Source of the DNA: Rhodoplanes tepidamans
Lineage (GTDB): Bacteria > Pseudomonadota > Alphaproteobacteria > Rhizobiales > Xanthobacteraceae
Direction of reading: 5' to 3'
Assembly (NCBI RefSeq): GCF_030813915.1
Contig: NZ_JAUSUJ010000022.1
Location: 1-64,000 of the forward strand
Length of the DNA: 64,000 nt
In this document: piece after piece, positions 1 through 64,000 of the stretch
Layout: each line of letters opens with the position of its first letter
Numbering within the stretch: position 1 is the stretch's first letter
Position numbers and translations under genes: made by a program
Notes under the pieces: generated by a model
Told to the model about the DNA's origin: nothing
The model's database searches: none
Seen by the model: only the letters and a program-made list of their open reading frames with translations

Positions 1-120
1 CCCCCACAATCGCAGCAATAGCAGACCTGAACGAAACGGGAATTGTGTCACCCATGTCCCAGGTCAGATCTGTAACCTATGTTCCCGGTTGCTCAGGGCC
101 GCGCTTCTCGATCCGAACAA

Positions 121-146
121 AGACCGGCCCGCGAACGGGCCGGTCT
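121..146 (-). terminator. Hairpin terminator of the small secreted gene
   Basis: A perfect 11-bp stem (AGACCGGCCCG / CGGGCCGGTCT) closes a CGAA tetraloop 36 bases downstream of the stop of the minus-strand gene at 182-457. On the minus strand it is followed by TTTGTTC, a weak U-tract, and on the plus strand by CGTTTC, so it could act in both directions. Confidence 0.6.
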
Positions 147-181
147 CGTTTCATGCAGAAGAACGTCGGGGCGCGGAACGC

Positions 182-457
182 TCAGCAGCGGCCCCACACG
201 CTGCGGCCGCGCCAGTGGCAGCGCGGGCGGCTGCCCCAGCGCCAGTGGCTGCGGTTGGGGCCGTGGATGTAGCCGCGGCTGCCCCAGCGCCAGTGGCTGC
301 GGCGGGCGCCGTGCCACTGCGCCTGGACCACGGCGTCGTGCACCTCGGCGGCCGACAGAAGACCCGCCGCCCCGCCGACCGGAGCAGCCGACGCCGGCGC
401 CACGCCGGCCAGCCCGATACCCGCGGCGACGGCCGCAGCCAGGATCAATCCACGCAT
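182..457 (-). CDS. Small secreted His/Trp-repeat protein, function unknown
   Basis: This is a 91-residue protein starting [15 protein letters not shown] with a Sec signal peptide ending near ASA-APVG. The mature part has a short helix-like stretch and then two copies of a RSHWRWGSR motif plus a related CHWRGRS, so it is rich in Trp, His, Arg and Gly and ends in Cys. The ATG at 457 was chosen because AGAGGAGAT lies just upstream and because it puts the signal peptide at the N-terminus. A frame reaching 502 adds 15 residues with no ribosome site. Small His/Trp-rich exported proteins are common in Bradyrhizobium-like genomes, but I know of no function. Metal or envelope binding is only a guess. 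Confidence 0.65.
227..302. repeat. Two 28-bp direct repeats inside the small secreted gene
   Basis: Positions 227-254 and 275-302 are identical over 28 bases, with a 48-bp period (16 codons). They encode the repeated SHWRWGS module of the protein at 182-457. The period is a multiple of three, which points to an in-frame coding duplication and not a CRISPR. Confidence 0.8.
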
Positions 458-642
458 CTCGATCTCCTCTCTGACCGCACCACCCGAAACGGGCCCGGCC
501 ACACGACGGCCGGCGGCGGTCCATGCCTCGGGGAAAGCTTCGCGTCGAAGTCAGGCCTTCAATCAGGGTTCGCCCTCGTCGGCGGGTCCTCCGTTTGGTG
601 TCGCGGATCACCGGAATCGCGACTTGTCGGTCTTCTTGGCCG

Positions 643-693
643 TGCTTGCAGTGCCGTGCTTTCAGTGCCGTGCTTTCAGTGCCGTGCTCGCAG
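643..693. repeat. 14-bp tandem repeat upstream of parC
   Basis: The unit TGCTTTCAGTGCCG occurs about 3.6 times in a row (643-656, 657-670, 671-684 and a partial copy at 685-693). The middle two copies are exact and the first has one change. It lies in the 430-bp gap (458-887) between the divergent small secreted gene and parC. I see no gene in that gap; it must hold both promoters. Confidence 0.8.
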
Positions 694-887
694 GGGCTGG
701 CGGGCGGCCCGGGCGGGCCGGACGGCGGCAGCGGCCGCCGGTTCGGCACAACAGCCTAGAATCCCAGCAACATTATGGAAACATCGTTCATCCGGGGTTC
801 ATCGGCCGGCCGCCCGTTACCGCGACCGTGACAACGCACGAGCCGCGATATTGTTCGGGCCGGGCGCGCGGGCTATTCGATCGGCCC

Positions 888-3140
888 ATGACCAAGACGC
901 TGATTCCCTCCGATCCGTCGGACGTGCACGATGTCGCCCTGCGCGAGGCGCTGGAGGAGCGCTACCTCGCCTACGCGCTCTCGACCATCATGCACCGCGC
1001 CCTGCCGGACGCCCGCGACGGCCTCAAGCCGGTGCACCGGCGCCTTCTCTACGCGATGCGCGAGCTGCGCCTCGATCCCGGCGCGACGTTCAAGAAATGC
1101 GCCCGCGTGGTCGGCGACGTCATCGGCAAGTACCACCCGCACGGCGACCAGGCCGTCTACGACGCGCTGGTGCGCCTCGCCCAGGATTTCTCGGTCCGCT
1201 ACCCGCTGGTCGACGGCCAGGGCAATTTCGGCAACATCGACGGCGATAACGCCGCCGCGATGCGATACACCGAGTCGCGCCTCACCGAGGTCGCCCGGCT
1301 GATGCTCGACGGGCTCGACGAGAACGCCGTCGACTTCCGCCCGACCTATGACGGCTCCGAGCAGGAGCCGGTGGTGCTGCCCGGCGCCTTCCCGAACCTG
1401 CTCGCCAACGGCGCCCAGGGCATCGCGGTCGGCATGGCGACCGCCATCCCGCCCCACAACGTCGCCGAGCTGTGCGACGCCGCCCTGCACCTGATCGAGC
1501 ACCCGGACGCCAAGCCCAAGGCCCTGCTGAAATACGTGCCGGGCCCGGACTTCCCGACCGGCGGCCTGATCATCGACAGCCGCGCCACCATCGCCGAAGC
1601 CTACGAGACCGGCCGCGGCTCGTTCCGGGTGCGGGCCCGCTGGCACAAGGAGGACGGCGCCCGCGGCACCTGGCAGATCGTCATCACCGAGATCCCGTGG
1701 CTGGTGCAGAAGTCGCGGCTGGTCGAGCGGATCGCCGATCTGCTCAACGAGAAGAAGCTGCCTCTGGTCGGCGACGTGCGCGACGAATCGGCCGAGGACG
1801 TGCGCCTCGTCATCGAGCCGCGGGCCAAGACGGTCGACGCCGAGCTCCTGATGGAGTCGCTGTTCAAGCTGACCGACCTCGAGTCGCGCATCCCGCTCAA
1901 CATGAACGTGCTGGTGCAGGGCCGCATCCCCAGGGTGATCGGCCTCGCCGAGGCGCTTCGCGAGTGGCTCGACCACCGCCGCGACGTGCTGCTGCGGCGC
2001 GCGAACCACCGGCTCGACCAGATCGCCCACCGGCTCGAGGTGCTGGGCGGCTATCTCGTCGCCTATCTGAACCTCGACGAGGTGATCCGGATCATCCGCA
2101 CCGAGGACGAGCCCAAGCCCGTCCTGATGAAGACCTTCGATCTCACCGAGATCCAGGCGGACGCCATCCTCAACATGCGGCTGCGCAACCTGCGCAAGCT
2201 GGAGGAGATGGAGATCCGCTCCGAGGACAAGGCGCTGCGCGCCGAGCAGCGCGACCTGAAGGCCCTGGTCGGGTCCGAGGCCAAGCAGTGGGCCAGGATC
2301 GCCGAGCAGATCCGGGAGGTGCGCGCCACCTTCGGGCCGAAGACCAAGCTCGGCAAGCGCCGCACCGGCTTCGCCGAGGCGCCGACCCACGACGAGGCGG
2401 CGATCGAGGAGGCCATGGTGATCCGCGAGCCGATCACCGTGGTGGTGTCCGAGAAGGGCTGGATCCGGGCGCTCAAGGGCACCGTGACCGACCTCTCCGG
2501 GGTGCAGTTCAAGTCCGACGACAAGCTCAAGTTCGCCTTCCCGGCCGAGACCACGTCGAAGCTGACGGTGCTCGCCACCAACGGCCGCTTCTACACGCTG
2601 GAGGCCGGCAAGCTGCCGGGCGGCCGCGGCCACGGCGAGCCGGTGCGCCTCTACATCGACATGGAGCAGGAGGCCGATCTCGTCGCCGTCTTCCCCTTCG
2701 TCGGCGGCCGCAAGTTCCTGGTGGCGAGCCGCGGCGGCCACGGCTTCGTGGTCGGCGAGGACGAGTGCCTCGCCAACACGCGGCGCGGCAAGCAGGTGCT
2801 CAATGTCGAGATGCCGGACGAGGCGCGGGTGGTGGCGACCGTCACGGGCGACCAGGTCGCGGTGATCGGCGAGAACCGCAAGCTCCTGGTCTTCCCGCTC
2901 GACCAGGTGCCGGAGATGAACCGCGGCCGCGGCGTGCGGCTGCAGAAGTACAAGGACGGCGGCCTTTCCGACGTGAAGACCTTCGTGGGCGCCGAGGGCC
3001 TCACCTGGACGGATTCGGCGGGCCGCACCTTCACGCTGAGCCTGAAGGAGCTCGCCGACTGGCGCGGCAACCGCGCCGACGCCGGCCGCCTGCCGCCCAA
3101 GGGCTTCCCGCGCAGCGGCAAGTTCGAGAACGGGATCTGA
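888..3140 (+). CDS. parC: DNA topoisomerase IV subunit A
   Basis: This is the 750-residue breakage-reunion subunit of topoisomerase IV, which with ParE decatenates sister chromosomes. The N-terminus shows the GyrA/ParC core ([20 protein letters not shown], then [17 protein letters not shown]). The active-site Tyr region reads [10 protein letters not shown], and [12 protein letters not shown] is the quinolone-resistance region. The C-terminal third forms a degenerate beta-pinwheel ([32 protein letters not shown]) and lacks the GyrA-box typical of GyrA. Length matches alphaproteobacterial ParC. The ATG at 888 was chosen because homology begins right after it ([20 protein letters not shown]). 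The frame stays open upstream through a tandem repeat that looks non-coding. It stands alone, transcribed away from the small secreted gene. Confidence 0.93.
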
Positions 3141-3283
3141 GTCTGGTCTCGGATGATCGGCTCGCCTGAGCGGCGCGGCAGGCACCGCTTCCCTTTTGCC
3201 TTGCGGGAGGAGTCGCCGCGGGGCCGATCGGCCGGGACGGCGTCGCACAGGACGACATCGAACGGGACGACAATCGAACGCAG

Positions 3284-3317
3284 GAGGCCCGCCACGGGGT
3301 TCGCCGTGACGGGCCTC
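3284..3317 (+). terminator. Hairpin after parC
   Basis: GAGGCCCGCCACGG and CCGTGACGGGCCTC pair over 14 positions with one mismatch around a GGTTCG loop, 143 bases after the parC stop. There is no U-tract on either strand, so the terminator call is tentative. Confidence 0.4.
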
Positions 3318-3379
3318 GATCTCGGCCGCGGCCGGGTGGGATCATCGCCCGGCCGTCGGCAATTCAATCAGGCAGAGCG

Positions 3380-3487
3380 CTACGCCCGGGCGATGCGCCA
3401 TGCATTCCGCAGGGCGTCGACGCGCGCGAGCGGGTAGCGGCGGTAGATGCCGTAGTGCATGACAAAACGTCGAACGAATGCGTTCAT
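3380..3487 (-). CDS. 35-residue basic protein, function unknown
   Basis: This short frame encodes MNAFVRRFVMHYGIYRRYPL followed by ARVDALRNAWRIARA. An AGAGGG ribosome site sits 6-7 bases before the ATG. The product is strongly basic and could form an amphipathic helix (Arg/Trp/Tyr rich, Ala-Leu face). Its start is preceded by a locally AT-richer stretch (3500-3720) that may hold a promoter. It resembles very small basic proteins seen in rhizobial genomes, but I cannot name a family. The call rests on the ribosome site, the composition break upstream and the protein-like sequence. Confidence 0.5.
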   Translation of the reverse strand: MNAFVRRFVMHYGIYRRYPLARVDALRNAWRIARA

Positions 3488-3714
3488 GGTGACCCTCTGA
3501 CGTTTCTATCCCACCGACAACACTCGAGAGGCCGGGTTTGTTCCTTCGGCTCTCCGCTTTTTCGACCAGGATATGGCCAAACGGCGCCTCATTTCCAGAG
3601 GTATCACAGTCTTGTAAAATATTCTTGACGCTGCATTGCAGCGTTCCTGCCGCAGCCGCGAAAACAACTCGGCGGTATTTGCGGAAAGCGCAAAACGTCT
3701 GGGGCAAAGGCTGG

Positions 3715-4464
3715 CTAGACGTTCGCAGTGCAGCACGCCGGCGCGCCGGCCCGCATCACGGCTGCCAGGAACGCCGCGCGGGCGTCCGGCAGGGGCACGC
3801 CGCGCGGCTCGAAGACATGGCGGGCGAGAAAGAAGCCGGTCATCCGGAAGGCGTCGGCGAGCTCGTCGCCGGAGGCCTCGTCGTGGTCCTCGGCGAGAAA
3901 GCCCGGCAGCGGCAGCAGCCGGTCGTGCCAGGGCGCGCCGACGCTCCGCGACACCGCCCGGCCGGACTTCGGCGAGACGTAGACGAGGTCGACATCCGCC
4001 CCACTGACGGCGCAGCGGTCGAGATCGAGGCCGAAGCCGAGCTCGGCGAGAAGCTGCAGCTCGAAGCGCACCACCAGCGCACCCGCCAGCGCCGGCTCGG
4101 CGATGCGGTCGAGGATCAGCTCCAGGGCGTCGTGGACGATCGGGTGCGGGTCGCGCTCCGGCAGCAGGCGGGTCAGCGCGGCGAGATGGACGACGCCGTA
4201 GAGGGCGTGCGGCCGGGCGAGCAGCGCGCCGGCGCGCAGCCGCACCCCTTCCACCGCGTAGTTGCCGAGATGCTCGTCGAGCCGCGCCCGCCAGGTCGCG
4301 GCGACCCGGTTGCCGGGCTGCAGCACCGCCTGCAGGCGCGGCCCCGCCCCGCCCCGCACCAGCCCGAGATGGCGGCCGCGCTCGCGCGTCATCAGCTCGA
4401 CGATGGCGCTCGTCTCGCCGTGCCGCCGCACCCCGAGCACGATGCCTTCCTCGGACCACTGCAT
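3715..4464 (-). CDS. recO: DNA repair protein RecO
   Basis: This 249-residue recombination mediator helps RecR load RecA onto SSB-coated single-stranded DNA in the RecFOR pathway. The N-terminal OB-fold begins [20 protein letters not shown], with the family pattern in which the start of the gene contacts DNA through basic residues ([13 protein letters not shown]). The central helical part contains [21 protein letters not shown], a region conserved across RecO. The four-Cys zinc motif of some RecO proteins is not present. It is the last gene of the minus-strand run rnc-era-recO, a common alphaproteobacterial order, with a 151-bp gap from era. Confidence 0.9.
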
Positions 4465-4539
4465 GGGGAAGGTTTAGACCGGGATTCGACGGGGCGGAAG
4501 CGGCTCGGTGGACCGCGTCTTCGCAGCCTGCATCCAGCG

Positions 4540-4580
4540 CAGCGGAATGCGGGATCCGCCCCCCGCCCCGCATTCCGCTG
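4540..4580. repeat. Inverted repeat between era and recO
   Basis: A 14-base arm, CAGCGGAATGCGGG, is matched exactly by CCCGCATTCCGCTG with a 13-base GC-rich loop. It lies in the short gap between era and recO and could be a processing or attenuation hairpin, or a small intergenic repeat unit. Confidence 0.6.
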
Positions 4581-4615
4581 GCGCTTCATGCGGGCAACAG
4601 CGGCTGCGCCGCCGC

Positions 4616-5554
4616 CTACCCCTTCGGAAACTCCAGACCCATCTCGCGATAGCGCTCGGGGTCGTCCGACCAGTTCTCGCGCACCTTCACGAACAGGAAC
4701 AGGTGGACCTTCTGGTCGATCAGCTTGGCGAGCTCCGCCCGCGCGTCGGAGCCGATCGACTTGATGGTGTGGCCGCCCTTGCCGAGCACGATCTTCCGCT
4801 GGCTCTCGCGCTCGACGAAGATGGTCTGCTCGATGCGCACCGAGCCGTCGGGCTGCTCGATCCACTGGTCGGTCTCGACCGTCGAGCGATAGGGCAGCTC
4901 CTGGTGCAGCTTGAGGAACAGCTTTTCGCGCGTGATCTCGGCCGCGAGGCTGCGCATCGGCGCGTCCGACATCTGGTCCTCGGGATAGAGCCACGGCCCC
5001 TCCGGCACCTGCGCGGCGAGCCTCTGGGCGAGATCCGGCACACCGTTGCCGCTCATCGCCGAGATCATGAACGTGTCCGTGAAGGGCACGCGCTCGTTGG
5101 CGGCCTGCGCCAGCGCCAGCAGGGCGGGCTTGGCGACCAGATCGACCTTGTTGAGCACCAGCGTCTTCGGCTGGCGCACCTCCTTCAGCTTCTCGACGAT
5201 CGCCGACGTCTCCTCGTCGAGGCCGCGCTTGGCGTCGACCACCAGCACGGCGAGGTCGGCATCGTGGGCGCCCGACCAGGCGGTGGTGACCATCGCCCGC
5301 TCCAGCCGGCGGCGCGGCAGGAAGATGCCGGGCGTGTCGACGAAGATCAGCTGCGCGGCGTCGACGATGGTGATGCCGCGCACCAGCGTGCGGGTGGTCT
5401 GCACCTTGGGGCTGACGATCGTCACCTTGCTGCCGACCAGCGCGTTGACGAGCGTCGACTTCCCGACGTTCGGCGCGCCGATCACGGCGACGAAGCCGCA
5501 CCGGGTGCCCTTCGGCGGCGCGGCGGGCGTGGACGGGATCTCGGTGTCGCTCAT
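4616..5554 (-). CDS. era: GTPase Era, 16S rRNA maturation factor
   Basis: This 312-residue GTPase binds the 3' end of 16S rRNA and couples 30S subunit maturation to cell growth. The G1 motif is GAPNVGKST, G3 is DTPG and G4 is NKVD. The C-terminal KH domain is seen in IVLGKGGHTIKSIGSDAR. The ATG at 5554 (MSDTEIPSTPAA) is preferred over a TTG four codons upstream; neither has a strong ribosome site. It follows rnc by 64 bp on the same strand, so the two RNA-processing genes are probably cotranscribed. Confidence 0.94.
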   Translation of the reverse strand: MSDTEIPSTPAAPPKGTRCGFVAVIGAPNVGKSTLVNALVGSKVTIVSPKVQTTRTLVRGITIVDAAQLIFVDTPGIFLPRRRLERAMVTTAWSGAHDADLAVLVVDAKRGLDEETSAIVEKLKEVRQPKTLVLNKVDLVAKPALLALAQAANERVPFTDTFMISAMSGNGVPDLAQRLAAQVPEGPWLYPEDQMSDAPMRSLAAEITREKLFLKLHQELPYRSTVETDQWIEQPDGSVRIEQTIFVERESQRKIVLGKGGHTIKSIGSDARAELAKLIDQKVHLFLFVKVRENWSDDPERYREMGLEFPKG

Positions 5555-5618
5555 CGGGGCTCGCAATCGGGACAGTCGGAACGAAACAGTCGGGACGAAC
5601 CGGCCGGAACCGGCCGGA

Positions 5619-6332
5619 TCAGGCCTCGGCGGGGGCGCTCTGCACCCCCTCGCGGACCAGGAAGGCGGAGGCGGCGGCCTGCTCGGCGGCGCGCTTGGAG
5701 CGGCCGACGCCCTCGGCGGAGGGCAGGTCGGGCAGCTCGACGACGACCCGGAACTCGGGATCGTGATGCGGGCCGGTGCGCTCGACCTCGCGGTAGTTCG
5801 GGGTCGGCAGCCCCCGCCCCTGCGCCCATTCCTGCAGGATGGTCTTGGAGTCGCGCAGCGGCCGCTTGGGCTTGCGCATGCGCTCGCCCCACAGCGCCTC
5901 GATCATGGCGACGGCGGCCGGGTAGCCGCCGTCGACGAACACGGCGCCGATCACGGCCTCGCACACGTCGGCCAGGATCGCGGTGCGGCGGCGCCCGCCG
6001 GCATTCGCCTCGGAGACGCCGAGCTTGATGGCCGGGCCGAGATCGAGGGCGCGAGCGACGTCGGCACAGGTCTCGCGCCGGACGAGGTCGGCGAGCCGGC
6101 GCGACAGCTCGCCCTCCTCGGCCTTCGGGAAGGCGCGGTAGAGCATGTCGGAGACGACGAGGCCGAGGACGTGGTCGCCGAGGAACTCGAGGCGCTGGTA
6201 GCTGCCGGTGCGGCTCTTGCCCGACATCGCCGAGATGTGGGTCAGCGCCGTCTCCAGCAGCGTCTTGTCGGAGAACGTATAGGCGATGCGCTCTTCGAGC
6301 TCGCGCCGGCCGGTCTTGGTCCGCGCGCTCAT
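5619..6332 (-). CDS. rnc: Ribonuclease III
   Basis: This 237-residue double-strand-specific endoribonuclease processes rRNA precursors and structured RNAs. The signature is RLEFLGDHVLGLVVSDMLY (His where many enzymes have Ser), with the second acidic cluster in AILADVCEAVIGAVFVDGGY. The C-terminal dsRNA-binding domain spans about residues 160-230 (DSKTILQEWAQGRGLPTPNY, then GRSKRAAEQAAASAFL). The ATG at 6332 overlaps the lepB stop (ATGA arrangement, positions 6329-6332), which implies translational coupling with the signal peptidase gene. Confidence 0.95.
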   Translation of the reverse strand: MSARTKTGRRELEERIAYTFSDKTLLETALTHISAMSGKSRTGSYQRLEFLGDHVLGLVVSDMLYRAFPKAEEGELSRRLADLVRRETCADVARALDLGPAIKLGVSEANAGGRRRTAILADVCEAVIGAVFVDGGYPAAVAMIEALWGERMRKPKRPLRDSKTILQEWAQGRGLPTPNYREVERTGPHHDPEFRVVVELPDLPSAEGVGRSKRAAEQAAASAFLVREGVQSAPAEA

Positions 6333-7096
6333 CTGACCAGTGTCAGCAGCCGGCCCCATCGCACCGTCCAAGGCCAGCTCCAGACGTGCCAGGCCGGCAC
6401 GCCATCGCCCACCGAGAAGAAGATCACCTGGGCCCGGCCGATGATGTTGTCGAGCGGCACGTAGCCGACCTGGCTCAGCACCCGGCTGTCGGTCGAGTTG
6501 TCGCGGTTGTCGCCCATCATGAAGAAGTGGCCGGGCGGCACCTCGTAGACCGGGGTGTTGTCGAGGAAGCCGTTGTCCTGCAGGTCGAGGGTCTCGTAGG
6601 AGACGCCGTTCGGCAGGGTCTCCTTCCAGCGCCGCACCCGCACGGTGCGGCCGCCCTCCTCGTCGACATAGTCGGCGACGCGCTCGCGCTTCACCGGCTG
6701 GCCGTTGATGTGCAGGAGGCCGCCGACCATCTGGATGCGGTCGCCGGGCAGGCCGATCACCCGCTTGATGTAGTCGGTCGAGTCGTCCTTGGGCAGGCGG
6801 AACACCACCACGTCGCCGCGCGCCGGCTCCGACCCCATGATGCGGCCGTCGAACAGCGGCAGCGACAGCGGGAAGGAGTAGCGGCTGTAGCCGTAGGAGT
6901 ATTTCGAGACGAACAGGTAGTCGCCGATCAGCAGCGTCGCCATCATCGAGCCGGACGGGATGTTGAACGGCTGGAACAGGAACGTGCGGATGACGAGCGC
7001 GATGATGAGGGCGTGAAAGATGACGCGGGCGGTCTCGAGAAGCCCACCTTCCTTCTTCTTTTCCTGCGGCTTCTCTTGGCTGTCGTACACGCTCAT
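6329..7096 (-). CDS. lepB: Signal peptidase I
   Basis: This 255-residue membrane-anchored serine protease removes Sec signal peptides. A single N-terminal transmembrane helix (about residues 23-43) leads into NIPSGSMMATLL, with nucleophile Ser50. The general base is Lys111 in DYIKRVIGLPGDRI, and GDNRDNSTDSR is the family's conserved box. The ATG at 7096 has GAGAGG upstream; the frame stays open for 81 more codons, but that stretch is low-complexity and does not look like protein. It overlaps rnc by 4 bases, the order typical of alphaproteobacteria. Confidence 0.95.
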   Translation of the reverse strand: MSVYDSQEKPQEKKKEGGLLETARVIFHALIIALVIRTFLFQPFNIPSGSMMATLLIGDYLFVSKYSYGYSRYSFPLSLPLFDGRIMGSEPARGDVVVFRLPKDDSTDYIKRVIGLPGDRIQMVGGLLHINGQPVKRERVADYVDEEGGRTVRVRRWKETLPNGVSYETLDLQDNGFLDNTPVYEVPPGHFFMMGDNRDNSTDSRVLSQVGYVPLDNIIGRAQVIFFSVGDGVPAWHVWSWPWTVRWGRLLTLVR

Positions 7097-7340
7097 AGGC
7101 CTCTCGTTGTTCGCCTGCACTCGTCCTTTGCCGCGACGGCAGGCCACGAGGGCCGGACCAGGACAGTCGACGTTCGGCGATGAACCCGTCGGCGATAGGC
7201 CGGTCGGCGAAGACCCGGTCGGCGTTCGACCGGCCGGCGGGCACCCCGGCGGCCAGGTCCCGGTCCCGGGGCGACCCGGGCGACGATGAAATCGGCGCGG
7301 TTGCGTCCTGGTTCTAGCGGCTCGGCGCCCGGCGTGCAAT

Positions 7341-7763
7341 TCACGCGCCGCGCTCTCCCCCGCCGGATCGCGGTACCGCCGAGATCACCACGAAGGCCTG
7401 GGCGAGCGGGTACTCGTCGGTCAGCGCGAGGTCGATCTGGACGTCACAGCCGGCCGGCGTGATGGCGGCGAGCCGTTCGGCGGCCCCGCCGGTGAGCCGC
7501 AGGGTCGGCTTGCCGGACGGCAGGTTGACCACGCCGAGATCGCGGAAGAACACGCCCCGGCGGAACCCGGTGCCGAGCGCCTTGGCGCAGGCCTCCTTGG
7601 CGGCGAACCGCTTGGCGTAGGTCTCGGCGCGGTTCTTGCGCCGCTCGGCCAGCGCCCGCTCGACCGGGGTGAAGCAGCGCTCGACGAAGCGGTCGCCGTG
7701 CCGTTCGAGCGTCCTCTCGATGCGGCGGATGTCGCACAGGTCGGTGCCGATGCCGATGATCAC
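7341..7763 (-). CDS. acpS: Holo-[acyl-carrier-protein] synthase
   Basis: This 140-residue enzyme transfers the 4'-phosphopantetheine arm from CoA to acyl carrier protein. The Mg-binding N-terminus is [20 protein letters not shown], and the second motif reads [15 protein letters not shown]. The start is GTG (7763) with GGAGG 10-11 bases upstream. It sits 36 bp after pdxJ in the same direction. The 244 bp to lepB hold only GC-rich GTCGGCGA-type short repeats and no gene that I see. Confidence 0.93.
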
Positions 7764-7799
7764 GCGCTCGTGCCTCCGTGCCGGCTCACGCCGTCATCC

Positions 7800-8561
7800 T
7801 CACCGTCCGGCCGCCGCACGGCCGCGTTGCATGGCGGCCCGCATGCGGCGGATCGCTCCGGCGAGGCCGTCGAACACCGCCTCGGCGACCAGCCAGTGGC
7901 CGATGTTGAGCTCGACCACCTCGGGCAGCGCCGCGATCGCCTCGGCCGTCATCGGGTCGAGCCCGTGGCCGGCATGAACCTCGAGCCCGCGCGCCTTCGC
8001 TTCGCGGGCGGCACGGACGATGCGCTCGAACTCGGCCCTAGCGAGGATGCGGTCGCCGGCCGCCACGGCCTCGCACCAGGTGCCGGTGTGCAGCTCGACC
8101 ACCGGGGCGCCGACCGCCACGGCGGCGTCGAACTGGACCGGATCGGGCGCGACGAACAGCGACACCCGGATCCCGCCGGCCGCGAGCGCCTTCACCCGTG
8201 GCCCCAGCTCGTCGACCTGGCCGGCGGCGTCGAGGCCGCCCTCGGTGGTGCGCTCCTCGCGGCGCTCCGGCACCAGGCAGGCGGCGTGCGGCTTCAGCTT
8301 CAGGGCGATCTCCACCATCTCGGGCGTCGCCGCCATCTCCATGTTGAGCGGCACCGTCAGGTGGCTCTTCAGCCGCGCCATGTCGTCGTCGCGGATGTGG
8401 CGGCGGTCCTCGCGCAGATGCGCCGTGATGCCGTCCGCCCCGGCCGCGACGGCGATCTCGGCGCCGCGCAGCGGATCGGGATGGCGTCCGCCGCGGGCGT
8501 TCCGCAGGGTCGCGACATGGTCGATGTTGACGCCGAGGCGAAGGGGAGGAAGGGACGTCAC
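7800..8561 (-). CDS. pdxJ: Pyridoxine 5'-phosphate synthase
   Basis: This 253-residue TIM-barrel enzyme condenses 3-amino-2-oxopropyl phosphate with deoxyxylulose 5-phosphate in vitamin B6 synthesis. Conserved stretches are [55 protein letters not shown] and VHAGHGLDP. The start is GTG at 8561, chosen because GGAG lies about 9 bases upstream and the family begins at this point ([14 protein letters not shown]). The frame runs 37 codons further upstream without support. The length matches the family (about 240-250). Confidence 0.94.
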
Positions 8562-8660
8562 GCGTCTGAACTCCGGACTCCGGCCGACACCGGCCGGGCC
8601 GCCGGTGTGCCGCAGATCTTTCGCGGACTCAAGGTGTACCCGGCACGGCGCCCGCGCGCC

Positions 8661-8682
8661 TTCTCCCCGCACGCGGGGAGAG
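8661..8682. repeat. Short palindromic intergenic element
   Basis: CTCCCCG-CACG-CGGGGAG forms a perfect hairpin with TT before and AGG after it, in the 145-bp gap between rsh and pdxJ. The same CTCTCCCCG/CGGGGAGAG core recurs at 48491-48513, so this is a dispersed small palindrome family. Confidence 0.6.
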
Positions 8683-8706
8683 GTAAGAGGCGCGCCGGGC
8701 GCCGCC

Positions 8707-11016
8707 CTACCCCACCACGCGGTCCGCCTTGGCCACCACGGTCTTGGCGCGGAGCTGGGCGATGATCGCGGTGAGGTGCTTGAGGTCGTAGACCTCGAGA
8801 TCGATGGTGAGCTCGCTGAAGTCCGGCGACGACCGGCTCATCTTCAGATTGTCGATGTTGCCGTCGTGGTCGGCGATCACCTGGGCGACCTGGGCGAGCG
8901 AGCCGGGCTCGTTGACCGACTGCACGGCGATGCGGGCCGGGAAGCGCTGCGGGCTCTTCTCGTCGATGTCCCAGCGCACGTCGAGCCAGCGCTCGGGCTG
9001 CTCCTCGAACGCGGTCAGCGCCGGCGACTGGATCGGGTAGATGGTGATCCCCTCGCCCGGCGTCATGATGCCGACGATGCGGTCGCCCGGCACGGCGCCG
9101 CCGTTGGGGGCGAAGCGCACCGGCAGGTCGCGGTTGATGCCGCGGATCGGGATGGCGTCCTCGGGGGCGCCCGGCACCTTGAACTTGACGGCCTGGCCGG
9201 TCTTCAGCCCGAACCAGCTCTTGTCCGGCTTGGGCACCGCGGTCGCGCGCTCCTCCTTGTAGTCCGGATACATGGCGCGGACGACGTCGGACGCCTTGAT
9301 CTCGCTGCGGCCGACCGCGGCGAACACGTCCTCGATGGTGGCGCGGGCGAGCCGCGGCAGCGCCCCGGCGAGCTTCTCGTTGGAGTATTCGCGCTTGGCG
9401 CGCTGGCACAGGCGCTCGACGATGCGCTTGCCGAGCTCGGCATACTGGTTGCGCACCGCGACCCTGGTGGCGCGCCGGATGGCGGCCCGCGCCTTGCCGG
9501 TGACGACCACCGACTCCCACGCCGCCGGCAGCGCGTTGGGGCCGCGCGCGGTGAGGATCTCCACCTCGTCGCCGTTGTGCAGCTCGGAGATCAGGGGCGC
9601 GATCTTGCCGTTGATCTTGCAGCCGACCGCCCGGTTGCCGACGTCGGTGTGGACCGCATAGGCGAAGTCGATCGGGGTCGCGGCGCGCGGCAGCGCGATC
9701 AGCTTGCCCTTGGGGGTGAAGCAGAACACCTGGTCGTGGAACAGCTCGAGCTTGGTGTGCTCGAGGAACTCCTCCGGATTGGAGCCGACCGCCAGGAGCT
9801 CGATGGTGCGGCGCAGCCATGCATAGGCGTTCGATTCGCGGGTCAGCGTCTCCGAGGGCGAGCCGAGATCGTCCTTGTAGAGGGCGTGCGCGGCGATGCC
9901 GTACTCGGCGATCTCGTCCATCTCGTGGGTGCGGATCTGCAGCTCGACGCGCTGGTTGCGCGGCCCGATCACGGTGGTGTGGATCGAGCGGTAGTCGTTC
10001 TGCTTCGGGGTCGAGATGTAGTCCTTGAAGCGGCCCGGCACGACCGGCCAGGTGGTGTGGACGACGCCGAGCGCCTGGTAGCAGTCGGCGAGCGTCGCGA
10101 CGATCGCCCGGAAGGCGTAGATGTCGGAGAGCTGCTCGAAGCCGAGCGCCTTGCGCTCCATCTTGCGCCACACCGAATAGGCGTGCTTGCGGCGGCCGAA
10201 CACGGTCGCCTTGATGCCGCGCGCCGCGAGCTTGGAGGTCAGCTGCTGCTCGATCTCGGCGATCAGGTCGCTGTTGCGGGCGGCGAGGCGCTCGAGCCGC
10301 GCGTCGATCACCTTGAAGGCGTCGGGATGCAGCTCGCGGAACGCCAGGTCCTCGAGCTCGCTGCGCATCTCGTGCATGCCCATGCGGCCGGCGAGCGGCG
10401 CATAGATGTCGATCGTCTCCTCGGCGATGCGGCCGCGCTTCTCGACCGGCATGTAGACGAGGGTGCGCATGTTGTGCAGCCGGTCGGCGAGCTTGACCAG
10501 CAGCACCCGCACGTCCTCGGCGATGGCGAGGAGGAGCTTGCGCAGGTTCTCGGCCTGCTTGGCCTCGCGCGAGACGAGCTCGAGTCTCTTGAGCTTGGTC
10601 AGGCCTTCGACCAGGTGGCCGATGTCCGCCCCGAAGATGTCGTCGATGTCGGTGCGGGTGGCGTCGGTGTCCTCGATGGTGTCGTGCAGCAGCGCCGCGA
10701 CGATCGTCGCGTCGTCGAGCTTGAGGTCGGTGAGGATCGCCGCGACCTCGAGCGGGTGCGAGAAGTACGGGTCGCCGGAGGCGCGCTTCTGCTCGCCATG
10801 CGCCTTCATGGCGTAGACATAGGCGCGGTTGAGCAGGTCCTCGTTGGTGTTCGGGTTGTACTTGCGGACCCGCTCGACCAGCTCGTACTGGCGCATCATC
10901 CGCTTGGCCGGTGCCGGCGGCGGCTCGGCCGGAGTCCCGGACGGCGCGGGGCCGCGCGGCGCCTGGAGCGGCGCCTGAATCTGCATCCGCGGCAGCTTCG
11001 TCACCGGGGGACCCAC
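8707..11016 (-). CDS. rsh: Bifunctional (p)ppGpp synthetase/hydrolase (Rsh, RelA/SpoT)
   Basis: This 769-residue stringent-response enzyme makes and degrades (p)ppGpp. The HD hydrolase domain is intact ([34 protein letters not shown]). The synthetase has [13 protein letters not shown] and [19 protein letters not shown], where RFKD is the RXKD form linked to bifunctional enzymes. TGS ([19 protein letters not shown]) and a C-terminal ACT domain follow. Most relatives start at [20 protein letters not shown], residue 39-40 here (10896/10899). I place the start at GTG 11016 because AGGAGG sits 6 bases before it, which adds a Pro-rich N-terminal tail of about 39 residues. Confidence 0.94.
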
Positions 11017-11022
11017 CCTTCA

Positions 11023-11028
11023 CCTCCT
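11023..11028 (-). promoter_or_regulatory. Strong Shine-Dalgarno that decides the rsh start
   Basis: AGGAGG (inside GAGGAGGTG on the minus strand) lies 6 bases upstream of the GTG at 11016. The alternative ATGs at 10896/10899 have only AAGCGG before them. Confidence 0.6.
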
Positions 11029-11281
11029 CGACCGACACAAGGCCCGACCGGCCGGTCCGGCCGGCCCGTGGCTTGCGATTCGCGCCTGTCGCCCGTCCCC
11101 GTCACGCTCCCGTCACGGCCCGCGGCATGTCGATGACGCGGGGATGACGGGCGCTCGACGCATCCGTGACGACGGATCCGTGACGGCGGCCGGCGCGAAC
11201 CGCCGTTCACGATAACATGGCGCCGAGTTCCTACCGCAACAACAACGCCGTGACGCAAAAAGCCGCGACGGCTCGACGACC

Positions 11282-11317
11282 GACCCGACCCGGCCGACCC
11301 GACCCGGCCGACCCGAC
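11282..11317. repeat. 14-bp tandem repeat GACCCGACCCGGCC
   Basis: There are two and a half exact copies (11282-11295, 11296-11309, 11310-11317). They lie in the 392-bp gap between rsh and rpoZ, which otherwise holds the rpoZ terminator and several GTGACGG-type short inverted motifs (11095-11205). I see no gene in that gap. Confidence 0.75.
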
Positions 11318-11320
11318 AAC

Positions 11321-11352
11321 GAAAAACCGGCGGGCCGAAGGCGCCGCCGGTT
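11321..11352 (-). terminator. Rho-independent terminator of rpoZ
   Basis: On the minus strand AACCGGCGG and CCGCCGGTT form a 9-bp stem that runs straight into TTTTTC. It is 56 bases after the rpoZ stop. The hairpin with an adjoining U-tract is a classical intrinsic terminator. Confidence 0.8.
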
Positions 11353-11408
11353 CGCAATCGATCAACAGGCCGTGCGCCGTGCGGGCGCCCGGCCGCGAGC
11401 CCGCGGGC

Positions 11409-11816
11409 TCACTCCTCGTCGTCGGTCTCGACCGGCTCCGGCCGCTCCTCGGGGGGCGCCAGACCCTCGAGCCCCTTGAGGAGCTCCTCCTCGGTCATCC
11501 GCTCCAGCACGACCTCGGTGTCGTCGGCGTCGACACCCTCGCCGCCGGCGCCGATCAGCGGGATCGCCTCGGGCTCCGGCTCGTCCACCTCGACATACTT
11601 CTGCAGCGAGTGGACCAGCTCTTCCTTGAGGTCCTCGGGCGAGATCGTCTCGTCGGCGATCTCACGGAGCGCGACGACGGGGTTCTTGTCGTTGTCGCGA
11701 TCGACCGTGATCTGGGCGCCGGAGGAGATCATGCGGGCGCGATGCCCGGCCAGGAGAACGAGCTCGAACCGGTTGCTGACCTTGTCGATGCAGTCTTCGA
11801 CGGTGACGCGTGCCAT
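11409..11816 (-). CDS. rpoZ: RNA polymerase omega subunit
   Basis: This 135-residue omega chain assists assembly of RNA polymerase around beta-prime. The N-terminal half is canonical ([20 protein letters not shown], then [13 protein letters not shown] and [10 protein letters not shown]). The C-terminal half is an acidic Glu/Asp/Pro tail, as in other alphaproteobacteria. The ATG at 11816 was chosen from homology; CAGGAG lies further upstream. It is followed by rsh, as in gammaproteobacterial rpoZ-spoT, but here an intrinsic terminator and 392 bp separate the two. Confidence 0.94.
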
Positions 11817-12152
11817 GCGAGGGCGGACTCCTGGATCGAATTCCTGTGGGGTTTGGCTCTCTCGTAACCGCCCGCGCCCGAAAGTGCAACGGTCGACAGG
11901 CCAGGATTGCAATTTTTTATGAGGTATTTCTGTCGTGAATTGAGTAGAACAAAGAACGCAGAACGGATATGTGATTGACTGACGCGGAATTTGGATGCAG
12001 CCCTTGCTTCTGCGTGGCAAGCCCGTGACGACCAATTTGGGTCGCGCCCCATCCGAACTGTCCGTACATAAGGTGTCGACGCAGCGAGTCCGGATCCGCG
12101 GCCATTCACGGCCCGTATCCCCTATACTAAGATACCAAATAACGAGAGACCC
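11817..12152. promoter_or_regulatory. Divergent promoter region rpoZ / NYN gene
   Basis: This 336-bp gap is markedly AT-richer than its surroundings (for example GCAATTTTTTATGAGG and GTGAATTGAGTAGAAC). It has no convincing gene. A TATACT hexamer at 12123-12128, about 24 bases before the NYN start, is a plausible -10 box on the plus strand; I could not pair it with a good -35. The rpoZ promoter must also lie here. Confidence 0.45.
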
Positions 12153-12806
12153 ATGGCAGTGCCAAGCGAAAAAATCGCTCTGTTCATCGATGGAGCAAAT
12201 CTGTACGCGACTGCGAAGTCGCTTGGATTTGACATCGATTACAAGCGATTACTGCGCGAGTTCCAGGGCCGAGGCTATCTTCTGCGCGCGTTCTATTACA
12301 CGGCTGTCGTAGAGGATCAGGAATATTCGTCGATTCGCCCCCTGATCGACTGGCTCGACTACAACGGCTACACGGTGGTGACCAAGGCCACCAAGGAGTT
12401 CGTCGACCAGACCGGCCGGCGCAAGGTGAAGGGCAACATGGACATCGAGCTCGCGGTCGATGCCATGGAGATCGCCGGCAACATCGACCACATGGTGCTG
12501 TTCTCCGGCGATGGCGACTTCCGGTCGCTGGTCGAGGCCGTGCAGCGGCGCGGCGTCCGGGTCACCGTGGTGTCGACCATCTCGACCCAGCCGCCCATGG
12601 TGGCGGACGAGCTGCGCCGGCAGGCCGACGTGTTCCTCGACATCGTCGAGTTGCAGCCGAAGATCGGCCGCGACCCCGGCGAGCGTGCCGAGCGGGCGGC
12701 CCGGGAGCCGCGGCACACGCCGCAGTTCCTCACCCGCGGCACCACGCCGCGATCGTCGACACCGGCCCCGGCGCCGGCCAACGGCGACACGTTCGACGAA
12801 GACTGA
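12153..12806 (+). CDS. NYN-domain ribonuclease, LabA/DUF88 family
   Basis: This 217-residue protein has the PIN-like NYN fold (residues about 8-165). Predicted metal-binding acids lie in [17 protein letters not shown], in [12 protein letters not shown] and in [22 protein letters not shown] proteins are RNA endonucleases or RNA-binding proteins; the substrate here is unknown. The tail after residue 170 is Arg/Pro/Thr-rich and disordered. It is followed 10 bp later by a uracil-DNA glycosylase gene, so the pair is probably one transcript. Codon use shifts sharply inside the gene: the first 60 or so codons are AT-tolerant and the rest is as GC-rich as the neighbours. GAGAG before the ATG is the likely ribosome site. 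Confidence 0.88.
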
Positions 12807-12816
12807 CGGTCCGATC

Positions 12817-13557
12817 GTGCCCCGGCCGTCCGTCGCCGCGTCCCGACGGGCCGAGCATGCGCTCGGCTCGGCGCTGGAGGTCGGGCCGGCGGAGCCGGAC
12901 CGCGACTGCCCGCGCTGCCCCCGTCTGGTCGAGTTCCGCGAGACCTGGCGGGCCAAGCGGCCCGACTGGGAGAACGCGCCGGTGCCGTCCTTCGGTCCGG
13001 TCGAGGCGCGCCTGCTGATCGTCGGCCTCGCCCCCGGCCTGCAGGGCGCCAACCGCACCGGGCGGCCGTTCACCGGCGACTATGCCGGCGACCTGCTCTA
13101 CGCCACCCTGACGGAGTTCGGCTTCGCCACCGGCACTTACGCGGCACGCCCGGACGACGGGCTGACCCTGATCGACGCCCGCATCACCAACGCGGTGCGC
13201 TGCGTGCCGCCGGAGAACAAGCCGACCGGGCCGGAGATCGCCACCTGCCGGCCGTTCCTCGTCGCGACCATGGCCGAGATGCCGAAGCTCGCCGCCATCG
13301 TGGCGCTCGGCCGCATCGCCCACGACACCCTGATGGGCACGCTCGGCTGGAAGAAGTCCGCCCGCCCGTTCGGCCACGGCGCGGTTCACGCCGGCTCCCA
13401 CGGCACCTCGTCGACCTGGCCGCAGCGCCCCCTGACCGTCTTCGACAGCTATCACTGCTCCCGCTACAACACGAACACGGGCGTGCTCACGCCGGCGATG
13501 TTCCGGGCGGTGTTCTCGGCCGTGCGGGCCCATGTCGACGGGGCCGCGGCTCGCTGA
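12817..13557 (+). CDS. Uracil-DNA glycosylase family 5 (UDGb type)
   Basis: This 246-residue base-excision enzyme removes uracil and other deaminated bases from DNA. Motif A reads LIVGLAPGLQGANRTGRPFTG, the pattern of family-5 (UDGb) enzymes, which lack the Asp/Asn water activator of family 1. The C-terminal motif is DSYHCSRYN. The N-terminal CPRCPRL plus a downstream Cys fits the four-Cys iron-sulfur site of families 4 and 5. The GTG at 12817, 10 bases after the NYN stop, is the most likely start; no strong ribosome site is seen, consistent with coupling to the upstream gene. It is convergent with smpB. Confidence 0.87.
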   Translation: MPRPSVAASRRAEHALGSALEVGPAEPDRDCPRCPRLVEFRETWRAKRPDWENAPVPSFGPVEARLLIVGLAPGLQGANRTGRPFTGDYAGDLLYATLTEFGFATGTYAARPDDGLTLIDARITNAVRCVPPENKPTGPEIATCRPFLVATMAEMPKLAAIVALGRIAHDTLMGTLGWKKSARPFGHGAVHAGSHGTSSTWPQRPLTVFDSYHCSRYNTNTGVLTPAMFRAVFSAVRAHVDGAAAR

Positions 13558-13614
13558 CGCGACGATACGAATCCGGTTTCATTCCATCGGACTTCATTCC
13601 GCCGGCCGCCGGGT

Positions 13615-14103
13615 TCACCCCTTCACGCTGGCGCGCAGCAGCCGGCCCTTCTCGCGGTTCCAGTCGCGCTGCTTCTCGGTCTCGCGCTTGTCGTGGAGCT
13701 TCTTGCCGCGGCCGAGCGCCAGCTCGATCTTGGCGCGGCCACGGTCGTTGAAATACATGCGCAGCGGCACGATGGTCATGCCCTCGCGCTCGGTGCCCTG
13801 GGCCAGCTTGGCGATCTGCCGCTTGTGCAGCAGCAGCTTGCGGCGCCGCTTCGGCTCGTGCTGGAAGAACGGGCCGGCCTGCCCGTATTCGGGGATGTTG
13901 GCGTTCACGAGCCAGATCTCCCCGCCCTTCGCTTCGGCATAGGATTCTGCAATCGTCGCGCGGCCTTGGCGCAACGACTTCACCTCCGATCCGAGCAGCG
14001 CGATGCCGGCCTCGAAGGTCTCGCCGATTTCGTAGTGGAAGCGCGCCTTGCGGTTGTCCGCAACGACCTTGCGCGCCTTCTCCCTGTCCTTGTCGTCAGC
14101 CAT
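13615..14103 (-). CDS. smpB: SsrA-binding protein
   Basis: This 162-residue partner of tmRNA is needed for rescue of stalled ribosomes. Signature stretches are [40 protein letters not shown] and [19 protein letters not shown], and the basic C-terminal tail is [18 protein letters not shown]. It is the third gene of a minus-strand group dapA-mscL-smpB; dapA-smpB adjacency is frequent in Hyphomicrobiales. It lies 9 bp after mscL. No tmRNA gene was recognised in this window. Confidence 0.95.
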
Positions 14104-14112
14104 GGTCTCGGT

Positions 14113-14541
14113 TCACGGGCGCGCGCCCTGCTGCATTCTCAGCAGGTCGCGGATCTCGGTCAGGAGCTCCTCCTGACGCGGCGGCGTCGGCGGCTTCGCC
14201 GGCACCTCTTGGCGCAGCCTGTTCATCGCCTTGACCACCAGGAAGAGCACCCAGGCGACGATCACGAAGTTGATGCAGAGCGTCAGAAAGCTACCCCATG
14301 CCAATACAGCGCCTTGTTTTTTCGCCTCGACGAGCGTGTCCGCCGTGACCTTCGGGGAGAGCGGCAGGAAGTGGTTCGAGAAGTCGAGCCCACCCGTCAC
14401 GGCGCCGATCAGCGGCATGAACACGTCGGCGACCAGCGACTGGACGATGTTGCCGAAGGCGGCTCCGATGACGACGCCGACCGCCAGGTCGACGACGTTG
14501 CCGCGCACGGCGAACGTCTTGAACTCCTCGAGGATCGGCAT
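14113..14541 (-). CDS. mscL: Large-conductance mechanosensitive channel
   Basis: This 142-residue inner-membrane channel opens under membrane tension to release solutes in hypo-osmotic shock. The N-terminal helix and first membrane segment are standard ([20 protein letters not shown], with [20 protein letters not shown]). The second segment is [20 protein letters not shown], and the C-terminal cytoplasmic helix is [16 protein letters not shown]. The ATG at 14541 has GGAG about 11 bases upstream. It lies between dapA and smpB, 9 bp before smpB and 77 bp after dapA. Confidence 0.95.
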
Positions 14542-14589
14542 GGGTCGGGGGCTCCGCCGGATATGGTGGTAAAGCGTGCCCCCGGCAAC

Positions 14590-14615
14590 GGCCGGAACCG
14601 GGTGGTGTTCCGGCC
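14590..14615 (-). terminator. Hairpin after dapA
   Basis: GGCCGGAAC and GTTCCGGCC pair over 9 bp around an 8-base loop directly after the dapA stop. There is no U-tract. It may attenuate rather than stop transcription into mscL. Confidence 0.4.
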
Positions 14616-14618
14616 CGG

Positions 14619-15509
14619 CTAGTTGATCAGCCCGGCATGCACCATGGCGTCGCGCACCGCCTGCTTGGTCTTCTCCGAGCACGGCACCATCGGCAGCCGC
14701 ACCGTGTCGGCGCACCGGCCGAGCACCGAGACCGCATACTTGATGGGCGACGGATTGGTCTCCAGGAACAGCGCCTGGTGCAGCGGCAGCAGCTTGTCCT
14801 GCAGGGCGAGCGCGGTGGCGTAGTCGCCCTTCAGGCAGGCGCCCTGGAACTCGGCGCACAGCCGCGGCGCGACGTTCGAGGTCACCGAGATGCAGCCGTG
14901 GCCGCCATGCGCCATGAAGCCGAGCGCGGTGCCGTCCTCGCCGGAGAGCTGGTTGAAGTCTTCGCCGACCACGGCGCGCTGCTGCGAGACGCGCAGCACG
15001 TTGGCGGTGGCGTCCTTCACGCCGGCGATGTTCGGCAGCTCGAACAGGCGCTTCATGGTGTCGACCGACATGTCGATCACCGAGCGGGCCGGGATGTTGT
15101 AGATGATGATCGGGATTCCGATCGCGTCGTTGACGGCCTTGAAGTGCTGGTACAGGCCCTCCTGGGTGGGCTTGTTGTAGTAGGGCGTGACGACGAGGAC
15201 GCCCGCCGCGCCGGCCTTCTCGGCGTGCTGCGACAGCGCGATCGCCTCGGCCGTCGAGTTCGAGCCGGCGCCGGCGATCACCGGCACCCTGCCCTTGGCC
15301 TGGTCGATGCACCACTCGACGACGCGGTGATGCTCGTCGTGAGACAGCGTCGGGCTCTCGCCCGTGGTGCCGACCGGCACGAGGCCGTTGGTACCTTCGG
15401 CGATCTGCCAGTCGACCAGCGCCCGGAAGGCCGCCTCGTCGATCGAGCCGTTCTTGAACGGCGTCACCAGGGCCGTGAAGGAACCTCTGAAATTGCTCTT
15501 GGCGGCCAT
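14619..15509 (-). CDS. dapA: 4-hydroxy-tetrahydrodipicolinate synthase
   Basis: This 296-residue TIM-barrel aldolase condenses pyruvate with aspartate semialdehyde, the first step of the lysine/diaminopimelate branch. The Schiff-base lysine is Lys165 in [11 protein letters not shown], the catalytic Tyr is Tyr137 in IIIYNIPAR, and the substrate loop is [17 protein letters not shown]. Length is standard. It is divergent from the lytic transglycosylase gene across a 277-bp gap, and the two share a role in peptidoglycan metabolism. Confidence 0.95.
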
Positions 15510-15786
15510 TTGAAATCACTCCTGCGTCGCGGCTTCGCCCCGGATCGGCGCGGCGACGAAGACGCATTGTTATCGGGTCGGATCGGACGATGAAAGCCCT
15601 GATCGCAGCGGCGCCCGCGCCCGGCGGGCGGTCCGCCGGGCGGCACCGCGGGCGTGCGCCCGCTCCATGCTCGCGCCGCGATTGCGCCGAAACATGGCCA
15701 TGTTCGGACCGGATTAGAGATTTGTTAACGAGAGCGGCCGGAAGGTCGCCGGGGGCGGGTCTGGTGCTGACCAGGGGGGATGGACC

Positions 15787-18351
15787 GTGGTCGCTGGCAA
15801 TCTACGTTTCCGGCTGCAGAGCTTTCGGCAGACCGTGTCGGGCCTCGCGCTCGCCGCGCTGATCGGCACCGCCGTGATCGGGCTCGCGCCTGCCCTCGCC
15901 GCCCCGGCGGCCGACAAGGCCACGTCCGACAAGGCCGCGACCAAGCCGACGAACGCCAAGCCCTCCGCAGCCAAGCCCTCCGCGGCCAAGCCTTCCGCGG
16001 CCAAGCCTTCCGCGGCCAAGCCTTCCGCGGCGAAGCCCTCCGCAGCGAAGACGTCGGCGGCAAAGACGGCCATGCCGAAGCCGGCGGAGAAGAGCGCCTC
16101 CGCCGCCAAGCCGGATCCCAAGAAGACCGGCGCCAAGGCGGCCGACGGCAAGAAGCCCGACTCGAAGACGGCGGACACCAAGAAGGCCAATGCCAAGTCC
16201 CCGCCCAAGGCCCAGGCGAGCGCCAAGCCGGCCGCCAAGGGATCCGCCGCCAAGGGACCGGGAGCACCGCCCCGCCCGCTGGCGCCGCCCAGCCGCTCCG
16301 CCTCGGCGGACCCGAGCGCCCCGATGGCGCTGCACGGGGCCGAGACGACGGCCTCGACCTCCGCCGCGACGCCGGTGTCCTACACGCCCGCCCCGAGCGC
16401 GAGCGAGCCGCTCGCCTATGCGCCGAGCCGGACCACCTCGAGCGCCGATCTCTCCGCCGTCAAGCAGGCCATCAATCTCGCCCGCCGCGGCCGGCCGGGC
16501 GACTCCACCGACGTCCAGCAGAGCATCTCGGATCCGCTGGCCCGCAAGCTCGCCGAATGGGCGCTGCTGCGCGCGAGCGACAACGGCGCCAGCTTCCGCC
16601 GCTACGCCGCCTTCGTCGAGGCCAATCCGACCTGGCCGAGCATCGGCATGCTGCGCCGGCGCGCCGAGAACATGATGTGGACCGAGAAGGCCGACCCGGC
16701 GGCGGTCAGGGCCTTCTTCTCCGGGCGGGAGCCGCTCGGCACCCGCGGCAAGCTCGCCCTCGCCCGCGCCCTGCTCGCCTCCGGCGATCGCGCCGGCGCC
16801 GCCAACTACGTTCGCGCGGTGTGGCGCACCGACTCGTTCGGCCGCGACCTCGAAGACGAGATCCAGGAGACCTTCCCGGGCATGGTCACGCGGGCCGACG
16901 ACAAGGCCCGGATGGACCGGCGGCTCTACGACGCCGGCGACTACGAGATCGCGCTGCGGGCCGCGAACCGGCTCGGCGGCGCGGAGCCCGCGATCGCCAA
17001 GGCCCGTCACGCCGTCAACCAGAAGGCGGGCAACGCCAAGGCGCAGCTCGACGCGCTCGGCGCCCGCAACGACGTCGGCCTCGCCTTCAGCCGCATCCAG
17101 TGGCTGCGCCGCGCCGAGCAGTATCAGGAGGCGGCTCGCATCATGCTCGCCGTCCCGCGCCGGCTCGACGACGCCCACGACGCCGACGAATGGTGGATCG
17201 AGCGGCGCCTGATGGCCCGCAAGCTGATCGAGCTCGGCGACCACAGGTCGGCCTATCTGGTGTGCCGCGACGCGACGCCGCCCGAGAAGGAGAACTACCA
17301 AGTCGAGCACGAGTTCATGGCCGGTTGGATCGCGCTGCGTTTCCTCGGCGATCCGGCGACCGCCGCGAAGCACTTCGCCCGCATTCCGGCGACCGGGGTG
17401 CAGAACCCGATCTCGCTGTCGCGCGCCGGCTACTGGCTCGGCCGCGCCGCCGAGGCCGCCGGCCGGCGCAGCGAGGCGCGGGCCCATTACGAGCAGGCGG
17501 CGCGCTGGAGCACGGCCTATTACGGCCAGCTCGCCCGCGGCCGCCTCGGCCTCGGCGAGATCGCGCTGCGCCCGCCGGTCAGCCTGTCGGCCGACAAGCG
17601 CGCCGCCGTCGCCCGGCTCGAGGTGGTGCGCGCCGTGGAGATCCTCTACGCCATCGACGAGCGCGACCTCGTGATCCCGTTCGTCGCCGACCTCGCCGAC
17701 CGGACGACCGACGTCGCCGCGCTGACCGCGATGGCCGAGATCGCCGCCAGGCACGACGACGCCCGCGCCGTGCTGCTGATCGGCAAGACCGCGCTCGGCA
17801 ACGGCCTGCCGCTCGACCACGCCGCCTTCCCGACCATCGGCCTGCCGCGCTACTCGCCGATCGGCCCGGAGGTCGAGCCGGCGATCGTCTACGCCATCGC
17901 CCGCCAGGAGAGCGCCTTCAACCCGAAGACCGTGTCGACCGCCAACGCGCTCGGGCTGATGCAGGTGACGCCGGCGGCCGGCCGCTACATCGCCAAGAAG
18001 CACGGCGTGCCGTTCGACCAGAAGCGGCTGCTGCACGACAAGGTCTACAACGTGCAGATGGGCGCCGCCGAGCTCGGCGGCAACATCGAGGCCTACAACG
18101 GCTCCTACATCCTCGCCTTCGCGGCCTACAATGCCGGCCGCGGCCGGGTGAAGGAATGGATCGAGCGCTTCGGCGACCCGCGCGACCCCGGCGTCGACGC
18201 GGTCGACTGGGTCGAGCGCATCCCGTTCTCGGAGACGCGCAACTACGTCCAGCGCATCATGGAGAACGTGCAGGCCTACCGCATCCGCTTCGGCGGCGGC
18301 AGCAGGCTCCTGATCGAGGCCGACCTCAAGCGCGGCGGCAGCGTGAACTGA
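15787..18351 (+). CDS. slt: Soluble lytic murein transglycosylase with Lys/Pro/Ala linker
   Basis: This 854-residue periplasmic enzyme cleaves peptidoglycan glycan strands to 1,6-anhydro products. An N-terminal signal segment (about residues 1-38) is followed by a long low-complexity KPSAA linker (about 40-200). A helical superhelix comes next (about 220-680), then a C-terminal Slt domain. The catalytic Glu lies in [20 protein letters not shown] and GLMQVTP follows. [15 protein letters not shown] is the other conserved Slt block. The start is GTG (15787) with a GGGGGG stretch 8-13 bases upstream. The linker makes it longer than E. coli Slt70 (about 645). Confidence 0.92.
15955..16067. repeat. 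15-bp coding tandem repeat in slt
   Basis: Six near-identical GCCAAGCC(C/T)TCCGC(A/G) units (15955-16044) and two degenerate ones encode AKPSA repeats. The unit is five codons, so changes in copy number keep the frame and only change linker length. Confidence 0.85.
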
Positions 18352-18495
18352 GCCGGTCGCGAAGCCGCTCCCCGGCGCGCGCGGCGCCGGGATGCCGCCC
18401 GGATTGACGCCCGTCGTTTTCTGCGCACAGTTCCGGGCCGGTGCGGCCGGGCACCGGCGCGGCCTCAGCCCGCCGCCCGGCGCCGAGAGGGCGTG

Positions 18496-20607
18496 ATGGG
18501 CAAGAAGGCGGAACGGACGGCGGATCTCTTCGCGCAGGCGGTCGGGCTGCATCAGCGTGGCGCGGCCGGCGAGGCCGAGCGGCTCTACCGCCGCGTGCTC
18601 GACGCCGACAAGAGCCATCCCGGCGCGCTCCAGTATCTCGCCATCATCGCGGCCGGCCGCGACGACCTCGACGAGGCGATCCGGCTGCTGACGCGCTGCG
18701 CCCGCGCCCATCCGGGCTCGGCCGAGGTCCGCACCAATCTCGGCTACGCGCTCCTGCGCGCCGGCCGAGCCGACGAGGCGCTCGCCGCCTACGACGCCGC
18801 GGTGAAGGCCGATCCGGCCTATGCGATCGCCTGGTCGCATCGCGGTCACTGCCTGGCGACGCTGAACCGGCCCGACGAGGCGCTCGACAGCTACGACCGC
18901 GCCATCACGGCCGATCCCGGCTTCGCCGACGCCCACTACAATCGCGGCAACCTCCTGAACGCCCGCGGCCGCTTCGCCGAGGCGATCGCCGCCTTCGACA
19001 GATCGCTCGCGATCGCGCCGGGCCAGCCGCTGCCGGCGACCAACCGCGCCAACGCGCTGCGCGCGCTGGGCCGCCTCGAGGAGGCGCTCGCCGCGCTCGA
19101 CCGGGTGGTCGCCGCGCATCCGAGGAACGCTCTCGCGTTCGCCAATCGCGGCCACGTGGCGAGCGACCTGCGGCGCTTCGACGTGGCGTTCGAGTCGTAC
19201 CGGCGCGCCAAGGCGGTCGACCCGAACCACCCGCAGATCGCCGGTCCCCTCGCCTGGGCGGCGATGTCGGTGTGCGACTTCGCCGCCGCCGAGACGGCCA
19301 TGGCGGCCGTGCGCGACGAGCTGCGGCTGAAGCGATCGATCGTGCAGCCCTTCATCTTCATCGCCGGCTCCGACGATCCGGCCCTGCACCGCGCCTGCGC
19401 CGAGACGCTGATCGCCATGACGATCCCGCGCGCTGCGGCGACGGTGCCGGAGGGCACGGCGGCGTTCGCGGCGCCGGAGCGGGCGCGGCTGCGCGTCGCC
19501 TACATGTCCGCCGACTATCGCCGCCATCCCACCGTGCCGCTGATCGCCGGGCTGCTCGAGCAGCACGACCGCAGCGCCTTCGAGGTGCTGGCCGTGTCGA
19601 CCGGCCCCGACGACGGCGGCCCGGAGCGCCGGCGGATCGTCGCCGCCGTCGACGCGCTGATCGACCTGCAGGGCCTGTCGGACGAAGCGGCCGCCGACCT
19701 GCTGCGCGCCCGCGAGATCGACATCCTGGTCGATCTCAACGGCCACGCCCGCGGCGGACGGCTCGGGATCCTGGCGCGGCGGCCGGCGCCCGTCCAGGTC
19801 AACTATCTCGGCTATCCGGGCACGATCGGAGCCGGCTTCGTCGACTGGCTGATCGCGGACGACGTGATCCTGCCGGAGGGCTGCGAGCCGCACTACAGCG
19901 AGGCGCTCGTCCGCCTGCCCGGCTACTATGCGGCCTATCGGCCCGACGCGACCGCGCTGCCGGCGCCGCCGTCCCGGCGCGACGCCGGCCTGCCCGACGA
20001 CGGCGTCGTCTTCTGCAGCTTCAACAACAGCTACAAGATCACCCGGCCGGTGTTCGACGCGTGGATGCGAATCCTCGCCGCGGTGCCGGCGAGCGTGCTG
20101 TGGCTGCTCGCCGACACGCCCGCCGTGGCGCCGAATCTGCGTCGCGAGGCGGCGGCGCGCGGCATCGATCCGGCCCGCCTCGTCTTCGCCGAGCGCGTCG
20201 ACCCGGCGGCGCATCTCGCCCGCCACGCGCTCGCCGACCTGTTCCTCGACACCGCGCCGGTCGGCGCCCACACCACCGCCTGCGACGCGCTGTGGTCGGG
20301 GCTGCCGATGGTGACGTGTCCGGGACGCGCCTTCCCGTCGCGGGTCGCCGCGAGTCTCCTCACGGCCGTCGGATGCACCGACCTCGTCGCCCCGACGCTC
20401 GCCGCGTACGAGGCGCGCGCGGTCGCGCTGGCGAACGACCCCGCCACGCTGCGGGCGACGCGCGACCGGCTCGTGGCGGAACGGCCGCATCTTCCGCCCT
20501 TCGATCCGGACCGCCACCGCCGCCACATGGAGGCGGCGTACCGGGAGATGTGGGAGACGCGGCGCCGCGGGGAGCCGCCGCGCGGCATCACGATTCGGCC
20601 GGACTGA
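18496..20607 (+). CDS. TPR-containing O-GlcNAc transferase-like (SPINDLY-type) protein
   Basis: This 703-residue protein has about seven TPR units in the first 270 residues (for example AWSHRGHCLATLNRPDEALD and NRGNLLNARGRFAEAIAAFD). The C-terminal half is GT41-like: RVAYMSADYRRHPTVPLIAG, NYLGYPGTIGAGFVDWLIAD, FCSFNNSYKITRPVFDAW and CDALWSGLPMVTCPGRAFPS. GT41 enzymes transfer a sugar from a nucleotide-sugar to protein Ser/Thr; the substrate here is unknown. The ATG at 18496 is preferred to the GTG at 18493 because GAGAGG lies 6 bases upstream. It is a paralogue of the broken gene at 23805-26192. Confidence 0.85.
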   Translation: MGKKAERTADLFAQAVGLHQRGAAGEAERLYRRVLDADKSHPGALQYLAIIAAGRDDLDEAIRLLTRCARAHPGSAEVRTNLGYALLRAGRADEALAAYDAAVKADPAYAIAWSHRGHCLATLNRPDEALDSYDRAITADPGFADAHYNRGNLLNARGRFAEAIAAFDRSLAIAPGQPLPATNRANALRALGRLEEALAALDRVVAAHPRNALAFANRGHVASDLRRFDVAFESYRRAKAVDPNHPQIAGPLAWAAMSVCDFAAAETAMAAVRDELRLKRSIVQPFIFIAGSDDPALHRACAETLIAMTIPRAAATVPEGTAAFAAPERARLRVAYMSADYRRHPTVPLIAGLLEQHDRSAFEVLAVSTGPDDGGPERRRIVAAVDALIDLQGLSDEAAADLLRAREIDILVDLNGHARGGRLGILARRPAPVQVNYLGYPGTIGAGFVDWLIADDVILPEGCEPHYSEALVRLPGYYAAYRPDATALPAPPSRRDAGLPDDGVVFCSFNNSYKITRPVFDAWMRILAAVPASVLWLLADTPAVAPNLRREAAARGIDPARLVFAERVDPAAHLARHALADLFLDTAPVGAHTTACDALWSGLPMVTCPGRAFPSRVAASLLTAVGCTDLVAPTLAAYEARAVALANDPATLRATRDRLVAERPHLPPFDPDRHRRHMEAAYREMWETRRRGEPPRGITIRPD

Positions 20608-20687
20608 CGACCGGGCTCGGGTCGTCCGCCCCACCCCATGTCCTGGCGAACGTCGTTCGCCGACCGAGCCGGCAAGCGAGGACGACC

Positions 20688-21581
20688 ATGACCGACGACG
20701 GGTACCGGAGCCATTTCGTCACCGCCACGGACGGGCTCAGGCTGCATCTGCGCGAGTACGGCGACCGCACCCTGCCCGGCCCGCCGGTGGTCTGCCTGCC
20801 GGGGCTGACCCGCACGGCCGCCGACTTCCATCCGCTCGCCTGTGCGCTGGCGAACGATCCGGCGCATCCGCGCCGGGTGCTCGCCCTCGACTATCGCGGC
20901 CGCGGCCTCTCGGCCTACGACCCGAACCCCGACCATTACGCGATCCCGGTCGAGCTCGACGACGCCCTCACGGTGATGACCGCCTGCGAGGCGATGCCGG
21001 CCGTGCTGGTCGGCACCTCGCGCGGCGGCCTGATCACCATGGCGATGGCCGCGGTGCGGCCGACCGCCATCGTCGGCGCCGTGCTCAACGACATCGGTCC
21101 GGTGATCGAGCCGGCCGGCATCACCCGGATCAAGACCTATGTGGGCCGTGCCGGGTCGCCGTCCGGCTTCGCCGAGGGGGCCGCGGCGCTGCGCGAAAAG
21201 TTCGCCGGGGAGTTCCCGGACTGGACCGACGAGGACTGGCTCGCCATGGCGCATCGGACCTGGCGGCAGGAGAACGGCCATCTGGTGCCGACCTACGACC
21301 AGGCGATCGCCCGCGCGCTCGCCGCCTTCGACCTGTCGAAGCCGCTGCCGGACATGTGGCCGCAGTTCGACGCCCTCGGCCGTGTCCCGGTGATGGTGAT
21401 CCGCGGCGGCCTGTCGGATCTGCTGTCGGAGGCGACCGTGGAGGCGATGCGCGAGCACCACCCCGGCCTCGAAGCGGTCGAGGTGCCGCGCCAGGGCCAC
21501 GCGCCCGACCTCGCCGGCGACGACGTCATCGCCCGCATCGCGGCGTTCGTGGAGCGGTGCGCGGCGGCGCACGCGGGCTGA
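20688..21581 (+). CDS. Alpha/beta-fold hydrolase
   Basis: This 297-residue hydrolase has the oxyanion stretch VVCLPGLTRTAADFHPLA and the strand LALDYRGRGLSAYDP. The nucleophile is Ser111 in VLVGTSRGGL, where GTSRG replaces the usual GxSxG middle residue with Arg. The catalytic His lies in RQGHAPDL near the C-terminus. The overall pattern is that of a dehalogenase/esterase-like subgroup common in rhizobia; the substrate cannot be told. GAGG lies 7-9 bases before the ATG. It follows the TPR transferase by 80 bp in the same direction, and an intergenic palindrome follows it. Confidence 0.85.
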   Translation: MTDDGYRSHFVTATDGLRLHLREYGDRTLPGPPVVCLPGLTRTAADFHPLACALANDPAHPRRVLALDYRGRGLSAYDPNPDHYAIPVELDDALTVMTACEAMPAVLVGTSRGGLITMAMAAVRPTAIVGAVLNDIGPVIEPAGITRIKTYVGRAGSPSGFAEGAAALREKFAGEFPDWTDEDWLAMAHRTWRQENGHLVPTYDQAIARALAAFDLSKPLPDMWPQFDALGRVPVMVIRGGLSDLLSEATVEAMREHHPGLEAVEVPRQGHAPDLAGDDVIARIAAFVERCAAAHAG

Positions 21582-21594
21582 TTCAGTTCCTCAT

Positions 21595-21699
21595 CGTCAT
21601 TCCGGGGCGACGCGCAGCGGCGAACCCGGAATCCAGCGGCAAGCTCAGCGTTCTGGACTGGATTCCGGGTTTGCGCTTTCGGCGCGCCCCGGAATGACC
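21595..21699. repeat. Intergenic inverted-repeat element (CATTCCGGGGCG family)
   Basis: The element starts CGTCATTCCGGGGCG and ends CGCGCCCCGGAATGACCG, and it has an inner pair GAACCCGGAATCCAG / CTGGATTCCGGGTT. A second copy with the same architecture is at 47657-47767. Such mosaic palindromes are frequent in Bradyrhizobium-like genomes; no coding potential is seen. Confidence 0.8.
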
Positions 21700-21780
21700 G
21701 GAGCTCGAAGCCGCTCGCGAACGAAGAGGACGACGACACGCGCCGAACGCCGCCGTGCCCGCCTGGCCAACCCTCAGCAC

Positions 21781-21813
21781 AAAAAAAGCCCCCGGCGGAG
21801 ACCGCCGGGGGCT
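21781..21813 (-). terminator. Rho-independent terminator of the porin gene
   Basis: AGCCCCCGGCGG pairs perfectly with CCGCCGGGGGCT over 12 bp around a 3-base loop. On the minus strand it runs directly into seven T residues, 31 bases after the porin stop. This is the strongest terminator in the window. Confidence 0.92.
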
Positions 21814-21844
21814 TCGACCCGAGAAGGGTCAGACAGTCAGCCGA

Positions 21845-23293
21845 TCACGGAACGATGTCGCGATGGACACGGAACGTGACGGACAGGATGTCCTGGTCGT
21901 CGAAGATGTAACCGGTGCGCGGAGCCTGCGAGCCGAGCTGCGGGGTGGCGCCGGTCGAGTCGCCGAACGCGGTGTTCAGCTTGGTGTAGAGGACGTCCAC
22001 GCCCATGTAGAAGTCGGGGCGGATGTTCCACTGGGTGCGCGAGCCGAGCTGCCAGAACGAGAAGTCCGGATCGCACTGAGTGCTGGTGATGCGGAACGCC
22101 GTCGAGGTGTTCTGCAGGTAGCCGCAGAGCGCCGACGCGCCGGCATCGCCGTAGTCGATGTCGAAGTAGCCGCCGTAGACCGAGGTCTTCAGGGCCGGGG
22201 TCCACACGTGCTCGTACGACGCGTTGATGCCGAACACCTTCGTCAGGTCGACGCTGCCGCCGTTGGTGTAGATGCCGTCGGAGAAGAAGCCGACGCCCAC
22301 GCCCTCGCCGCCGAAGCGCAGCGGGCTGCCAGTCCCCGTCGGGGTGTAGATGGCATACCGCATCGCGCCTTCGGTGTAGTTCACCTGGAACTGGAAGCTG
22401 TCACCGCGCGAGATGAAGTCGGTCTTGACGCGAGCGCCGACGCCGACCGCGAAGCCGACCTTGTCCTCGCCGTCACCGGCCGCCGTCGTCGGGATGCCGG
22501 TCAGGAAGTTGTAGGCGGCAGAGGCGTCGTGGATCGCGCCCATGACCTGGAAGGAGCCCCAGGCCTGATCGACGCGGATGTTGGCCACCACGTCCGGCCA
22601 CCGCACGGTCGTGTTGTCGTTGCTCAGGTTGGCGCCGAGCGTGATCGCGTTGGTCGCGGTCGTGCTGGCGTTGAACACGCCGGTGCGGCGCGGGTTTTCG
22701 GCCGAGATCGTGGCCGACACGCCGTTGCCGAGCTGCGCCGTGTAGGCGGCGAGGTTGACGCCGGCGTCGCCGGTGTCCGAGTTCGCCCACGCGAAGTACG
22801 ACACGGCCGGGCTCGAGAAGAGGTCGTAGAACGACTGAGCCTTACCGAACGTGAACCCGGCGAACTGGATGAAGCCGCGGGTCGCGTACAGCGACGACGA
22901 GCCGATGTTGTCCTGCGTGAAGCCGAGCAGCATGTACGTACGGAGCGTGCCCCACTCGGTCTGAGTGCGGGTGTCCATCGTCATGACGGCGCGGGTGCGG
23001 AGCGTCGCGTCGTTCGGGCTCGAACGGCTCTGCTCACCCACGGCGGTGCCGGTCAGCGCGCCGGTGCCGGCGTTGTCGCCGCCCGCATTGTAGTAGTACT
23101 GCGCGCGGACATAGCCGCCGATCTTGATGCAGGTGTCGGTGCCCGGGATGTAGTAGAACCCAGCGCCGTACAGCGAGCAGACCTTCACGTACTCGACCGG
23201 CTTGGCCTTGACGGGAAGATCGGCCGCCTGGGCCCCTGCAACTGCCACGAGACCTGCCGCGGAGCCGAGGAGAAGGCTTTTCACCATCTTCAT
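21845..23293 (-). CDS. Outer-membrane porin, rhizobial Porin_2 type
   Basis: This 482-residue trimeric beta-barrel porin begins with a signal peptide (MKMVKSLLLGSAAGLVAVAG, cut after AQA). The mature start ADLPVKAKPVEYVKVCSLYG continues with GFYYIPGTDTCIKIGGYVRA, the hallmark of Bradyrhizobiaceae porins, with two conserved Cys. The rest alternates short strands and ends in a C-terminal barrel strand (SVTFRVHRDIVP); the final residue is Pro, not Phe. A perfect GGAGGT ribosome site and a strong terminator imply high expression. Codon choice is also more biased than in the neighbours. It lies between the two TPR transferase paralogues. Confidence 0.93.
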   Translation of the reverse strand: MKMVKSLLLGSAAGLVAVAGAQAADLPVKAKPVEYVKVCSLYGAGFYYIPGTDTCIKIGGYVRAQYYYNAGGDNAGTGALTGTAVGEQSRSSPNDATLRTRAVMTMDTRTQTEWGTLRTYMLLGFTQDNIGSSSLYATRGFIQFAGFTFGKAQSFYDLFSSPAVSYFAWANSDTGDAGVNLAAYTAQLGNGVSATISAENPRRTGVFNASTTATNAITLGANLSNDNTTVRWPDVVANIRVDQAWGSFQVMGAIHDASAAYNFLTGIPTTAAGDGEDKVGFAVGVGARVKTDFISRGDSFQFQVNYTEGAMRYAIYTPTGTGSPLRFGGEGVGVGFFSDGIYTNGGSVDLTKVFGINASYEHVWTPALKTSVYGGYFDIDYGDAGASALCGYLQNTSTAFRITSTQCDPDFSFWQLGSRTQWNIRPDFYMGVDVLYTKLNTAFGDSTGATPQLGSQAPRTGYIFDDQDILSVTFRVHRDIVP

Positions 23294-23337
23294 CTGAAAC
23301 CTCCATTCGTTTGCCTTGGGAGGGTTCCGTCTCCGGC

Positions 23338-23351
23338 GGGTGCATGCACCC
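23338..23351. repeat. Perfect palindrome in the porin leader
   Basis: GGGTGCATGCACCC is a perfect 14-base palindrome 45-58 bases upstream of the porin start codon. It lies inside the predicted untranslated leader and could be an operator or an mRNA-stabilising hairpin. Confidence 0.6.
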
Positions 23352-23467
23352 TGGAAGGTCCCCTTAATCCCCGATCCACCCAGCGTTCCTGCCGTGTCGT
23401 GTCACCGAAAGCAGTCAGGAACTCTAGACGGGGCGACCCCGGGAATGCCCCCCTGCGTCGCGAGGTC

Positions 23468-23495
23468 AGATTAGCTGACGGCCCCTCGCAGGCAA
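23468..23495 (-). promoter_or_regulatory. Candidate promoter of the porin gene
   Basis: On the minus strand TTGCCT, a 16-base spacer and TAATCT resemble -35 and -10 boxes. Transcription would start near 23460 and give a leader of about 165 bases. The remaining gap up to 23804 shows no gene. Confidence 0.4.
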
Positions 23496-23804
23496 TAAAG
23501 AACCGGCCCGAAACCACCTCTAAGCCTCTGAATCCGGAGGGGTGTTGCCCAAACGACACGAAATCGGGAGGCACCCGGACCGGCTAGAGGACGCCGAATA
23601 AGTATTTGAACGCAATGAGTTGGGCGGCTGCCCTGAAACCGTCGCGACGATCGCGCTGCAGAGGTGCCACGGTGGCGACCGGCGGCGGTCCAGAGGCTGG
23701 AACGGTTCGAATCGAGCCTTGCGCGGCGACGTCCGGATTCGCCGTCCGCCGACCTCCGGAGCCTCTGCGGAGGGGCCTCCGAGCCGGCGGAAGGCGCGAA
23801 AGAA

Positions 23805-26192
23805 TTACCGCTGCATGCGAAATTCCGCCGAGCTTTCAGCGGACTGCCGCCGGTCCCACATGTCCAGCAGGGCCGCCTCGAAGTCGCGGGTGAAGCCCGC
23901 GGTGTCGAACAGCGGCGCGGAGTCGCGATTCTGCGCCAACTGGGATTTCAGCGCGGCGAGGCGCTCGGGATCCCGGGCGAACGCCAGGGCGGCGGCCTCG
24001 TAGTCGGCGAGGGAGCCGGTCACCAGTTCGGGCAGCCCGACGGCCCGCAGCAGGCTCGCGCAGACCCGGCTGGGAAAGGTCGCGCCCTCGCAGGTGACGA
24101 TCGGCAGGCCGCTCCACAGTGCATCGCTCGCCGTCGTGTGGGCGTTGTAGGGTAGCGTGTCGAGGAACAGGTCCGCCTGCCGGTGGCGGGCGAGGTGCTC
24201 GGCGAGCGGCGCCCGCGGGGCGAACACCAGACGGGCGGGATCGATGCCGCGACGCTTCGCCTAGGCCCGCAGATTCGCCGAGGCGAAGCGATTCTCCTCG
24301 AGCAGCCAGAGCACGCTGCCGTCGACCTGCGCGAGCAGCCGCATCCACACGTCGAATACCGCCGGCTGGATCTTGAAGCTGTTGTTGAAGCAGCAGAACA
24401 CGAAGGCGCCGTCGGGCAGCCCGCAGTCGGCGCGGGTCGGTGTCCGCTCGGCGATGGCGCGGCGGTCGTCGTTGACCTGATAGGCGTGCGGCAGCCGCAC
24501 CACCCGCTCCACATAGGCGGCCTCCAGGTGCTGCGGCACCACCACGCCGTCGGCGAGGACGTAGTCGACGCAATCGGACCCGAGCGTCCCGGGGTAGCCG
24601 AGATACGCGACCTGCACGGGAGCCGGCCGCCGCGCCAGGATCGGGAACCGGCAGTTCTTGGTGAGCCCCATCAGATCGATCAGGATGTCGATCTCGCGGG
24701 CCCGTACGAGGTCGGCGGCCTCCGCGTCGCTCATCGCGCCGATGTCGACCACATGATCGAACGCCGCGTCGATGCGCCGGGCGATCGCCGAGCCGGAGCG
24801 ATCACCCCAGACGATCGCCGTGGTCTCGAACCGCGACGTGTCGTGATGCTCGAAGAGCCCGGCGGTCAGATGGGCGGTCGGATGATCGCGCAGGTCGGCC
24901 GAGAGATAGGCGAGGCGGATGCGCTCGTGCCGCCGCGTCCCGACATCCACCTCGGGCAGCCGCGGCACCTCCAGGCCGGCCACGAAGCTGCGGGCGCAGC
25001 GGAGCTGGTCGGCCTGCGAGAACGGCAGGAACAGGGCCACGAAGGGCTGCACCACCGGACGGTCGTCGTGCACCTGCGCCAGGACCTGGGCGACCTCGCC
25101 GTCGAGATTGCTCCAGTCGCACAGCTGCAGCTTGGCGTGCAGGCGCCCGCCGGGCCCGTAGTCGAGCGCGGGATCGGTCGCCAGGGCCTTGTCGTAGTAC
25201 TCGAGGGAATAGTCGTATCGCTTCAGCGCGAAAGCGATTTCGGCGGCGAGCCGCCACGTCTCGGCGGTCGGACCGACGGCGGCCGCCCGGGCGCAGGCGG
25301 CCTCCGCCTCGTCCAGCCGGTTCAGGACGAGCAGCGCTTTCGCCCGGTGCAGCCAGGCGCGTGCCAGCGCGGCGTCCAGGGCCAGCGCGCGGTCGTAGGC
25401 CACCACGGCGCGCTCGTGCCGGGCCTGCAGGAAGAACACGTCGCCGAGCCCCACCCAGGCCTCGGCCAGATCCGGGCTGCGGGCCAGCACCTGGTCGTAG
25501 GCGGCGAGCGCCTCGGCGAAACGGCCGAGCGCCGCCAGGGTGGCCCCCTGCCCCTGCAGCGCGTCGGGCAGATCCGGCCGCAGGCTCAGCGCCCGCGCGA
25601 AGGCGGCGAGCGCCTCCTCGTGGCGCTTCTGCAGGCGCAGGATCTGGCCGCGAGCGACCCACGCCTCGGCCAGATCGGGCTTCAGCGACGCGGCCCGGTC
25701 GCAGGCGGCGAGCGCCTCCTCGTGGCGGCCGAGTTGCCCGAGCACCGCCCCGCGACCCAGATGGGCGTCGACGCAGGCCGGATCGATCGCCAGCGCCGCG
25801 TCGAGATCGGCGAGCGCCTCGTCGAGCCGTCCGAGCCCGCGCAGCACGCCGGCCCGCACGGTCCGGGTCTCGGTCACCCGCGGGTTCAGCGCCAGCGCGC
25901 GGCCGAGCTGCTCCAGCGCCTCCTGGGGCCGCTTCAGCTCGCGCAGGATCAGGCCGAGATTGTAGAGCGTGACGTCCGAATTCGGCGTCTCCCGCGCGGC
26001 GCGGCGGGCGAAACGCTCGGCTTCGGCCCAGCGCGCGAGGCGCATCAGAAGGACCGTGAGAAGGTTCAAGGCGCCGGGATGCCGGGGGCTGACGTCGAGC
26101 ACCCTGCGGAAGGCGCGTTCCGCATCCACGGCCCTGCCCGCCTGCAGGGCTTCCACGGCGCGGCGAAACACGTCGTCTGCGGAGCGGGCCAT
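23805..26192 (-). pseudogene. TPR O-GlcNAc transferase-like gene interrupted by an in-frame TAG
   Basis: The reading frame starts MARSADDVFRRAVEALQAGR at 26192. It has about nine TPR units and then a GT41-like domain (IRLAYLSADLRDHPTAHLTA, VAYLGYPGTLGSDCVDYVLA, FCCFNNSFKIQPAVFDVWMR). A TAG at 24261-24263 interrupts it after SANLRA. The same frame continues AKRRGIDPARLVFAPR and on through DALWSGLPIVTCEGATFPS to a stop at 23805. In the intact paralogue the equivalent segment is NLRREAAARGIDPARLVFAE, so TAG replaces a Glu codon with no frame change. Both halves look well conserved, so the lesion is recent, a sequencing error, or read through. Translated as is, it would lose about 152 C-terminal residues of the transferase domain. 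Confidence 0.85.
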
Positions 26193-26392
26193 GCGGAGGG
26201 TGCCTCGGCGATGTCTGAGGCCGGACATCCGACGCCGGCCGCTGCGCAGGAACCGCACCGCCAGAGCATCGTCAAGCAAAACCGCCACTTCCGGGCCGTT
26301 CCCGGGAACGGCGGTCGTCACGGACGGGACCCCGACGGACGCGGGAGCGGCGCCATCGCGCGGTGCTCGAACGCGCCATCGCGCAGTGCTCG

Positions 26393-26420
26393 AAAAAGGG
26401 CCGCCCGGTGGGGCGGCCCT
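26393..26420 (-). terminator. Rho-independent terminator of the DUF4142/PRC gene
   Basis: AGGGCCGCCC and GGGCGGCCCT form a perfect 10-bp stem with a 4-base loop, followed on the minus strand by TTTTTC. It is 38 bases after the stop at 26458. Confidence 0.88.
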
Positions 26421-26457
26421 CCTGTCGCCGGTCGACGGCGTCGCACGACGCGATTGC

Positions 26458-28164
26458 CTACTGCGAGATCGGCACCTCGAGGCGCGTGTTCGCCGACAGA
26501 GCGCGGTAGTTCGTGTTGGCGTTGCGGTAATCGGCCATGGCGTCGATGTCGTCGTCGCTCACGCCCTGGATCGTCAGCCGATCGCCCCGCAACCGGAACC
26601 GCTCCAGCGGAAACACGACCTGGTCCTCGCCGAAGCCGAGGAACCCACCCGAGGCGATGACGACATGGCGCCGGTTGTCGCGGTCGGCGACGACGGCCTG
26701 GATGTCGCCGAGCCGCTCGCCGCGGGCATTGTACACGTCGAGATCCGTGATCGTTTCGACCATCATGGTGCGGGTCGGCTGGCCGGCGCTGCCGGTCGTC
26801 TCTGCCTCCGCCCCGCCGAGGCGGGCGCGGGCCTTGCGCCGCTCCTCGTCGGTGGGCCGGTTGCCGGCCGCGGACTGCTGCTGCGCCTGCTGCCCGGCGG
26901 GCGACTGTCGAGCCTGGGGCTGCCGGTCGTCCTGCTGGGCCTGCTGCCGGGCTTGGGCTTGGCGTTGCTGCTGCGTCTGCTCCCGACCGGCCTGCTGCCG
27001 GCCCTGCTGGCCGCTCCGGTCACCCGCCTGCTGCTCCTCGTAGAAGACGCGCGGCTGGCCGTCGGCCTCCCGATAGACGACCTTCGGCTCGCCGGTGCGC
27101 TCGAAGCGCACGTTCGGACGGCGGCTCTCGTTGGCGATCTGCACGTTCGGATCGTCCGCCCGCCTCACGGTGACGTCCGGCCGGCCGCGCTCGACGTCCA
27201 CCTGGGCCTGCTGCTGCTGGTCGGGCCTGGCGACCCGGACCTGCGGCTGCGGCTGGTCGACCTCGACGCGCGGCGGCTGCATGGCCACGTTCACGTCCGG
27301 CTGCGGCATCCGGACGACGATCTCGGGCTGCGGCTGGTCGACCGTGATGGTCGGCGGCAGCTGGCGCACCACGATCTCGGGCTGTCGCTGATCGACCGTG
27401 ACCCGCGGCTGTCGCTGATCGACCGTGACCCGCGGCGATCCCTGGTCGATCTGCACGCGCGGCGGCGGCTGCCGCACCACGATCCGCGACGGATCCGCCT
27501 GGTCACCCTGATCGGCACCGGCCTGGTCGGCGCCGGTCCGGGCCTGCCGTTGCTGACCCTCGGCCTGCCGACCCTGTCCCTGCGGCCCCTGGCCCTGCTG
27601 TGCGGATCCGACCTGCTGACGCGCGATCCCCTGCTCGATCTGCCGCGCCGACTGGAGATGGTCCCGCAGGGTCGGAAGCGTCTGCCTGGCGAACTGCTGG
27701 AGCTGGCCTTCCTCGCCGCCGCGGACGAAGGACTCGTACAGCGACACCGCCTGCTCGTGCGCCTTCACCTGCATGTCGACATAGCGGCGGTCGAAGCCGG
27801 AGCCGCTGGCGTTCTGCAGCTCCTGGATCATCTGGGTGTGCTGCTGGTCGAGCGCGTCCGGGATGCTCTGGTTCTGCGCGGCGGAGCGCAGGCGCTGGCC
27901 GGCCTGGCCGTGCTCCTCGATCATCCGCTGGGCGAACTGCCGGACCTGCTCGTTCCGAGCCTTGGTGTCGGCGAGCCGGCTCGACTGGATCTCGAACAGA
28001 TTGCTCACGGCCGCGCGCTGCACGAACTCGGCCGCCGGAATCGATCGCGCCTGCTGCCCCTGGGCCTGCGCACCCGGCTGCCGCGCCGTCTGCGCAGTGG
28101 CGGGGAGCGGCACCAGGGCCGTCGATGCGAGTGCGGCGGACGCAAAAAGAGTGATCGCCCTCAT
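26458..28164 (-). CDS. Exported DUF4142 - beta-repeat - PRC-barrel protein
   Basis: This 568-residue protein has a signal peptide (MRAITLFASAALASTALVPL, cut near ATA-Q). A ferritin-like DUF4142 domain follows (about residues 40-180; AAVSNLFEIQSSRLADTKAR, EHGQAGQRL, MQVKAHEQAVSLYESF). Next comes a Gln/Gly-rich linker, then about ten decapeptides of the type QPxPxVxVDQ (about 225-330). A Gln-rich segment leads to a C-terminal PRC-barrel-like domain (TITDLDVYNARGERLGDIQA, SGGFLGFGEDQVVFPLERF). The alternating Val pattern suggests a stacked beta structure. AGAGGAA lies before the ATG at 28164. Function is unknown; periplasmic or surface stress roles are plausible. It lies downstream of the two-component genes in the same direction but 478 bp away. 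Confidence 0.8.
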   Translation of the reverse strand: MRAITLFASAALASTALVPLPATAQTARQPGAQAQGQQARSIPAAEFVQRAAVSNLFEIQSSRLADTKARNEQVRQFAQRMIEEHGQAGQRLRSAAQNQSIPDALDQQHTQMIQELQNASGSGFDRRYVDMQVKAHEQAVSLYESFVRGGEEGQLQQFARQTLPTLRDHLQSARQIEQGIARQQVGSAQQGQGPQGQGRQAEGQQRQARTGADQAGADQGDQADPSRIVVRQPPPRVQIDQGSPRVTVDQRQPRVTVDQRQPEIVVRQLPPTITVDQPQPEIVVRMPQPDVNVAMQPPRVEVDQPQPQVRVARPDQQQQAQVDVERGRPDVTVRRADDPNVQIANESRRPNVRFERTGEPKVVYREADGQPRVFYEEQQAGDRSGQQGRQQAGREQTQQQRQAQARQQAQQDDRQPQARQSPAGQQAQQQSAAGNRPTDEERRKARARLGGAEAETTGSAGQPTRTMMVETITDLDVYNARGERLGDIQAVVADRDNRRHVVIASGGFLGFGEDQVVFPLERFRLRGDRLTIQGVSDDDIDAMADYRNANTNYRALSANTRLEVPISQ

Positions 28165-28642
28165 GTCGTTCCTCTTCGATGTTGGAATGCGTGGTCGTGA
28201 ATCGGCGATACCGGATCGGAGACGCTGGATCGGCGATCGCATGGCTTCGTCGGCCCGTGCCCGGTCGACCGGCCGGACGGACCGGCATCGGGCGACGGCC
28301 GCGGACGGCGGAACGCGAACACGGATGCGACGCGCGGCCGTGGGGCTCGCACCCTCGGAGCCGCCGCTCCGGACCGGCTTGTTCGCGCTTCGGGCCGGAC
28401 GGACGCCGGACGAACATCGCCCGGCGTCGAGGAAACGGGTTCGCGCACGCCGCCGTTCCTGCGTCACGACGACGAGGCGCCCCAAGCTCGGTACGAAAGC
28501 GAACTGCGCCGAGGCCGCCGCGTGCCCGGACGTGCACGGCCGCGGACGCGGCGTCACCGCCTCCGACGAGACGCGCTCCGAACGAGGTGCGGGCGAACCA
28601 TCACCACAGCGAGCCGCAGCCGGACGCGCCCCGGTCCGCCCC
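28165..28642. other. 478-bp gap without a recognisable gene
   Basis: The gap lies between the histidine kinase stop and the DUF4142 gene start. It is GC-rich and contains repeated GGATCGGCGAT-like words (28200-28240). Open frames on both strands lack ribosome sites and protein-like sequence. It probably holds the promoter of the DUF4142 gene. Confidence 0.5.
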
Positions 28643-29950
28643 TCAGCTCCACGCCAGGGCGCACCGCAGGCCGCTGCGGTCGCTGCGGTTGGCGAAGCCG
28701 AGACGGGCGCCGAGCCGGCGGGCGGCCATCTCGGCGATGGTCAGCCCGAGTCCGGTGCCGGAGGCGCTCCGGTGGCGGCCGCGCCAGAACCGCCGGGTGA
28801 CGAGCGCGAGCTCCTCGTCGGGAATGCCGGGCCCCTCGTCCTCCACGGCGAGACCGAGCCCGCCGGGCAGCGGCGCCCAGGCGATGCGGCCGCCGGCCGG
28901 CATGTGCTCGACGGCGTTCTCGTGCAGATTGCGCAGCACCAGATGCAGCATCTCGCGCTCGGCCGGGACGCGCAGCCCGTCGAGCGCCGGATCGACCGTG
29001 ACGGTGGTGCCGGCCGGCAGCGGGAGCGAGGCGACGACGTCGCGCAGCACCGCCCCGGCATCGATCGTGCCCTCCGGGCGGGCGGCGCCCATCGCCTCGA
29101 GGCGGGCGAGCGCCAGGAGCTGGCGGGTCAGCCGCGTCGTGCGGTCGACCGACACCAGGATCTGGCGCAGCGCCCCGTCGCGGGTCGCGGCGTCGGGCGC
29201 CGCCAGCGCGACCTGGGCCTGCGTCTTCAGCCCGGCGAGCGGGGTGCGCAGCTCGTGCGCCGCGAAGGCGGTCACGTCGCGCTCGTGGCGGCGCGCCGCC
29301 TCGACCTTGCCGAACAGGCCGTTGAGCGCCGAGAGCAGCGGCCGCACCTCGCGCGGCGCCCCCTCCGTCGGCACCGGCCGCATGTCCTCGCCGTCGCGCG
29401 CCGCGATCTCGCCGGCCAGCGCTTCGAGCGGCCGCAGGCCGCGGCCGAGGCCGGCCCAGATCAGCACCCCGAGCAGCGGCACCACCAGCAGGATCGGCGC
29501 CAGCATCCCGGCGACGAGGTCGCGCACCAGCCGGTCGCGCAGGCCGAGGCGATCGCCGACCGCGACGCGCACGCCCTTGTCGCGGTCGACGATGGTGTAG
29601 ACCCGCCACGTCTCGCCGTTCACCTCCCGGTCCGAAAAGCCGTCCTGGTCGGCGGCCAGCCGGCCGTCCGGCGCCCCCGAGGAGCGGCCGACCAGCCGTC
29701 CGTCCAGCGACCAGATCTGGCAGGAGAGCTGACGCGCGTAGCCGGTCGCGTCGACGGCGGCGCTCGCCGTCGACGTCATGGCCGAGCCGGCAAGCGAGTG
29801 GACCATCCGGGCCGCCTCCTGCAGCCGGGTGTCGAGCACGCGCTCGAGCTCGGCGCGGCTGCCGAGCGAGATCCAGGCGATGGCGGACAGCCAGATGACG
29901 CCGGTGGCGGCGAGCAGGAGAACGAACAGGCGGCGCTTCAGCGAGGTCAT
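28643..29950 (-). CDS. Sensor histidine kinase of the QseC/PmrB/TctE class
   Basis: This 435-residue inner-membrane kinase has an N-terminal transmembrane segment (about residues 7-29), a periplasmic loop of about 110 residues (FSDREVNGETWRVYTIVDRD) and a second segment (about 146-168). A HAMP-like linker follows. His232 in AFAAHELRTPLAGLKTQAQV is the phosphorylation site. ATP-binding boxes are NLHENAVEHMPAGG (N), VEDEGPGIPDEEL (G1) and GTGLGLTIAEMAARRLGARL (G2). It begins 13 bp after the response regulator stop, so the two form one operon. The sensed signal is unknown. Confidence 0.92.
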   Translation of the reverse strand: MTSLKRRLFVLLLAATGVIWLSAIAWISLGSRAELERVLDTRLQEAARMVHSLAGSAMTSTASAAVDATGYARQLSCQIWSLDGRLVGRSSGAPDGRLAADQDGFSDREVNGETWRVYTIVDRDKGVRVAVGDRLGLRDRLVRDLVAGMLAPILLVVPLLGVLIWAGLGRGLRPLEALAGEIAARDGEDMRPVPTEGAPREVRPLLSALNGLFGKVEAARRHERDVTAFAAHELRTPLAGLKTQAQVALAAPDAATRDGALRQILVSVDRTTRLTRQLLALARLEAMGAARPEGTIDAGAVLRDVVASLPLPAGTTVTVDPALDGLRVPAEREMLHLVLRNLHENAVEHMPAGGRIAWAPLPGGLGLAVEDEGPGIPDEELALVTRRFWRGRHRSASGTGLGLTIAEMAARRLGARLGFANRSDRSGLRCALAWS

Positions 29951-29963
29951 GGCCGGACCGGGA

Positions 29964-30626
29964 TCACGGCTGGCCGCGCATGCGATAGCCGATGCCCCGC
30001 ACGGTCTCGATCGCGGCGCGGCCGATCTTGGTGCGCAGGTTGTGGATGTGGACCTCGACGGCGTTGCTCTCCACCTCCTCGTCCCAGCCGTACAGGCGGT
30101 CCTCGATCTCGCTCTTCGAGCGGATAACGCCGGGTCGCTCCATCAGGGCCGACAGCACCGCGAATTCGCGGCGCGACAGCGGCACCGCCTCGCCCGCGAC
30201 GGTGGCGACCTGGGTGGCGGGATCGAGCACGACGCCGGCCGCCTCCAGCACCGGGCTCGCGCGTCCGTCGCGCCGGCGCACGATCGCGCGCAGGCGCGCC
30301 GCGAGCTCGTCGAGATCGAACGGCTTGCCGAGATAGTCGTCGGCCCCGGCGTCGAGGCCGGCGATGCGGTCGGACGTCTCGTCGAGGGCGGTGAGCAGCA
30401 GCACCGGGGTCGCGTCGCCGCGCCGCCGCACGTCGGCGAGCACGTCGAGGCCGGAGCCGTCCGGCAGCATCACGTCGAGCACCACGGCGTCGAACCGCGC
30501 CGCCGCGAGCGCGGCGCGCGCGTCGGTGCAGGTCGCGACGCGATCGATGGTCGCCCCCGACAGGCCGAGGCCGACCTTCAGGCCGTCCGACAGCACCGGA
30601 TCGTCCTCGACCACGAGGATGCGCAT
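29964..30626 (-). CDS. OmpR-family response regulator (QseB/PmrA/TctD-like)
   Basis: This 220-residue two-domain regulator has a receiver with acidic pocket VVEDD, phosphorylated Asp51 in AVVLDVMLPDGSG and Lys in LGKPFDLDEL. The C-terminal winged helix shows LSRREFAVLSALMERPG and NAVEVHIHNLRTKIG followed by IETVRGIGYRM. The ATG at 30626 has GGAGGT directly upstream; nine extra codons further up lack support. A CTTAAG-N5-CTTAAG direct repeat lies 69-85 bases upstream of the ATG, in the gap shared with dsbD. That suggests autoregulation and control of the divergent operon. Confidence 0.93.
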   Translation of the reverse strand: MRILVVEDDPVLSDGLKVGLGLSGATIDRVATCTDARAALAAARFDAVVLDVMLPDGSGLDVLADVRRRGDATPVLLLTALDETSDRIAGLDAGADDYLGKPFDLDELAARLRAIVRRRDGRASPVLEAAGVVLDPATQVATVAGEAVPLSRREFAVLSALMERPGVIRSKSEIEDRLYGWDEEVESNAVEVHIHNLRTKIGRAAIETVRGIGYRMRGQP

Positions 30627-30694
30627 GCGACCTCCCTGCCCTCCGCCGGGCACGCCCGGCCGCCGGTGCGGCCGCCCGGACCTTCTAGGTCCAC

Positions 30695-30711
30695 CTTAAG
30701 GCTGGCTTAAG
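30695..30711. promoter_or_regulatory. PmrA-box-like operator CTTAAG-N5-CTTAAG
   Basis: CTTAAG at 30695-30700 and again at 30706-30711 are separated by GCTGG. This is the spacing and half-site (YTTAAK-N5-YTTAAK) known for PmrA/QseB-type regulators. It lies between the divergent response regulator and dsbD genes, 49 bases before the dsbD ATG, in sequence that is otherwise strongly GC-rich. Confidence 0.7.
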
Positions 30712-30759
30712 GTGAGCCATCGACCTCCTCGGCGTCACGGATCGGGGAGACGTCACGCC

Positions 30760-32592
30760 ATGAGAGGATCGTCCTGCCGGGTTCCCGCCCGGCTGATCGG
30801 CTGTCTGGCCGGCATCGTCGTCGCCCTCCTGGGCCTCCTCGCACCGGCCGCGACCGCCGAGCCGCTGCCGCCGCCGGCCGACGAGGTCTTCACGCTCGCG
30901 GCCCGCCGGGCTCCCGACGGAGTCCTGGCGATCCGCATCGCCGCGGCGCCCGGCCACTATCTCTACCGCGACGGGATGCAGGCGGTTCTCGACGGCCGCG
31001 CCCTGCCGCTCGCGCTGCCGGCCGGGACCGAGAAGGACGACCCGAACTTCGGCCTCGTCGAGATCTATCACGACGCCGTCGAGGCCCGCCTCGCCGATGC
31101 GCCGGCCGCCGGCCGGCTGCGCGTCTCCTATCAGGGCTGTGCCGAGCGGGGCATCTGCTACCCGCCCGTCGCCAAGGTGATCGACCTCGCGACCCTCGCG
31201 GTGAGCGATCCGCCGTCCCGCATGGTCGACGGCACCCGCGTGGCGGTCGCGCCGGGCGGCGCCGCGGCGGACGCACAGGGACCGGCGTCGGCGTCGACGC
31301 CGTCGCTCGCACCGGAGCCGGATGCCACGGCCGGCCTCCTGGCCGGCGGCTGGGGACCGATGCTCGCCGCCTTCCTGCTGTTCGGCGTCCTGCTCGCGCT
31401 GACCCCGTGCGTGTTCCCGATGATCCCGATCCTGTCGGGCATGCTGGTGCGCTCCGGCGAGACGCTGTCGCCGCGGCGCGGCTTCGTGCTGTCGGCGAGC
31501 TACGTGATCGCGATGGCGGCCGCCTACGGACTGCTCGGCCTCGCCGCCGGCTGGTCGGGTGCCAATCTCCAGGCGGCCCTGCAGACGCCCTGGGCGCTCG
31601 GGCTGATGGCGGCGGCGCTCGTCGCCCTCGCGCTGTCGATGTTCGGCCTGTTCGACATCGCGCTGCCCGCCGGGCTCGCGGCGCGGCTCGGCGGGGCGCG
31701 GGGCGGCGGCGGATCGATCACCGGGGCGGCGCTGCTCGGCTTCGCCTCGGCCCTCGTGGTCGGCCCGTGCGTGACCCCGCCGCTCGCCGCCGCGATGCTC
31801 TACGCCGCGCAGACCGGCGAGGCCGGCAAGGGCGCGGCGGCGCTGTTCATGCTCGGCCTCGGCATGGGGCTGCCGCTGGTCGCGGTCGGCACCTTCGGGG
31901 CCCGCGTGCTGCCGCGCTCCGGGCCATGGCTCGCGCGGGTGAAGCAGATCTTCGGCGTCGTGTTCCTCGCGGTCGCCGCCTCGCTGCTGACCCGGATCCT
32001 GCCGGGCCCGGCCGCGCTCGCCGTGTGGGGCGTGCTCGCGCTCGCGGCCGGCGTCTTCCTCGGCGGCTTCGATCGCCTCGGTCCCGCGAGCGAATGGCGA
32101 GGCCGGCTCGGCAAGGCCGCCGGGCTCGCCGCGGCGACCTACGGGGTCCTGCTTCTGGTCGGCGCCGCCGGCGGCGCCAACGATCCGCTGCGGCCGCTCG
32201 CCTTCCTGATGTCGGACCATGCGACCACCCGTGAGGCGCCGGCGCCGACGCGGGTCGCGTCGCTCGCCGCGTTCGATCGTGCCGTGGCGGCCCATACGGG
32301 CGGGCCCGTGCTGGTCGCCTTCACGGCCGACTGGTGCACGGTCTGCCGGTCGAACGAGGCGGTGCTGTCGGAGCCGGCGATCCGCGCCCGCCTCGCGCGG
32401 CTGCCGGTGATCGCCGCCGACGTGACGACCTACGGCGACGACACCCGGGCGCTGATGGCCCGCTTCGCCGTCGTCGGCCCGCCGACCCTCTTCCTGCTCG
32501 ACGCCGCCGGCCGGGAGATCCCGGGCTCGCGGCTGATCGGCCCGATCACGGCCGACGAGATCGCCCGCCGCCTCGCCGCGGCCGGCGCGTGA
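30760..32592 (+). CDS. dsbD: Thiol:disulfide interchange protein DsbD
   Basis: This 610-residue inner-membrane protein moves electrons from cytoplasmic thioredoxin to periplasmic thiol proteins. The signal peptide and N-terminal periplasmic domain carry the Cys pair in YQGCAERGICYPP. Eight or so membrane segments hold the transmembrane cysteines (LTPCVFPMIPILSG and VGPCVTPPLAAAM). The C-terminal thioredoxin domain has DWCTVCRSNE. All six redox cysteines are present, so it should be functional. The ATG at 30760 has GGGGAG upstream. It heads an operon with the DsbA/DsbG-like gene (32 bp later), an L,D-transpeptidase and a TauE exporter, divergent from the two-component genes. Confidence 0.93.
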   Translation: MRGSSCRVPARLIGCLAGIVVALLGLLAPAATAEPLPPPADEVFTLAARRAPDGVLAIRIAAAPGHYLYRDGMQAVLDGRALPLALPAGTEKDDPNFGLVEIYHDAVEARLADAPAAGRLRVSYQGCAERGICYPPVAKVIDLATLAVSDPPSRMVDGTRVAVAPGGAAADAQGPASASTPSLAPEPDATAGLLAGGWGPMLAAFLLFGVLLALTPCVFPMIPILSGMLVRSGETLSPRRGFVLSASYVIAMAAAYGLLGLAAGWSGANLQAALQTPWALGLMAAALVALALSMFGLFDIALPAGLAARLGGARGGGGSITGAALLGFASALVVGPCVTPPLAAAMLYAAQTGEAGKGAAALFMLGLGMGLPLVAVGTFGARVLPRSGPWLARVKQIFGVVFLAVAASLLTRILPGPAALAVWGVLALAAGVFLGGFDRLGPASEWRGRLGKAAGLAAATYGVLLLVGAAGGANDPLRPLAFLMSDHATTREAPAPTRVASLAAFDRAVAAHTGGPVLVAFTADWCTVCRSNEAVLSEPAIRARLARLPVIAADVTTYGDDTRALMARFAVVGPPTLFLLDAAGREIPGSRLIGPITADEIARRLAAAGA

Positions 32593-32624
32593 CCCACCCT
32601 CACCCAACCGGATCGGAGACGTTC

Positions 32625-33251
32625 ATGAGACGCAGAGACCTGATTCTGCTCGCCGCCGGCGCGGCTCTGACCGCGGCGGCGCCGGGACTGTCCCGCCGGG
32701 CCGCGGCGCAGGGGATCGATACCGAGGCGATCCTGCGCGATCCCGAGGCGCCGACCTTCGGCAACCCGAAGGGCGACGTCACCGCGGTGGCGTTCTTCGA
32801 CTACAACTGCCCCTTCTGCAAGAAGGCCGCGCCCGATCTCGACCGCGCCGTCGCGGAGGACGGCAAGATCCGGCTGGTCCTGAAGGACTGGCCGATCCTC
32901 ACCGAAGCCTCGGTGTTCGGGGCGCGGCTGGCCCTCGCCGCCGCCTATCAGGACCGCTACGCGCTCGTCCACCACGCCCTGATGGCGATCCCCGGGCGGC
33001 GGATCCCCGAGGAGACGATGCGCGAGGCGGTGCAGGCGTCGGGCGTCGATCTCGCCCGGCTGCAGGCCGACCACGACAAGAACGCGGACCGGATCACGGC
33101 CCTGCTCCGCCGCAACGCCGCCCAGGCACAGGCCATCGGCCTGCAGGGGACGCCCTCCTATCTGATCGGCCCGTTCCGCACCTCGACCCTCGACTACAAG
33201 GGCTTCAAGCAGGCCTTCGCCGAGGCACGCCGCCGGCAGGCCGCGCAGTGA
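32625..33251 (+). CDS. DsbA/DsbG-family periplasmic thiol-disulfide protein
   Basis: This 208-residue thioredoxin-fold protein has an N-terminal export signal (MRRRDLILLAAGAALTAAAP) with an Arg-rich start that could use Tat or Sec. The redox site is CPFC in FFDYNCPFCKKAAPDLDR, and the cis-Pro loop is LQGTPSYLIGP. A helical insertion between them (about residues 100-160) fits the DsbA fold of COG1651. CPFC does not by itself decide between oxidase and reductase. Its place right after dsbD argues that DsbD keeps it reduced. GGAG lies before the ATG. Its stop overlaps the start of the next gene (GTGA). Confidence 0.88.
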   Translation: MRRRDLILLAAGAALTAAAPGLSRRAAAQGIDTEAILRDPEAPTFGNPKGDVTAVAFFDYNCPFCKKAAPDLDRAVAEDGKIRLVLKDWPILTEASVFGARLALAAAYQDRYALVHHALMAIPGRRIPEETMREAVQASGVDLARLQADHDKNADRITALLRRNAAQAQAIGLQGTPSYLIGPFRTSTLDYKGFKQAFAEARRRQAAQ

Positions 33252-33955
33252 GCATCCGCATGACCCCCGTCTGTCCGCCGCGCCGTCGCACGGCGGGCCC
33301 CCTCTTCGTCGTTCTGGCCGGTCTCGCTCTCGCGGCCTGCCAGACCACGGCGGCGGCGCCGCCCGTCGCGCCGGCGGCCGCATCGCCGTCCCCCGACGCC
33401 CGACGCTACGCCGCCGTCACGACCGAGCCGTTCGTCGTGCCGGCCGTGGAGCCCGACGCGCTGAAGCCGCGCTACATGCGCCGTCTGGTCGACGACCCGA
33501 CCGGCGAGCCGCCCGGCACCGTGGTGGTCGATCCGGAGAACCGCTTCCTCTATCTGGTCCAGGAGGGCGGCAAGGCGCTGCGCTACGGCGTCGGGGTCGG
33601 CCGCGAGGGGCTCGCCTTCTCGGGCACCGCGACGGTCGCCCACAAGCGCCGATGGCCGCGCTGGACCCCGACGCCGGACATGATCGCGCGCGAGCCGGCG
33701 AAGTACGCCAGATGGGCCGGCGGCATGGACGGCGGCGCCGAGAATCCGCTCGGCGCCCGCGCCCTCTACCTGTTCAGGAACGGCAAGGACACGCTCTACC
33801 GCATCCACGGCACCAACGAGCCGTGGTCGATCGGCGAGGCGGTGTCGTCCGGCTGCATCCGGATGATGAACCAGGACGTCATCGACCTCTACGGCCGGTT
33901 GCCGGACGGCGCCCGGGTCGTCGTCCGCCCGGCCGGCCGCGGAGTCTCCTCTTGA
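33248..33955 (+). CDS. L,D-transpeptidase (YkuD) lipoprotein
   Basis: This 235-residue envelope enzyme forms 3-3 peptidoglycan cross-links or anchors proteins to peptidoglycan. The lipobox LALAAC places the lipidated Cys at residue 31. The YkuD domain spans about 95-230, with the catalytic His in YRIHGTNEPWSIG and the active-site Cys in SSGCIRMMNQDV. VVVDPENRFLYLVQ is the first strand. I give the GTG at 33248, which overlaps the upstream stop as GTGA; an ATG four codons later (33260) is possible, and neither has a good ribosome site. The active-site Cys must be reduced, which fits an operon with dsbD and a DsbG-like gene. Confidence 0.9.
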   Translation: MSIRMTPVCPPRRRTAGPLFVVLAGLALAACQTTAAAPPVAPAAASPSPDARRYAAVTTEPFVVPAVEPDALKPRYMRRLVDDPTGEPPGTVVVDPENRFLYLVQEGGKALRYGVGVGREGLAFSGTATVAHKRRWPRWTPTPDMIAREPAKYARWAGGMDGGAENPLGARALYLFRNGKDTLYRIHGTNEPWSIGEAVSSGCIRMMNQDVIDLYGRLPDGARVVVRPAGRGVSS

Positions 33956-34013
33956 CGGTCCGGGCGCCGCGGCGACGTCCGGTCGCGCACCACCTCCGTG
34001 CGGGCACAGTGCC

Positions 34014-34814
34014 GTGACGGACCCGTCGCTGCTTCCCGCCCTCGGGGCCGGCGGAATCGTCGGCTTCGTGCTCGGCCTCGTCGGCGGCGGCGGCTCGGTG
34101 CTCGCCACGCCGCTGCTGCTCTATCTGGTCGGGATCGAGAGCCCGCACGTCGCGATCGGCACCGGCGCGCTGGCGGTGTCGATCAACGCCTATGCAAATC
34201 TCGCCTTGCATGCGCGGCGCGGCCATGTGCGCTGGCCGCACGCCGTCGTTTTCGCGCTGGTCGGCACGGCGGGCGCGCTGCTCGGCTCGAGCCTGGGTCT
34301 CCTGGTGGACGGGCGACGGCTGCTGTTCCTGTTCGGCCTGGCGATGGCGGGCGTCGGCGTCGCGATGCTGCGGCGGCGTCCCGCGACCGCGGGCGCGCTC
34401 CGCCCCGTCGATCTCCGGTCGGGGCTGGCGACGGCGGCGGCCGGAGCCGTGACGGGGCTCGCCTCCGGCTTCTTCGGGATCGGCGGCGGCTTCCTCGCGG
34501 TGCCGGCGCTGCTCCTCGCCACCGGCATGTCCACCATCGGGGCGGTCGGCTCGTCGCTGCTGGCGGTCGGCACCTTCGGGCTCGCGACGGCGCTGACCTA
34601 TGCGCGCGCCGGGCAGGTGGACTGGATGATCGCCGCCGAGCTCGTCGCCGGCGGCCTGGTCGGCGGGGTGCTCGGCATGCTGCTCGCCGTTCGCCTGTCC
34701 GGCCACAAGGCGGCCCTGAATCGCATCCTGGCGGCGCTGGTGCTGACGGTCGCGGCCTATGTGCTCCTGCACAGCCTTCCGGGGCTCGACCCGACCGGCA
34801 CCGCCCGGCCGTAG
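34014..34814 (+). CDS. TauE/SafE-family membrane exporter
   Basis: This 266-residue inner-membrane protein has about eight hydrophobic segments in two repeated halves. Each half starts with the family's Gly-rich pattern: GFVLGLVGGGGSVLATPLLL and GLASGFFGIGGGFLAVPALL. The family (TSUP, DUF81) exports or imports sulfite, sulfoacetate and other organosulfur anions; the substrate here is unknown. The start is GTG (34014), 58 bp after the L,D-transpeptidase. As the last gene of the dsbD operon it may handle a sulfur compound linked to thiol chemistry, but this is only inferred from position. Confidence 0.88.
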   Translation: MTDPSLLPALGAGGIVGFVLGLVGGGGSVLATPLLLYLVGIESPHVAIGTGALAVSINAYANLALHARRGHVRWPHAVVFALVGTAGALLGSSLGLLVDGRRLLFLFGLAMAGVGVAMLRRRPATAGALRPVDLRSGLATAAAGAVTGLASGFFGIGGGFLAVPALLLATGMSTIGAVGSSLLAVGTFGLATALTYARAGQVDWMIAAELVAGGLVGGVLGMLLAVRLSGHKAALNRILAALVLTVAAYVLLHSLPGLDPTGTARP

Positions 34815-34985
34815 GCGGTCGCGCGCCGGCCGCACCGAGGCGCCCGGCCGAATCTCCCCCGGTCCCGGGCGGCCCGAGCCGTCGCGCGGACGAGCGCCCA
34901 GCCCGGCCCGCGGGACGGGCGCGCACGGCCCGCGAGGCGGGGCCTGCGAGCGGCGATCCAGTCGATCTTTCAGGGATTTGAGGGC

Positions 34986-35079
34986 TGGCGGAGCCGGAGG
35001 GATTCGAACCCTCGATACGGCTTTAAGGCCGTATAACGGTTTAGCAAACCGCCGCCTTCAGCCACTCGGCCACAGCTCC
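34986..35079 (-). tRNA. tRNA-Ser (anticodon GCU)
   Basis: This 94-nt gene includes an encoded CCA end. The acceptor stem GGAGCTG pairs with CGGCTCC (one G-T pair), and the D-arm reads GCCGAGTGGCTGAAGGC. The anticodon loop is TTGCTAA with GCT. The long variable arm ACGGCCTTAAAGCCGT is typical of a class II tRNA. The T-arm is GAGGGTTCGAATCCCTC. It reads AGU/AGC serine codons. Confidence 0.97.
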
Positions 35080-35196
35080 AGTGGGGTTTTCGTATGCGGT
35101 TAGGCGGGGCGGGTCAAGCCGCGAACCGGTCGCATCGGCGTCGCCGCCGGCCGGACCGGTGGCCGGCCGCCAGGCCGGCTCGCCGCCCTTCCCGCC

Positions 35197-35463
35197 TCAG
35201 CGGCCGAGCCAGGCGCGGGCGGCGCGCTGAGCGGAGGCGATCTCGGCCTCGGACATCAGCTCGGCGATCTCACGGCGCAGCCGGATCGCGTCGCTGTTGC
35301 CGTTCATGGCGGCGAGATTGAACCACTTGTGGGCCGACACGTAGTCGGCCTCCACGCTCGAGCCGGTCGAGTACATCATGCCGAGCTGGAAGAACATGTC
35401 CGCGTTGGTGGTGGCCTCGCCGAGGGCCGCCGTGTCCATCGCCGCTGCGTCGTACCGTCCCAT
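35197..35463 (-). CDS. Small Sel1/TPR-like repeat protein
   Basis: This 88-residue protein starts MGRYDAAAMDTAALGEATTN and contains one Sel1-type helical hairpin (ADMFFQLGMMYSTGSSVEAD, then YVSAHKWFNLAAMNGNSDAI). A basic helix follows (RLRREIAELMSEAEIASAQR). GGGGAGG lies 5-8 bases upstream of the ATG at 35463. Such single-repeat Sel1 proteins, mediating protein contacts, are conserved in Bradyrhizobium-like genomes; no partner is known to me. It lies downstream of tRNA-Ser on the same strand as the GST gene, but 383 bp from it. Confidence 0.8.
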   Translation of the reverse strand: MGRYDAAAMDTAALGEATTNADMFFQLGMMYSTGSSVEADYVSAHKWFNLAAMNGNSDAIRLRREIAELMSEAEIASAQRAARAWLGR

Positions 35464-35795
35464 GTCTGGCCTCCCCAGGCCGTGGCCGATGCCGGCCGTT
35501 GGTTTCGTCGAAGCGTCCGGAGCATTGCCGTCCGAACACCCCGATCTTCCGGGAGGCGTCTGAAAACGCACTTAAAAGGTGCGATGAATCGGCCCTTAAC
35601 GGAACCGCGCCGCGATCCCGGAAAGCCCGGCCCGACAGCGCGGAAACCCGCGTCGTTGCTGCACTTTCGAAAAATCGTCGACAACCCGGTAACCACGCGG
35701 CGCAAGGCCTGGTTCACCACGCCGGAAAGCCGCGCGAAAAAGGGTTTCGCACGACACCGCCGGGCGCGACCGGCAAAGGTGCCGACGGCAGGCGG
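35464..35795. other. Gap between the Sel1-like gene and the GST gene, no gene seen
   Basis: The stretch 35560-35680 is less GC-rich and has a small hairpin CGCAC-TTAAAAG-GTGCG (35575-35591 region). It likely carries the promoter of the Sel1-like gene. No frame has both a ribosome site and plausible protein sequence. Confidence 0.45.
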
Positions 35796-35829
35796 CGGTC
35801 GCCGCCGCGCCGGAGCGCGGCGGCGACCG
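35796..35829 (-). terminator. Strong hairpin after the GST gene
   Basis: CGGTCGCCGCCGCGC pairs perfectly with GCGCGGCGGCGACCG over 15 bp around a CGGA loop. It lies 17 bases after the GST stop. There is no U-tract, so it is either a terminator of a GC-rich genome type or an mRNA 3' stabiliser. Confidence 0.55.
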
Positions 35830-35846
35830 GTGGCGAGCCGTCGCGA

Positions 35847-36836
35847 TCAGCGGGCCCGCTGGCCGAACAGCAGCGCCTGCACGGCCGGATCCTTCATGTC
35901 GACGCTGTTCGCCGACTCCGCCGCCAGCGCCATGCCGCGCGCCACCGCCGGCCGTGCCAGCATGGTGCCGAGCCAGCGCTTCAGGTGCGGGAAGTCGGCG
36001 AGGTCCTGCGCCTGCCGCTCGTGCCGGCTCGCCCAGCCGATGCAGGCGATGTCCGCGATCGAGTACTTGCCGGCCAGGAACTCGCGGTCGGCGAGCCGCC
36101 GGTTCATCACCCCGTAGAGGCGATTGCACTCGTCGGTGTAGCGCTTGATCGCGTAGGGCACCTGCTCCGGCGCGTAGATGCGGAAGTGATGCGCCTGACC
36201 CGCCATCGGGCCGAGCCCGCCCATCTGCCACATCAGCCACTGGTCGACCTCGACCCGCGCGCGCTCGTTCGCCGGATAGAGCTTGCCGGTCTTGCGGCCG
36301 AGATACTGCAGGATGGCACCGGACTCGAAGATGGAGATCGGCTTGCCGCCCGGCCCGTCCGGATCGACGATCGCCGGGATGCGGTTGTTGGGCGCGACGG
36401 CGAGGAACGCCGGATCGAACTGCTCGCCGGTGCCGATGTTGATCGGCCGCACCACATAGGGCAGCCGGCACTCCTCCAGCATGATGGAGATCTTCCAGCC
36501 GTTCGGCGTCGACCAGTAGAACAGCTCGATCGGCGCCGGCCGTCCGGCGGTGCGCGCCTTGCCGGTGCGGCTGGCGCGCTCGACGGTGCGGCCGGTGCGC
36601 TTGGCTGCGGTGGTCGCCACCGGCTTCTTCGCCGGAGTCTTCGCAGGCTTGGCGGACGCCCTCCCGGCCGGCTTCGTCCCGCGCGGCGCGCCGGCGGCCC
36701 GGCTCTTCCGGTCCGCGGCCTTCGGCGCGGCCCGCCCCTGCCGGGCGGGCGCTGCGTCGACCGCGCGCCTGGGCGTCGTCTTGCGCGGACGCGCCGCGCC
36801 GCGGGTGCCGGAAGTCTTGTCGGGGGTGCGGGCCAT
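35847..36836 (-). CDS. Glutathione S-transferase (YghU/YfcG type) with histone-H1-like N-terminal tail
   Basis: This 329-residue protein has two parts. Residues 1-101 are Lys/Arg/Ala/Pro/Thr-rich, with AKPAKTPAKKPVATTAAK typical of H1-like tails. Residues 102-329 form a Nu-class GST: IELFYWSTPNGWKISIMLEE contains the TPNG glutathione site, IFESGAILQYL is the N-domain end, and the helical C-domain follows (WLMWQMGGLGPMAGQAHHFR, AGKYSIADIACIGW). YghU-type enzymes reduce disulfides of glutathione; the tail could bind nucleic acid or polyanions. AGGAG lies before the ATG at 36836. The GST domain on its own is the usual family length (about 225), so the tail is an addition. Confidence 0.85.
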   Translation of the reverse strand: MARTPDKTSGTRGAARPRKTTPRRAVDAAPARQGRAAPKAADRKSRAAGAPRGTKPAGRASAKPAKTPAKKPVATTAAKRTGRTVERASRTGKARTAGRPAPIELFYWSTPNGWKISIMLEECRLPYVVRPINIGTGEQFDPAFLAVAPNNRIPAIVDPDGPGGKPISIFESGAILQYLGRKTGKLYPANERARVEVDQWLMWQMGGLGPMAGQAHHFRIYAPEQVPYAIKRYTDECNRLYGVMNRRLADREFLAGKYSIADIACIGWASRHERQAQDLADFPHLKRWLGTMLARPAVARGMALAAESANSVDMKDPAVQALLFGQRAR

Positions 36837-37044
36837 TGCTCACTCCTGTCGCCGGATCGGGCCAAGGCACGAGATGTCGACTCGCCGCGCGCTTCGCAAG
36901 ACGGTGTGCGCCGACCACCGACAGTTCTTCCCAGGCGACACGGTTCTGCTGCGGCGAGCCGATCATGTGCCGGACGTTCGACCGATGGCGCGCCGACGGA
37001 GCGAAGCGTATCCTCGTCTCTCCGCTCACAGGGGAGAGGACACC

Positions 37045-37311
37045 ATGCGCAGGTCTTCGAACAGATCTTCGGTGACGACGTCCTGGGCGGCGGCAGTCGC
37101 CGCCGCGGTCCTCCTGGTCGCCGCCGTGCCGGCGGCGGCGCAGGAGACGAAGCCCGCGACGGAGGCGAAGCCGGCCGCGGAAAAGAAGGTCTCGGCCCAG
37201 CAGCAGCGCATGAAGGACTGCGCCGCGAAGTGGAAGGACGAGAAGAAGGCGAAGGACGTGAAAGGCCGCGAGGCCTACCGGACCTTCATGCGCGGCTGCC
37301 TGAAGGGCTGA
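37045..37311 (+). CDS. PsiF-repeat periplasmic protein
   Basis: This 88-residue protein has a signal peptide (MRRSSNRSSVTTSWAAAVAA, cut near AAAQ). It carries one PsiF-type repeat (QQQRMKDCAAKWKDEKKAKD, ending REAYRTFMRGCLKG) with the two conserved Cys. PsiF of E. coli is induced by phosphate starvation; its role is unknown. GGAGAGGA lies 5 bases before the ATG. It is divergent from the GST gene. Confidence 0.82.
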   Translation: MRRSSNRSSVTTSWAAAVAAAVLLVAAVPAAAQETKPATEAKPAAEKKVSAQQQRMKDCAAKWKDEKKAKDVKGREAYRTFMRGCLKG

Positions 37312-37975
37312 GCCGCGGCACCCGCTCCCGGCACGAGCCGTCGCGGCGTCGGCGGCGCGAACAGCTCGCCGAAGCGAGGAGCGCCAGCCGACGGCGGGCG
37401 GCGGTGCACCAGGAGTTCAGGACAGACGAAGCGGCGGGCGGACGTCCGGCCGGCCGGGGATCCGTGTGTCTCGGGACGCGCCGGCGGCGCGACGGACCGG
37501 CGCGGCAGCGGCCGGCGACGACGGAAGCGCCGGCAGGAGGAGCGCAACCGAATGAGCGCACACCGGGGAGGCGTGCCCTCTGGATGCCGCATCGAAGCGG
37601 CGATGGCGATCCGGGTGAGAAGCGGTCCCGGTGTCACCCGGCGAAGGCCTCGAGGCCTGCGGGCCGTCGCACATGAAGGGGGGCGTCGGCGAGAGGTCCG
37701 ATGGTCGCGCTGCCCGGCGGCGTGTGCCGCCCGAGAAGCAGGGCGAGACCCGCGCGCTCTCCACTCGTTCGCCCGGCCGGTGCGGCGGGGCTCGGTGGGG
37801 CTTCTGCTCGGTCTCGCCGACGCCCTCTTTTTCGTCGTTCGTGACCGGCCGCGGTTCGAGATCGGCGCTTCGGAGCGAAGCAAGCTCCGGGTTCGAAGGT
37901 CGATCGCGCCGCTGTCGCCGGTCCCCGACGAAGTCCACGGCTTGCCCGGAGCGGTCGGCTCCGAGAGGCCGCTCC
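37312..37975. other. 664-bp gap with no gene recognised
   Basis: The gap between the psiF-like gene and the H1-like gene is GC-rich. Open frames cross it in several registers, but their translations are Arg/Pro/Ser-rich, lack ribosome sites and lack any family pattern. I treat it as non-coding. Confidence 0.4.
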
Positions 37976-38164
37976 TCACTTCTTCTTCGCGGGCGCCTTC
38001 TTGGCGGCCGGCTTCTTCGCGGCCGTGGTGGTCTTCTTCGCCGTGGTCTTCTTCGCCGCCGGCTTCGCCGCCGCCTTCGTCGTCGTCTTCTTGGCGGTCG
38101 TGGTCTTCTTCGCGGTCGCCGTCTTCTTGGCGGCCGGCTTCGCGGTCGTCGCTTTCTTCGGCAT
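37976..38164 (-). CDS. Histone-H1-like Lys/Ala/Thr-rich small protein
   Basis: This 62-residue protein is almost only Lys, Ala, Thr and Pro (MPKKATTAKPAAKKTATAKK at the start, ending KKAPAKKK). This composition is that of bacterial H1-like/HctB-type DNA-binding tails. AGGAGGG lies 4-5 bases before the ATG at 38164, which supports translation despite low complexity. It lies 1.1 kb from a GST with a similar N-terminal tail. A role in nucleoid binding is an inference from composition only. Confidence 0.75.
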   Translation of the reverse strand: MPKKATTAKPAAKKTATAKKTTTAKKTTTKAAAKPAAKKTTAKKTTTAAKKPAAKKAPAKKK

Positions 38165-38907
38165 GCTGCCCTCCTAGCCGTGGTGGGATGGCTATCAGAA
38201 ACGTGCCCACGCGAATCGAGGGCACTACACTTCGATTACTACAGCACAACGGAAAAATCAGCGGCCCCGCTTGTCGTTCCGCGTCGTCGGCGACGATCGG
38301 CGCGCGCCCGCATCGATCTTCCGCGACGCACGCGAGGCCTCGCGGCGCGAGCCGGCACGCGTCGCGCGCGCCGTCGCGCCGCGCATCGTCGTCGCGAGAT
38401 GTGCCGATGAAACGTTGGTTTCTTGCATGTCGTCCGGATCCGTCCAGCGCGCGGTCGTGCTGCTCACGGCATGCGCCGAGAGGTCCAGAGACGGCGCGCT
38501 AACGGTTCGTTCACGCCGGCAAAAAATTCTGCGGATTTCCTCCGCGGACTCGCCTTCGCGAACGCGGCGCGACGCGTCACTCCACTCGAATCGAGCAGCG
38601 ACTGATTCGAGGAGGCGCCGGAAGGCCTGTCGCAGAGGCGCTTCCGGCACCTCGATCCGGCCGCCGGCCGACCGTCTGAACGCGCCTCGCGACGCGCCTC
38701 GCGACCAGCATGGACGATCGCTGCGACGCTCCGGACGATGTGCGGCGACGCGCGCGATCGTCGCGACGAGGCGGCGACGCGATGGCGAGACGGCGGCACG
38801 GAGGTGGAGAGAAGAGGACGCGGAGGCCAGCGGACGCCGCGACGATCGCGGTCGGCCGCATCGGCGCGGCCGTCGGCGCCGCCGTCGGCGCGCCCCGGAG
38901 CAGACGC
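38165..38907. other. Gene-poor region, uncertain
   Basis: Positions 38200-38265 and 38500-38550 are AT-richer. The rest is packed with CGCGACG/GACGCG words. A minus-strand frame at 38258-38650 would start at GTG without a ribosome site and encode an Arg/Ser/Ala-rich product of 130 residues (beginning MPEAPLRQAFRRLLESVAAR). I cannot decide whether it is real. Confidence 0.4.
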
Positions 38908-38929
38908 GCCGCCGCGCAGGCGCGGCGGC
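38908..38929 (-). terminator. Hairpin after gatB
   Basis: GCCGCCGCG-CAGG-CGCGGCGGC forms a perfect 9-bp stem 21 bases after the gatB stop. There is no U-tract. Confidence 0.4.
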
Positions 38930-38950
38930 AAACGAGCGCTGCGTCTCGGC

Positions 38951-40438
<1,488 letters not shown>

Positions 40439-40694
40439 GTCCGCCTCGTCGTGTCTGGCCGGGCCACTCCCGGCCGTTCCGGCGCCCCGACGGGCGGCAC
40501 GGAAACGATCGCCAACCGGTTACAGAGTGTCGGCGGTGCCTTCAAGGCTCCGGCGACCGGAGCAGCCTTGCTGCGATGCAGCCGTGCGGTGATGCCCGCC
40601 CGGCCGAGGCACACCGGCCGCCGTTGCCGGGCTCCGGCGTGCCGCGCTATCGTCCTCGCCAATCAAGAAGTCGACAACGTGGAGGACCCCCCGC

Positions 40695-42416
40695 ATGCAG
40701 ACCCGTCACGCCCCCCGTGTGCTCGCCGCCGGCCTGCTGGCCGGCGCCGCCGCGCTCGCCGGCCCGGCCGTCGCCCAGACGACCGCCCCCGGCCCCGCCA
40801 CGGCCACCCCCGCCGCCGCAGCCCGCGGAGCCGACACCCTCCTGGTCAACGGCAAGATCGTCACGGTCGACGACCGCTTCAGCGTGGTGCCGGCCCTGGC
40901 GATCACCGGCGAGCGCGTCGTCGCCGCCGGCAGCCTTGCCGACATCGAGGCGCTGAAGACGCCGCAGACGCGGGTGATCGACCTCGCCGGCAAGACCGTC
41001 GTCCCGGGCCTGATCGACAACCACGCCCACTTCATGCGGGCGGCCGAGTACTGGGACCGCGAGGTGCGGCTCGACGGGATCACGTCGCGCCAGGAGGCCC
41101 TGGCCATGATCGCCGCCAAGGCGAAGGCGTCGAAGCCGGGCGAGCTGGTGCTGTCGCTCGGCGGCTGGTCGGAGGAGCAGTTCACCGATCAGCCCGGCGG
41201 CTTCACCAAAGCCGAGCTCGACGCGGCGGCGCCCGACAACCCGGTCGTCCTCCAGGTCATCTACTTCCGCATCTACGCCAACTCGGCCGCCCTGAAGGCG
41301 CTCGGCGTGACGGCGGAGACGCCCGACCCGCGCAACGGCCGGATCGAGAAGGACACGAGCGGCCAGCCGACCGGCGTCTTCAACGGCGGCGGCGCCGTCG
41401 CCTGGACGCTCGGCCGGCTGGGCGAGGTCGCCAGGGAGCGGGGCGTCGCGAACGCCCGCGCCCTGATGCGCGACCTCAACCGGATGGGCATCACGGCCTA
41501 CCAGGAGATGGGCGGCCGCGGCTTCAACGCCGGGCACATCGAGACCTTCCGCACCGTGTGGGAGCGCAAGCAGATGACGGTGCGCGCCTTCTACAATCTG
41601 TGGCAGGAGCCGACCTCGGCCGAGGGCGTCGACAAGGCGCTGGCCGTCATCGCCGGCCTCAAGCCGTTCCAGGGCGACGACTGGCTCGACCACACCGGCT
41701 ATGGCGAGACCGTCTACTTCCCCCTGCACGACAACCTGCTCGCGCGCGGCGCCTCGCCGACGCCGGAGGCCATGGCGCAGTGGCGCCGCATCGCCCAGGC
41801 GATCGCCGACAAGGGCATGCACCTCAACGTCCACGCCCAGCTCCGGGGCACCATCGAGGCGTTCCTGACCGAGATCGAGACGATCAACGGGGTCAAGCCG
41901 ATCAAGGGGCTGCGCTGGACCATGTCGCATGCCGACCAGATCGAGCCGCAGGACATCGCCCGGATGAAGCGGCTCGGCATGTATGTCCAGCTCCACAGCC
42001 GGCCGACCATCCAGGGCGCCCTGATGCTGAAGACCCACGGCGACCGCGCCTATGCGATGCCGCCGCTGCGGCTCGTGCAGGACAGCGGGATCCCCTGGGG
42101 GCTCGGCTCCGACGCCACCGCGGTGACGCCGACCAACCCGTTCACCACCCTGCACTGGGCCGTGACGGGCGAGATGGTCGGCGGCCGCAAGGTGCTGAAG
42201 GAGACCATCACGCGCGAGGAGGCGCTGATCGCCCACACACGCTCCAACGCCGCCTTCCTGTTCCAGGAGGCGAACCTCGGCTCGCTCGCGCCCGGCAAGT
42301 ACGCGGACCTCGTCGTCCTCGACCGCGACTACCTCACGGTGCCGGCCGCCGAGATCAAGGACATCACGTCGGTGATGACCATGGTGGGCGGCAAGGTCGT
42401 CCACGAGGCGAAGTAG
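40695..42416 (+). CDS. Exported amidohydrolase, YtcJ-like metal-dependent hydrolase
   Basis: This 573-residue protein has a signal peptide (MQTRHAPRVLAAGLLAGAAA, cut near AVAQ). An amidohydrolase-3 domain follows. The small beta domain carries NGKIVTVDDRFSVVPALAIT, the metal motif is VPGLIDNHAHFMR, the next conserved His is in LNVHAQL, another in MSHADQI, and the catalytic Asp in GLGSDATAVTPTNPF. The end motif SLAPGKYADLVVLDRD is typical. Members hydrolyse imidic, amide or formyl bonds; the substrate is unknown. GGAGG lies before the ATG. It interrupts the gatB and gatA genes and is transcribed against them. Confidence 0.88.
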   Translation: MQTRHAPRVLAAGLLAGAAALAGPAVAQTTAPGPATATPAAAARGADTLLVNGKIVTVDDRFSVVPALAITGERVVAAGSLADIEALKTPQTRVIDLAGKTVVPGLIDNHAHFMRAAEYWDREVRLDGITSRQEALAMIAAKAKASKPGELVLSLGGWSEEQFTDQPGGFTKAELDAAAPDNPVVLQVIYFRIYANSAALKALGVTAETPDPRNGRIEKDTSGQPTGVFNGGGAVAWTLGRLGEVARERGVANARALMRDLNRMGITAYQEMGGRGFNAGHIETFRTVWERKQMTVRAFYNLWQEPTSAEGVDKALAVIAGLKPFQGDDWLDHTGYGETVYFPLHDNLLARGASPTPEAMAQWRRIAQAIADKGMHLNVHAQLRGTIEAFLTEIETINGVKPIKGLRWTMSHADQIEPQDIARMKRLGMYVQLHSRPTIQGALMLKTHGDRAYAMPPLRLVQDSGIPWGLGSDATAVTPTNPFTTLHWAVTGEMVGGRKVLKETITREEALIAHTRSNAAFLFQEANLGSLAPGKYADLVVLDRDYLTVPAAEIKDITSVMTMVGGKVVHEAK

Positions 42417-42459
42417 CCGACCGTCCGCTCCATCGGATGGCCTGCGCGTCGCAGCGTCT

Positions 42460-42544
42460 GCTCCGCTCGTCCCCGCGTACGCGGGGACCCAGGGCGACAC
42501 GGCACGGTGCCCCGGATGCCCGCTTCCGCGGGCATGAGCGGAGC
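42460..42544. repeat. Composite palindromic intergenic element
   Basis: The outer arms GCTCCGCT / AGCGGAGC enclose a perfect 20-bp palindrome GTCCCCGCGTACGCGGGGAC (42469-42488) and a hairpin ATGCCCGC-TTCC-GCGGGCAT (42516-42535). It lies between the amidohydrolase and Uma2 genes and shows no coding potential. Confidence 0.75.
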
Positions 42545-42676
42545 GTGGGGGCCGGGCCGAAGCGCGCCGCGACCGGCCATGCTCGGCCACCGTCACGGCT
42601 CCCGGCGCGACTGGCCCCCTCGCCGCCCCTGCCCGTCCCGCGCGTCCTCTGCTAGGATGGCGCGCGAGAGGAGCCC

Positions 42677-43237
42677 ATGACCATCAGGACCCTGCCCCCG
42701 CTCACCCCCGAGGAATTCCTGCGCCACCCCGACCTGCAGGGCGAGCGCTGCGAGCTGAGCGAGGGCCGTGTCGTGCTGATGACGGGCGCATCCAAGGCGC
42801 ACCGCGAGGTGGCGGGGCGGCTCTTCTTCCAACTGTTCGGTGCCCTGGATGAGGGACGCTACCACGTCACCATGTCCGAGCTCGCGGTCCGGGTCGGCGG
42901 GTCGGTGCGCTATCCGGACGTCGTCGTCGACCAGCAGAGCGACGATCCCAAGGGTCTGACCGCGGTCGGTCCGCTGCTGATCGCCGAGGTCCTCTCGCCC
43001 TCGACCATGCTGGTCGACAGCGGAAAGAAGCTGACCGAATACACCAGCCTGCCGAGCCTGCTCTATTATCTGGTGCTGTCGCAGGACGAGCCGGTGGCGT
43101 GGCTGTACCGGCGCGACGAGGCCGGTGCGTTTCCAGCCGAGCCGCAGCGGCTGCTCGGCCGCGAGGCCGAGATCATCCTGCTCGCCTTCGACCTCGCGAT
43201 CCCGCTCGGCGCCCTCTATCGCGAAGCGAAGTCGTAG
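42677..43237 (+). CDS. Uma2-family putative endonuclease (DUF820)
   Basis: This 186-residue protein has the restriction-endonuclease-like core of the Uma2 family. LTPEEFLRHPDLQGERCEL is the N-terminal block. The probable catalytic acids lie in VRYPDVVVDQQSDDPKG and LLIAEVLSPST, with a Lys in DSGKKLTEYTSLPSL. The family is most abundant in cyanobacteria and has no settled function; nuclease activity is predicted from the fold. GAGAGGAG lies just before the ATG. Palindromic repeat elements flank the gene on both sides, which suggests it came in on, or is bounded by, mobile repeats. Confidence 0.82.
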   Translation: MTIRTLPPLTPEEFLRHPDLQGERCELSEGRVVLMTGASKAHREVAGRLFFQLFGALDEGRYHVTMSELAVRVGGSVRYPDVVVDQQSDDPKGLTAVGPLLIAEVLSPSTMLVDSGKKLTEYTSLPSLLYYLVLSQDEPVAWLYRRDEAGAFPAEPQRLLGREAEIILLAFDLAIPLGALYREAKS

Positions 43238-43332
43238 GGTGGGTTAGCGCCGAAGGCGCGTAACCCACCGTTGGAGAGCGACCGGCAACGAGTGGCGGGT
43301 TACGGCGCGTTCCGCGCCTAACCCGCCCTACA
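43236..43332. repeat. Double hairpin element of the GGTGGGTTA/TAACCCACC type
   Basis: A first hairpin (GGTGGGTTAGCGCC with GGCGCGTAACCCACC, 43238-43269) and a second, related one (CGGGTTACGGCGCG with GCGCCTAACCCGCC, 43296-43328) form a tandem inverted pair. The first hairpin abuts the stop codon of the Uma2 gene, and the second ends just before the gatA stop, so it may terminate both convergent genes. Confidence 0.8.
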
Positions 43333-43339
43333 AATTCCG

Positions 43340-44839
43340 TCACCACCACCGCGCCGGCGTGAACCGGCCGGCGTCCTGCTCGATCACGGCGGCGAGGGAG
43401 AACAGCGTCTCCTCGTCGAACGGCCGGCCGATGAGCTGCAGGCCGAGCGGCAGTCCTTGCGCGTCCAGCCCGCCCGGGACGGCGATGCCGGGCAGGCCCG
43501 CCATGTTCACGGTCACGGTGAAGATGTCGTTCAGGTACATCTCGACCGGGTCGCCCGAGACCTTCTCGCCGATGCCGAAGGCGGCCGACGGGGTCGCCGG
43601 CGTCAGGATCGCGCTCACGCCTGCCGCGAAGCAGTCCTCGAAGTCCTTCTTGATGAGGGTGCGGACCTGCTGGGCCCGCAGATAATAAGCGTCGTAGTAG
43701 CCGGCCGAGAGCACGTAGGTGCCGATCATGATCCGGCGCCGCACCTCCGGCCCGAAGCCGGCGGCCCGCGTCTTCTCGTACATGGCGGTGATGTCGTTGC
43801 CGGGCACCCGCACGCCGAACCGGACGCCGTCGTAGCGGGCGAGGTTCGACGACGCTTCGGCCGGCGCCACGATGTAGTAGGCGGGCAGCGCGTACTTGGT
43901 GTGCGGCAGGGACACCTCGACGATCTCGGCGCCGGCCGCCTTCAGCCATTCGGCGCCCTTGCGCCACAGCGCCTCGATCTCGTCGGGCATGCCGGCGACC
44001 CGGTACTCCTTCGGGATGCCGATCTTCATGCCCTTGACCGAGCGGCCGACCGCCGCCTCGTAGTCCGGCACCGGCCGGTCGACCGAGGTGGTGTCCTTCG
44101 GGTCGTGCCCGGCCATCGAGCGCAGCAGGATGGCGGTGTCCTTCACGGTGCGGGCGAAGGGACCGGCCTGGTCGAGCGACGAGGCGAAGGCGACGATGCC
44201 CCAGCGCGAGCAGCGCCCGTAGGTCGGCTTCACGCCGACGATGCCGGCGAACGCCGCCGGCTGGCGGATCGAGCCGCCCGTGTCGGTGCCGGTGGCGCCG
44301 AGGCAGAGGCCGGCCGCGACCGCCGAGGCCGAGCCGCCCGAGGAGCCGCCGGGGACGATCTTCGCCTCCGAGCCGGCGCGCCGCCACGGCGAGACCACCG
44401 GGCCGAAATGCGACGTCTCGTTGGACGAGCCCATGGCGAACTCGTCGTTGTTGAGCTTGCCGAGCATCACGGCGCCGTCGCGCCAGAGATGCGACGTCAC
44501 GGTCGACTCGTAGACCGGCACGAAGTTCTCCAGGATCGCCGCGCAGGCCGTGGTGCGCACGCCCTCGGTGGCGAACATGTCCTTGATGCCGAGCGGCAGG
44601 CCTTCGAGCGGGCCGCCCTCGCCCCGGGCGAGCCTCTCGTCGGAGGCCTTCGCCATGGCGAGCGCCTTGTCGGGCGTCTCCAGCACATAGGCGTTGAGGA
44701 CGCGCGCCTGCTCGATCGCCTCGAGATGGGCCTGCGTCAGCTCGACGGCGGAGAGCTCGCGCCGCTTCAGCGCGTCACGGGCTTCGGCGAGGGAGAGCGC
44801 GGTGGGGGTCGAGGTGGTCGGGCTCGTCACGGCGCTCAC
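43340..44839 (-). CDS. gatA: Asp-tRNA(Asn)/Glu-tRNA(Gln) amidotransferase subunit A
   Basis: This 499-residue glutamine-hydrolysing subunit supplies ammonia to GatB. The amidase signature is [20 protein letters not shown] followed by [20 protein letters not shown]. The Lys of the Ser-cisSer-Lys triad is in [13 protein letters not shown]. The start is GTG (44839), overlapping the gatC stop as GTGA, which points to translational coupling. Length is standard. Confidence 0.96.
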
Positions 44840-45123
44840 TCCACCACCTTGGGGACCAGGAAGAAGTGGTCCTGGCTGGCCGGGGCGTTCTTGACCACCA
44901 GATCCGGGATCTCGCCGTCGGTGACGACGTCCTCGCGCTTCTTCATCGTCATGGGCGTGACCGAGGTCATCGGCTCGACGCCGGTGACGTCGACCTCGGA
45001 GAGCTGCTCGACGAAGGCCAGGATGGCGTTGAGCTCGCCCTTGAGGTGCTCGACCTCGTCGTCCTCGACGGCAATGCGGGCGAGATGAGCGATGCGACGG
45101 ACCGTCGCGGCGTCGACCGACAT
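44836..45123 (-). CDS. gatC: Asp-tRNA(Asn)/Glu-tRNA(Gln) amidotransferase subunit C
   Basis: This 95-residue subunit wraps around GatA and GatB and stabilises the complex. Conserved stretches are [20 protein letters not shown] and [20 protein letters not shown], with [20 protein letters not shown] near the end. GAGGAG lies 6-7 bases before the ATG at 45123; the frame extends 44 more codons upstream without support. It is the first gene of the gatCA pair. Confidence 0.95.
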
Positions 45124-45490
45124 GGAAGCTCCTCGGGAAGCCGGCGGGCGGCGGCCCGGTCGGGCCGCTCTCCGGGGCGGGCCCGCGAACCGGTCGCGCA
45201 GAGTGGCGCCCGGACGCGCGAGGTCGCTATAGCAGACGGTATTTCGCCGCGGCAACCCGGGCGAACCCGTGCGGACCGCCCGCCGGCGAAGGCCGGGCGG
45301 CTCCGCCGCGCGCCGGCGGCGGCGTCCCTGCCCGGCGGCGCCGCCGGAACCGTGGTGGGAACTTACCCGGCCGATCTCCCGTTGTGCCTGCGATCCGGCC
45401 GTGCGGCCGGCGAAGCACGGCCCGTCCGGGGCCGTCCACCCCCTCGGGATGCCGGCCCCCGCGGCATCCCCTCAGGCGAGTCGTTCATCC
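45124..45490. other. 367-bp gap upstream of gatC, no gene seen
   Basis: This divergent gap serves gatC on one side and the 53-residue membrane protein on the other. It is GC-rich, with a GGCCCGGTCGGGCC-like palindrome near 45149. No promoter stands out. Confidence 0.4.
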
Positions 45491-45652
45491 ATGGGACTTC
45501 TGATCAGCATCCTCATCACGTTCCTGGTCGTCATCCTGGTCCTTTATCTCATCGGCATGCTGCCGATCGACGCGCGGGCGAAGCAGATCGCCCGCATCGT
45601 CGTGATCGTCATCGGCGTGCTGTCGCTCCTGCGCTACCTCGCGGTGTTCTGA
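45491..45652 (+). CDS. 53-residue membrane protein (Thivi_2564-like)
   Basis: This small protein has two hydrophobic segments (MGLLISILITFLVVILVLYL and ARIVVIVIGVLSLLRYLAVF) joined by a short loop MLPIDARAKQI. The pattern of a first helix, a loop with Pro and Asp, then Lys/Arg and a second helix fits the Thivi_2564 family of small inner-membrane proteins, whose role is unknown. The family name is from memory and only moderately sure. Its 3' end overlaps the next gene on the other strand by 19 bases. Confidence 0.72.
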   Translation: MGLLISILITFLVVILVLYLIGMLPIDARAKQIARIVVIVIGVLSLLRYLAVF

Positions 45653-45819
45653 TCGCTCTCGCGATAGGACTTCAGCGTCGCCCGGTCGCGTTCCGCCCGG
45701 GCGGCGGCGTCGGTGCGGCGCCGCCGCCAGCGCATGGTGCCCCAGATCAGCGCCGCCGCCAGGACGACGACGAAGCCCACGTTCATCAGCAACCACAACC
45801 AGCCGCCAGCCTCGTCCAT
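45634..45819 (-). CDS. 61-residue single-pass membrane protein
   Basis: The protein has one transmembrane segment (GWLWLLMNVGFVVVLAAALI) followed by a basic stretch (RWRRRRTDAAARAERDRATL) that should lie in the cytoplasm. AAGGAG lies 7-8 bases before the ATG at 45819. It is convergent with the 53-residue membrane protein and overlaps it by 19 bp. Function unknown. Confidence 0.7.
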   Translation of the reverse strand: MDEAGGWLWLLMNVGFVVVLAAALIWGTMRWRRRRTDAAARAERDRATLKSYRESDQNTAR

Positions 45820-45940
45820 CCTGCGCTCCTTCGTCCCGTCGACTCCTCCGTGCTAACGTCGCGACCCCGGGAGAGGGTCCATGACGCCGGCGCGGGCCGG
45901 CGCCACATCGACGCCACCGACGGCGTGCAGGGCTGAAGGG

Positions 45941-46285
45941 ATGCCGAAGTCACCGCGAGACCAGACGCCCACCGACCTGCTCGCCGACGAGCTGATGGCC
46001 GAGAAGGCCTCGGCGCTCGGCCGGCTGGGACGCGGGCTGGAGCAGGCGCTGGCGGCGCTGGCGGCGCACGACGCGACCGCGGCGGAGCCGCGCCGAGAGC
46101 GGGCCGCCCTGGTCGATGCGGCCGCCCATGCGCTGTGGATGCTGATGGTGCAGCGCGAGGCGTGCGGGCTGCGGGACGTGCGCGCCCTGATCCGCGACTA
46201 CGCCGTGCCGGCCGAGGTGCAGGCCCGCGCCGGCGCCGTGCTGGCGCCGCCCGTGCCCGTGCGCCGGCGGCGGGGGCCGGTCTGA
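45941..46285 (+). CDS. Conserved hypothetical protein (DUF6665-like)
   Basis: This 114-residue, probably helical cytoplasmic protein starts MPKSPRDQTPTDLLADELMA. It has an Ala/Leu-rich amphipathic helix (EKASALGRLGRGLEQALAAL) and a second helical region (AHALWMLMVQREACGLRDVR). I believe it belongs to a small rhizobial family annotated DUF6665; I cannot confirm this. GAAGGG lies directly before the ATG. The frame stays open 20 codons upstream. Confidence 0.65.
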   Translation: MPKSPRDQTPTDLLADELMAEKASALGRLGRGLEQALAALAAHDATAAEPRRERAALVDAAAHALWMLMVQREACGLRDVRALIRDYAVPAEVQARAGAVLAPPVPVRRRRGPV

Positions 46286-46331
46286 CGGCCCCGCCTCGTC
46301 TGCCTCGTAAGGAAGGACCGGCCGGGACCGG

Positions 46332-46640
46332 TCAGTAGCAGTAGTCGCGGCGGACGCGCTGGTAGCCGCCCGGCACCGCCTGGTAGCAGCGGCCCTCGTA
46401 CCAGTAGAAACCGCCGCGGCGGCGCTCCGCCTCGGCCCCGATGATCGCACCGGTCGCGCCGCCGATGATGCCGCCGGCGATCGCGCCGCCGGCCCGGCCC
46501 GTCACGGCGCCGCCGATGATGGCGCCCGCGGCGCCGCCCAGGAGGCCGCCGGACAGCGCATCCTGCGCGGCCGCGGGGCCGGACGGCGCCAGCGTGAGCG
46601 CCACGAGAGCGGCAGCACCGAGTGTCTTGATCATCGCCAT
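46332..46640 (-). CDS. Glycine-zipper exported protein
   Basis: This 102-residue protein has a signal peptide (MAMIKTLGAAALVALTLAPS, cut near AAAQ). A Gly-zipper region follows (GGLLGGAAGAIIGGAVTGRA, then GGAIAGGIIGGATGAIIGAE). The C-terminus is aromatic (FYWYEGRCYQAVPGGYQRVR) with two Cys. Gly-zipper proteins of this kind sit in or on the envelope of many rhizobia; the role is unknown. There is a GGA-containing purine run before the start. Confidence 0.8.
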   Translation of the reverse strand: MAMIKTLGAAALVALTLAPSGPAAAQDALSGGLLGGAAGAIIGGAVTGRAGGAIAGGIIGGATGAIIGAEAERRRGGFYWYEGRCYQAVPGGYQRVRRDYCY

Positions 46641-46757
46641 TCCTCCACAGGGTTCCCGGACTCTTCCCTACGGATCTTTGTGGCTTTTTTGAAATCGGGG
46701 TGGCGCGACGCGGGCGGCCGCCGGTGGTCCGGAGGGCGCGGCCTCGTCGGCCGGCCC

Positions 46758-47639
46758 TCAGCGTTTGGCGATCACGTCGGCGATCACATCGACGATGAAG
46801 CGCGGCAGCGCGAAGGCGGCGGGCTGGACCTCCGGGGTCCAGTAGCGCGTCTCGAAACGGCCGGCGGCGATCCAGCGGCGCTCCAGCTCGGCCGGCGGCG
46901 TCTGCCGCAGGGCGCGGTCGTCGGTGGCGAAGCCCATCGCCATGTGGCCGCCCACATAGGTCGGGATGGCGGCGACGTAGCAGGTCCCCTCGGCGAACAG
47001 CGACCGGAAATGGCCGACCGAGGCCCGGAGCTCGTCCGGCTGGAAGAACGGCACGCCGTTCTGGGTCACCATCACGCCGCCCGGCGTCAGGCAGCGCCGG
47101 CAGCCGGCATAGAAGTCGCGGGTGAACAGCACGGCGCCCGGCCCCTGCGGGTCGGTCGAGTCGACGATGATCACGTCGAAGCGCTCCCCGGTCGTCGCGA
47201 CGAAGTCCATGCCGTCGGCGATGACCAGGACGAAGCGCGGGTCGGACAGCACCGGCCCGGTGAACTCCGGGAAATGCGTCTTCGAGAACTCGACCACCGA
47301 GGCGTCGATCTCGACCTGGACGAGCCGCTCGACGCCCGGATGCTTCAGCACCTCCTCGGCGATGCCGCAGTCGCCGCCGCCGACGATCAGGACCCTGCGG
47401 GCCCGGCCGTGGGCCAGGATCGGCACGTGGCTCATCATCTCGTGGTAGATGAACTCGTCGCGGGTGGTGACCTGGGTCGCGCCGTCCAGCATCAGCATCT
47501 TGCCGAAGGTCCGGTGCTCGAACAGCACGAGGTCCTGGTGGTCGGTGCGCTCCTCGTAGAGCACCCGCTCGGCCGCATAGGTCATGCGGAAGCCGAGGTC
47601 GTCGAACAGGGTCTCGGGAATCCAGGGCTTTTGGGACAT
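46758..47639 (-). CDS. speE: Spermidine synthase
   Basis: This 293-residue aminopropyltransferase moves the propylamine group of decarboxylated S-adenosylmethionine to putrescine. The N-terminal barrel starts KPWIPETLFDDLGFRMTYAA, the nucleotide site is VLIVGGGDCGIAEEVLKHPG, and the catalytic loop is DVIIVDSTDPQGPG. Asp in VEIDASVVEF binds the ribose. The start at 47639 fits the family, with a GGGGGG run upstream. speD lies upstream in the same direction, but a 111-bp palindromic element fills the space between them. Confidence 0.93.
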   Translation of the reverse strand: MSQKPWIPETLFDDLGFRMTYAAERVLYEERTDHQDLVLFEHRTFGKMLMLDGATQVTTRDEFIYHEMMSHVPILAHGRARRVLIVGGGDCGIAEEVLKHPGVERLVQVEIDASVVEFSKTHFPEFTGPVLSDPRFVLVIADGMDFVATTGERFDVIIVDSTDPQGPGAVLFTRDFYAGCRRCLTPGGVMVTQNGVPFFQPDELRASVGHFRSLFAEGTCYVAAIPTYVGGHMAMGFATDDRALRQTPPAELERRWIAAGRFETRYWTPEVQPAAFALPRFIVDVIADVIAKR

Positions 47640-47656
47640 GATGATGGTTGCCCCCC

Positions 47657-47767
47657 GGTCATTCCGGGGCGCCGCGCAGCGGCGAACCCGGAATCCAGCG
47701 ACACGATGATGGCCCGTTGCCGGGATGGATTCCGGGTTCGCGCCTTCGGCGCGCCCCGGAATGACGG
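47657..47767. repeat. Intergenic inverted-repeat element between speD and speE
   Basis: This is the second copy of the element at 21595-21699: GGTCATTCCGGGGCG at one end and CGCGCCCCGGAATGACGG at the other, with GAACCCGGAATCCAG / TGGATTCCGGGTTC inside. Outer arms are conserved between copies and the centre is not. Confidence 0.82.
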
Positions 47768-47770
47768 TGC

Positions 47771-48265
47771 CTACACCCCCTGCCCGCGCAGGAGCTCGCT
47801 CACCGCCACCCGGCGGGCCGCGAAGGCCTCGCGCAGGATCGGCACGCAGGCGTCGGGGTCGGCATTGCCGCACATGAACACGTCGAGCGCGGCATAGCCG
47901 GCTTCCGGCCAAGTGTGGATCGAGATGTGGCTCTCGGCCAGCACGGCGACGCCCGACACCCCGGTCGGCTGGAAGTGGTGGAGATGGATGTGCAGCAGCG
48001 TCGCCCCGGCGGCGTCGACGCAGCGGCGCAGCGTATGCTCGATGTGCTCGATCTCGTCCAGCCGCTCGCCGCCGTGGATGTCGATGATCAGGTGCGCACC
48101 GGCGCAGCGGACCCCGTTGCGCACGACGAAATGATCGAGTCGCGCGTCGTCCATCCGACGCGGCTCGGCCTCCGGTGCGGTCGAGATCTGCTGCTGCGCG
48201 ACATCCCGGGCCACGCCTGGACGCTCCAGGCCGATCCCGGATCGCAAGAGGGCGCCGTGACGCAT
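47771..48265 (-). CDS. speD: S-adenosylmethionine decarboxylase proenzyme
   Basis: This 164-residue proenzyme cleaves itself to form a pyruvoyl group and then decarboxylates S-adenosylmethionine for spermidine synthesis. The processing Ser is in LAESHISIHTWPEAG, and DVFMCGNADPDAC carries the catalytic Cys. The ATG at 48265 has GGGGAGGA upstream. This adds about 37 residues before the conserved core (RNGVRCAGAHLIIDIHGGER) relative to short bacterial SpeD. A start at the internal MDDARLDHF is the alternative. Confidence 0.9.
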   Translation of the reverse strand: MRHGALLRSGIGLERPGVARDVAQQQISTAPEAEPRRMDDARLDHFVVRNGVRCAGAHLIIDIHGGERLDEIEHIEHTLRRCVDAAGATLLHIHLHHFQPTGVSGVAVLAESHISIHTWPEAGYAALDVFMCGNADPDACVPILREAFAARRVAVSELLRGQGV

Positions 48266-48489
48266 GTCGTCCTCCCCGGTTCGAGAGTGAAGAGAAACAG
48301 AATGCGGAGATCCGCGACGGGCTCCGAACAAGCGAAAGCCGCCGATCGGTCGGTCGGACCAATGTCGGCGGCATGAGGGTCAGATAAGCACCCGGCCCCT
48401 GGGGATCAAGAGTTTTTTCGGGCGAGCGGGTCGCACGTGCTTGGTCGGAGCGACCCCGACACCGCAGGACGACGCGCCGTCCTCCGATT

Positions 48490-48631
48490 CACCTCTCCCC
48501 GGCGGGGAGAGGTCGGTTCGCCGAAGGCGAACCGGGTGAGGGGGTGCCGAGGCCTCCAGCGGCTCCGTAACCCCTCACCCCGGGCGCGAGCGTCGCTCGC
48601 GCCCGACCCTCTCCCTGAGGGAGAGGGTCGG
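48490..48631. repeat. Four consecutive perfect hairpins upstream of speD / after aspS
   Basis: ACCTCTCCCC-GGC-GGGGAGAGGT, CGGTTCGCC-GAA-GGCGAACCG, CGGGCGCGAGCG-T-CGCTCGCGCCCG and CGACCCTCTCCC-TGA-GGGAGAGGGTCG follow each other with a short spacer. A larger pairing, GGGTGAGGGG with CCCCTCACCC, links the two halves. It sits 11 bp after the aspS stop and fills most of the 376-bp gap to speD; no gene is seen. It may terminate aspS. Confidence 0.85.
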
Positions 48632-48641
48632 AAACGCCCCT

Positions 48642-50438
48642 CTACTTCTGCGGCAGGTTCAGCCGGATGTGGAGCTCGCGGAGCTGCTTGGGCGTCACCT
48701 CGGAGGGGGCGCCCATCAGGAGGTCCTCGGCCCGCTGGTTCATCGGGAAGAGCACCACCTCGCGGAGGTTCTCCTCGCCGGCGAGCAGCATCACGATGCG
48801 ATCGACGCCCGGCGCGATGCCGCCGTGCGGCGGCGCGCCGAGCGACAGCGCCCGCAGCATGCCGCCGAACTTCGCCTCCAGCACCTCCTCGCCGTAGCCG
48901 GCGATGGCGAAGGCCTTCTTCATCACGTCCCGGCGATGGTTCCGGATGGCGCCCGACGACAGCTCGATGCCGTTGCAGACGATGTCGTACTGGATCGCCT
49001 TCATGCCCAAGATTGTCTCGCTGTCGTTCGGATCGAGCGCCAGGAACTCGTCGGCCGGCATGTTCGGCATCGAGAACGGGTTGTGGGAGAAGTCGATCTT
49101 CTTCTCCTCCTCGTTCCACTCGTACATCGGGAAGTCGACGATCCAGCACAGCGCGAACTGGTCCTTGTCGACCAGGTTCAGGTCCTCGCCGACCTTGGTG
49201 CGGGCGAGGCCGGCGAACTTGGCGAAGTCCTTCGGCTTGCCGGCGACGAAGAACACCGCGTCGCCGACCTTCAGGCCGAGCTGGTCACGGATGCCGGTCG
49301 TGCGATCGACGCCGATGTTCTTGGCGAGCGGACCGGCACCGCCCTCCTCGTTCTCGCGCCAGAAGATGTAGCCCAGCCCCGGCTGGCCCTCGCCCTTGGC
49401 CCAGTCGTTCATGCGGTCGCAGAAGGCGCGGTTGCCGCCGCCGGGCGCCGGGATCGCCCACACCTGGGCGGCCGGATCGTTCGCCAGGATGCCGGCGAAC
49501 ACCTTGAAGCCCGAGCCGCGGAAATGCTCGGAAACGTCGGCCATCTCGATCGGGTTGCGCAGATCCGGCTTGTCGGAGCCGTACTTGCGCATCGCCTCGC
49601 TGAACGGGATCAGCGGGAACTTCGGCGTCACCCGCTTGCCGTTGCCGAACTCCTCGAAGACGCCGCGGAGCACCGGCTCGACCGCGTCGAACACGTCCTG
49701 CTGGGTGACGAAGCTCATCTCCAGGTCGAGCTGGTAGAACTCGCCGGGCGAGCGGTCGGCGCGGGCGTCCTCGTCGCGGAAGCAGGGCGCGATCTGGAAG
49801 TAGCGATCGAAGCCCGACACCATGATGAGCTGCTTGAACTGCTGCGGCGCCTGCGGCAGCGCGTAGAACTTGCCGGGATGGATGCGCGACGGGACGAGGA
49901 AGTCGCGGGCGCCCTCGGGGCTCGACGCGGTCAGGATCGGCGTCTGGAACTCGAAGAAGCCCTGCTCCTTCATGCGCCGGCGCAGCGAGTCGATGATCTG
50001 CCCGCGCAGCATGATGTTCCTGTGCAGGCGCTCGCGGCGCAGATCCAGGAAGCGATAGCGCAGCCGGATGTCCTCCGGATACTCCTGGTCGCCGAACACC
50101 GGCATGGGCAGCTCGGCGGCGGGGCCGAGCACCTCGATCTCGCGGGCATAGACCTCGACCTGCCCGGTCGGCAGATCCGGGTTCTCGGTGCCGGCCGGGC
50201 GGTTGCGCACCAGCCCGTCGACCCGGATCACCCACTCGAAGCGCACCTTCTCGGCGATCGGGAAGGCCGGCGAATCGGGGTCCACCACCACCTGGGTGAG
50301 GCCGTAATGGTCGCGCAGATCGATGAACAGCACGCCGCCGTGGTCGCGAATGCGGTGGCACCAGCCCGACAGGCGGGCCGTGGCGCCGACGTCGCTCGCG
50401 CGGAGCGCGCCGCAGGTGTGAGTCCGATAGCGATGCAT
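48642..50438 (-). CDS. aspS: Aspartyl-tRNA synthetase
   Basis: This 598-residue class II synthetase has the OB-fold anticodon domain (residues about 1-110; [20 protein letters not shown]). Motif 2 follows ([20 protein letters not shown]), then a bacterial GAD insertion (about 285-420), then motif 3 ([16 protein letters not shown]). With GatCAB encoded 4-10 kb away it is probably non-discriminating and also loads tRNA-Asn with Asp for amidation; this is a family inference. The ATG at 50438 is chosen because [18 protein letters not shown] is the usual family start. Confidence 0.95.
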
Positions 50439-50681
50439 GGCGGTCCATCGAAGCAGAAGGCGGGCGCGAGGCGCCCGGCCCGGTGAATTCGGCCGCAAAA
50501 GCGCACGCGGGCCGCGGGCTTGTCAAGACGCGGCCGGCCTGCTCCGCCCTGCCGAATCCGGGCCTCCGGCCCGCCGGCCGGCCGCCCGGGCAGGGTCGGC
50601 CGGAGCCGACGCACGGCGCGACAGCATGGCGGCGGTGGGCTATACGGCCGTCATCCCCCGGACGCGAGCATCGAGGCGACA

Positions 50682-52316
50682 ATGGACCTGACGACCACGG
50701 CCGACGCGGCCGTCGCGGCGCTCCTGGCGCACGGGATCGACACGCTCTACGCCCTGCCGGGCGTGCACAACGACCCGTTGTTCGATTCTCTCTGGCGCAA
50801 CGCCGAGCGTATCCGGACCCTGCACGCCCGCCACGAGCAGGGCGCTGCCTACATGGCGCTGGGGGCGGCGCTGGCGACGGGCCGGCCGCAGGCCTTCGCC
50901 GTGGTGCCCGGGCCGGGCCTCCTCAACGCCTCGGCCGCGATCCTCACCGCCTATTCGATGAACGCCCCGGTTCTCGGCCTGGTCGGCCAGATCCCCGACG
51001 CCGAGATCGGCCTCGGCCGGAGCCACCTGCACGAGATCCGCGACCAGGCCGGCATCGTCGCGCGGCTGGTGGACTTTTCGGCACGCATCCGGGCGCCGGA
51101 GCAGGCGGCGCCGCTGGTGGCGCAGGCGATCCGGGCGATGGCGACGGGCCGGCCGGGCCCGGCGATCCTCGAATGCGGCATGGACGTGTGGGCCCGCGCG
51201 GCCGCCCTGCCCGCGGTCGCACCGCCGGACCCGCCGCCGGCCCCCGCATTCGACGAGGACGCGCTGCGCGCCGCCGCAGAGCTGCTCGGCGCGGCCAAAA
51301 GCCCGGTGATCTTCGTCGGCGGCGGCGCCTTCGACGCGGCCGACGAGATCGCGGCCCTGTCGGCCATGCTGCAGGCGCCCGTCGCCTCCGGCTTCCGCCG
51401 CGGCCGCGGGGTTCTCACCAGCCGCGATCCGCTCAGCGTCACCCATCCGCTCGCCCACGAGCTGTGGCGCGAGGCCGACGTGGTGCTGGCGGTCGGCACG
51501 CGGCTGTTCTTCCAGCTCCGCGACTGGGGCGTCGACGACGACCTGAAGGTCGTCCACGTCAACGCCGACCCGGAGGAGCCGACCCGCCACGCCGACCCGG
51601 CCGTGGCGCTGGTCGGCGACGCCGCCCCCATCCTGCGCCGGCTGATCGACCTCGTCCCGGCCCGGAACCGCGCCCGCCCGTCGCGCCGTGCCGAGATGGA
51701 GGAGCGCCAGGCGAAGCTCCGCGAGAGGCTCTCGGTGCTGCAGCCGCAGCTCGCCTTCCTCGACGCCATCCGCGCGGCGCTTCCGGACGACGGCATCTTC
51801 GTCGACGAGGTGACCCAGATCGGCTTCGCGGCGCGCCTCGCCATGCCGGTCTACGCGCCGCGGACCTTCCTCTCGCCCGGCTACCAGGACAATCTCGGCT
51901 GGGGCTATGCGACGGCGCTCGGCGCCGCCGACGCCCGGCGCGACGTGCCGGTGCTGTCGATCAACGGCGACGGCGGCTTCATGTACACGGCGAACGAGAT
52001 CGCCACCGCGATGCGTCACCGGATTCCGCTGGTCGCCGTGGTGTTCGCCGACGGCGCCTTCGGCAATGTCCGGCGCATCCAGGAGGAGAGCTACGGGAAC
52101 CGGCTGATCGCCTGCGACCTCGCCAACCCGGACTTCGTGAAGTTCGCCGAGTCGTTCGGCGCCAGCGCCGAGCGCGCCCGCACGCCCGCGGAGCTGAACG
52201 CCGCGCTGAAGCGCGGCTTCGCCCGCCGCGACGTCCCCACCGTGATCGAGGTGCCGGTCGGTCCGATGCCGTCGCCCTGGCCTTTCATCTTCCTGCCGAA
52301 GGTGCGGGGGCTGTAG
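50682..52316 (+). CDS. Thiamine-diphosphate enzyme of the acetolactate synthase/benzoylformate decarboxylase family
   Basis: This 544-residue enzyme has the three-domain ThDP layout. The N-terminal PYR domain has the catalytic Glu in TLHARHEQGAAYMALG. The central domain (about 190-330) has a Rossmann-like FVGGGAFDAADEI. The C-terminal PP domain has GDGGFMYTANEIATAMRHRI with Asn in DGAFGNVRR for Mg-ThDP. The FAD-binding residues of true acetolactate synthases are not obvious and no small subunit follows, so a decarboxylase or lyase of 2-oxo acids is more likely than IlvB. GAGG lies 8-9 bases before the ATG. It is divergent from aspS. Confidence 0.85.
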   Translation: MDLTTTADAAVAALLAHGIDTLYALPGVHNDPLFDSLWRNAERIRTLHARHEQGAAYMALGAALATGRPQAFAVVPGPGLLNASAAILTAYSMNAPVLGLVGQIPDAEIGLGRSHLHEIRDQAGIVARLVDFSARIRAPEQAAPLVAQAIRAMATGRPGPAILECGMDVWARAAALPAVAPPDPPPAPAFDEDALRAAAELLGAAKSPVIFVGGGAFDAADEIAALSAMLQAPVASGFRRGRGVLTSRDPLSVTHPLAHELWREADVVLAVGTRLFFQLRDWGVDDDLKVVHVNADPEEPTRHADPAVALVGDAAPILRRLIDLVPARNRARPSRRAEMEERQAKLRERLSVLQPQLAFLDAIRAALPDDGIFVDEVTQIGFAARLAMPVYAPRTFLSPGYQDNLGWGYATALGAADARRDVPVLSINGDGGFMYTANEIATAMRHRIPLVAVVFADGAFGNVRRIQEESYGNRLIACDLANPDFVKFAESFGASAERARTPAELNAALKRGFARRDVPTVIEVPVGPMPSPWPFIFLPKVRGL

Positions 52317-52470
52317 GGTCCGGGGCGGTCCCGCGATCGCACTCGCGCCGCCGGCCGTGCCGGCGGTGACATCGTCACAGACGACCGGAGGCCACCGGCC
52401 GCACGTAGGCGGGACCGGTCCAGGCCTCGTGCGCTCGCCCCCGCCCCGGCCGCCCCGCAGGGAGTCCCCG

Positions 52471-53793
52471 ATGCCGCATCGGACGTTCGAGAGGAAGGCG
52501 CTGGCCGTGCCGAGCTCGCGCCTGTCGCGGCTCGCCAAGCTGGGCGGGCTCGCCTCGTCGATCGCCGGCAACGTCGCCGGCGAGGTGGCGCGGCACCTCG
52601 CGCGCGGCGAGCGCCCGCGGATGGGAGACCTGCTGCTCACGCCCGCCAACGCCATGAAGGTCGCCGACGAGCTGGCGCGGATGCGCGGGGCGGCCATGAA
52701 GGTCGGCCAGCTGATCTCGATGGACGCGGGCGACATGCTGCCGCCGGAGCTGGCGCAGATCCTCGCCCGCCTGCGCGCCGACGCGCATCACATGCCCTGG
52801 GCGCAGCTCAAGCGCGTGCTGACCCACGCCTGGGGCACCGACTGGCGGGGGCGGTTCGAGACCTTCGAGACCCATCCGGTCGCCGCCGCCTCGATCGGCC
52901 AGGTCCACCGCGCGCGGACCCGGGACGGTCGCGATCTGGCGATCAAGGTGCAGTATCCGGGCGTGCGCAAGAGCATCGATTCCGACGTCGGCAACGTCGC
53001 CGCGCTGCTGCGCCTCGCCGGTCTGGTGCCGCGCGGCGTCGACATCGCGCCCATGCTGGCCGAGGCCCGGCGGCAGCTGCACGAGGAGGCCGACTACGAG
53101 CGCGAAGGGCGGGCCCTCGCGCGCTTCGGCACGCTCATCGAGGGCCGGAGCGAGTTCCACGTGCCCGCCCTGCACGGCGACCTGACCACGCCGAACGTGC
53201 TGGCGATGAGCTATGTCGAGGGCCGGCCGGTGGAAGAGCTCGCCACCGCGCCGCAGGCCGAGCGCGACCGGGTGATGACGCTGCTGATCGGCCTCCTGTT
53301 CCGCGAGCTGTTCGAGTTCCGCCTGATGCAGACGGACCCGAACTTCGCCAACTACCGCTACGCGCCCGCGACCGGCCGCGTGATCCTTCTCGACTTCGGC
53401 GCCACCCGTGCCTTCCCCGAGGATTTCGTCGACCTCTGGCGCCGCCTCCTGCGCGCCGGGCTCGCCCGCGACCGCGACGGCATCCGGGCCGCCGCGCTGC
53501 AGATCGGCTTCCTGGCGGGCGGCATGCCGGCGCGGCTCGAAGCCGCCATGCTCGCGATGTTCGAGATGTCGCTCGAGCCGCTGCGGCAGGACGCGCCCTT
53601 CGACTTCGGCGCCAGCGATCTCGCGATGCGGATGCGCGATGCCGGCCTGGCGATGGCCGAGGACCGCGAGTACTTCCGCATCCCGCCGATGGACACGCTG
53701 TTCCTGCAGCGCAAGTTCGGCGGCATGTACCTGCTCGCCACGCGGATGCGGGCTCGGGTCGACCTGCGCTCCATCGTCGAGCCGTATCTCTGA
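52471..53793 (+). CDS. ABC1/COQ8-type atypical kinase (UbiB superfamily)
   Basis: This 440-residue protein has the hallmark KxGQ motif (KVGQ at residues 77-80 in AAMKVGQLISMDAGDMLPPE), the Ala-rich loop AAASIGQVHRA, the ATP-site Lys in LAIKVQYPGV, and the metal motifs MQTDPNFANYRY and LLDFGATRAF. The TDPN form is that of mitochondrial COQ8/ADCK3, not the HADPHPGN form of UbiB. COQ8 proteins are ATPases that support ubiquinone biosynthesis. No C-terminal transmembrane hairpin is evident. GGGAG lies before the ATG. A methyltransferase gene follows 38 bp later. Confidence 0.88.
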   Translation: MPHRTFERKALAVPSSRLSRLAKLGGLASSIAGNVAGEVARHLARGERPRMGDLLLTPANAMKVADELARMRGAAMKVGQLISMDAGDMLPPELAQILARLRADAHHMPWAQLKRVLTHAWGTDWRGRFETFETHPVAAASIGQVHRARTRDGRDLAIKVQYPGVRKSIDSDVGNVAALLRLAGLVPRGVDIAPMLAEARRQLHEEADYEREGRALARFGTLIEGRSEFHVPALHGDLTTPNVLAMSYVEGRPVEELATAPQAERDRVMTLLIGLLFRELFEFRLMQTDPNFANYRYAPATGRVILLDFGATRAFPEDFVDLWRRLLRAGLARDRDGIRAAALQIGFLAGGMPARLEAAMLAMFEMSLEPLRQDAPFDFGASDLAMRMRDAGLAMAEDREYFRIPPMDTLFLQRKFGGMYLLATRMRARVDLRSIVEPYL

Positions 53794-53831
53794 GCGCCGC
53801 ATCTCGCACCCTGGATCCGGAGAGACCCGCG

Positions 53832-54461
53832 ATGGCCGAGACCCGACACGTCAGATTCTGGAACAGGATCGCCGCCCGCTACGCGGCGAAGCCGGTCAAG
53901 GACCCGGCCGCCTACGAGGCGATGCTGGCCGACGTCGCCGGGCGGGTGCGTCCGACCGATCGCGTGCTGGAGATCGGCTGCGGCTCGGGATCGACCGCGA
54001 TCCGCCTCGCCCCCGGCGTGGCGGAGTGGACGGCGACCGACTTCTCGCCCGAGATGCTGCGCATCGCCGGCGCCAAGCCGGCGCCGGACAACCTGCGCTT
54101 CGTCCTCGCCGATGCGCAGAACGCCTTCGACGGCGGCCCGTTCGACGCGATCTGCGCCTTCCAGGTCCTGCATCTGGTCGGAGATCTGCCCGGCACGCTC
54201 GCGCGGATCCACGCCCATCTGAAGCCCGGCGGCCTGTTGATCACCAAGACCTGGTGCTTCGCCGACATGGGATTCAAGCTGCGCGGCCTGTTCCTCGCCC
54301 TGCGCACGATCGGCCTGTTCCCGCCCGTCAACGCACTGACCAGGGCCGCGCTGCGCCAGACCATCCGGGATGCCGGCTTCGAGATCGTCGACGAACGCGT
54401 CTTCGGCACCAACCCCAACGGCCCCTACATCGTCGCGCGGACCCCGCTCGCCGGCGCATGA
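53832..54461 (+). CDS. Class I SAM-dependent methyltransferase
   Basis: This 209-residue methyltransferase has motif I VLEIGCGSGSTAIRLA, motif II ATDFSPEMLRIAGAK, motif III-like DAICAFQVLHLV and post-motif HLKPGGLLITKTWCFADMGF. The pattern is that of UbiE/phospholipid-type methyltransferases. The segment LRGLFLALRTIGLFPPVNAL is hydrophobic and may bind a lipid substrate. GGAGAG lies 8 or so bases before the ATG. It follows the COQ8-like kinase by 38 bp, so a quinone or lipid substrate is plausible. Confidence 0.85.
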   Translation: MAETRHVRFWNRIAARYAAKPVKDPAAYEAMLADVAGRVRPTDRVLEIGCGSGSTAIRLAPGVAEWTATDFSPEMLRIAGAKPAPDNLRFVLADAQNAFDGGPFDAICAFQVLHLVGDLPGTLARIHAHLKPGGLLITKTWCFADMGFKLRGLFLALRTIGLFPPVNALTRAALRQTIRDAGFEIVDERVFGTNPNGPYIVARTPLAGA

Positions 54462-54594
54462 GGGGCTGCCCGTGACGCGGCTGCTCCGGGCTCCATGTCC
54501 GGTCGCGATCGGTGCGGAAAGACAGGGGTGATGGAGTCCGGGCGCCGTCGTTCGGCCGGCCCCGGAACGACCGGAACCGGATTTCGAGACCCCG

Positions 54595-57465
54595 CTACGC
54601 GCCCTCGCCCGGCGGCTCGTGGGTGGTCCGCCGCCGGCGCTTGCGCGAGCCCGCGCCGGGCGCCCCGGGGCCGGCCAGCGCCTCGCGCACCTTCCGGGCG
54701 AGGTCGGCCTTGCGGTAGGGCTTGTTGAGCAGCGTCACGTCGGGATCGAGCCGGCCGTGGTGGACGATCGCGTCCTCGGCGTAGCCGGACGTGTAGAGCA
54801 CCTTCACGGACGGCCGCCGGCGCAGCACCTCGGCGGCGAGCTCGCGGCCGTTCATGCCGCCCGGCATGATCACGTCGGTGAACAGGAGCTCGAACTCCTT
54901 GCCGTCGTCGAGCAGCTTCAGCGCCTCCGGCCCGCTGCTCGCCGCGAACGCCGTGTAGCCGAGGTCTTCGAGCAGCGTGATGACGTTGCGGCGCACCAGG
55001 TCGTCGTCCTCGACCACCAGGATGGTCTCGTCGCCGCCCGTCATGGCGTCGATCGCCGGGCCGTCCTCTTCGCCCTCCTCGCTCTCGACGATGCGCGGGA
55101 GGTAGAGCTTGATCGAGGTGCCCTGCCCCTCCTCGCTGTACAGCTTCACGTGGCCGCCCGACTGGCGGATGAAGCCGTAGACCATGCTCAGGCCGAGGCC
55201 GGTGCCACGGCCGACGTCCTTGGTGGTGAAGAACGGCTCGAACACCTTGTCGCGGATCGCCGCCGGGATGCCGGTGCCGTTGTCGGAGACCGCGATCATC
55301 ACGTAGTCGCCGGGCCGCGCGTCCGGGTTGGTCTCGGCATAGGTCTCGTCGAGGGTGACGTTGGCCGTCTCGATGGTCAGCTTGCCGCCGTCCGGCATGG
55401 CGTCGCGGGCGTTGACGGCGAGGTTGATCACCGCGGTCGAGAGCTGCGAGGCGTCGACCATGGCGGGCCACAGCCCGTCGGCCATCGCGGTGGCGAGTTC
55501 GATGTGCTCGCCGAGCGTCGGGCGCAGCAGACGGGCCGTGTCGGACATCAGGCCGTTGATGTCGGTCGGCCGCGGGTCGAGCGGCTGCCGGCGGGCGAAG
55601 GCGAGCAGCTGGCGGGTGAGGTCGGCGCCGCGCCGTGCCGCCTGGTCGATGATACGGGCGATGGTGGCGAGATGCGGCCGGTCGGCCACCCCCTTGGCGA
55701 GGATCTCGATCGTGCAGGTGATGGCGGTCAGGATGTTGTTGAAGTCGTGCGCGACGCCGCCGGTGAGCTGGCCGATCGCGTCCATCTTCTGGCCCTGCCG
55801 GAGCTGGCGCTCGATGTGCTTCGACTTCGACAGGTCGTGGTAGAGCAGCACGGCGCCGCGCACCACGCCGTCGCCGTCGTAGATCGGCCGGGCGGTGAGC
55901 GACAGGGCGAGATCGCGGCCGGTCGCCACCTCGCGCAGCACCAGCTCGCTGGCGTCGATCGGCTCGCCGCGCAGCACCCGGCGCAGCGGCCGCTCGTCGT
56001 GCGGCACCTCGGTGGCGCCGTCGGGCTGGAAGATCGCGTAGGACCGCTCCCACTCGTCGAGCGAGCGCGACCCGTCGATCCCGAGCAGCGTCTTGCAGGC
56101 CGGGTTGAGGTGCAGGAAGTTGCGGTTCTCGTCGGTGACCAGGAAGGCGTCCGGGATCGACGCGATGGTCTTCTCGAACAGCTCGGCGCTGCGCTGCGCC
56201 GCGACCGTCTTCTCGAACAGCTCGGAGACGTCGCGATAGACCACCACGGCTGCCTCGTGACGGCCGGTCTCGCTGCGGATCGAGCGGCCGCTGGCGACGA
56301 TGTGGAGGTCGCTCTCGCCGTTGACGCGCCGGCAGATGATCTCGATGTCGTCGAAGTTCTCGCCGCGGCGGGCGCGCTCGATCGGCGCCTCTTCCGCCGG
56401 ATAGGGCGTGACGCCGTCGGGCCGGAACCGCTGGTAGATCTTCTGCCACTCGGGCGAGCCGATGTCGTCGCGATCGCCGAACATCGCCCGGCACGCCGTG
56501 TTGGCGAACAGGGTGCGGCCCTCGGCGTCGATCATCAGGACGGCTTCCGCCATCGTGTCGATCATGGTGCGCAGCAGATCGCCGTAGCGCCGCACCTCCG
56601 CCTCGCTCTCCCGGCGGGCCTGCTCGGCGAGCTGCCGGTCGGTGATGTCGAGGGCGGTGGCGATGCGGTAGCGGACGCTGTCGTCGGCGTTGCGCACGCT
56701 GGTGATGTCGAGCTGGACCGGCATGGTCGAGCCGTCGCGGCGCAGGAAGACGGTGTCGTAGATCACCCGGCCGGTGCGGTCGGCTTCGGCGAGCAGCGCG
56801 GCGACGCGCGCCCGCTCGTGCTCCGGATAGTCGTCGAGGACGTGGGCGCCGCAGACTTCGGCGACGGTGCGGCCGACCATCGCGGCGCGGGCCGGATTGG
56901 CGAAGGCGATCGTGTTGGTCGTGGCGTCGGTCACCGTGATTCCGAAGGCGGCGTTCTCGAACGTGTCGGCCCAGCGCCGCAGCTCGGTCTCGCGCGCCAC
57001 CGCGTCGGAGATGTCCTCGGTGAACAGCACGATGCCGCCGATGGTGCCGCCCGGCTCGTACCAAGGCCGGATCTCCCAGCGGATCCATTTGGGGGGAAGC
57101 CCCGGCGCCTCGTAGCGGTCGGCGTCGCAGCGCTCGCTGGCACCGGCGAGGCAGCGGGCATGGACGTCGCGCCAGCGCTGCGGAATGTCCGGGAAGACCT
57201 CGTAGTGGTTGCGGCCGACCAGCTCCCGGCCGGCGACGCCGTGATCCGCCTGGAACCTCCGGCTGGCGGCGAGGCACACCATCGCGCGGTCGAACATGGC
57301 GATGCCCACCGGCGCCGCCTCGATGCACAGGCGCAGCAGCTCGTCGCGGGCATGGGCCGGGCCGCCGGCCAGCACGTCGCCGACCGGCGCGGCGGCGCGG
57401 GGCGGGCTCCGGCGGGGCCCGTCCTCGGGCGGCGACGCTGTGAAGGGAGAGACGAGGGGTTTCAT
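54595..57465 (-). CDS. Soluble hybrid histidine kinase: four PAS domains, kinase, receiver
   Basis: This 956-residue sensor has no transmembrane segment. Four PAS-like domains fill about residues 40-540 (for example [80 protein letters not shown]). The kinase core has His573 in [17 protein letters not shown]-box [14 protein letters not shown] and G2 [14 protein letters not shown]. The C-terminal receiver has VVEDDD, Asp864 in [14 protein letters not shown] and Lys in [11 protein letters not shown]. Redox, oxygen or light sensing through PAS is possible, but no ligand residue is identified. It is divergent from a single-domain receiver gene. Confidence 0.92.
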
Positions 57466-57540
57466 GGGGCGTGTTTATCGCGGACGCACGGATTTGCGCG
57501 ACCCTGTCGCGACAAGTTCGGATTCTTTTTTGAGTACTGT

Positions 57541-57558
57541 ATACACTGCGCCGTGTAT
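57541..57558. promoter_or_regulatory. Operator-like inverted repeat ATACAC-N6-GTGTAT
   Basis: A perfect 6-bp inverted repeat with a 6-base spacer lies in a distinctly AT-rich patch (57520-57565) between the divergent hybrid kinase and receiver genes. It overlaps plausible -10-like TATCAT/GTATAC words, so it may be a regulator site or part of the promoters. Confidence 0.45.
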
Positions 57559-57611
57559 CATAGAAACGTCACCCGCTGCACGACGGCTATGACCCGGCGA
57601 CCCGATCCGCA

Positions 57612-58028
57612 ATGGCCCATGTCCTGGTCGTGGACGACGACGAATTCGTCCGTGTCACGCTGAGCCTCCTGCTCGAGACCGCCGGGCACACCGTGGCCAC
57701 GGCGGCGAGCGGGCGCGACGCCCTGGCGGCCGTCGGCGCCACCCGGGTCGACCTCGTCATCTGCGACGTCTTCATGCCCGACATGGACGGCTTCGAGACC
57801 CTGCGGGCCCTGAAGCGGCAAGCCCCCGCCCTGCCCGTGGTGGCGATCTCGGGCGAGCGCGCGACCCTGCCGGGCTTCCCGGCGCCCGACTACCTCAAGA
57901 TGGCGGTCGAGCTCGGGGCCGAGGCGAGCCTGCGCAAGCCACTCGATCTCAAGGAGGTCAGGGCCGTGGTGGCGCGCTGCCTCGCCGCGGCTGAGCACGG
58001 CGCCCCGAGCCGCGGGCCGGCCCCGTGA
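57612..58028 (+). CDS. Single-domain response regulator
   Basis: This 138-residue receiver has acidic pocket VLVVDDDEF, phosphorylated Asp52 in LVICDVFMPDMDG, Ser in VAISGE and Lys in SLRKPLDLKEV. The alpha5 region is extended by a short Ala/Pro tail, with no output domain. It lies 146 bp from the hybrid kinase on the opposite strand and is its likely partner or phosphate sink. The P-type ATPase gene follows 73 bp downstream. Confidence 0.9.
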   Translation: MAHVLVVDDDEFVRVTLSLLLETAGHTVATAASGRDALAAVGATRVDLVICDVFMPDMDGFETLRALKRQAPALPVVAISGERATLPGFPAPDYLKMAVELGAEASLRKPLDLKEVRAVVARCLAAAEHGAPSRGPAP

Positions 58029-58101
58029 CGCGATTGACGCGAATGCCTCGCAGTCGCGGCACGATACCGGAAAATACCGTACTTCCAAAGACTTCCAGGC
58101 G

Positions 58102-60438
<2,337 letters not shown>

Positions 60439-60639
60439 GCGGCCCGCCGGAGGTGGAAAACCCGCACCGGAACCGGGCGTCGATACCGCCTGCCTGCCGA
60501 AACCCTTGATTTTCCGAGCGGTCGGGCGTGCACTGCTCGACCTCGCCGGTTCGTCGCGCTAAGATTCGGACCACATGAACCTCAGCCCGTCGACCCATCC
60601 GTTTCATCGCCTTTTCGGCGTGCGAGGCGCATCTCCCCC

Positions 60640-61872
60640 GTGGCGCCCCGTTCGATGCTGATCGAGGATCCGTTGCGTACGCGAACCGTCCGCGCCTCCG
60701 GCGAGGCTGCCGATTTTCCGGCCGTCGAACCGATCACCACCACCGAGGCGCTCGCCGCCGTCTGCGAACGCATGGCCGCCCATCCGTTCGTGACGGTCGA
60801 CACCGAGTTCCTGCGCGAGAGCACCTACTATCCGCTGCTCTGCGTCGCCCAGATGGCGAGCCGCGACGAGGCCGTGGTGATCGACACCCTCGCCGAGGGC
60901 ATCGACCTCGCCCCGTTCTACGCCCTGATGGCGAACCAGGCCGTTCTCAAGGTCTTCCACGCCGCCCGCCAGGACATCGAGATCGTCTGGCACCAGGCCT
61001 CGCTGATCCCGCAGCCGATCTTCGACACCCAGGTCGCCGCCATGGTGCTGGGCTTCGGCGACGCCATCTCCTACGACCAGCTGGTGCAGCGAATCACTGG
61101 CGACACGCTCGACAAGTCGCACCGCTTCACCGACTGGTCGCGGCGGCCGCTGACGCCGGCCCAGATCTGCTACGCGATGTCCGACGTCACCCATCTGCGC
61201 GACGCCTATCTGGCCCTCTCGGAGGACCTCGCCCGGCGCGGCCGCACCAACTGGGTCGACGAGGAGATGGAGATCCTCACCTCGCCGTCGACCTACCGGG
61301 CCGATCCGGAGACCGCCTGGGAGCGGCTGAAGAGCCGGGTGCGCAAGCCCAAGGAGCTCGCCATCCTGATCGAGGTCGCCGCTTGGCGGGAGCGCGAGGC
61401 GCAGTCGCGCGACGTGCCGCGGGGCCGCGTCCTCAAGGACGACGTGATCGGCGAGATCGCCGTGCAGGCGCCGACCACGCCAGAGCGCCTCGCCTCGCTG
61501 CGCTCGCTGCCCAAGGGCTTCGAGCGCTCGCGTTGGGGCCAGGACATCCTCGACGCGATCAAGGCGGGGCTCGCCCGCGACCCCAAGACGCTGCCGCCGA
61601 TCGAGCGCAGCCGGCCGCTGGCCAACGGCAGCGCCACCGTCGAGCTGCTCAAGGTCCTGCTGCGCATGACGGCGGAGCGCCACGGCGTCGCCGCCAAGGT
61701 GATCGCCACGGTCGACGACCTCGAGCACATCGCGGCCGATGACGAGGCCGACGTGCGGGCCCTCAAGGGCTGGCGCCGCGAGCTGTTCGGCGAGAAGGCG
61801 CTGGCCCTCAAGCACGGCCGGCTGTCGCTCGCCGTCGAGCGCGGCCGGGTGGTGGCGCTCGACCGCGAGTGA
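60640..61872 (+). CDS. rnd: Ribonuclease D
   Basis: This 410-residue 3'-5' exoribonuclease trims tRNA precursors. The DEDDy exonuclease residues are in [32 protein letters not shown] and [14 protein letters not shown]. Two HRDC-like helical domains follow (about residues 225-400; [20 protein letters not shown]). The start codon at 60640 is GTG; a second start, ATG at 60655 (MLIEDPL), is possible. rnd lies next to aspS in many rhizobia; here 10 kb of other genes separate them. Confidence 0.93.
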
Positions 61873-62168
61873 GCCCCGCCGGGCTCCGACCGACCCTGGG
61901 CAATGCCGAACGCTGCGCATCCGTCTGCGCTGCGACCAGACACGACCGCCGATCGGCGTCACGTTATCAGAAACGATCTAGCTCGAACGAACTAGGGACA
62001 GTCGAAGATCGAGGCAAGGCTTCGTTGAACACGATGGCGGAGCGCCGACATTACTCGGCATGTCTCGAGCTCTGGCAGATCAATTTCAAAGTTTAGTAAT
62101 TTTGTACCCGCATCTTACGGCGACGAGCTCCTTGGGCTCGCTTCTCATCTCAGCCGCGAGACCCTGAC
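61873..62168. promoter_or_regulatory. AT-richer gap upstream of the chemoreceptor gene
   Basis: The gap has lower GC content than its neighbours (62085-62105 reads CAATTTCAAAGTTTAGTAAT). An imperfect palindrome CTAGCTCG-AA-CGAACTAG lies at 61978-61995. It shows no gene. The promoter of the chemoreceptor gene should be here; I could not fix its boxes. Confidence 0.45.
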
Positions 62169-63671
62169 ATGCGCCGCTTCCTGTCCTCGAACTCGCCTGC
62201 CGCGACCCTGGCCGCGCTCGACCGCTCGCAGGCCGTGATCGAATTCGCGATGGATGGCACGATCCTGACAGCGAACAAGAACTTCCTCGACGCGATGGGC
62301 TACACGCTCGACGAGGTGCGCGGCAAGCACCACCGCATGTTCGTCGAGCCGCAATACGCCGAGAGCGCGGCCTACCGCGAGTTCTGGACGAAGCTGAACC
62401 GCGGCGAGTTCGAGCGGGCGCAGTTCAAGCGGATCGGCAAGGGCGGCAGGGAGGTGTGGATCGAGGCCTCCTACAATCCCGTGCTGAACGCGCGCGGCAA
62501 GCCGTTCAAGGTGGTGAAGTATGCCACCGACATCACCGCGACGAAGCTCGAATACGCCGACCTGCTCGGCAAGGTGAACGCCATCGGCCGCTCGCAGGCC
62601 GTCATCGAGTTCGAGCTCGACGGCACCATCATCACGGCCAACGAGAACTTCCTGGCCGTGCTCGGCTACACGCTCGCCGAGGTTCAGGGCAAGCACCACG
62701 GCATGTTCGTCGATCCGGCGGAGCGCGCCGGGGCCGAGTACAGGCGGTTCTGGGAGGCGCTCAACCGCGGCGAGTTCCAGGCGCGGCAGTACCGGCGCAT
62801 CGGCAAGGGCGGCAGGGAGGTGTGGATCGAGGCCTCCTACAACCCGATCTTCGACATGAACGGCCGCGTCTACAAGGTGGTGAAGTTCGCCACCGACCTG
62901 TCGAAGCGCAAGGCCGAGAACGCCGCACTCGCCGCCTCCTTCGAGCAGACCGTCAAGTCCCTGGTCGGAACCGTCGCGGCGTCGGCCGGCGAGATGAAGC
63001 ACGAGGCGCAGTCGCTCGCCACCGCGGCCGAGCAGACCTCCAACCAGTCGACCACCATGGCGGTCGCCTCCGAGGAGCTCTCCGCCTCGGCGGGCGAGAT
63101 CGCCCGGCAGCTCACCGAGGCGACCCGGATGATCGACTTCGCCGTGGCGGAGGCGAACAAGTCCGACAAGCTGGTCACCGAGCTGGTGCAGGCCGCCGAC
63201 AAGGTCGGCGAGGTGACCAAGATGATCGCCCAGATCGCCGCGCAGACCAATCTGCTGGCCCTCAACGCCACCATCGAGGCGGCCCGCGCCGGCGAGGCCG
63301 GCAAGGGCTTCAGCGTCGTCGCCTCCGAGGTCAAGACGCTCGCCAGCCAGACCGGCAAGGCGACCGAGGAGATCGAGCAGCAGATCCGCGGTATCCAGGA
63401 TTCGACCAAGACCACGGCCGCCACCATCCAGGAGTTCGCCCGCGTCATCTCGCGCATCAGCGAGGTGAACACCTCGATCTCGGGCGCCGTCGAGGAGCAG
63501 TCGGCCGCCACCCGCGAGGTCTCGGCCAACATCTCCGGCGTCAAGCAGGCGGCCGAGGAGACGGGACGCTCCTCGACCCACGTCCTCGGCGGCTCGCAGG
63601 CGCTGCAGGAGCGGGCCGGCGAGCTCGCCCAGCGGGTCGACGATTTCCTGGTGCGCGTCCGCGCCATGTGA
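62169..63671 (+). CDS. Soluble methyl-accepting chemotaxis protein with tandem PAS domains
   Basis: This 500-residue cytoplasmic chemoreceptor has two PAS domains (about residues 10-130 and 132-252), each with SQAVIEF...DGTI.TAN and a [15 protein letters not shown] end. A signalling domain follows, with the hairpin tip [20 protein letters not shown] and [20 protein letters not shown]. There is no transmembrane segment or HAMP. PAS-PAS-MCP receptors of this type usually sense internal redox or small ligands, and some bind heme; I see no decisive ligand residue. The two PAS copies share a 44-nt identical stretch (62433-62476 and 62799-62842). Confidence 0.92.
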
Positions 63672-63700
63672 GCCGCCGGGCCGGCCGCTCGCCCCGATCC

Positions 63701-64000
63701 TCACACCTCGATCCAGCTCGGCGCATCCGCCCGGAGCCGCTCGACCGCGAGGTCGACCACGGCCCTGACCCTGGCGGCCGCGCGCCGTCCGTCGGCGTGG
63801 ACGACGTGCACCGGCACGGGCGGGGGCTCGTGCGCGGCGAGCACGATGCGCAGCCGCCCGGCCCGCACCTCGTGGACGGCCTGATAGGAGAGCACGCGAG
63901 CGAGGCCGAGACCGGCCGCCGCCGCCGCGACCGCCATCTCGGCGGAGTTGACCACCATCCGGGTGCGCGGCCGCACCGTCATGGTCCGCCCTCCCGCCGG
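63701..64000 (-). CDS. LysR-family transcriptional regulator, C-terminal part
   Basis: Only the last 100 or so residues are in the window; the frame is open to the edge. RTRMVVNSAEMAVAAAAAGL followed by GLARVLSYQAVHEVRAGRLR is the typical second half of a LysR effector-binding domain. The C-terminal VHVVHADGRRAAARVRAVVD is typical too. The helix-turn-helix and the regulated genes lie beyond position 64000. It is convergent with the chemoreceptor gene, 29 bp apart. Confidence 0.85.
   Translation of the reverse strand, partial: PAGGRTMTVRPRTRMVVNSAEMAVAAAAAGLGLARVLSYQAVHEVRAGRLRIVLAAHEPPPVPVHVVHADGRRAAARVRAVVDLAVERLRADAPSWIEV

Follow-up and report, generated by a model that had tools for sequence, protein, structure and literature searches.

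The window, the whole 64,000-nucleotide stretch of Rhodoplanes tepidamans DNA analysed here, contains two divergent gene groups with a predicted operator between them. On the plus strand, dsbD (30760..32592, ATG start) encodes a full-length thiol:disulfide reductase and is followed, after a gap of 32 bases, by the gene for a periplasmic carrier of DsbA/ScsC fold (32625..33251), whose CPFC codons lie at 32808-32819. The next gene encodes a YkuD L,D-transpeptidase lipoprotein (33248..33955); its GTG start at 33248 overlaps the dsbA stop as GTGA, and its catalytic Cys, located within an SSGCIRM motif, is encoded at 33854-33856. A gene for a TauE/SafE-family exporter (34014..34814) follows on the same strand after 58 bases. 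Pfam matches comprise DsbD_N, DsbD_TM and thioredoxin for DsbD, DSBA/Thioredoxin_4 for the carrier, YkuD and TauE. A preliminary description had placed the dsbD, carrier and ykuD genes, their two junctions and the catalytic Cys in the same way, and all were confirmed on re-reading, but its gene set was incomplete, because the divergent two-component genes and the operator also belong to the module. The minus strand encodes a QseB/PmrA-like response regulator (29964..30626; the reading frame is open from 30653, and the start at 30626 is the choice of the gene caller) and a QseC/PmrB-like sensor histidine kinase with 2CSK_N, HisKA and HATPase_c domains (28643..29950). The predicted operator CTTAAGGCTGGCTTAAG, a perfect CTTAAG-N5-CTTAAG box with PmrA-type half-sites and a 5-base spacer, lies between the regulator gene and dsbD (30695..30711).

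DsbD has an N-terminal Ig-like domain, a membrane domain, a C-terminal thioredoxin with a WCTVC motif, and six cysteines; C127, C133, C217, C337, C526 and C529 are invariant across nine sequences. Its NF001419 score of 453 bits, against a cut-off of 330, identifies it as a canonical DsbD. Module DsbDs split into two supported subtypes in the DsbD tree, and subtype B loci also have a membrane TlpA-like protein, another possible electron user. A locus labelled Solidesulfovibrio (L076) sits among the alphaproteobacterial sequences of this tree and is probably misbinned. The YkuD domain (PF03734, 84 bits) shows the His and SxGC features of its family. H187 and S200-S201-G202-C203 are invariant in 13 YkuDs, as is the lipobox Cys31, and the mature protein has no cysteines besides the catalytic and the lipid-bearing one.

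The carrier belongs to the DsbA superfamily by its PF01323 and PF13462 matches and its CPFC and GTP active-site motifs, the latter with the Thr before the presumed cis-Pro. In a structure comparison of the predicted model, the nearest solved relative is 3gyk (TMt 0.92), and other near folds are ScsC (7rgv and 4xvw) and alpha-DsbA2 (6eez). The precursor has 208 residues and its model runs from the signal region directly into the thioredoxin fold; a DsbG/DsbC dimerisation domain with linker helix was found neither in the model nor among the Pfam matches, which are DSBA and Thioredoxin_4. Of the earlier label "DsbA/DsbG-like", the first half therefore holds and the second does not. Two relatives of the carrier (L067 and L072) have CIYC in place of CPFC. 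The signal is twin-arginine-like, but the loose pattern is non-specific, as several non-module DsbA relatives match it too. Selenocysteine was considered for DsbA relatives at three loci (L019, L020 and L026), each with one flagged TGA, and was rejected; since the CxxC genes there are intact, the TGA was taken as a terminal stop.

Trimeric isomerases of the ScsC and alpha-DsbA2 type have an N-terminal stalk. This bears on the idea that the carrier acts as an oxidase or isomerase in the folding of envelope proteins under stress, the isomerase reductant being DsbD and the transpeptidase being a wall-repair partner. Disulfide isomerases are indeed among the near solved folds (7rgv, 4xvw and 6eez), according to the portions of the structural literature available; the same portions describe the known isomerases of these folds as trimers, whereas the mature window carrier is too short for a stalk and ScsC_N (PF18312) is absent from its Pfam matches. 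The metal-island DsbA at L180, in a relative, does contain ScsC_N. We consider this explanation improbable.

The regulator and sensor find their best NCBIfam matches in the QseBC/PmrAB families, yet remain below the equivalog cut-offs (regulator, 226 vs 345 bits for QseB and 220 vs 330 for PmrA; sensor, 219 vs 475 bits for QseC). The box is exact in 23 of the 24 promoter regions tested. In a 150-genome set, it was present in 9/9 DsbD-positive and 12/141 DsbD-negative genomes (Fisher p 3.5e-9), and the latter are within background, because the reversed control pattern occurs in 33 genomes of the box survey by our own count. Further genomes gave 24/26 new DsbD-positives against 1/13 new negatives of the window's family. 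A box lies directly ahead of a ykuD gene in four genomes (G055, G569, G633 and G680), and ykuD shares the box with a divergent dsbD in two others (G098 and G716). Boxes also precede genes for a DsrE-like protein, for a protein with cytochrome c-like CxxCH motifs and for COX1, so that the predicted regulon is wider than the wall. A second exact box in the window's genome (C18:51100) overlaps the 3' end of one gene, upstream of a similar gene; it was treated as chance rather than as a regulatory site, given that the reversed pattern occurs there once exactly and three times with one mismatch. Three other loci (L032, L215 and L229) carry second boxes for which no suitably oriented gene start was called within 400 bases.

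The module is carried by a group of bacteria associated with soil and plants. Full-length DsbD occurs in at least 35/397 genomes of the order (at least 18/142 genera), in at least 3/19 genomes of the window's family within the same search, and in at least 1/385 genomes of a class-wide sample; these are lower bounds, as up to three candidates per genome were scored in the 397- and 385-genome searches (up to eight in the 150-genome search), and the counts are not independent, several species of a genus being sampled. At least two organisms occur in both the named locus set and the 397-genome set, as contigs G701:C4 and G573:C5 equal those of L072 and L078 in length, and the two sets were not summed. 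Among the 35 order loci, two-component genes are present in 33, the exact box in 33, a DsbA-like gene in 34 and a related YkuD in 31. The preliminary description had staked its proposal on adjacency beyond this genome, and dsbD, carrier and YkuD genes do stand together over many genera.

Both DsbD-positive order loci that lack the two-component genes also lack the box and ykuD. This joint loss is not perfectly clean, since L079, without two-component genes and ykuD, has a one-mismatch box shortly upstream of dsbD. The ykuD gene is missing from 4/35 order loci, two of which (L034 and L228) keep the two-component genes and the box, and from 4/17 alpha-like loci (L067 and L076, which keep both; L079; and L074, cut off by a contig edge). 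At L205 and L223, DsbD and DsbA stand alone. Together, these loci indicate that the carrier serves, or once served, clients other than YkuD.

From these sequence patterns, YkuD seems to be a genuine member of the regulon, given its joint loss with the two-component genes and the box, the ykuD-adjacent boxes, and 63 DsbD loci of other bacteria in which no dsbA or ykuD match was found (16 of these stretches are shorter than 10 kb). The earlier proposal that donor, carrier and client are made together is borne out to this extent, by the same predicted regulator over YkuD and by co-occurrence in many genera. Around the other 17 YkuD places of the genome, no CPxC/WCxxC motif was found within four called genes on either side, and the position of ykuD beside dsb genes is thus more than chance. 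YkuDs at module loci spread over several tree branches, which makes recruitment on more than one occasion likely. Hitch-hiking, i.e. the passing on of a single ancestral block, by descent or transfer, with no functional link, would suit the patchy distribution in the window's family, suggestive of transfer or loss, and the two DsbD subtypes. It is highly improbable in view of gene order and strand, which are reshuffled between loci while membership and box persist, and also of the boxes directly ahead of ykuD genes, the two loci with concerted absence of two-component genes, box and ykuD, and the multiple YkuD lineages.

TauE, previously listed as the fourth gene of the set, did not hold up as a core gene: it is near only 10/26 module loci and 5/26 new ones, on either strand and at varying distance. 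It tends to accompany persulfide-dioxygenase-like, BLH/oxidoreductase, YeeE-like or DsrE-like genes, and is the only sulfur-family neighbour found for the window copy. At least two of seven sulfur gene families are near 12/26 module loci and 7/26 new module loci, compared to 0/108 control loci (0/17, 0/12, 0/63 and 0/16), with queries drawn from module loci, so that distant homologues at the 63 loci of other bacteria may escape. A fairer comparison is with the 17, 12 and 16 control loci from the same order or the same genome. A single dsrE match is present at two of the 12 ScsB controls. Neither the module set nor the control sets include the DsbA loci L053-L055, L058 and L060-L062, which are either paired with YkuD or more distant, or the ScsB loci with YkuD (L180, L183, L191).

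These neighbours raise the question of whether DsbD and the carrier instead serve periplasmic sulfur or cytochrome chemistry, like SoxV-SoxW for SoxYZ or by reducing DsrE/TlpA-type proteins, with YkuD a co-induced envelope-repair gene that the carrier does not reduce. The boxes before DsrE-like, cytochrome c-like and COX1 genes point in this direction, as do the loci that keep DsbD-DsbA without ykuD and two Methylobacterium loci (L068 and L073) with the order dsbD, dsbA, ykuD, DsrE-like, two YeeE-like, tauE, MBL (persulfide-dioxygenase-like) and rhodanese. We nevertheless regard it as rather unlikely. Once Dsb and two-component genes are set aside, no partner is as common as YkuD (21/26; TlpA-like and PDO-like 11 each), and an apparent Sox cluster elsewhere in the genome (L063; names by resemblance) has its own small CcdA-like and CPYC proteins. 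Moreover, a second assembly of ScsB, a ScsC-type DsbA and two YkuDs occurs outside this sulfur context, in a metal island of two genomes of one genus. No YkuD blast match was found beside 12/15 ScsB places of the order, one of which (L193) is a 5.9 kb contig. At L197, counted among those without YkuD, a protein with an SHGCIR motif lies about 4.4 kb away without a blast match.

The locus is probably a stress-controlled periplasmic reducing module that serves the co-made YkuD. The sensor kinase would detect an envelope stress, and the regulator would bind the CTTAAG-N5-CTTAAG box and switch on dsbD, carrier and ykuD, as the conservation of the box suggests. DsbD-family proteins take electrons from thioredoxin in the cytoplasm and pass them across the membrane. 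The conserved pairing suggests that the DsbD N-terminal domain reduces the CPFC carrier, and by analogy with E. coli DsbG we infer that the carrier reduces YkuD, restoring its single catalytic Cys when sulfenylated, persulfidated or copper-blocked. L,D cross-linking or lipoprotein anchoring would thereby keep working under stress. Because persulfide, sulfide and sulfite genes are frequent beside the module, reactive sulfur is the first candidate for this stress. Counting against this reading are the loci without ykuD, DsbD-DsbA alone, the TlpA-like protein of subtype B, the wider regulon and the 17 YkuD places of the genome without a Dsb-like neighbour. A more specific version is possible but tentative: an alphaproteobacterial two-component response may be devoted to protecting the L,D-transpeptidase Cys from sulfane sulfur, oxidation or copper, with the same box driving reductase, carrier, transpeptidase and, in some lineages, persulfide-handling or respiratory genes. 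If true, it would link sulfur metabolism to wall cross-linking. No published description of the module was found in the literature searched. Protection of transpeptidase cysteines by E. coli DsbG reportedly rests mainly on one protein-trapping study; a donor, a carrier and a presumed client that share a single predicted switch, across many genera and in several arrangements, provide independent genetic support for this idea, to which the second assembly in metal islands adds. The module also offers a compact, probably inducible system in which Cys repair in a wall enzyme could be tested directly, together with the stress that calls for it.

Several known systems share features with the module. 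Many copies lie beside genes that resemble BigR/SqrR-type sulfide/persulfide detoxification clusters, with an ArsR-family regulator, a metallo-beta-lactamase-fold protein, a BLH-phosphatase/oxidoreductase fusion, YeeE-like proteins and TauE. They are separate, variable neighbours, and the window copy has TauE only. SoxV-SoxW supplies reductant through a membrane thiol transporter and a periplasmic thioredoxin, a comparable pairing, but the SoxV-type protein is small and CcdA-like and located in the apparent Sox cluster. A CcdA/DsbD homologue downstream of CadA, in the available part of PMC3668242, is different from this module. The ScsABCD copper-sensitivity system, as outlined in excerpts of PMC8900818, PMC5524982 and PMC3672137, likewise pairs a DsbD-family reductase (ScsB) with a DsbA-like CPxC protein of similar fold (ScsC), whereas the window DsbD is canonical (NF001419 above cut-off), its carrier lacks ScsC_N and most ScsB places of the order (12/15) lack a YkuD match. 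L,D-transpeptidases are blocked by copper, according to extracts of PMC11390936. Salmonella PmrA boxes have CTTAAG half-sites five bases apart (PMC3973317, in part), the spacing found here; the two-component proteins resemble QseBC/PmrAB in their best matches and differ in scoring below the equivalog cut-offs and in their predicted target, a thiol-reduction and transpeptidase module. The closest parallel is the DsbG-DsbD system of E. coli, which protects single-cysteine L,D-transpeptidases (PMC3526765, in sections citing Depuydt 2009). Both combine a DsbD donor, a thioredoxin-fold carrier and a transpeptidase with one catalytic Cys, here as presumed client. However, E. coli DsbG is dimeric, while the window carrier has a monodomain DsbA/ScsC fold, and the genes for donor, carrier and presumed client are here predicted to share one two-component regulon.

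Computational analysis shows that the genes of the module are conserved together, share a predicted operator and are largely absent together, while their order varies. In Rhodoplanes tepidamans, dsbD (30760-32592), dsbA (32625-33251), ykuD (33248-33955) and tauE (34014-34814) follow each other on the forward strand, and gene coordinates and sequence agree with the positions and junctions of the preliminary description. Their products belong to the canonical full-length DsbD, DSBA/Thioredoxin_4, YkuD-domain and TauE families (Pfam, NCBIfam). YkuD is a predicted lipoprotein, as had been proposed: its lipobox Cys is invariant in an alignment of 13 relatives, in which the catalytic Cys is the only other invariant cysteine. 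The four genes do not make up the full set, however, since two genes divergent upstream of dsbD, for a sensor kinase (28643-29950) and for a response regulator (29964-30626), had been omitted. Their best NCBIfam matches are the QseC and PmrB models for the kinase and the QseB and PmrA models for the regulator, all below equivalog cut-offs. The window also encodes a DUF4142 and PRC-barrel protein with a long, repetitive Pro- and Val-rich middle (26458-28557, reverse strand) and, just downstream of tauE, a tRNA-Ser(GCT) (34986-35079, reverse strand).

DsbD (E <= 1e-40) was called in at least 35 of 397 sampled genomes of the order, including the first nine positives, and in at least 18 of 142 genera; these are lower bounds, because at most three candidates were scored per genome. 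All 35 loci, the first nine and 26 later ones, were read over 14 to 18 kb each (for R. tepidamans, the window). Both two-component genes are present in 33 loci, an exact CTTAAG-N5-CTTAAG box in 33, a DsbA-like gene in 34 and a YkuD relative in 31. Two loci (L205, L223) keep dsbD-dsbA alone, with the two-component genes, box and ykuD all missing, and two others (L228, L034) lack only ykuD; the stretch read at L221 gave no dsbA match. Among the 80 best DsbD loci from a named collection, 17 group with the module and contain dsbA (17/17), the regulator (15/17), the sensor (14/17) and ykuD (13/17). No ykuD was found in L067, L076, L079 and L074, the last of which is cut off by the end of its contig. 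The remaining 63 loci gave no dsbA or ykuD match, 16 of these stretches being under 10 kb. Named genera with all three of dsbD, dsbA and ykuD are, among others, Microvirga, Aquabacter, Methylobacterium, Bradyrhizobium, Kaistia, Hansschlegelia, Paracoccus and Sagittula, and Salipiger (L079) has dsbD-tlpA-dsbA only. In Bradyrhizobium elkanii, ykuD matches as two overlapping pieces (L071:12458-13109), a frameshift or sequencing error, and the alpha-type module of L076 lies on a contig labelled Solidesulfovibrio MAG, which is probably misbinned.

A DsbD tree built by a quick method divides 26 module sequences into 17 of type A, the window's own type and mostly dsbD-dsbA-ykuD, and nine of type B. 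In type B, dsbD is followed by a protein that combines an LGT-like membrane region with an AhpC/TSA-thioredoxin region (domains determined on two members). The type B order is dsbD-tlpA-ykuD-dsbA in five of nine loci (L052, L075, L077, L086, L091), and five of nine contain a second YkuD (L035, L075, L077, L086, L091). Three genomes from a single genus (L053-L055; G138, G028, G107) have a ykuD-dsbA pair with a 1-base gap between the called genes and a CPAC carrier motif, with no dsbD in the fetched stretch. The YkuDs of module-like loci fall in several tree branches with modest support, so YkuD was likely recruited more than once. In the Microvirga module (L065), dsbD is followed by an extra free thioredoxin domain (WCPIC, 12067-12357) and ykuD by a second DsbA-like gene (CPYC, 13796-14497). 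Further DsbA genes lie near YkuD genes of differing subfamilies at L060, L061, L058, L181 and L182, with no DsbD in the stretch; some of these pairs adjoin apparent metal-resistance genes.

The predicted operator, CTTAAGGCTGGCTTAAG, is located at 30695-30711 between the regulator and dsbD, whose ATG lies 48 bases further on. Verified PmrA boxes of Salmonella consist of the half-sites CTTAAG and NTTAAT at a spacing of five bases (PMC3973317). Of 24 module promoter regions with hand-picked coordinates, leaving out L074 and L079, which gave no regulator hit, 23 contain the exact box; the remaining one, L091, offers no more than a weaker site that departs at one position from a degenerate version of the pattern. 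Ahead of dsbD, a box with one mismatch is present in L079 and none in L074. The flanks are unconserved except for a few columns. Across 150 sampled genomes of the order, the exact pattern was present in 9/9 DsbD-positive versus 12/141 DsbD-negative genomes (Fisher p 3.5e-9), in five of the nine as a single copy at the module locus; a second round gave 24/26 new DsbD-positive genomes versus 1/13 DsbD-negative genomes of the window's family. The box also directly precedes ykuD in four genomes, with 55 to 161 bases between it and the called start: it is shared with a divergent thioredoxin-like gene in G055 and G569, sits between dsbA and ykuD in G633 and precedes the second ykuD in G680. In G098 and G716, ykuD and dsbD diverge from a single box between them. 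Additional boxes precede a COX1 gene, a DsrE-like gene and one with motifs resembling those of cytochrome c, which suggests that the putative regulon can take in sulfur and respiratory genes. Exact boxes also occur off the dsbD locus at G751:C5:170929-173386 (three close together), G706:C56:185336 and G755:C1:2500589, where the genes are possible further regulon members.

Neighbouring genes were scored for dsrE, tauE, persulfide-dioxygenase-like, YeeE, SQR/BLH, soxB and soxC homologues. At least two of these families lie near 12 of 26 module loci (the window and 25 others). The same count is 0/17 for other DsbA loci of the order, 0/12 for ScsB loci (two with a single dsrE match), 0/63 for other DsbD loci and 0/16 for other YkuD regions of the R. 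tepidamans genome; the newly read loci show a weaker link (7/26). In Methylobacterium (L068, L073), the order is dsbD-dsbA-ykuD-DsrE-like-two YeeE-like-tauE-MBL protein-rhodanese, interrupted by one short opposite-strand gene. In the window, tauE is the sole sulfur-family match. Of the adjacency put forward earlier, dsbD, dsbA and ykuD recur together across the order, but tauE is best read as the remainder of such a sulfur-gene neighbour. Elsewhere, R. tepidamans has an apparent Sox cluster that includes CcdA-like and CPYC genes of its own (L063, named by resemblance).

The carrier is modelled as a bare DsbA/ScsC catalytic fold (pLDDT 89.9), nearest among solved structures to 3gyk, then to Caulobacter ScsC and Wolbachia alpha-DsbA2, and Thr precedes its presumed cis-Pro. 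A loose, self-made twin-arginine pattern matches within the first 40 residues of 21/25 module carriers (the cut L074 excluded, the L076 match sitting late, and several non-module carriers also matching), so Tat export is possible. In the proposed mechanism, the regulator would bind the box, DsbD would reduce the carrier and the carrier would reduce YkuD; our guess at the inducing signal is reactive sulfur first and copper second.

An independent parallel is provided by metal islands that combine ScsB, a ScsC-type DsbA and YkuD. The copper-type island L180 (G100) encodes a multicopper oxidase, two YkuDs, a DUF411 protein, a ScsB-type DsbD relative, a ScsC_N DsbA and a heavy-metal P-type ATPase (Pfam). 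L183 (G064) has the same order by resemblance, and L191, the second G064 copy, looks damaged. These three are the only ScsB places beside YkuD among 15 in the order search (blast). A reductase-carrier-transpeptidase set makes sense in a metal island, because L,D cross-linking is inhibited by copper in vivo, as is an L,D-transpeptidase in vitro (PMC11390936).

In literature mostly outside subscription journals, judged by titles and the opening lines of abstracts, no paper on the module locus was found, in keeping with the preliminary remark that no description as a system was known, and a term search of a 2025 L,D-transpeptidase review (PMC12729407) returned no DsbG, redox, operon or thioredoxin. 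Within that literature, no description of a regulated, dedicated locus of this kind or of its sulfur context was found; the chemistry is already known in E. coli, where DsbG, which DsbD maintains in the reduced state, has a preference for transpeptidases that lose their single Cys to sulfenylation (PMC3526765).
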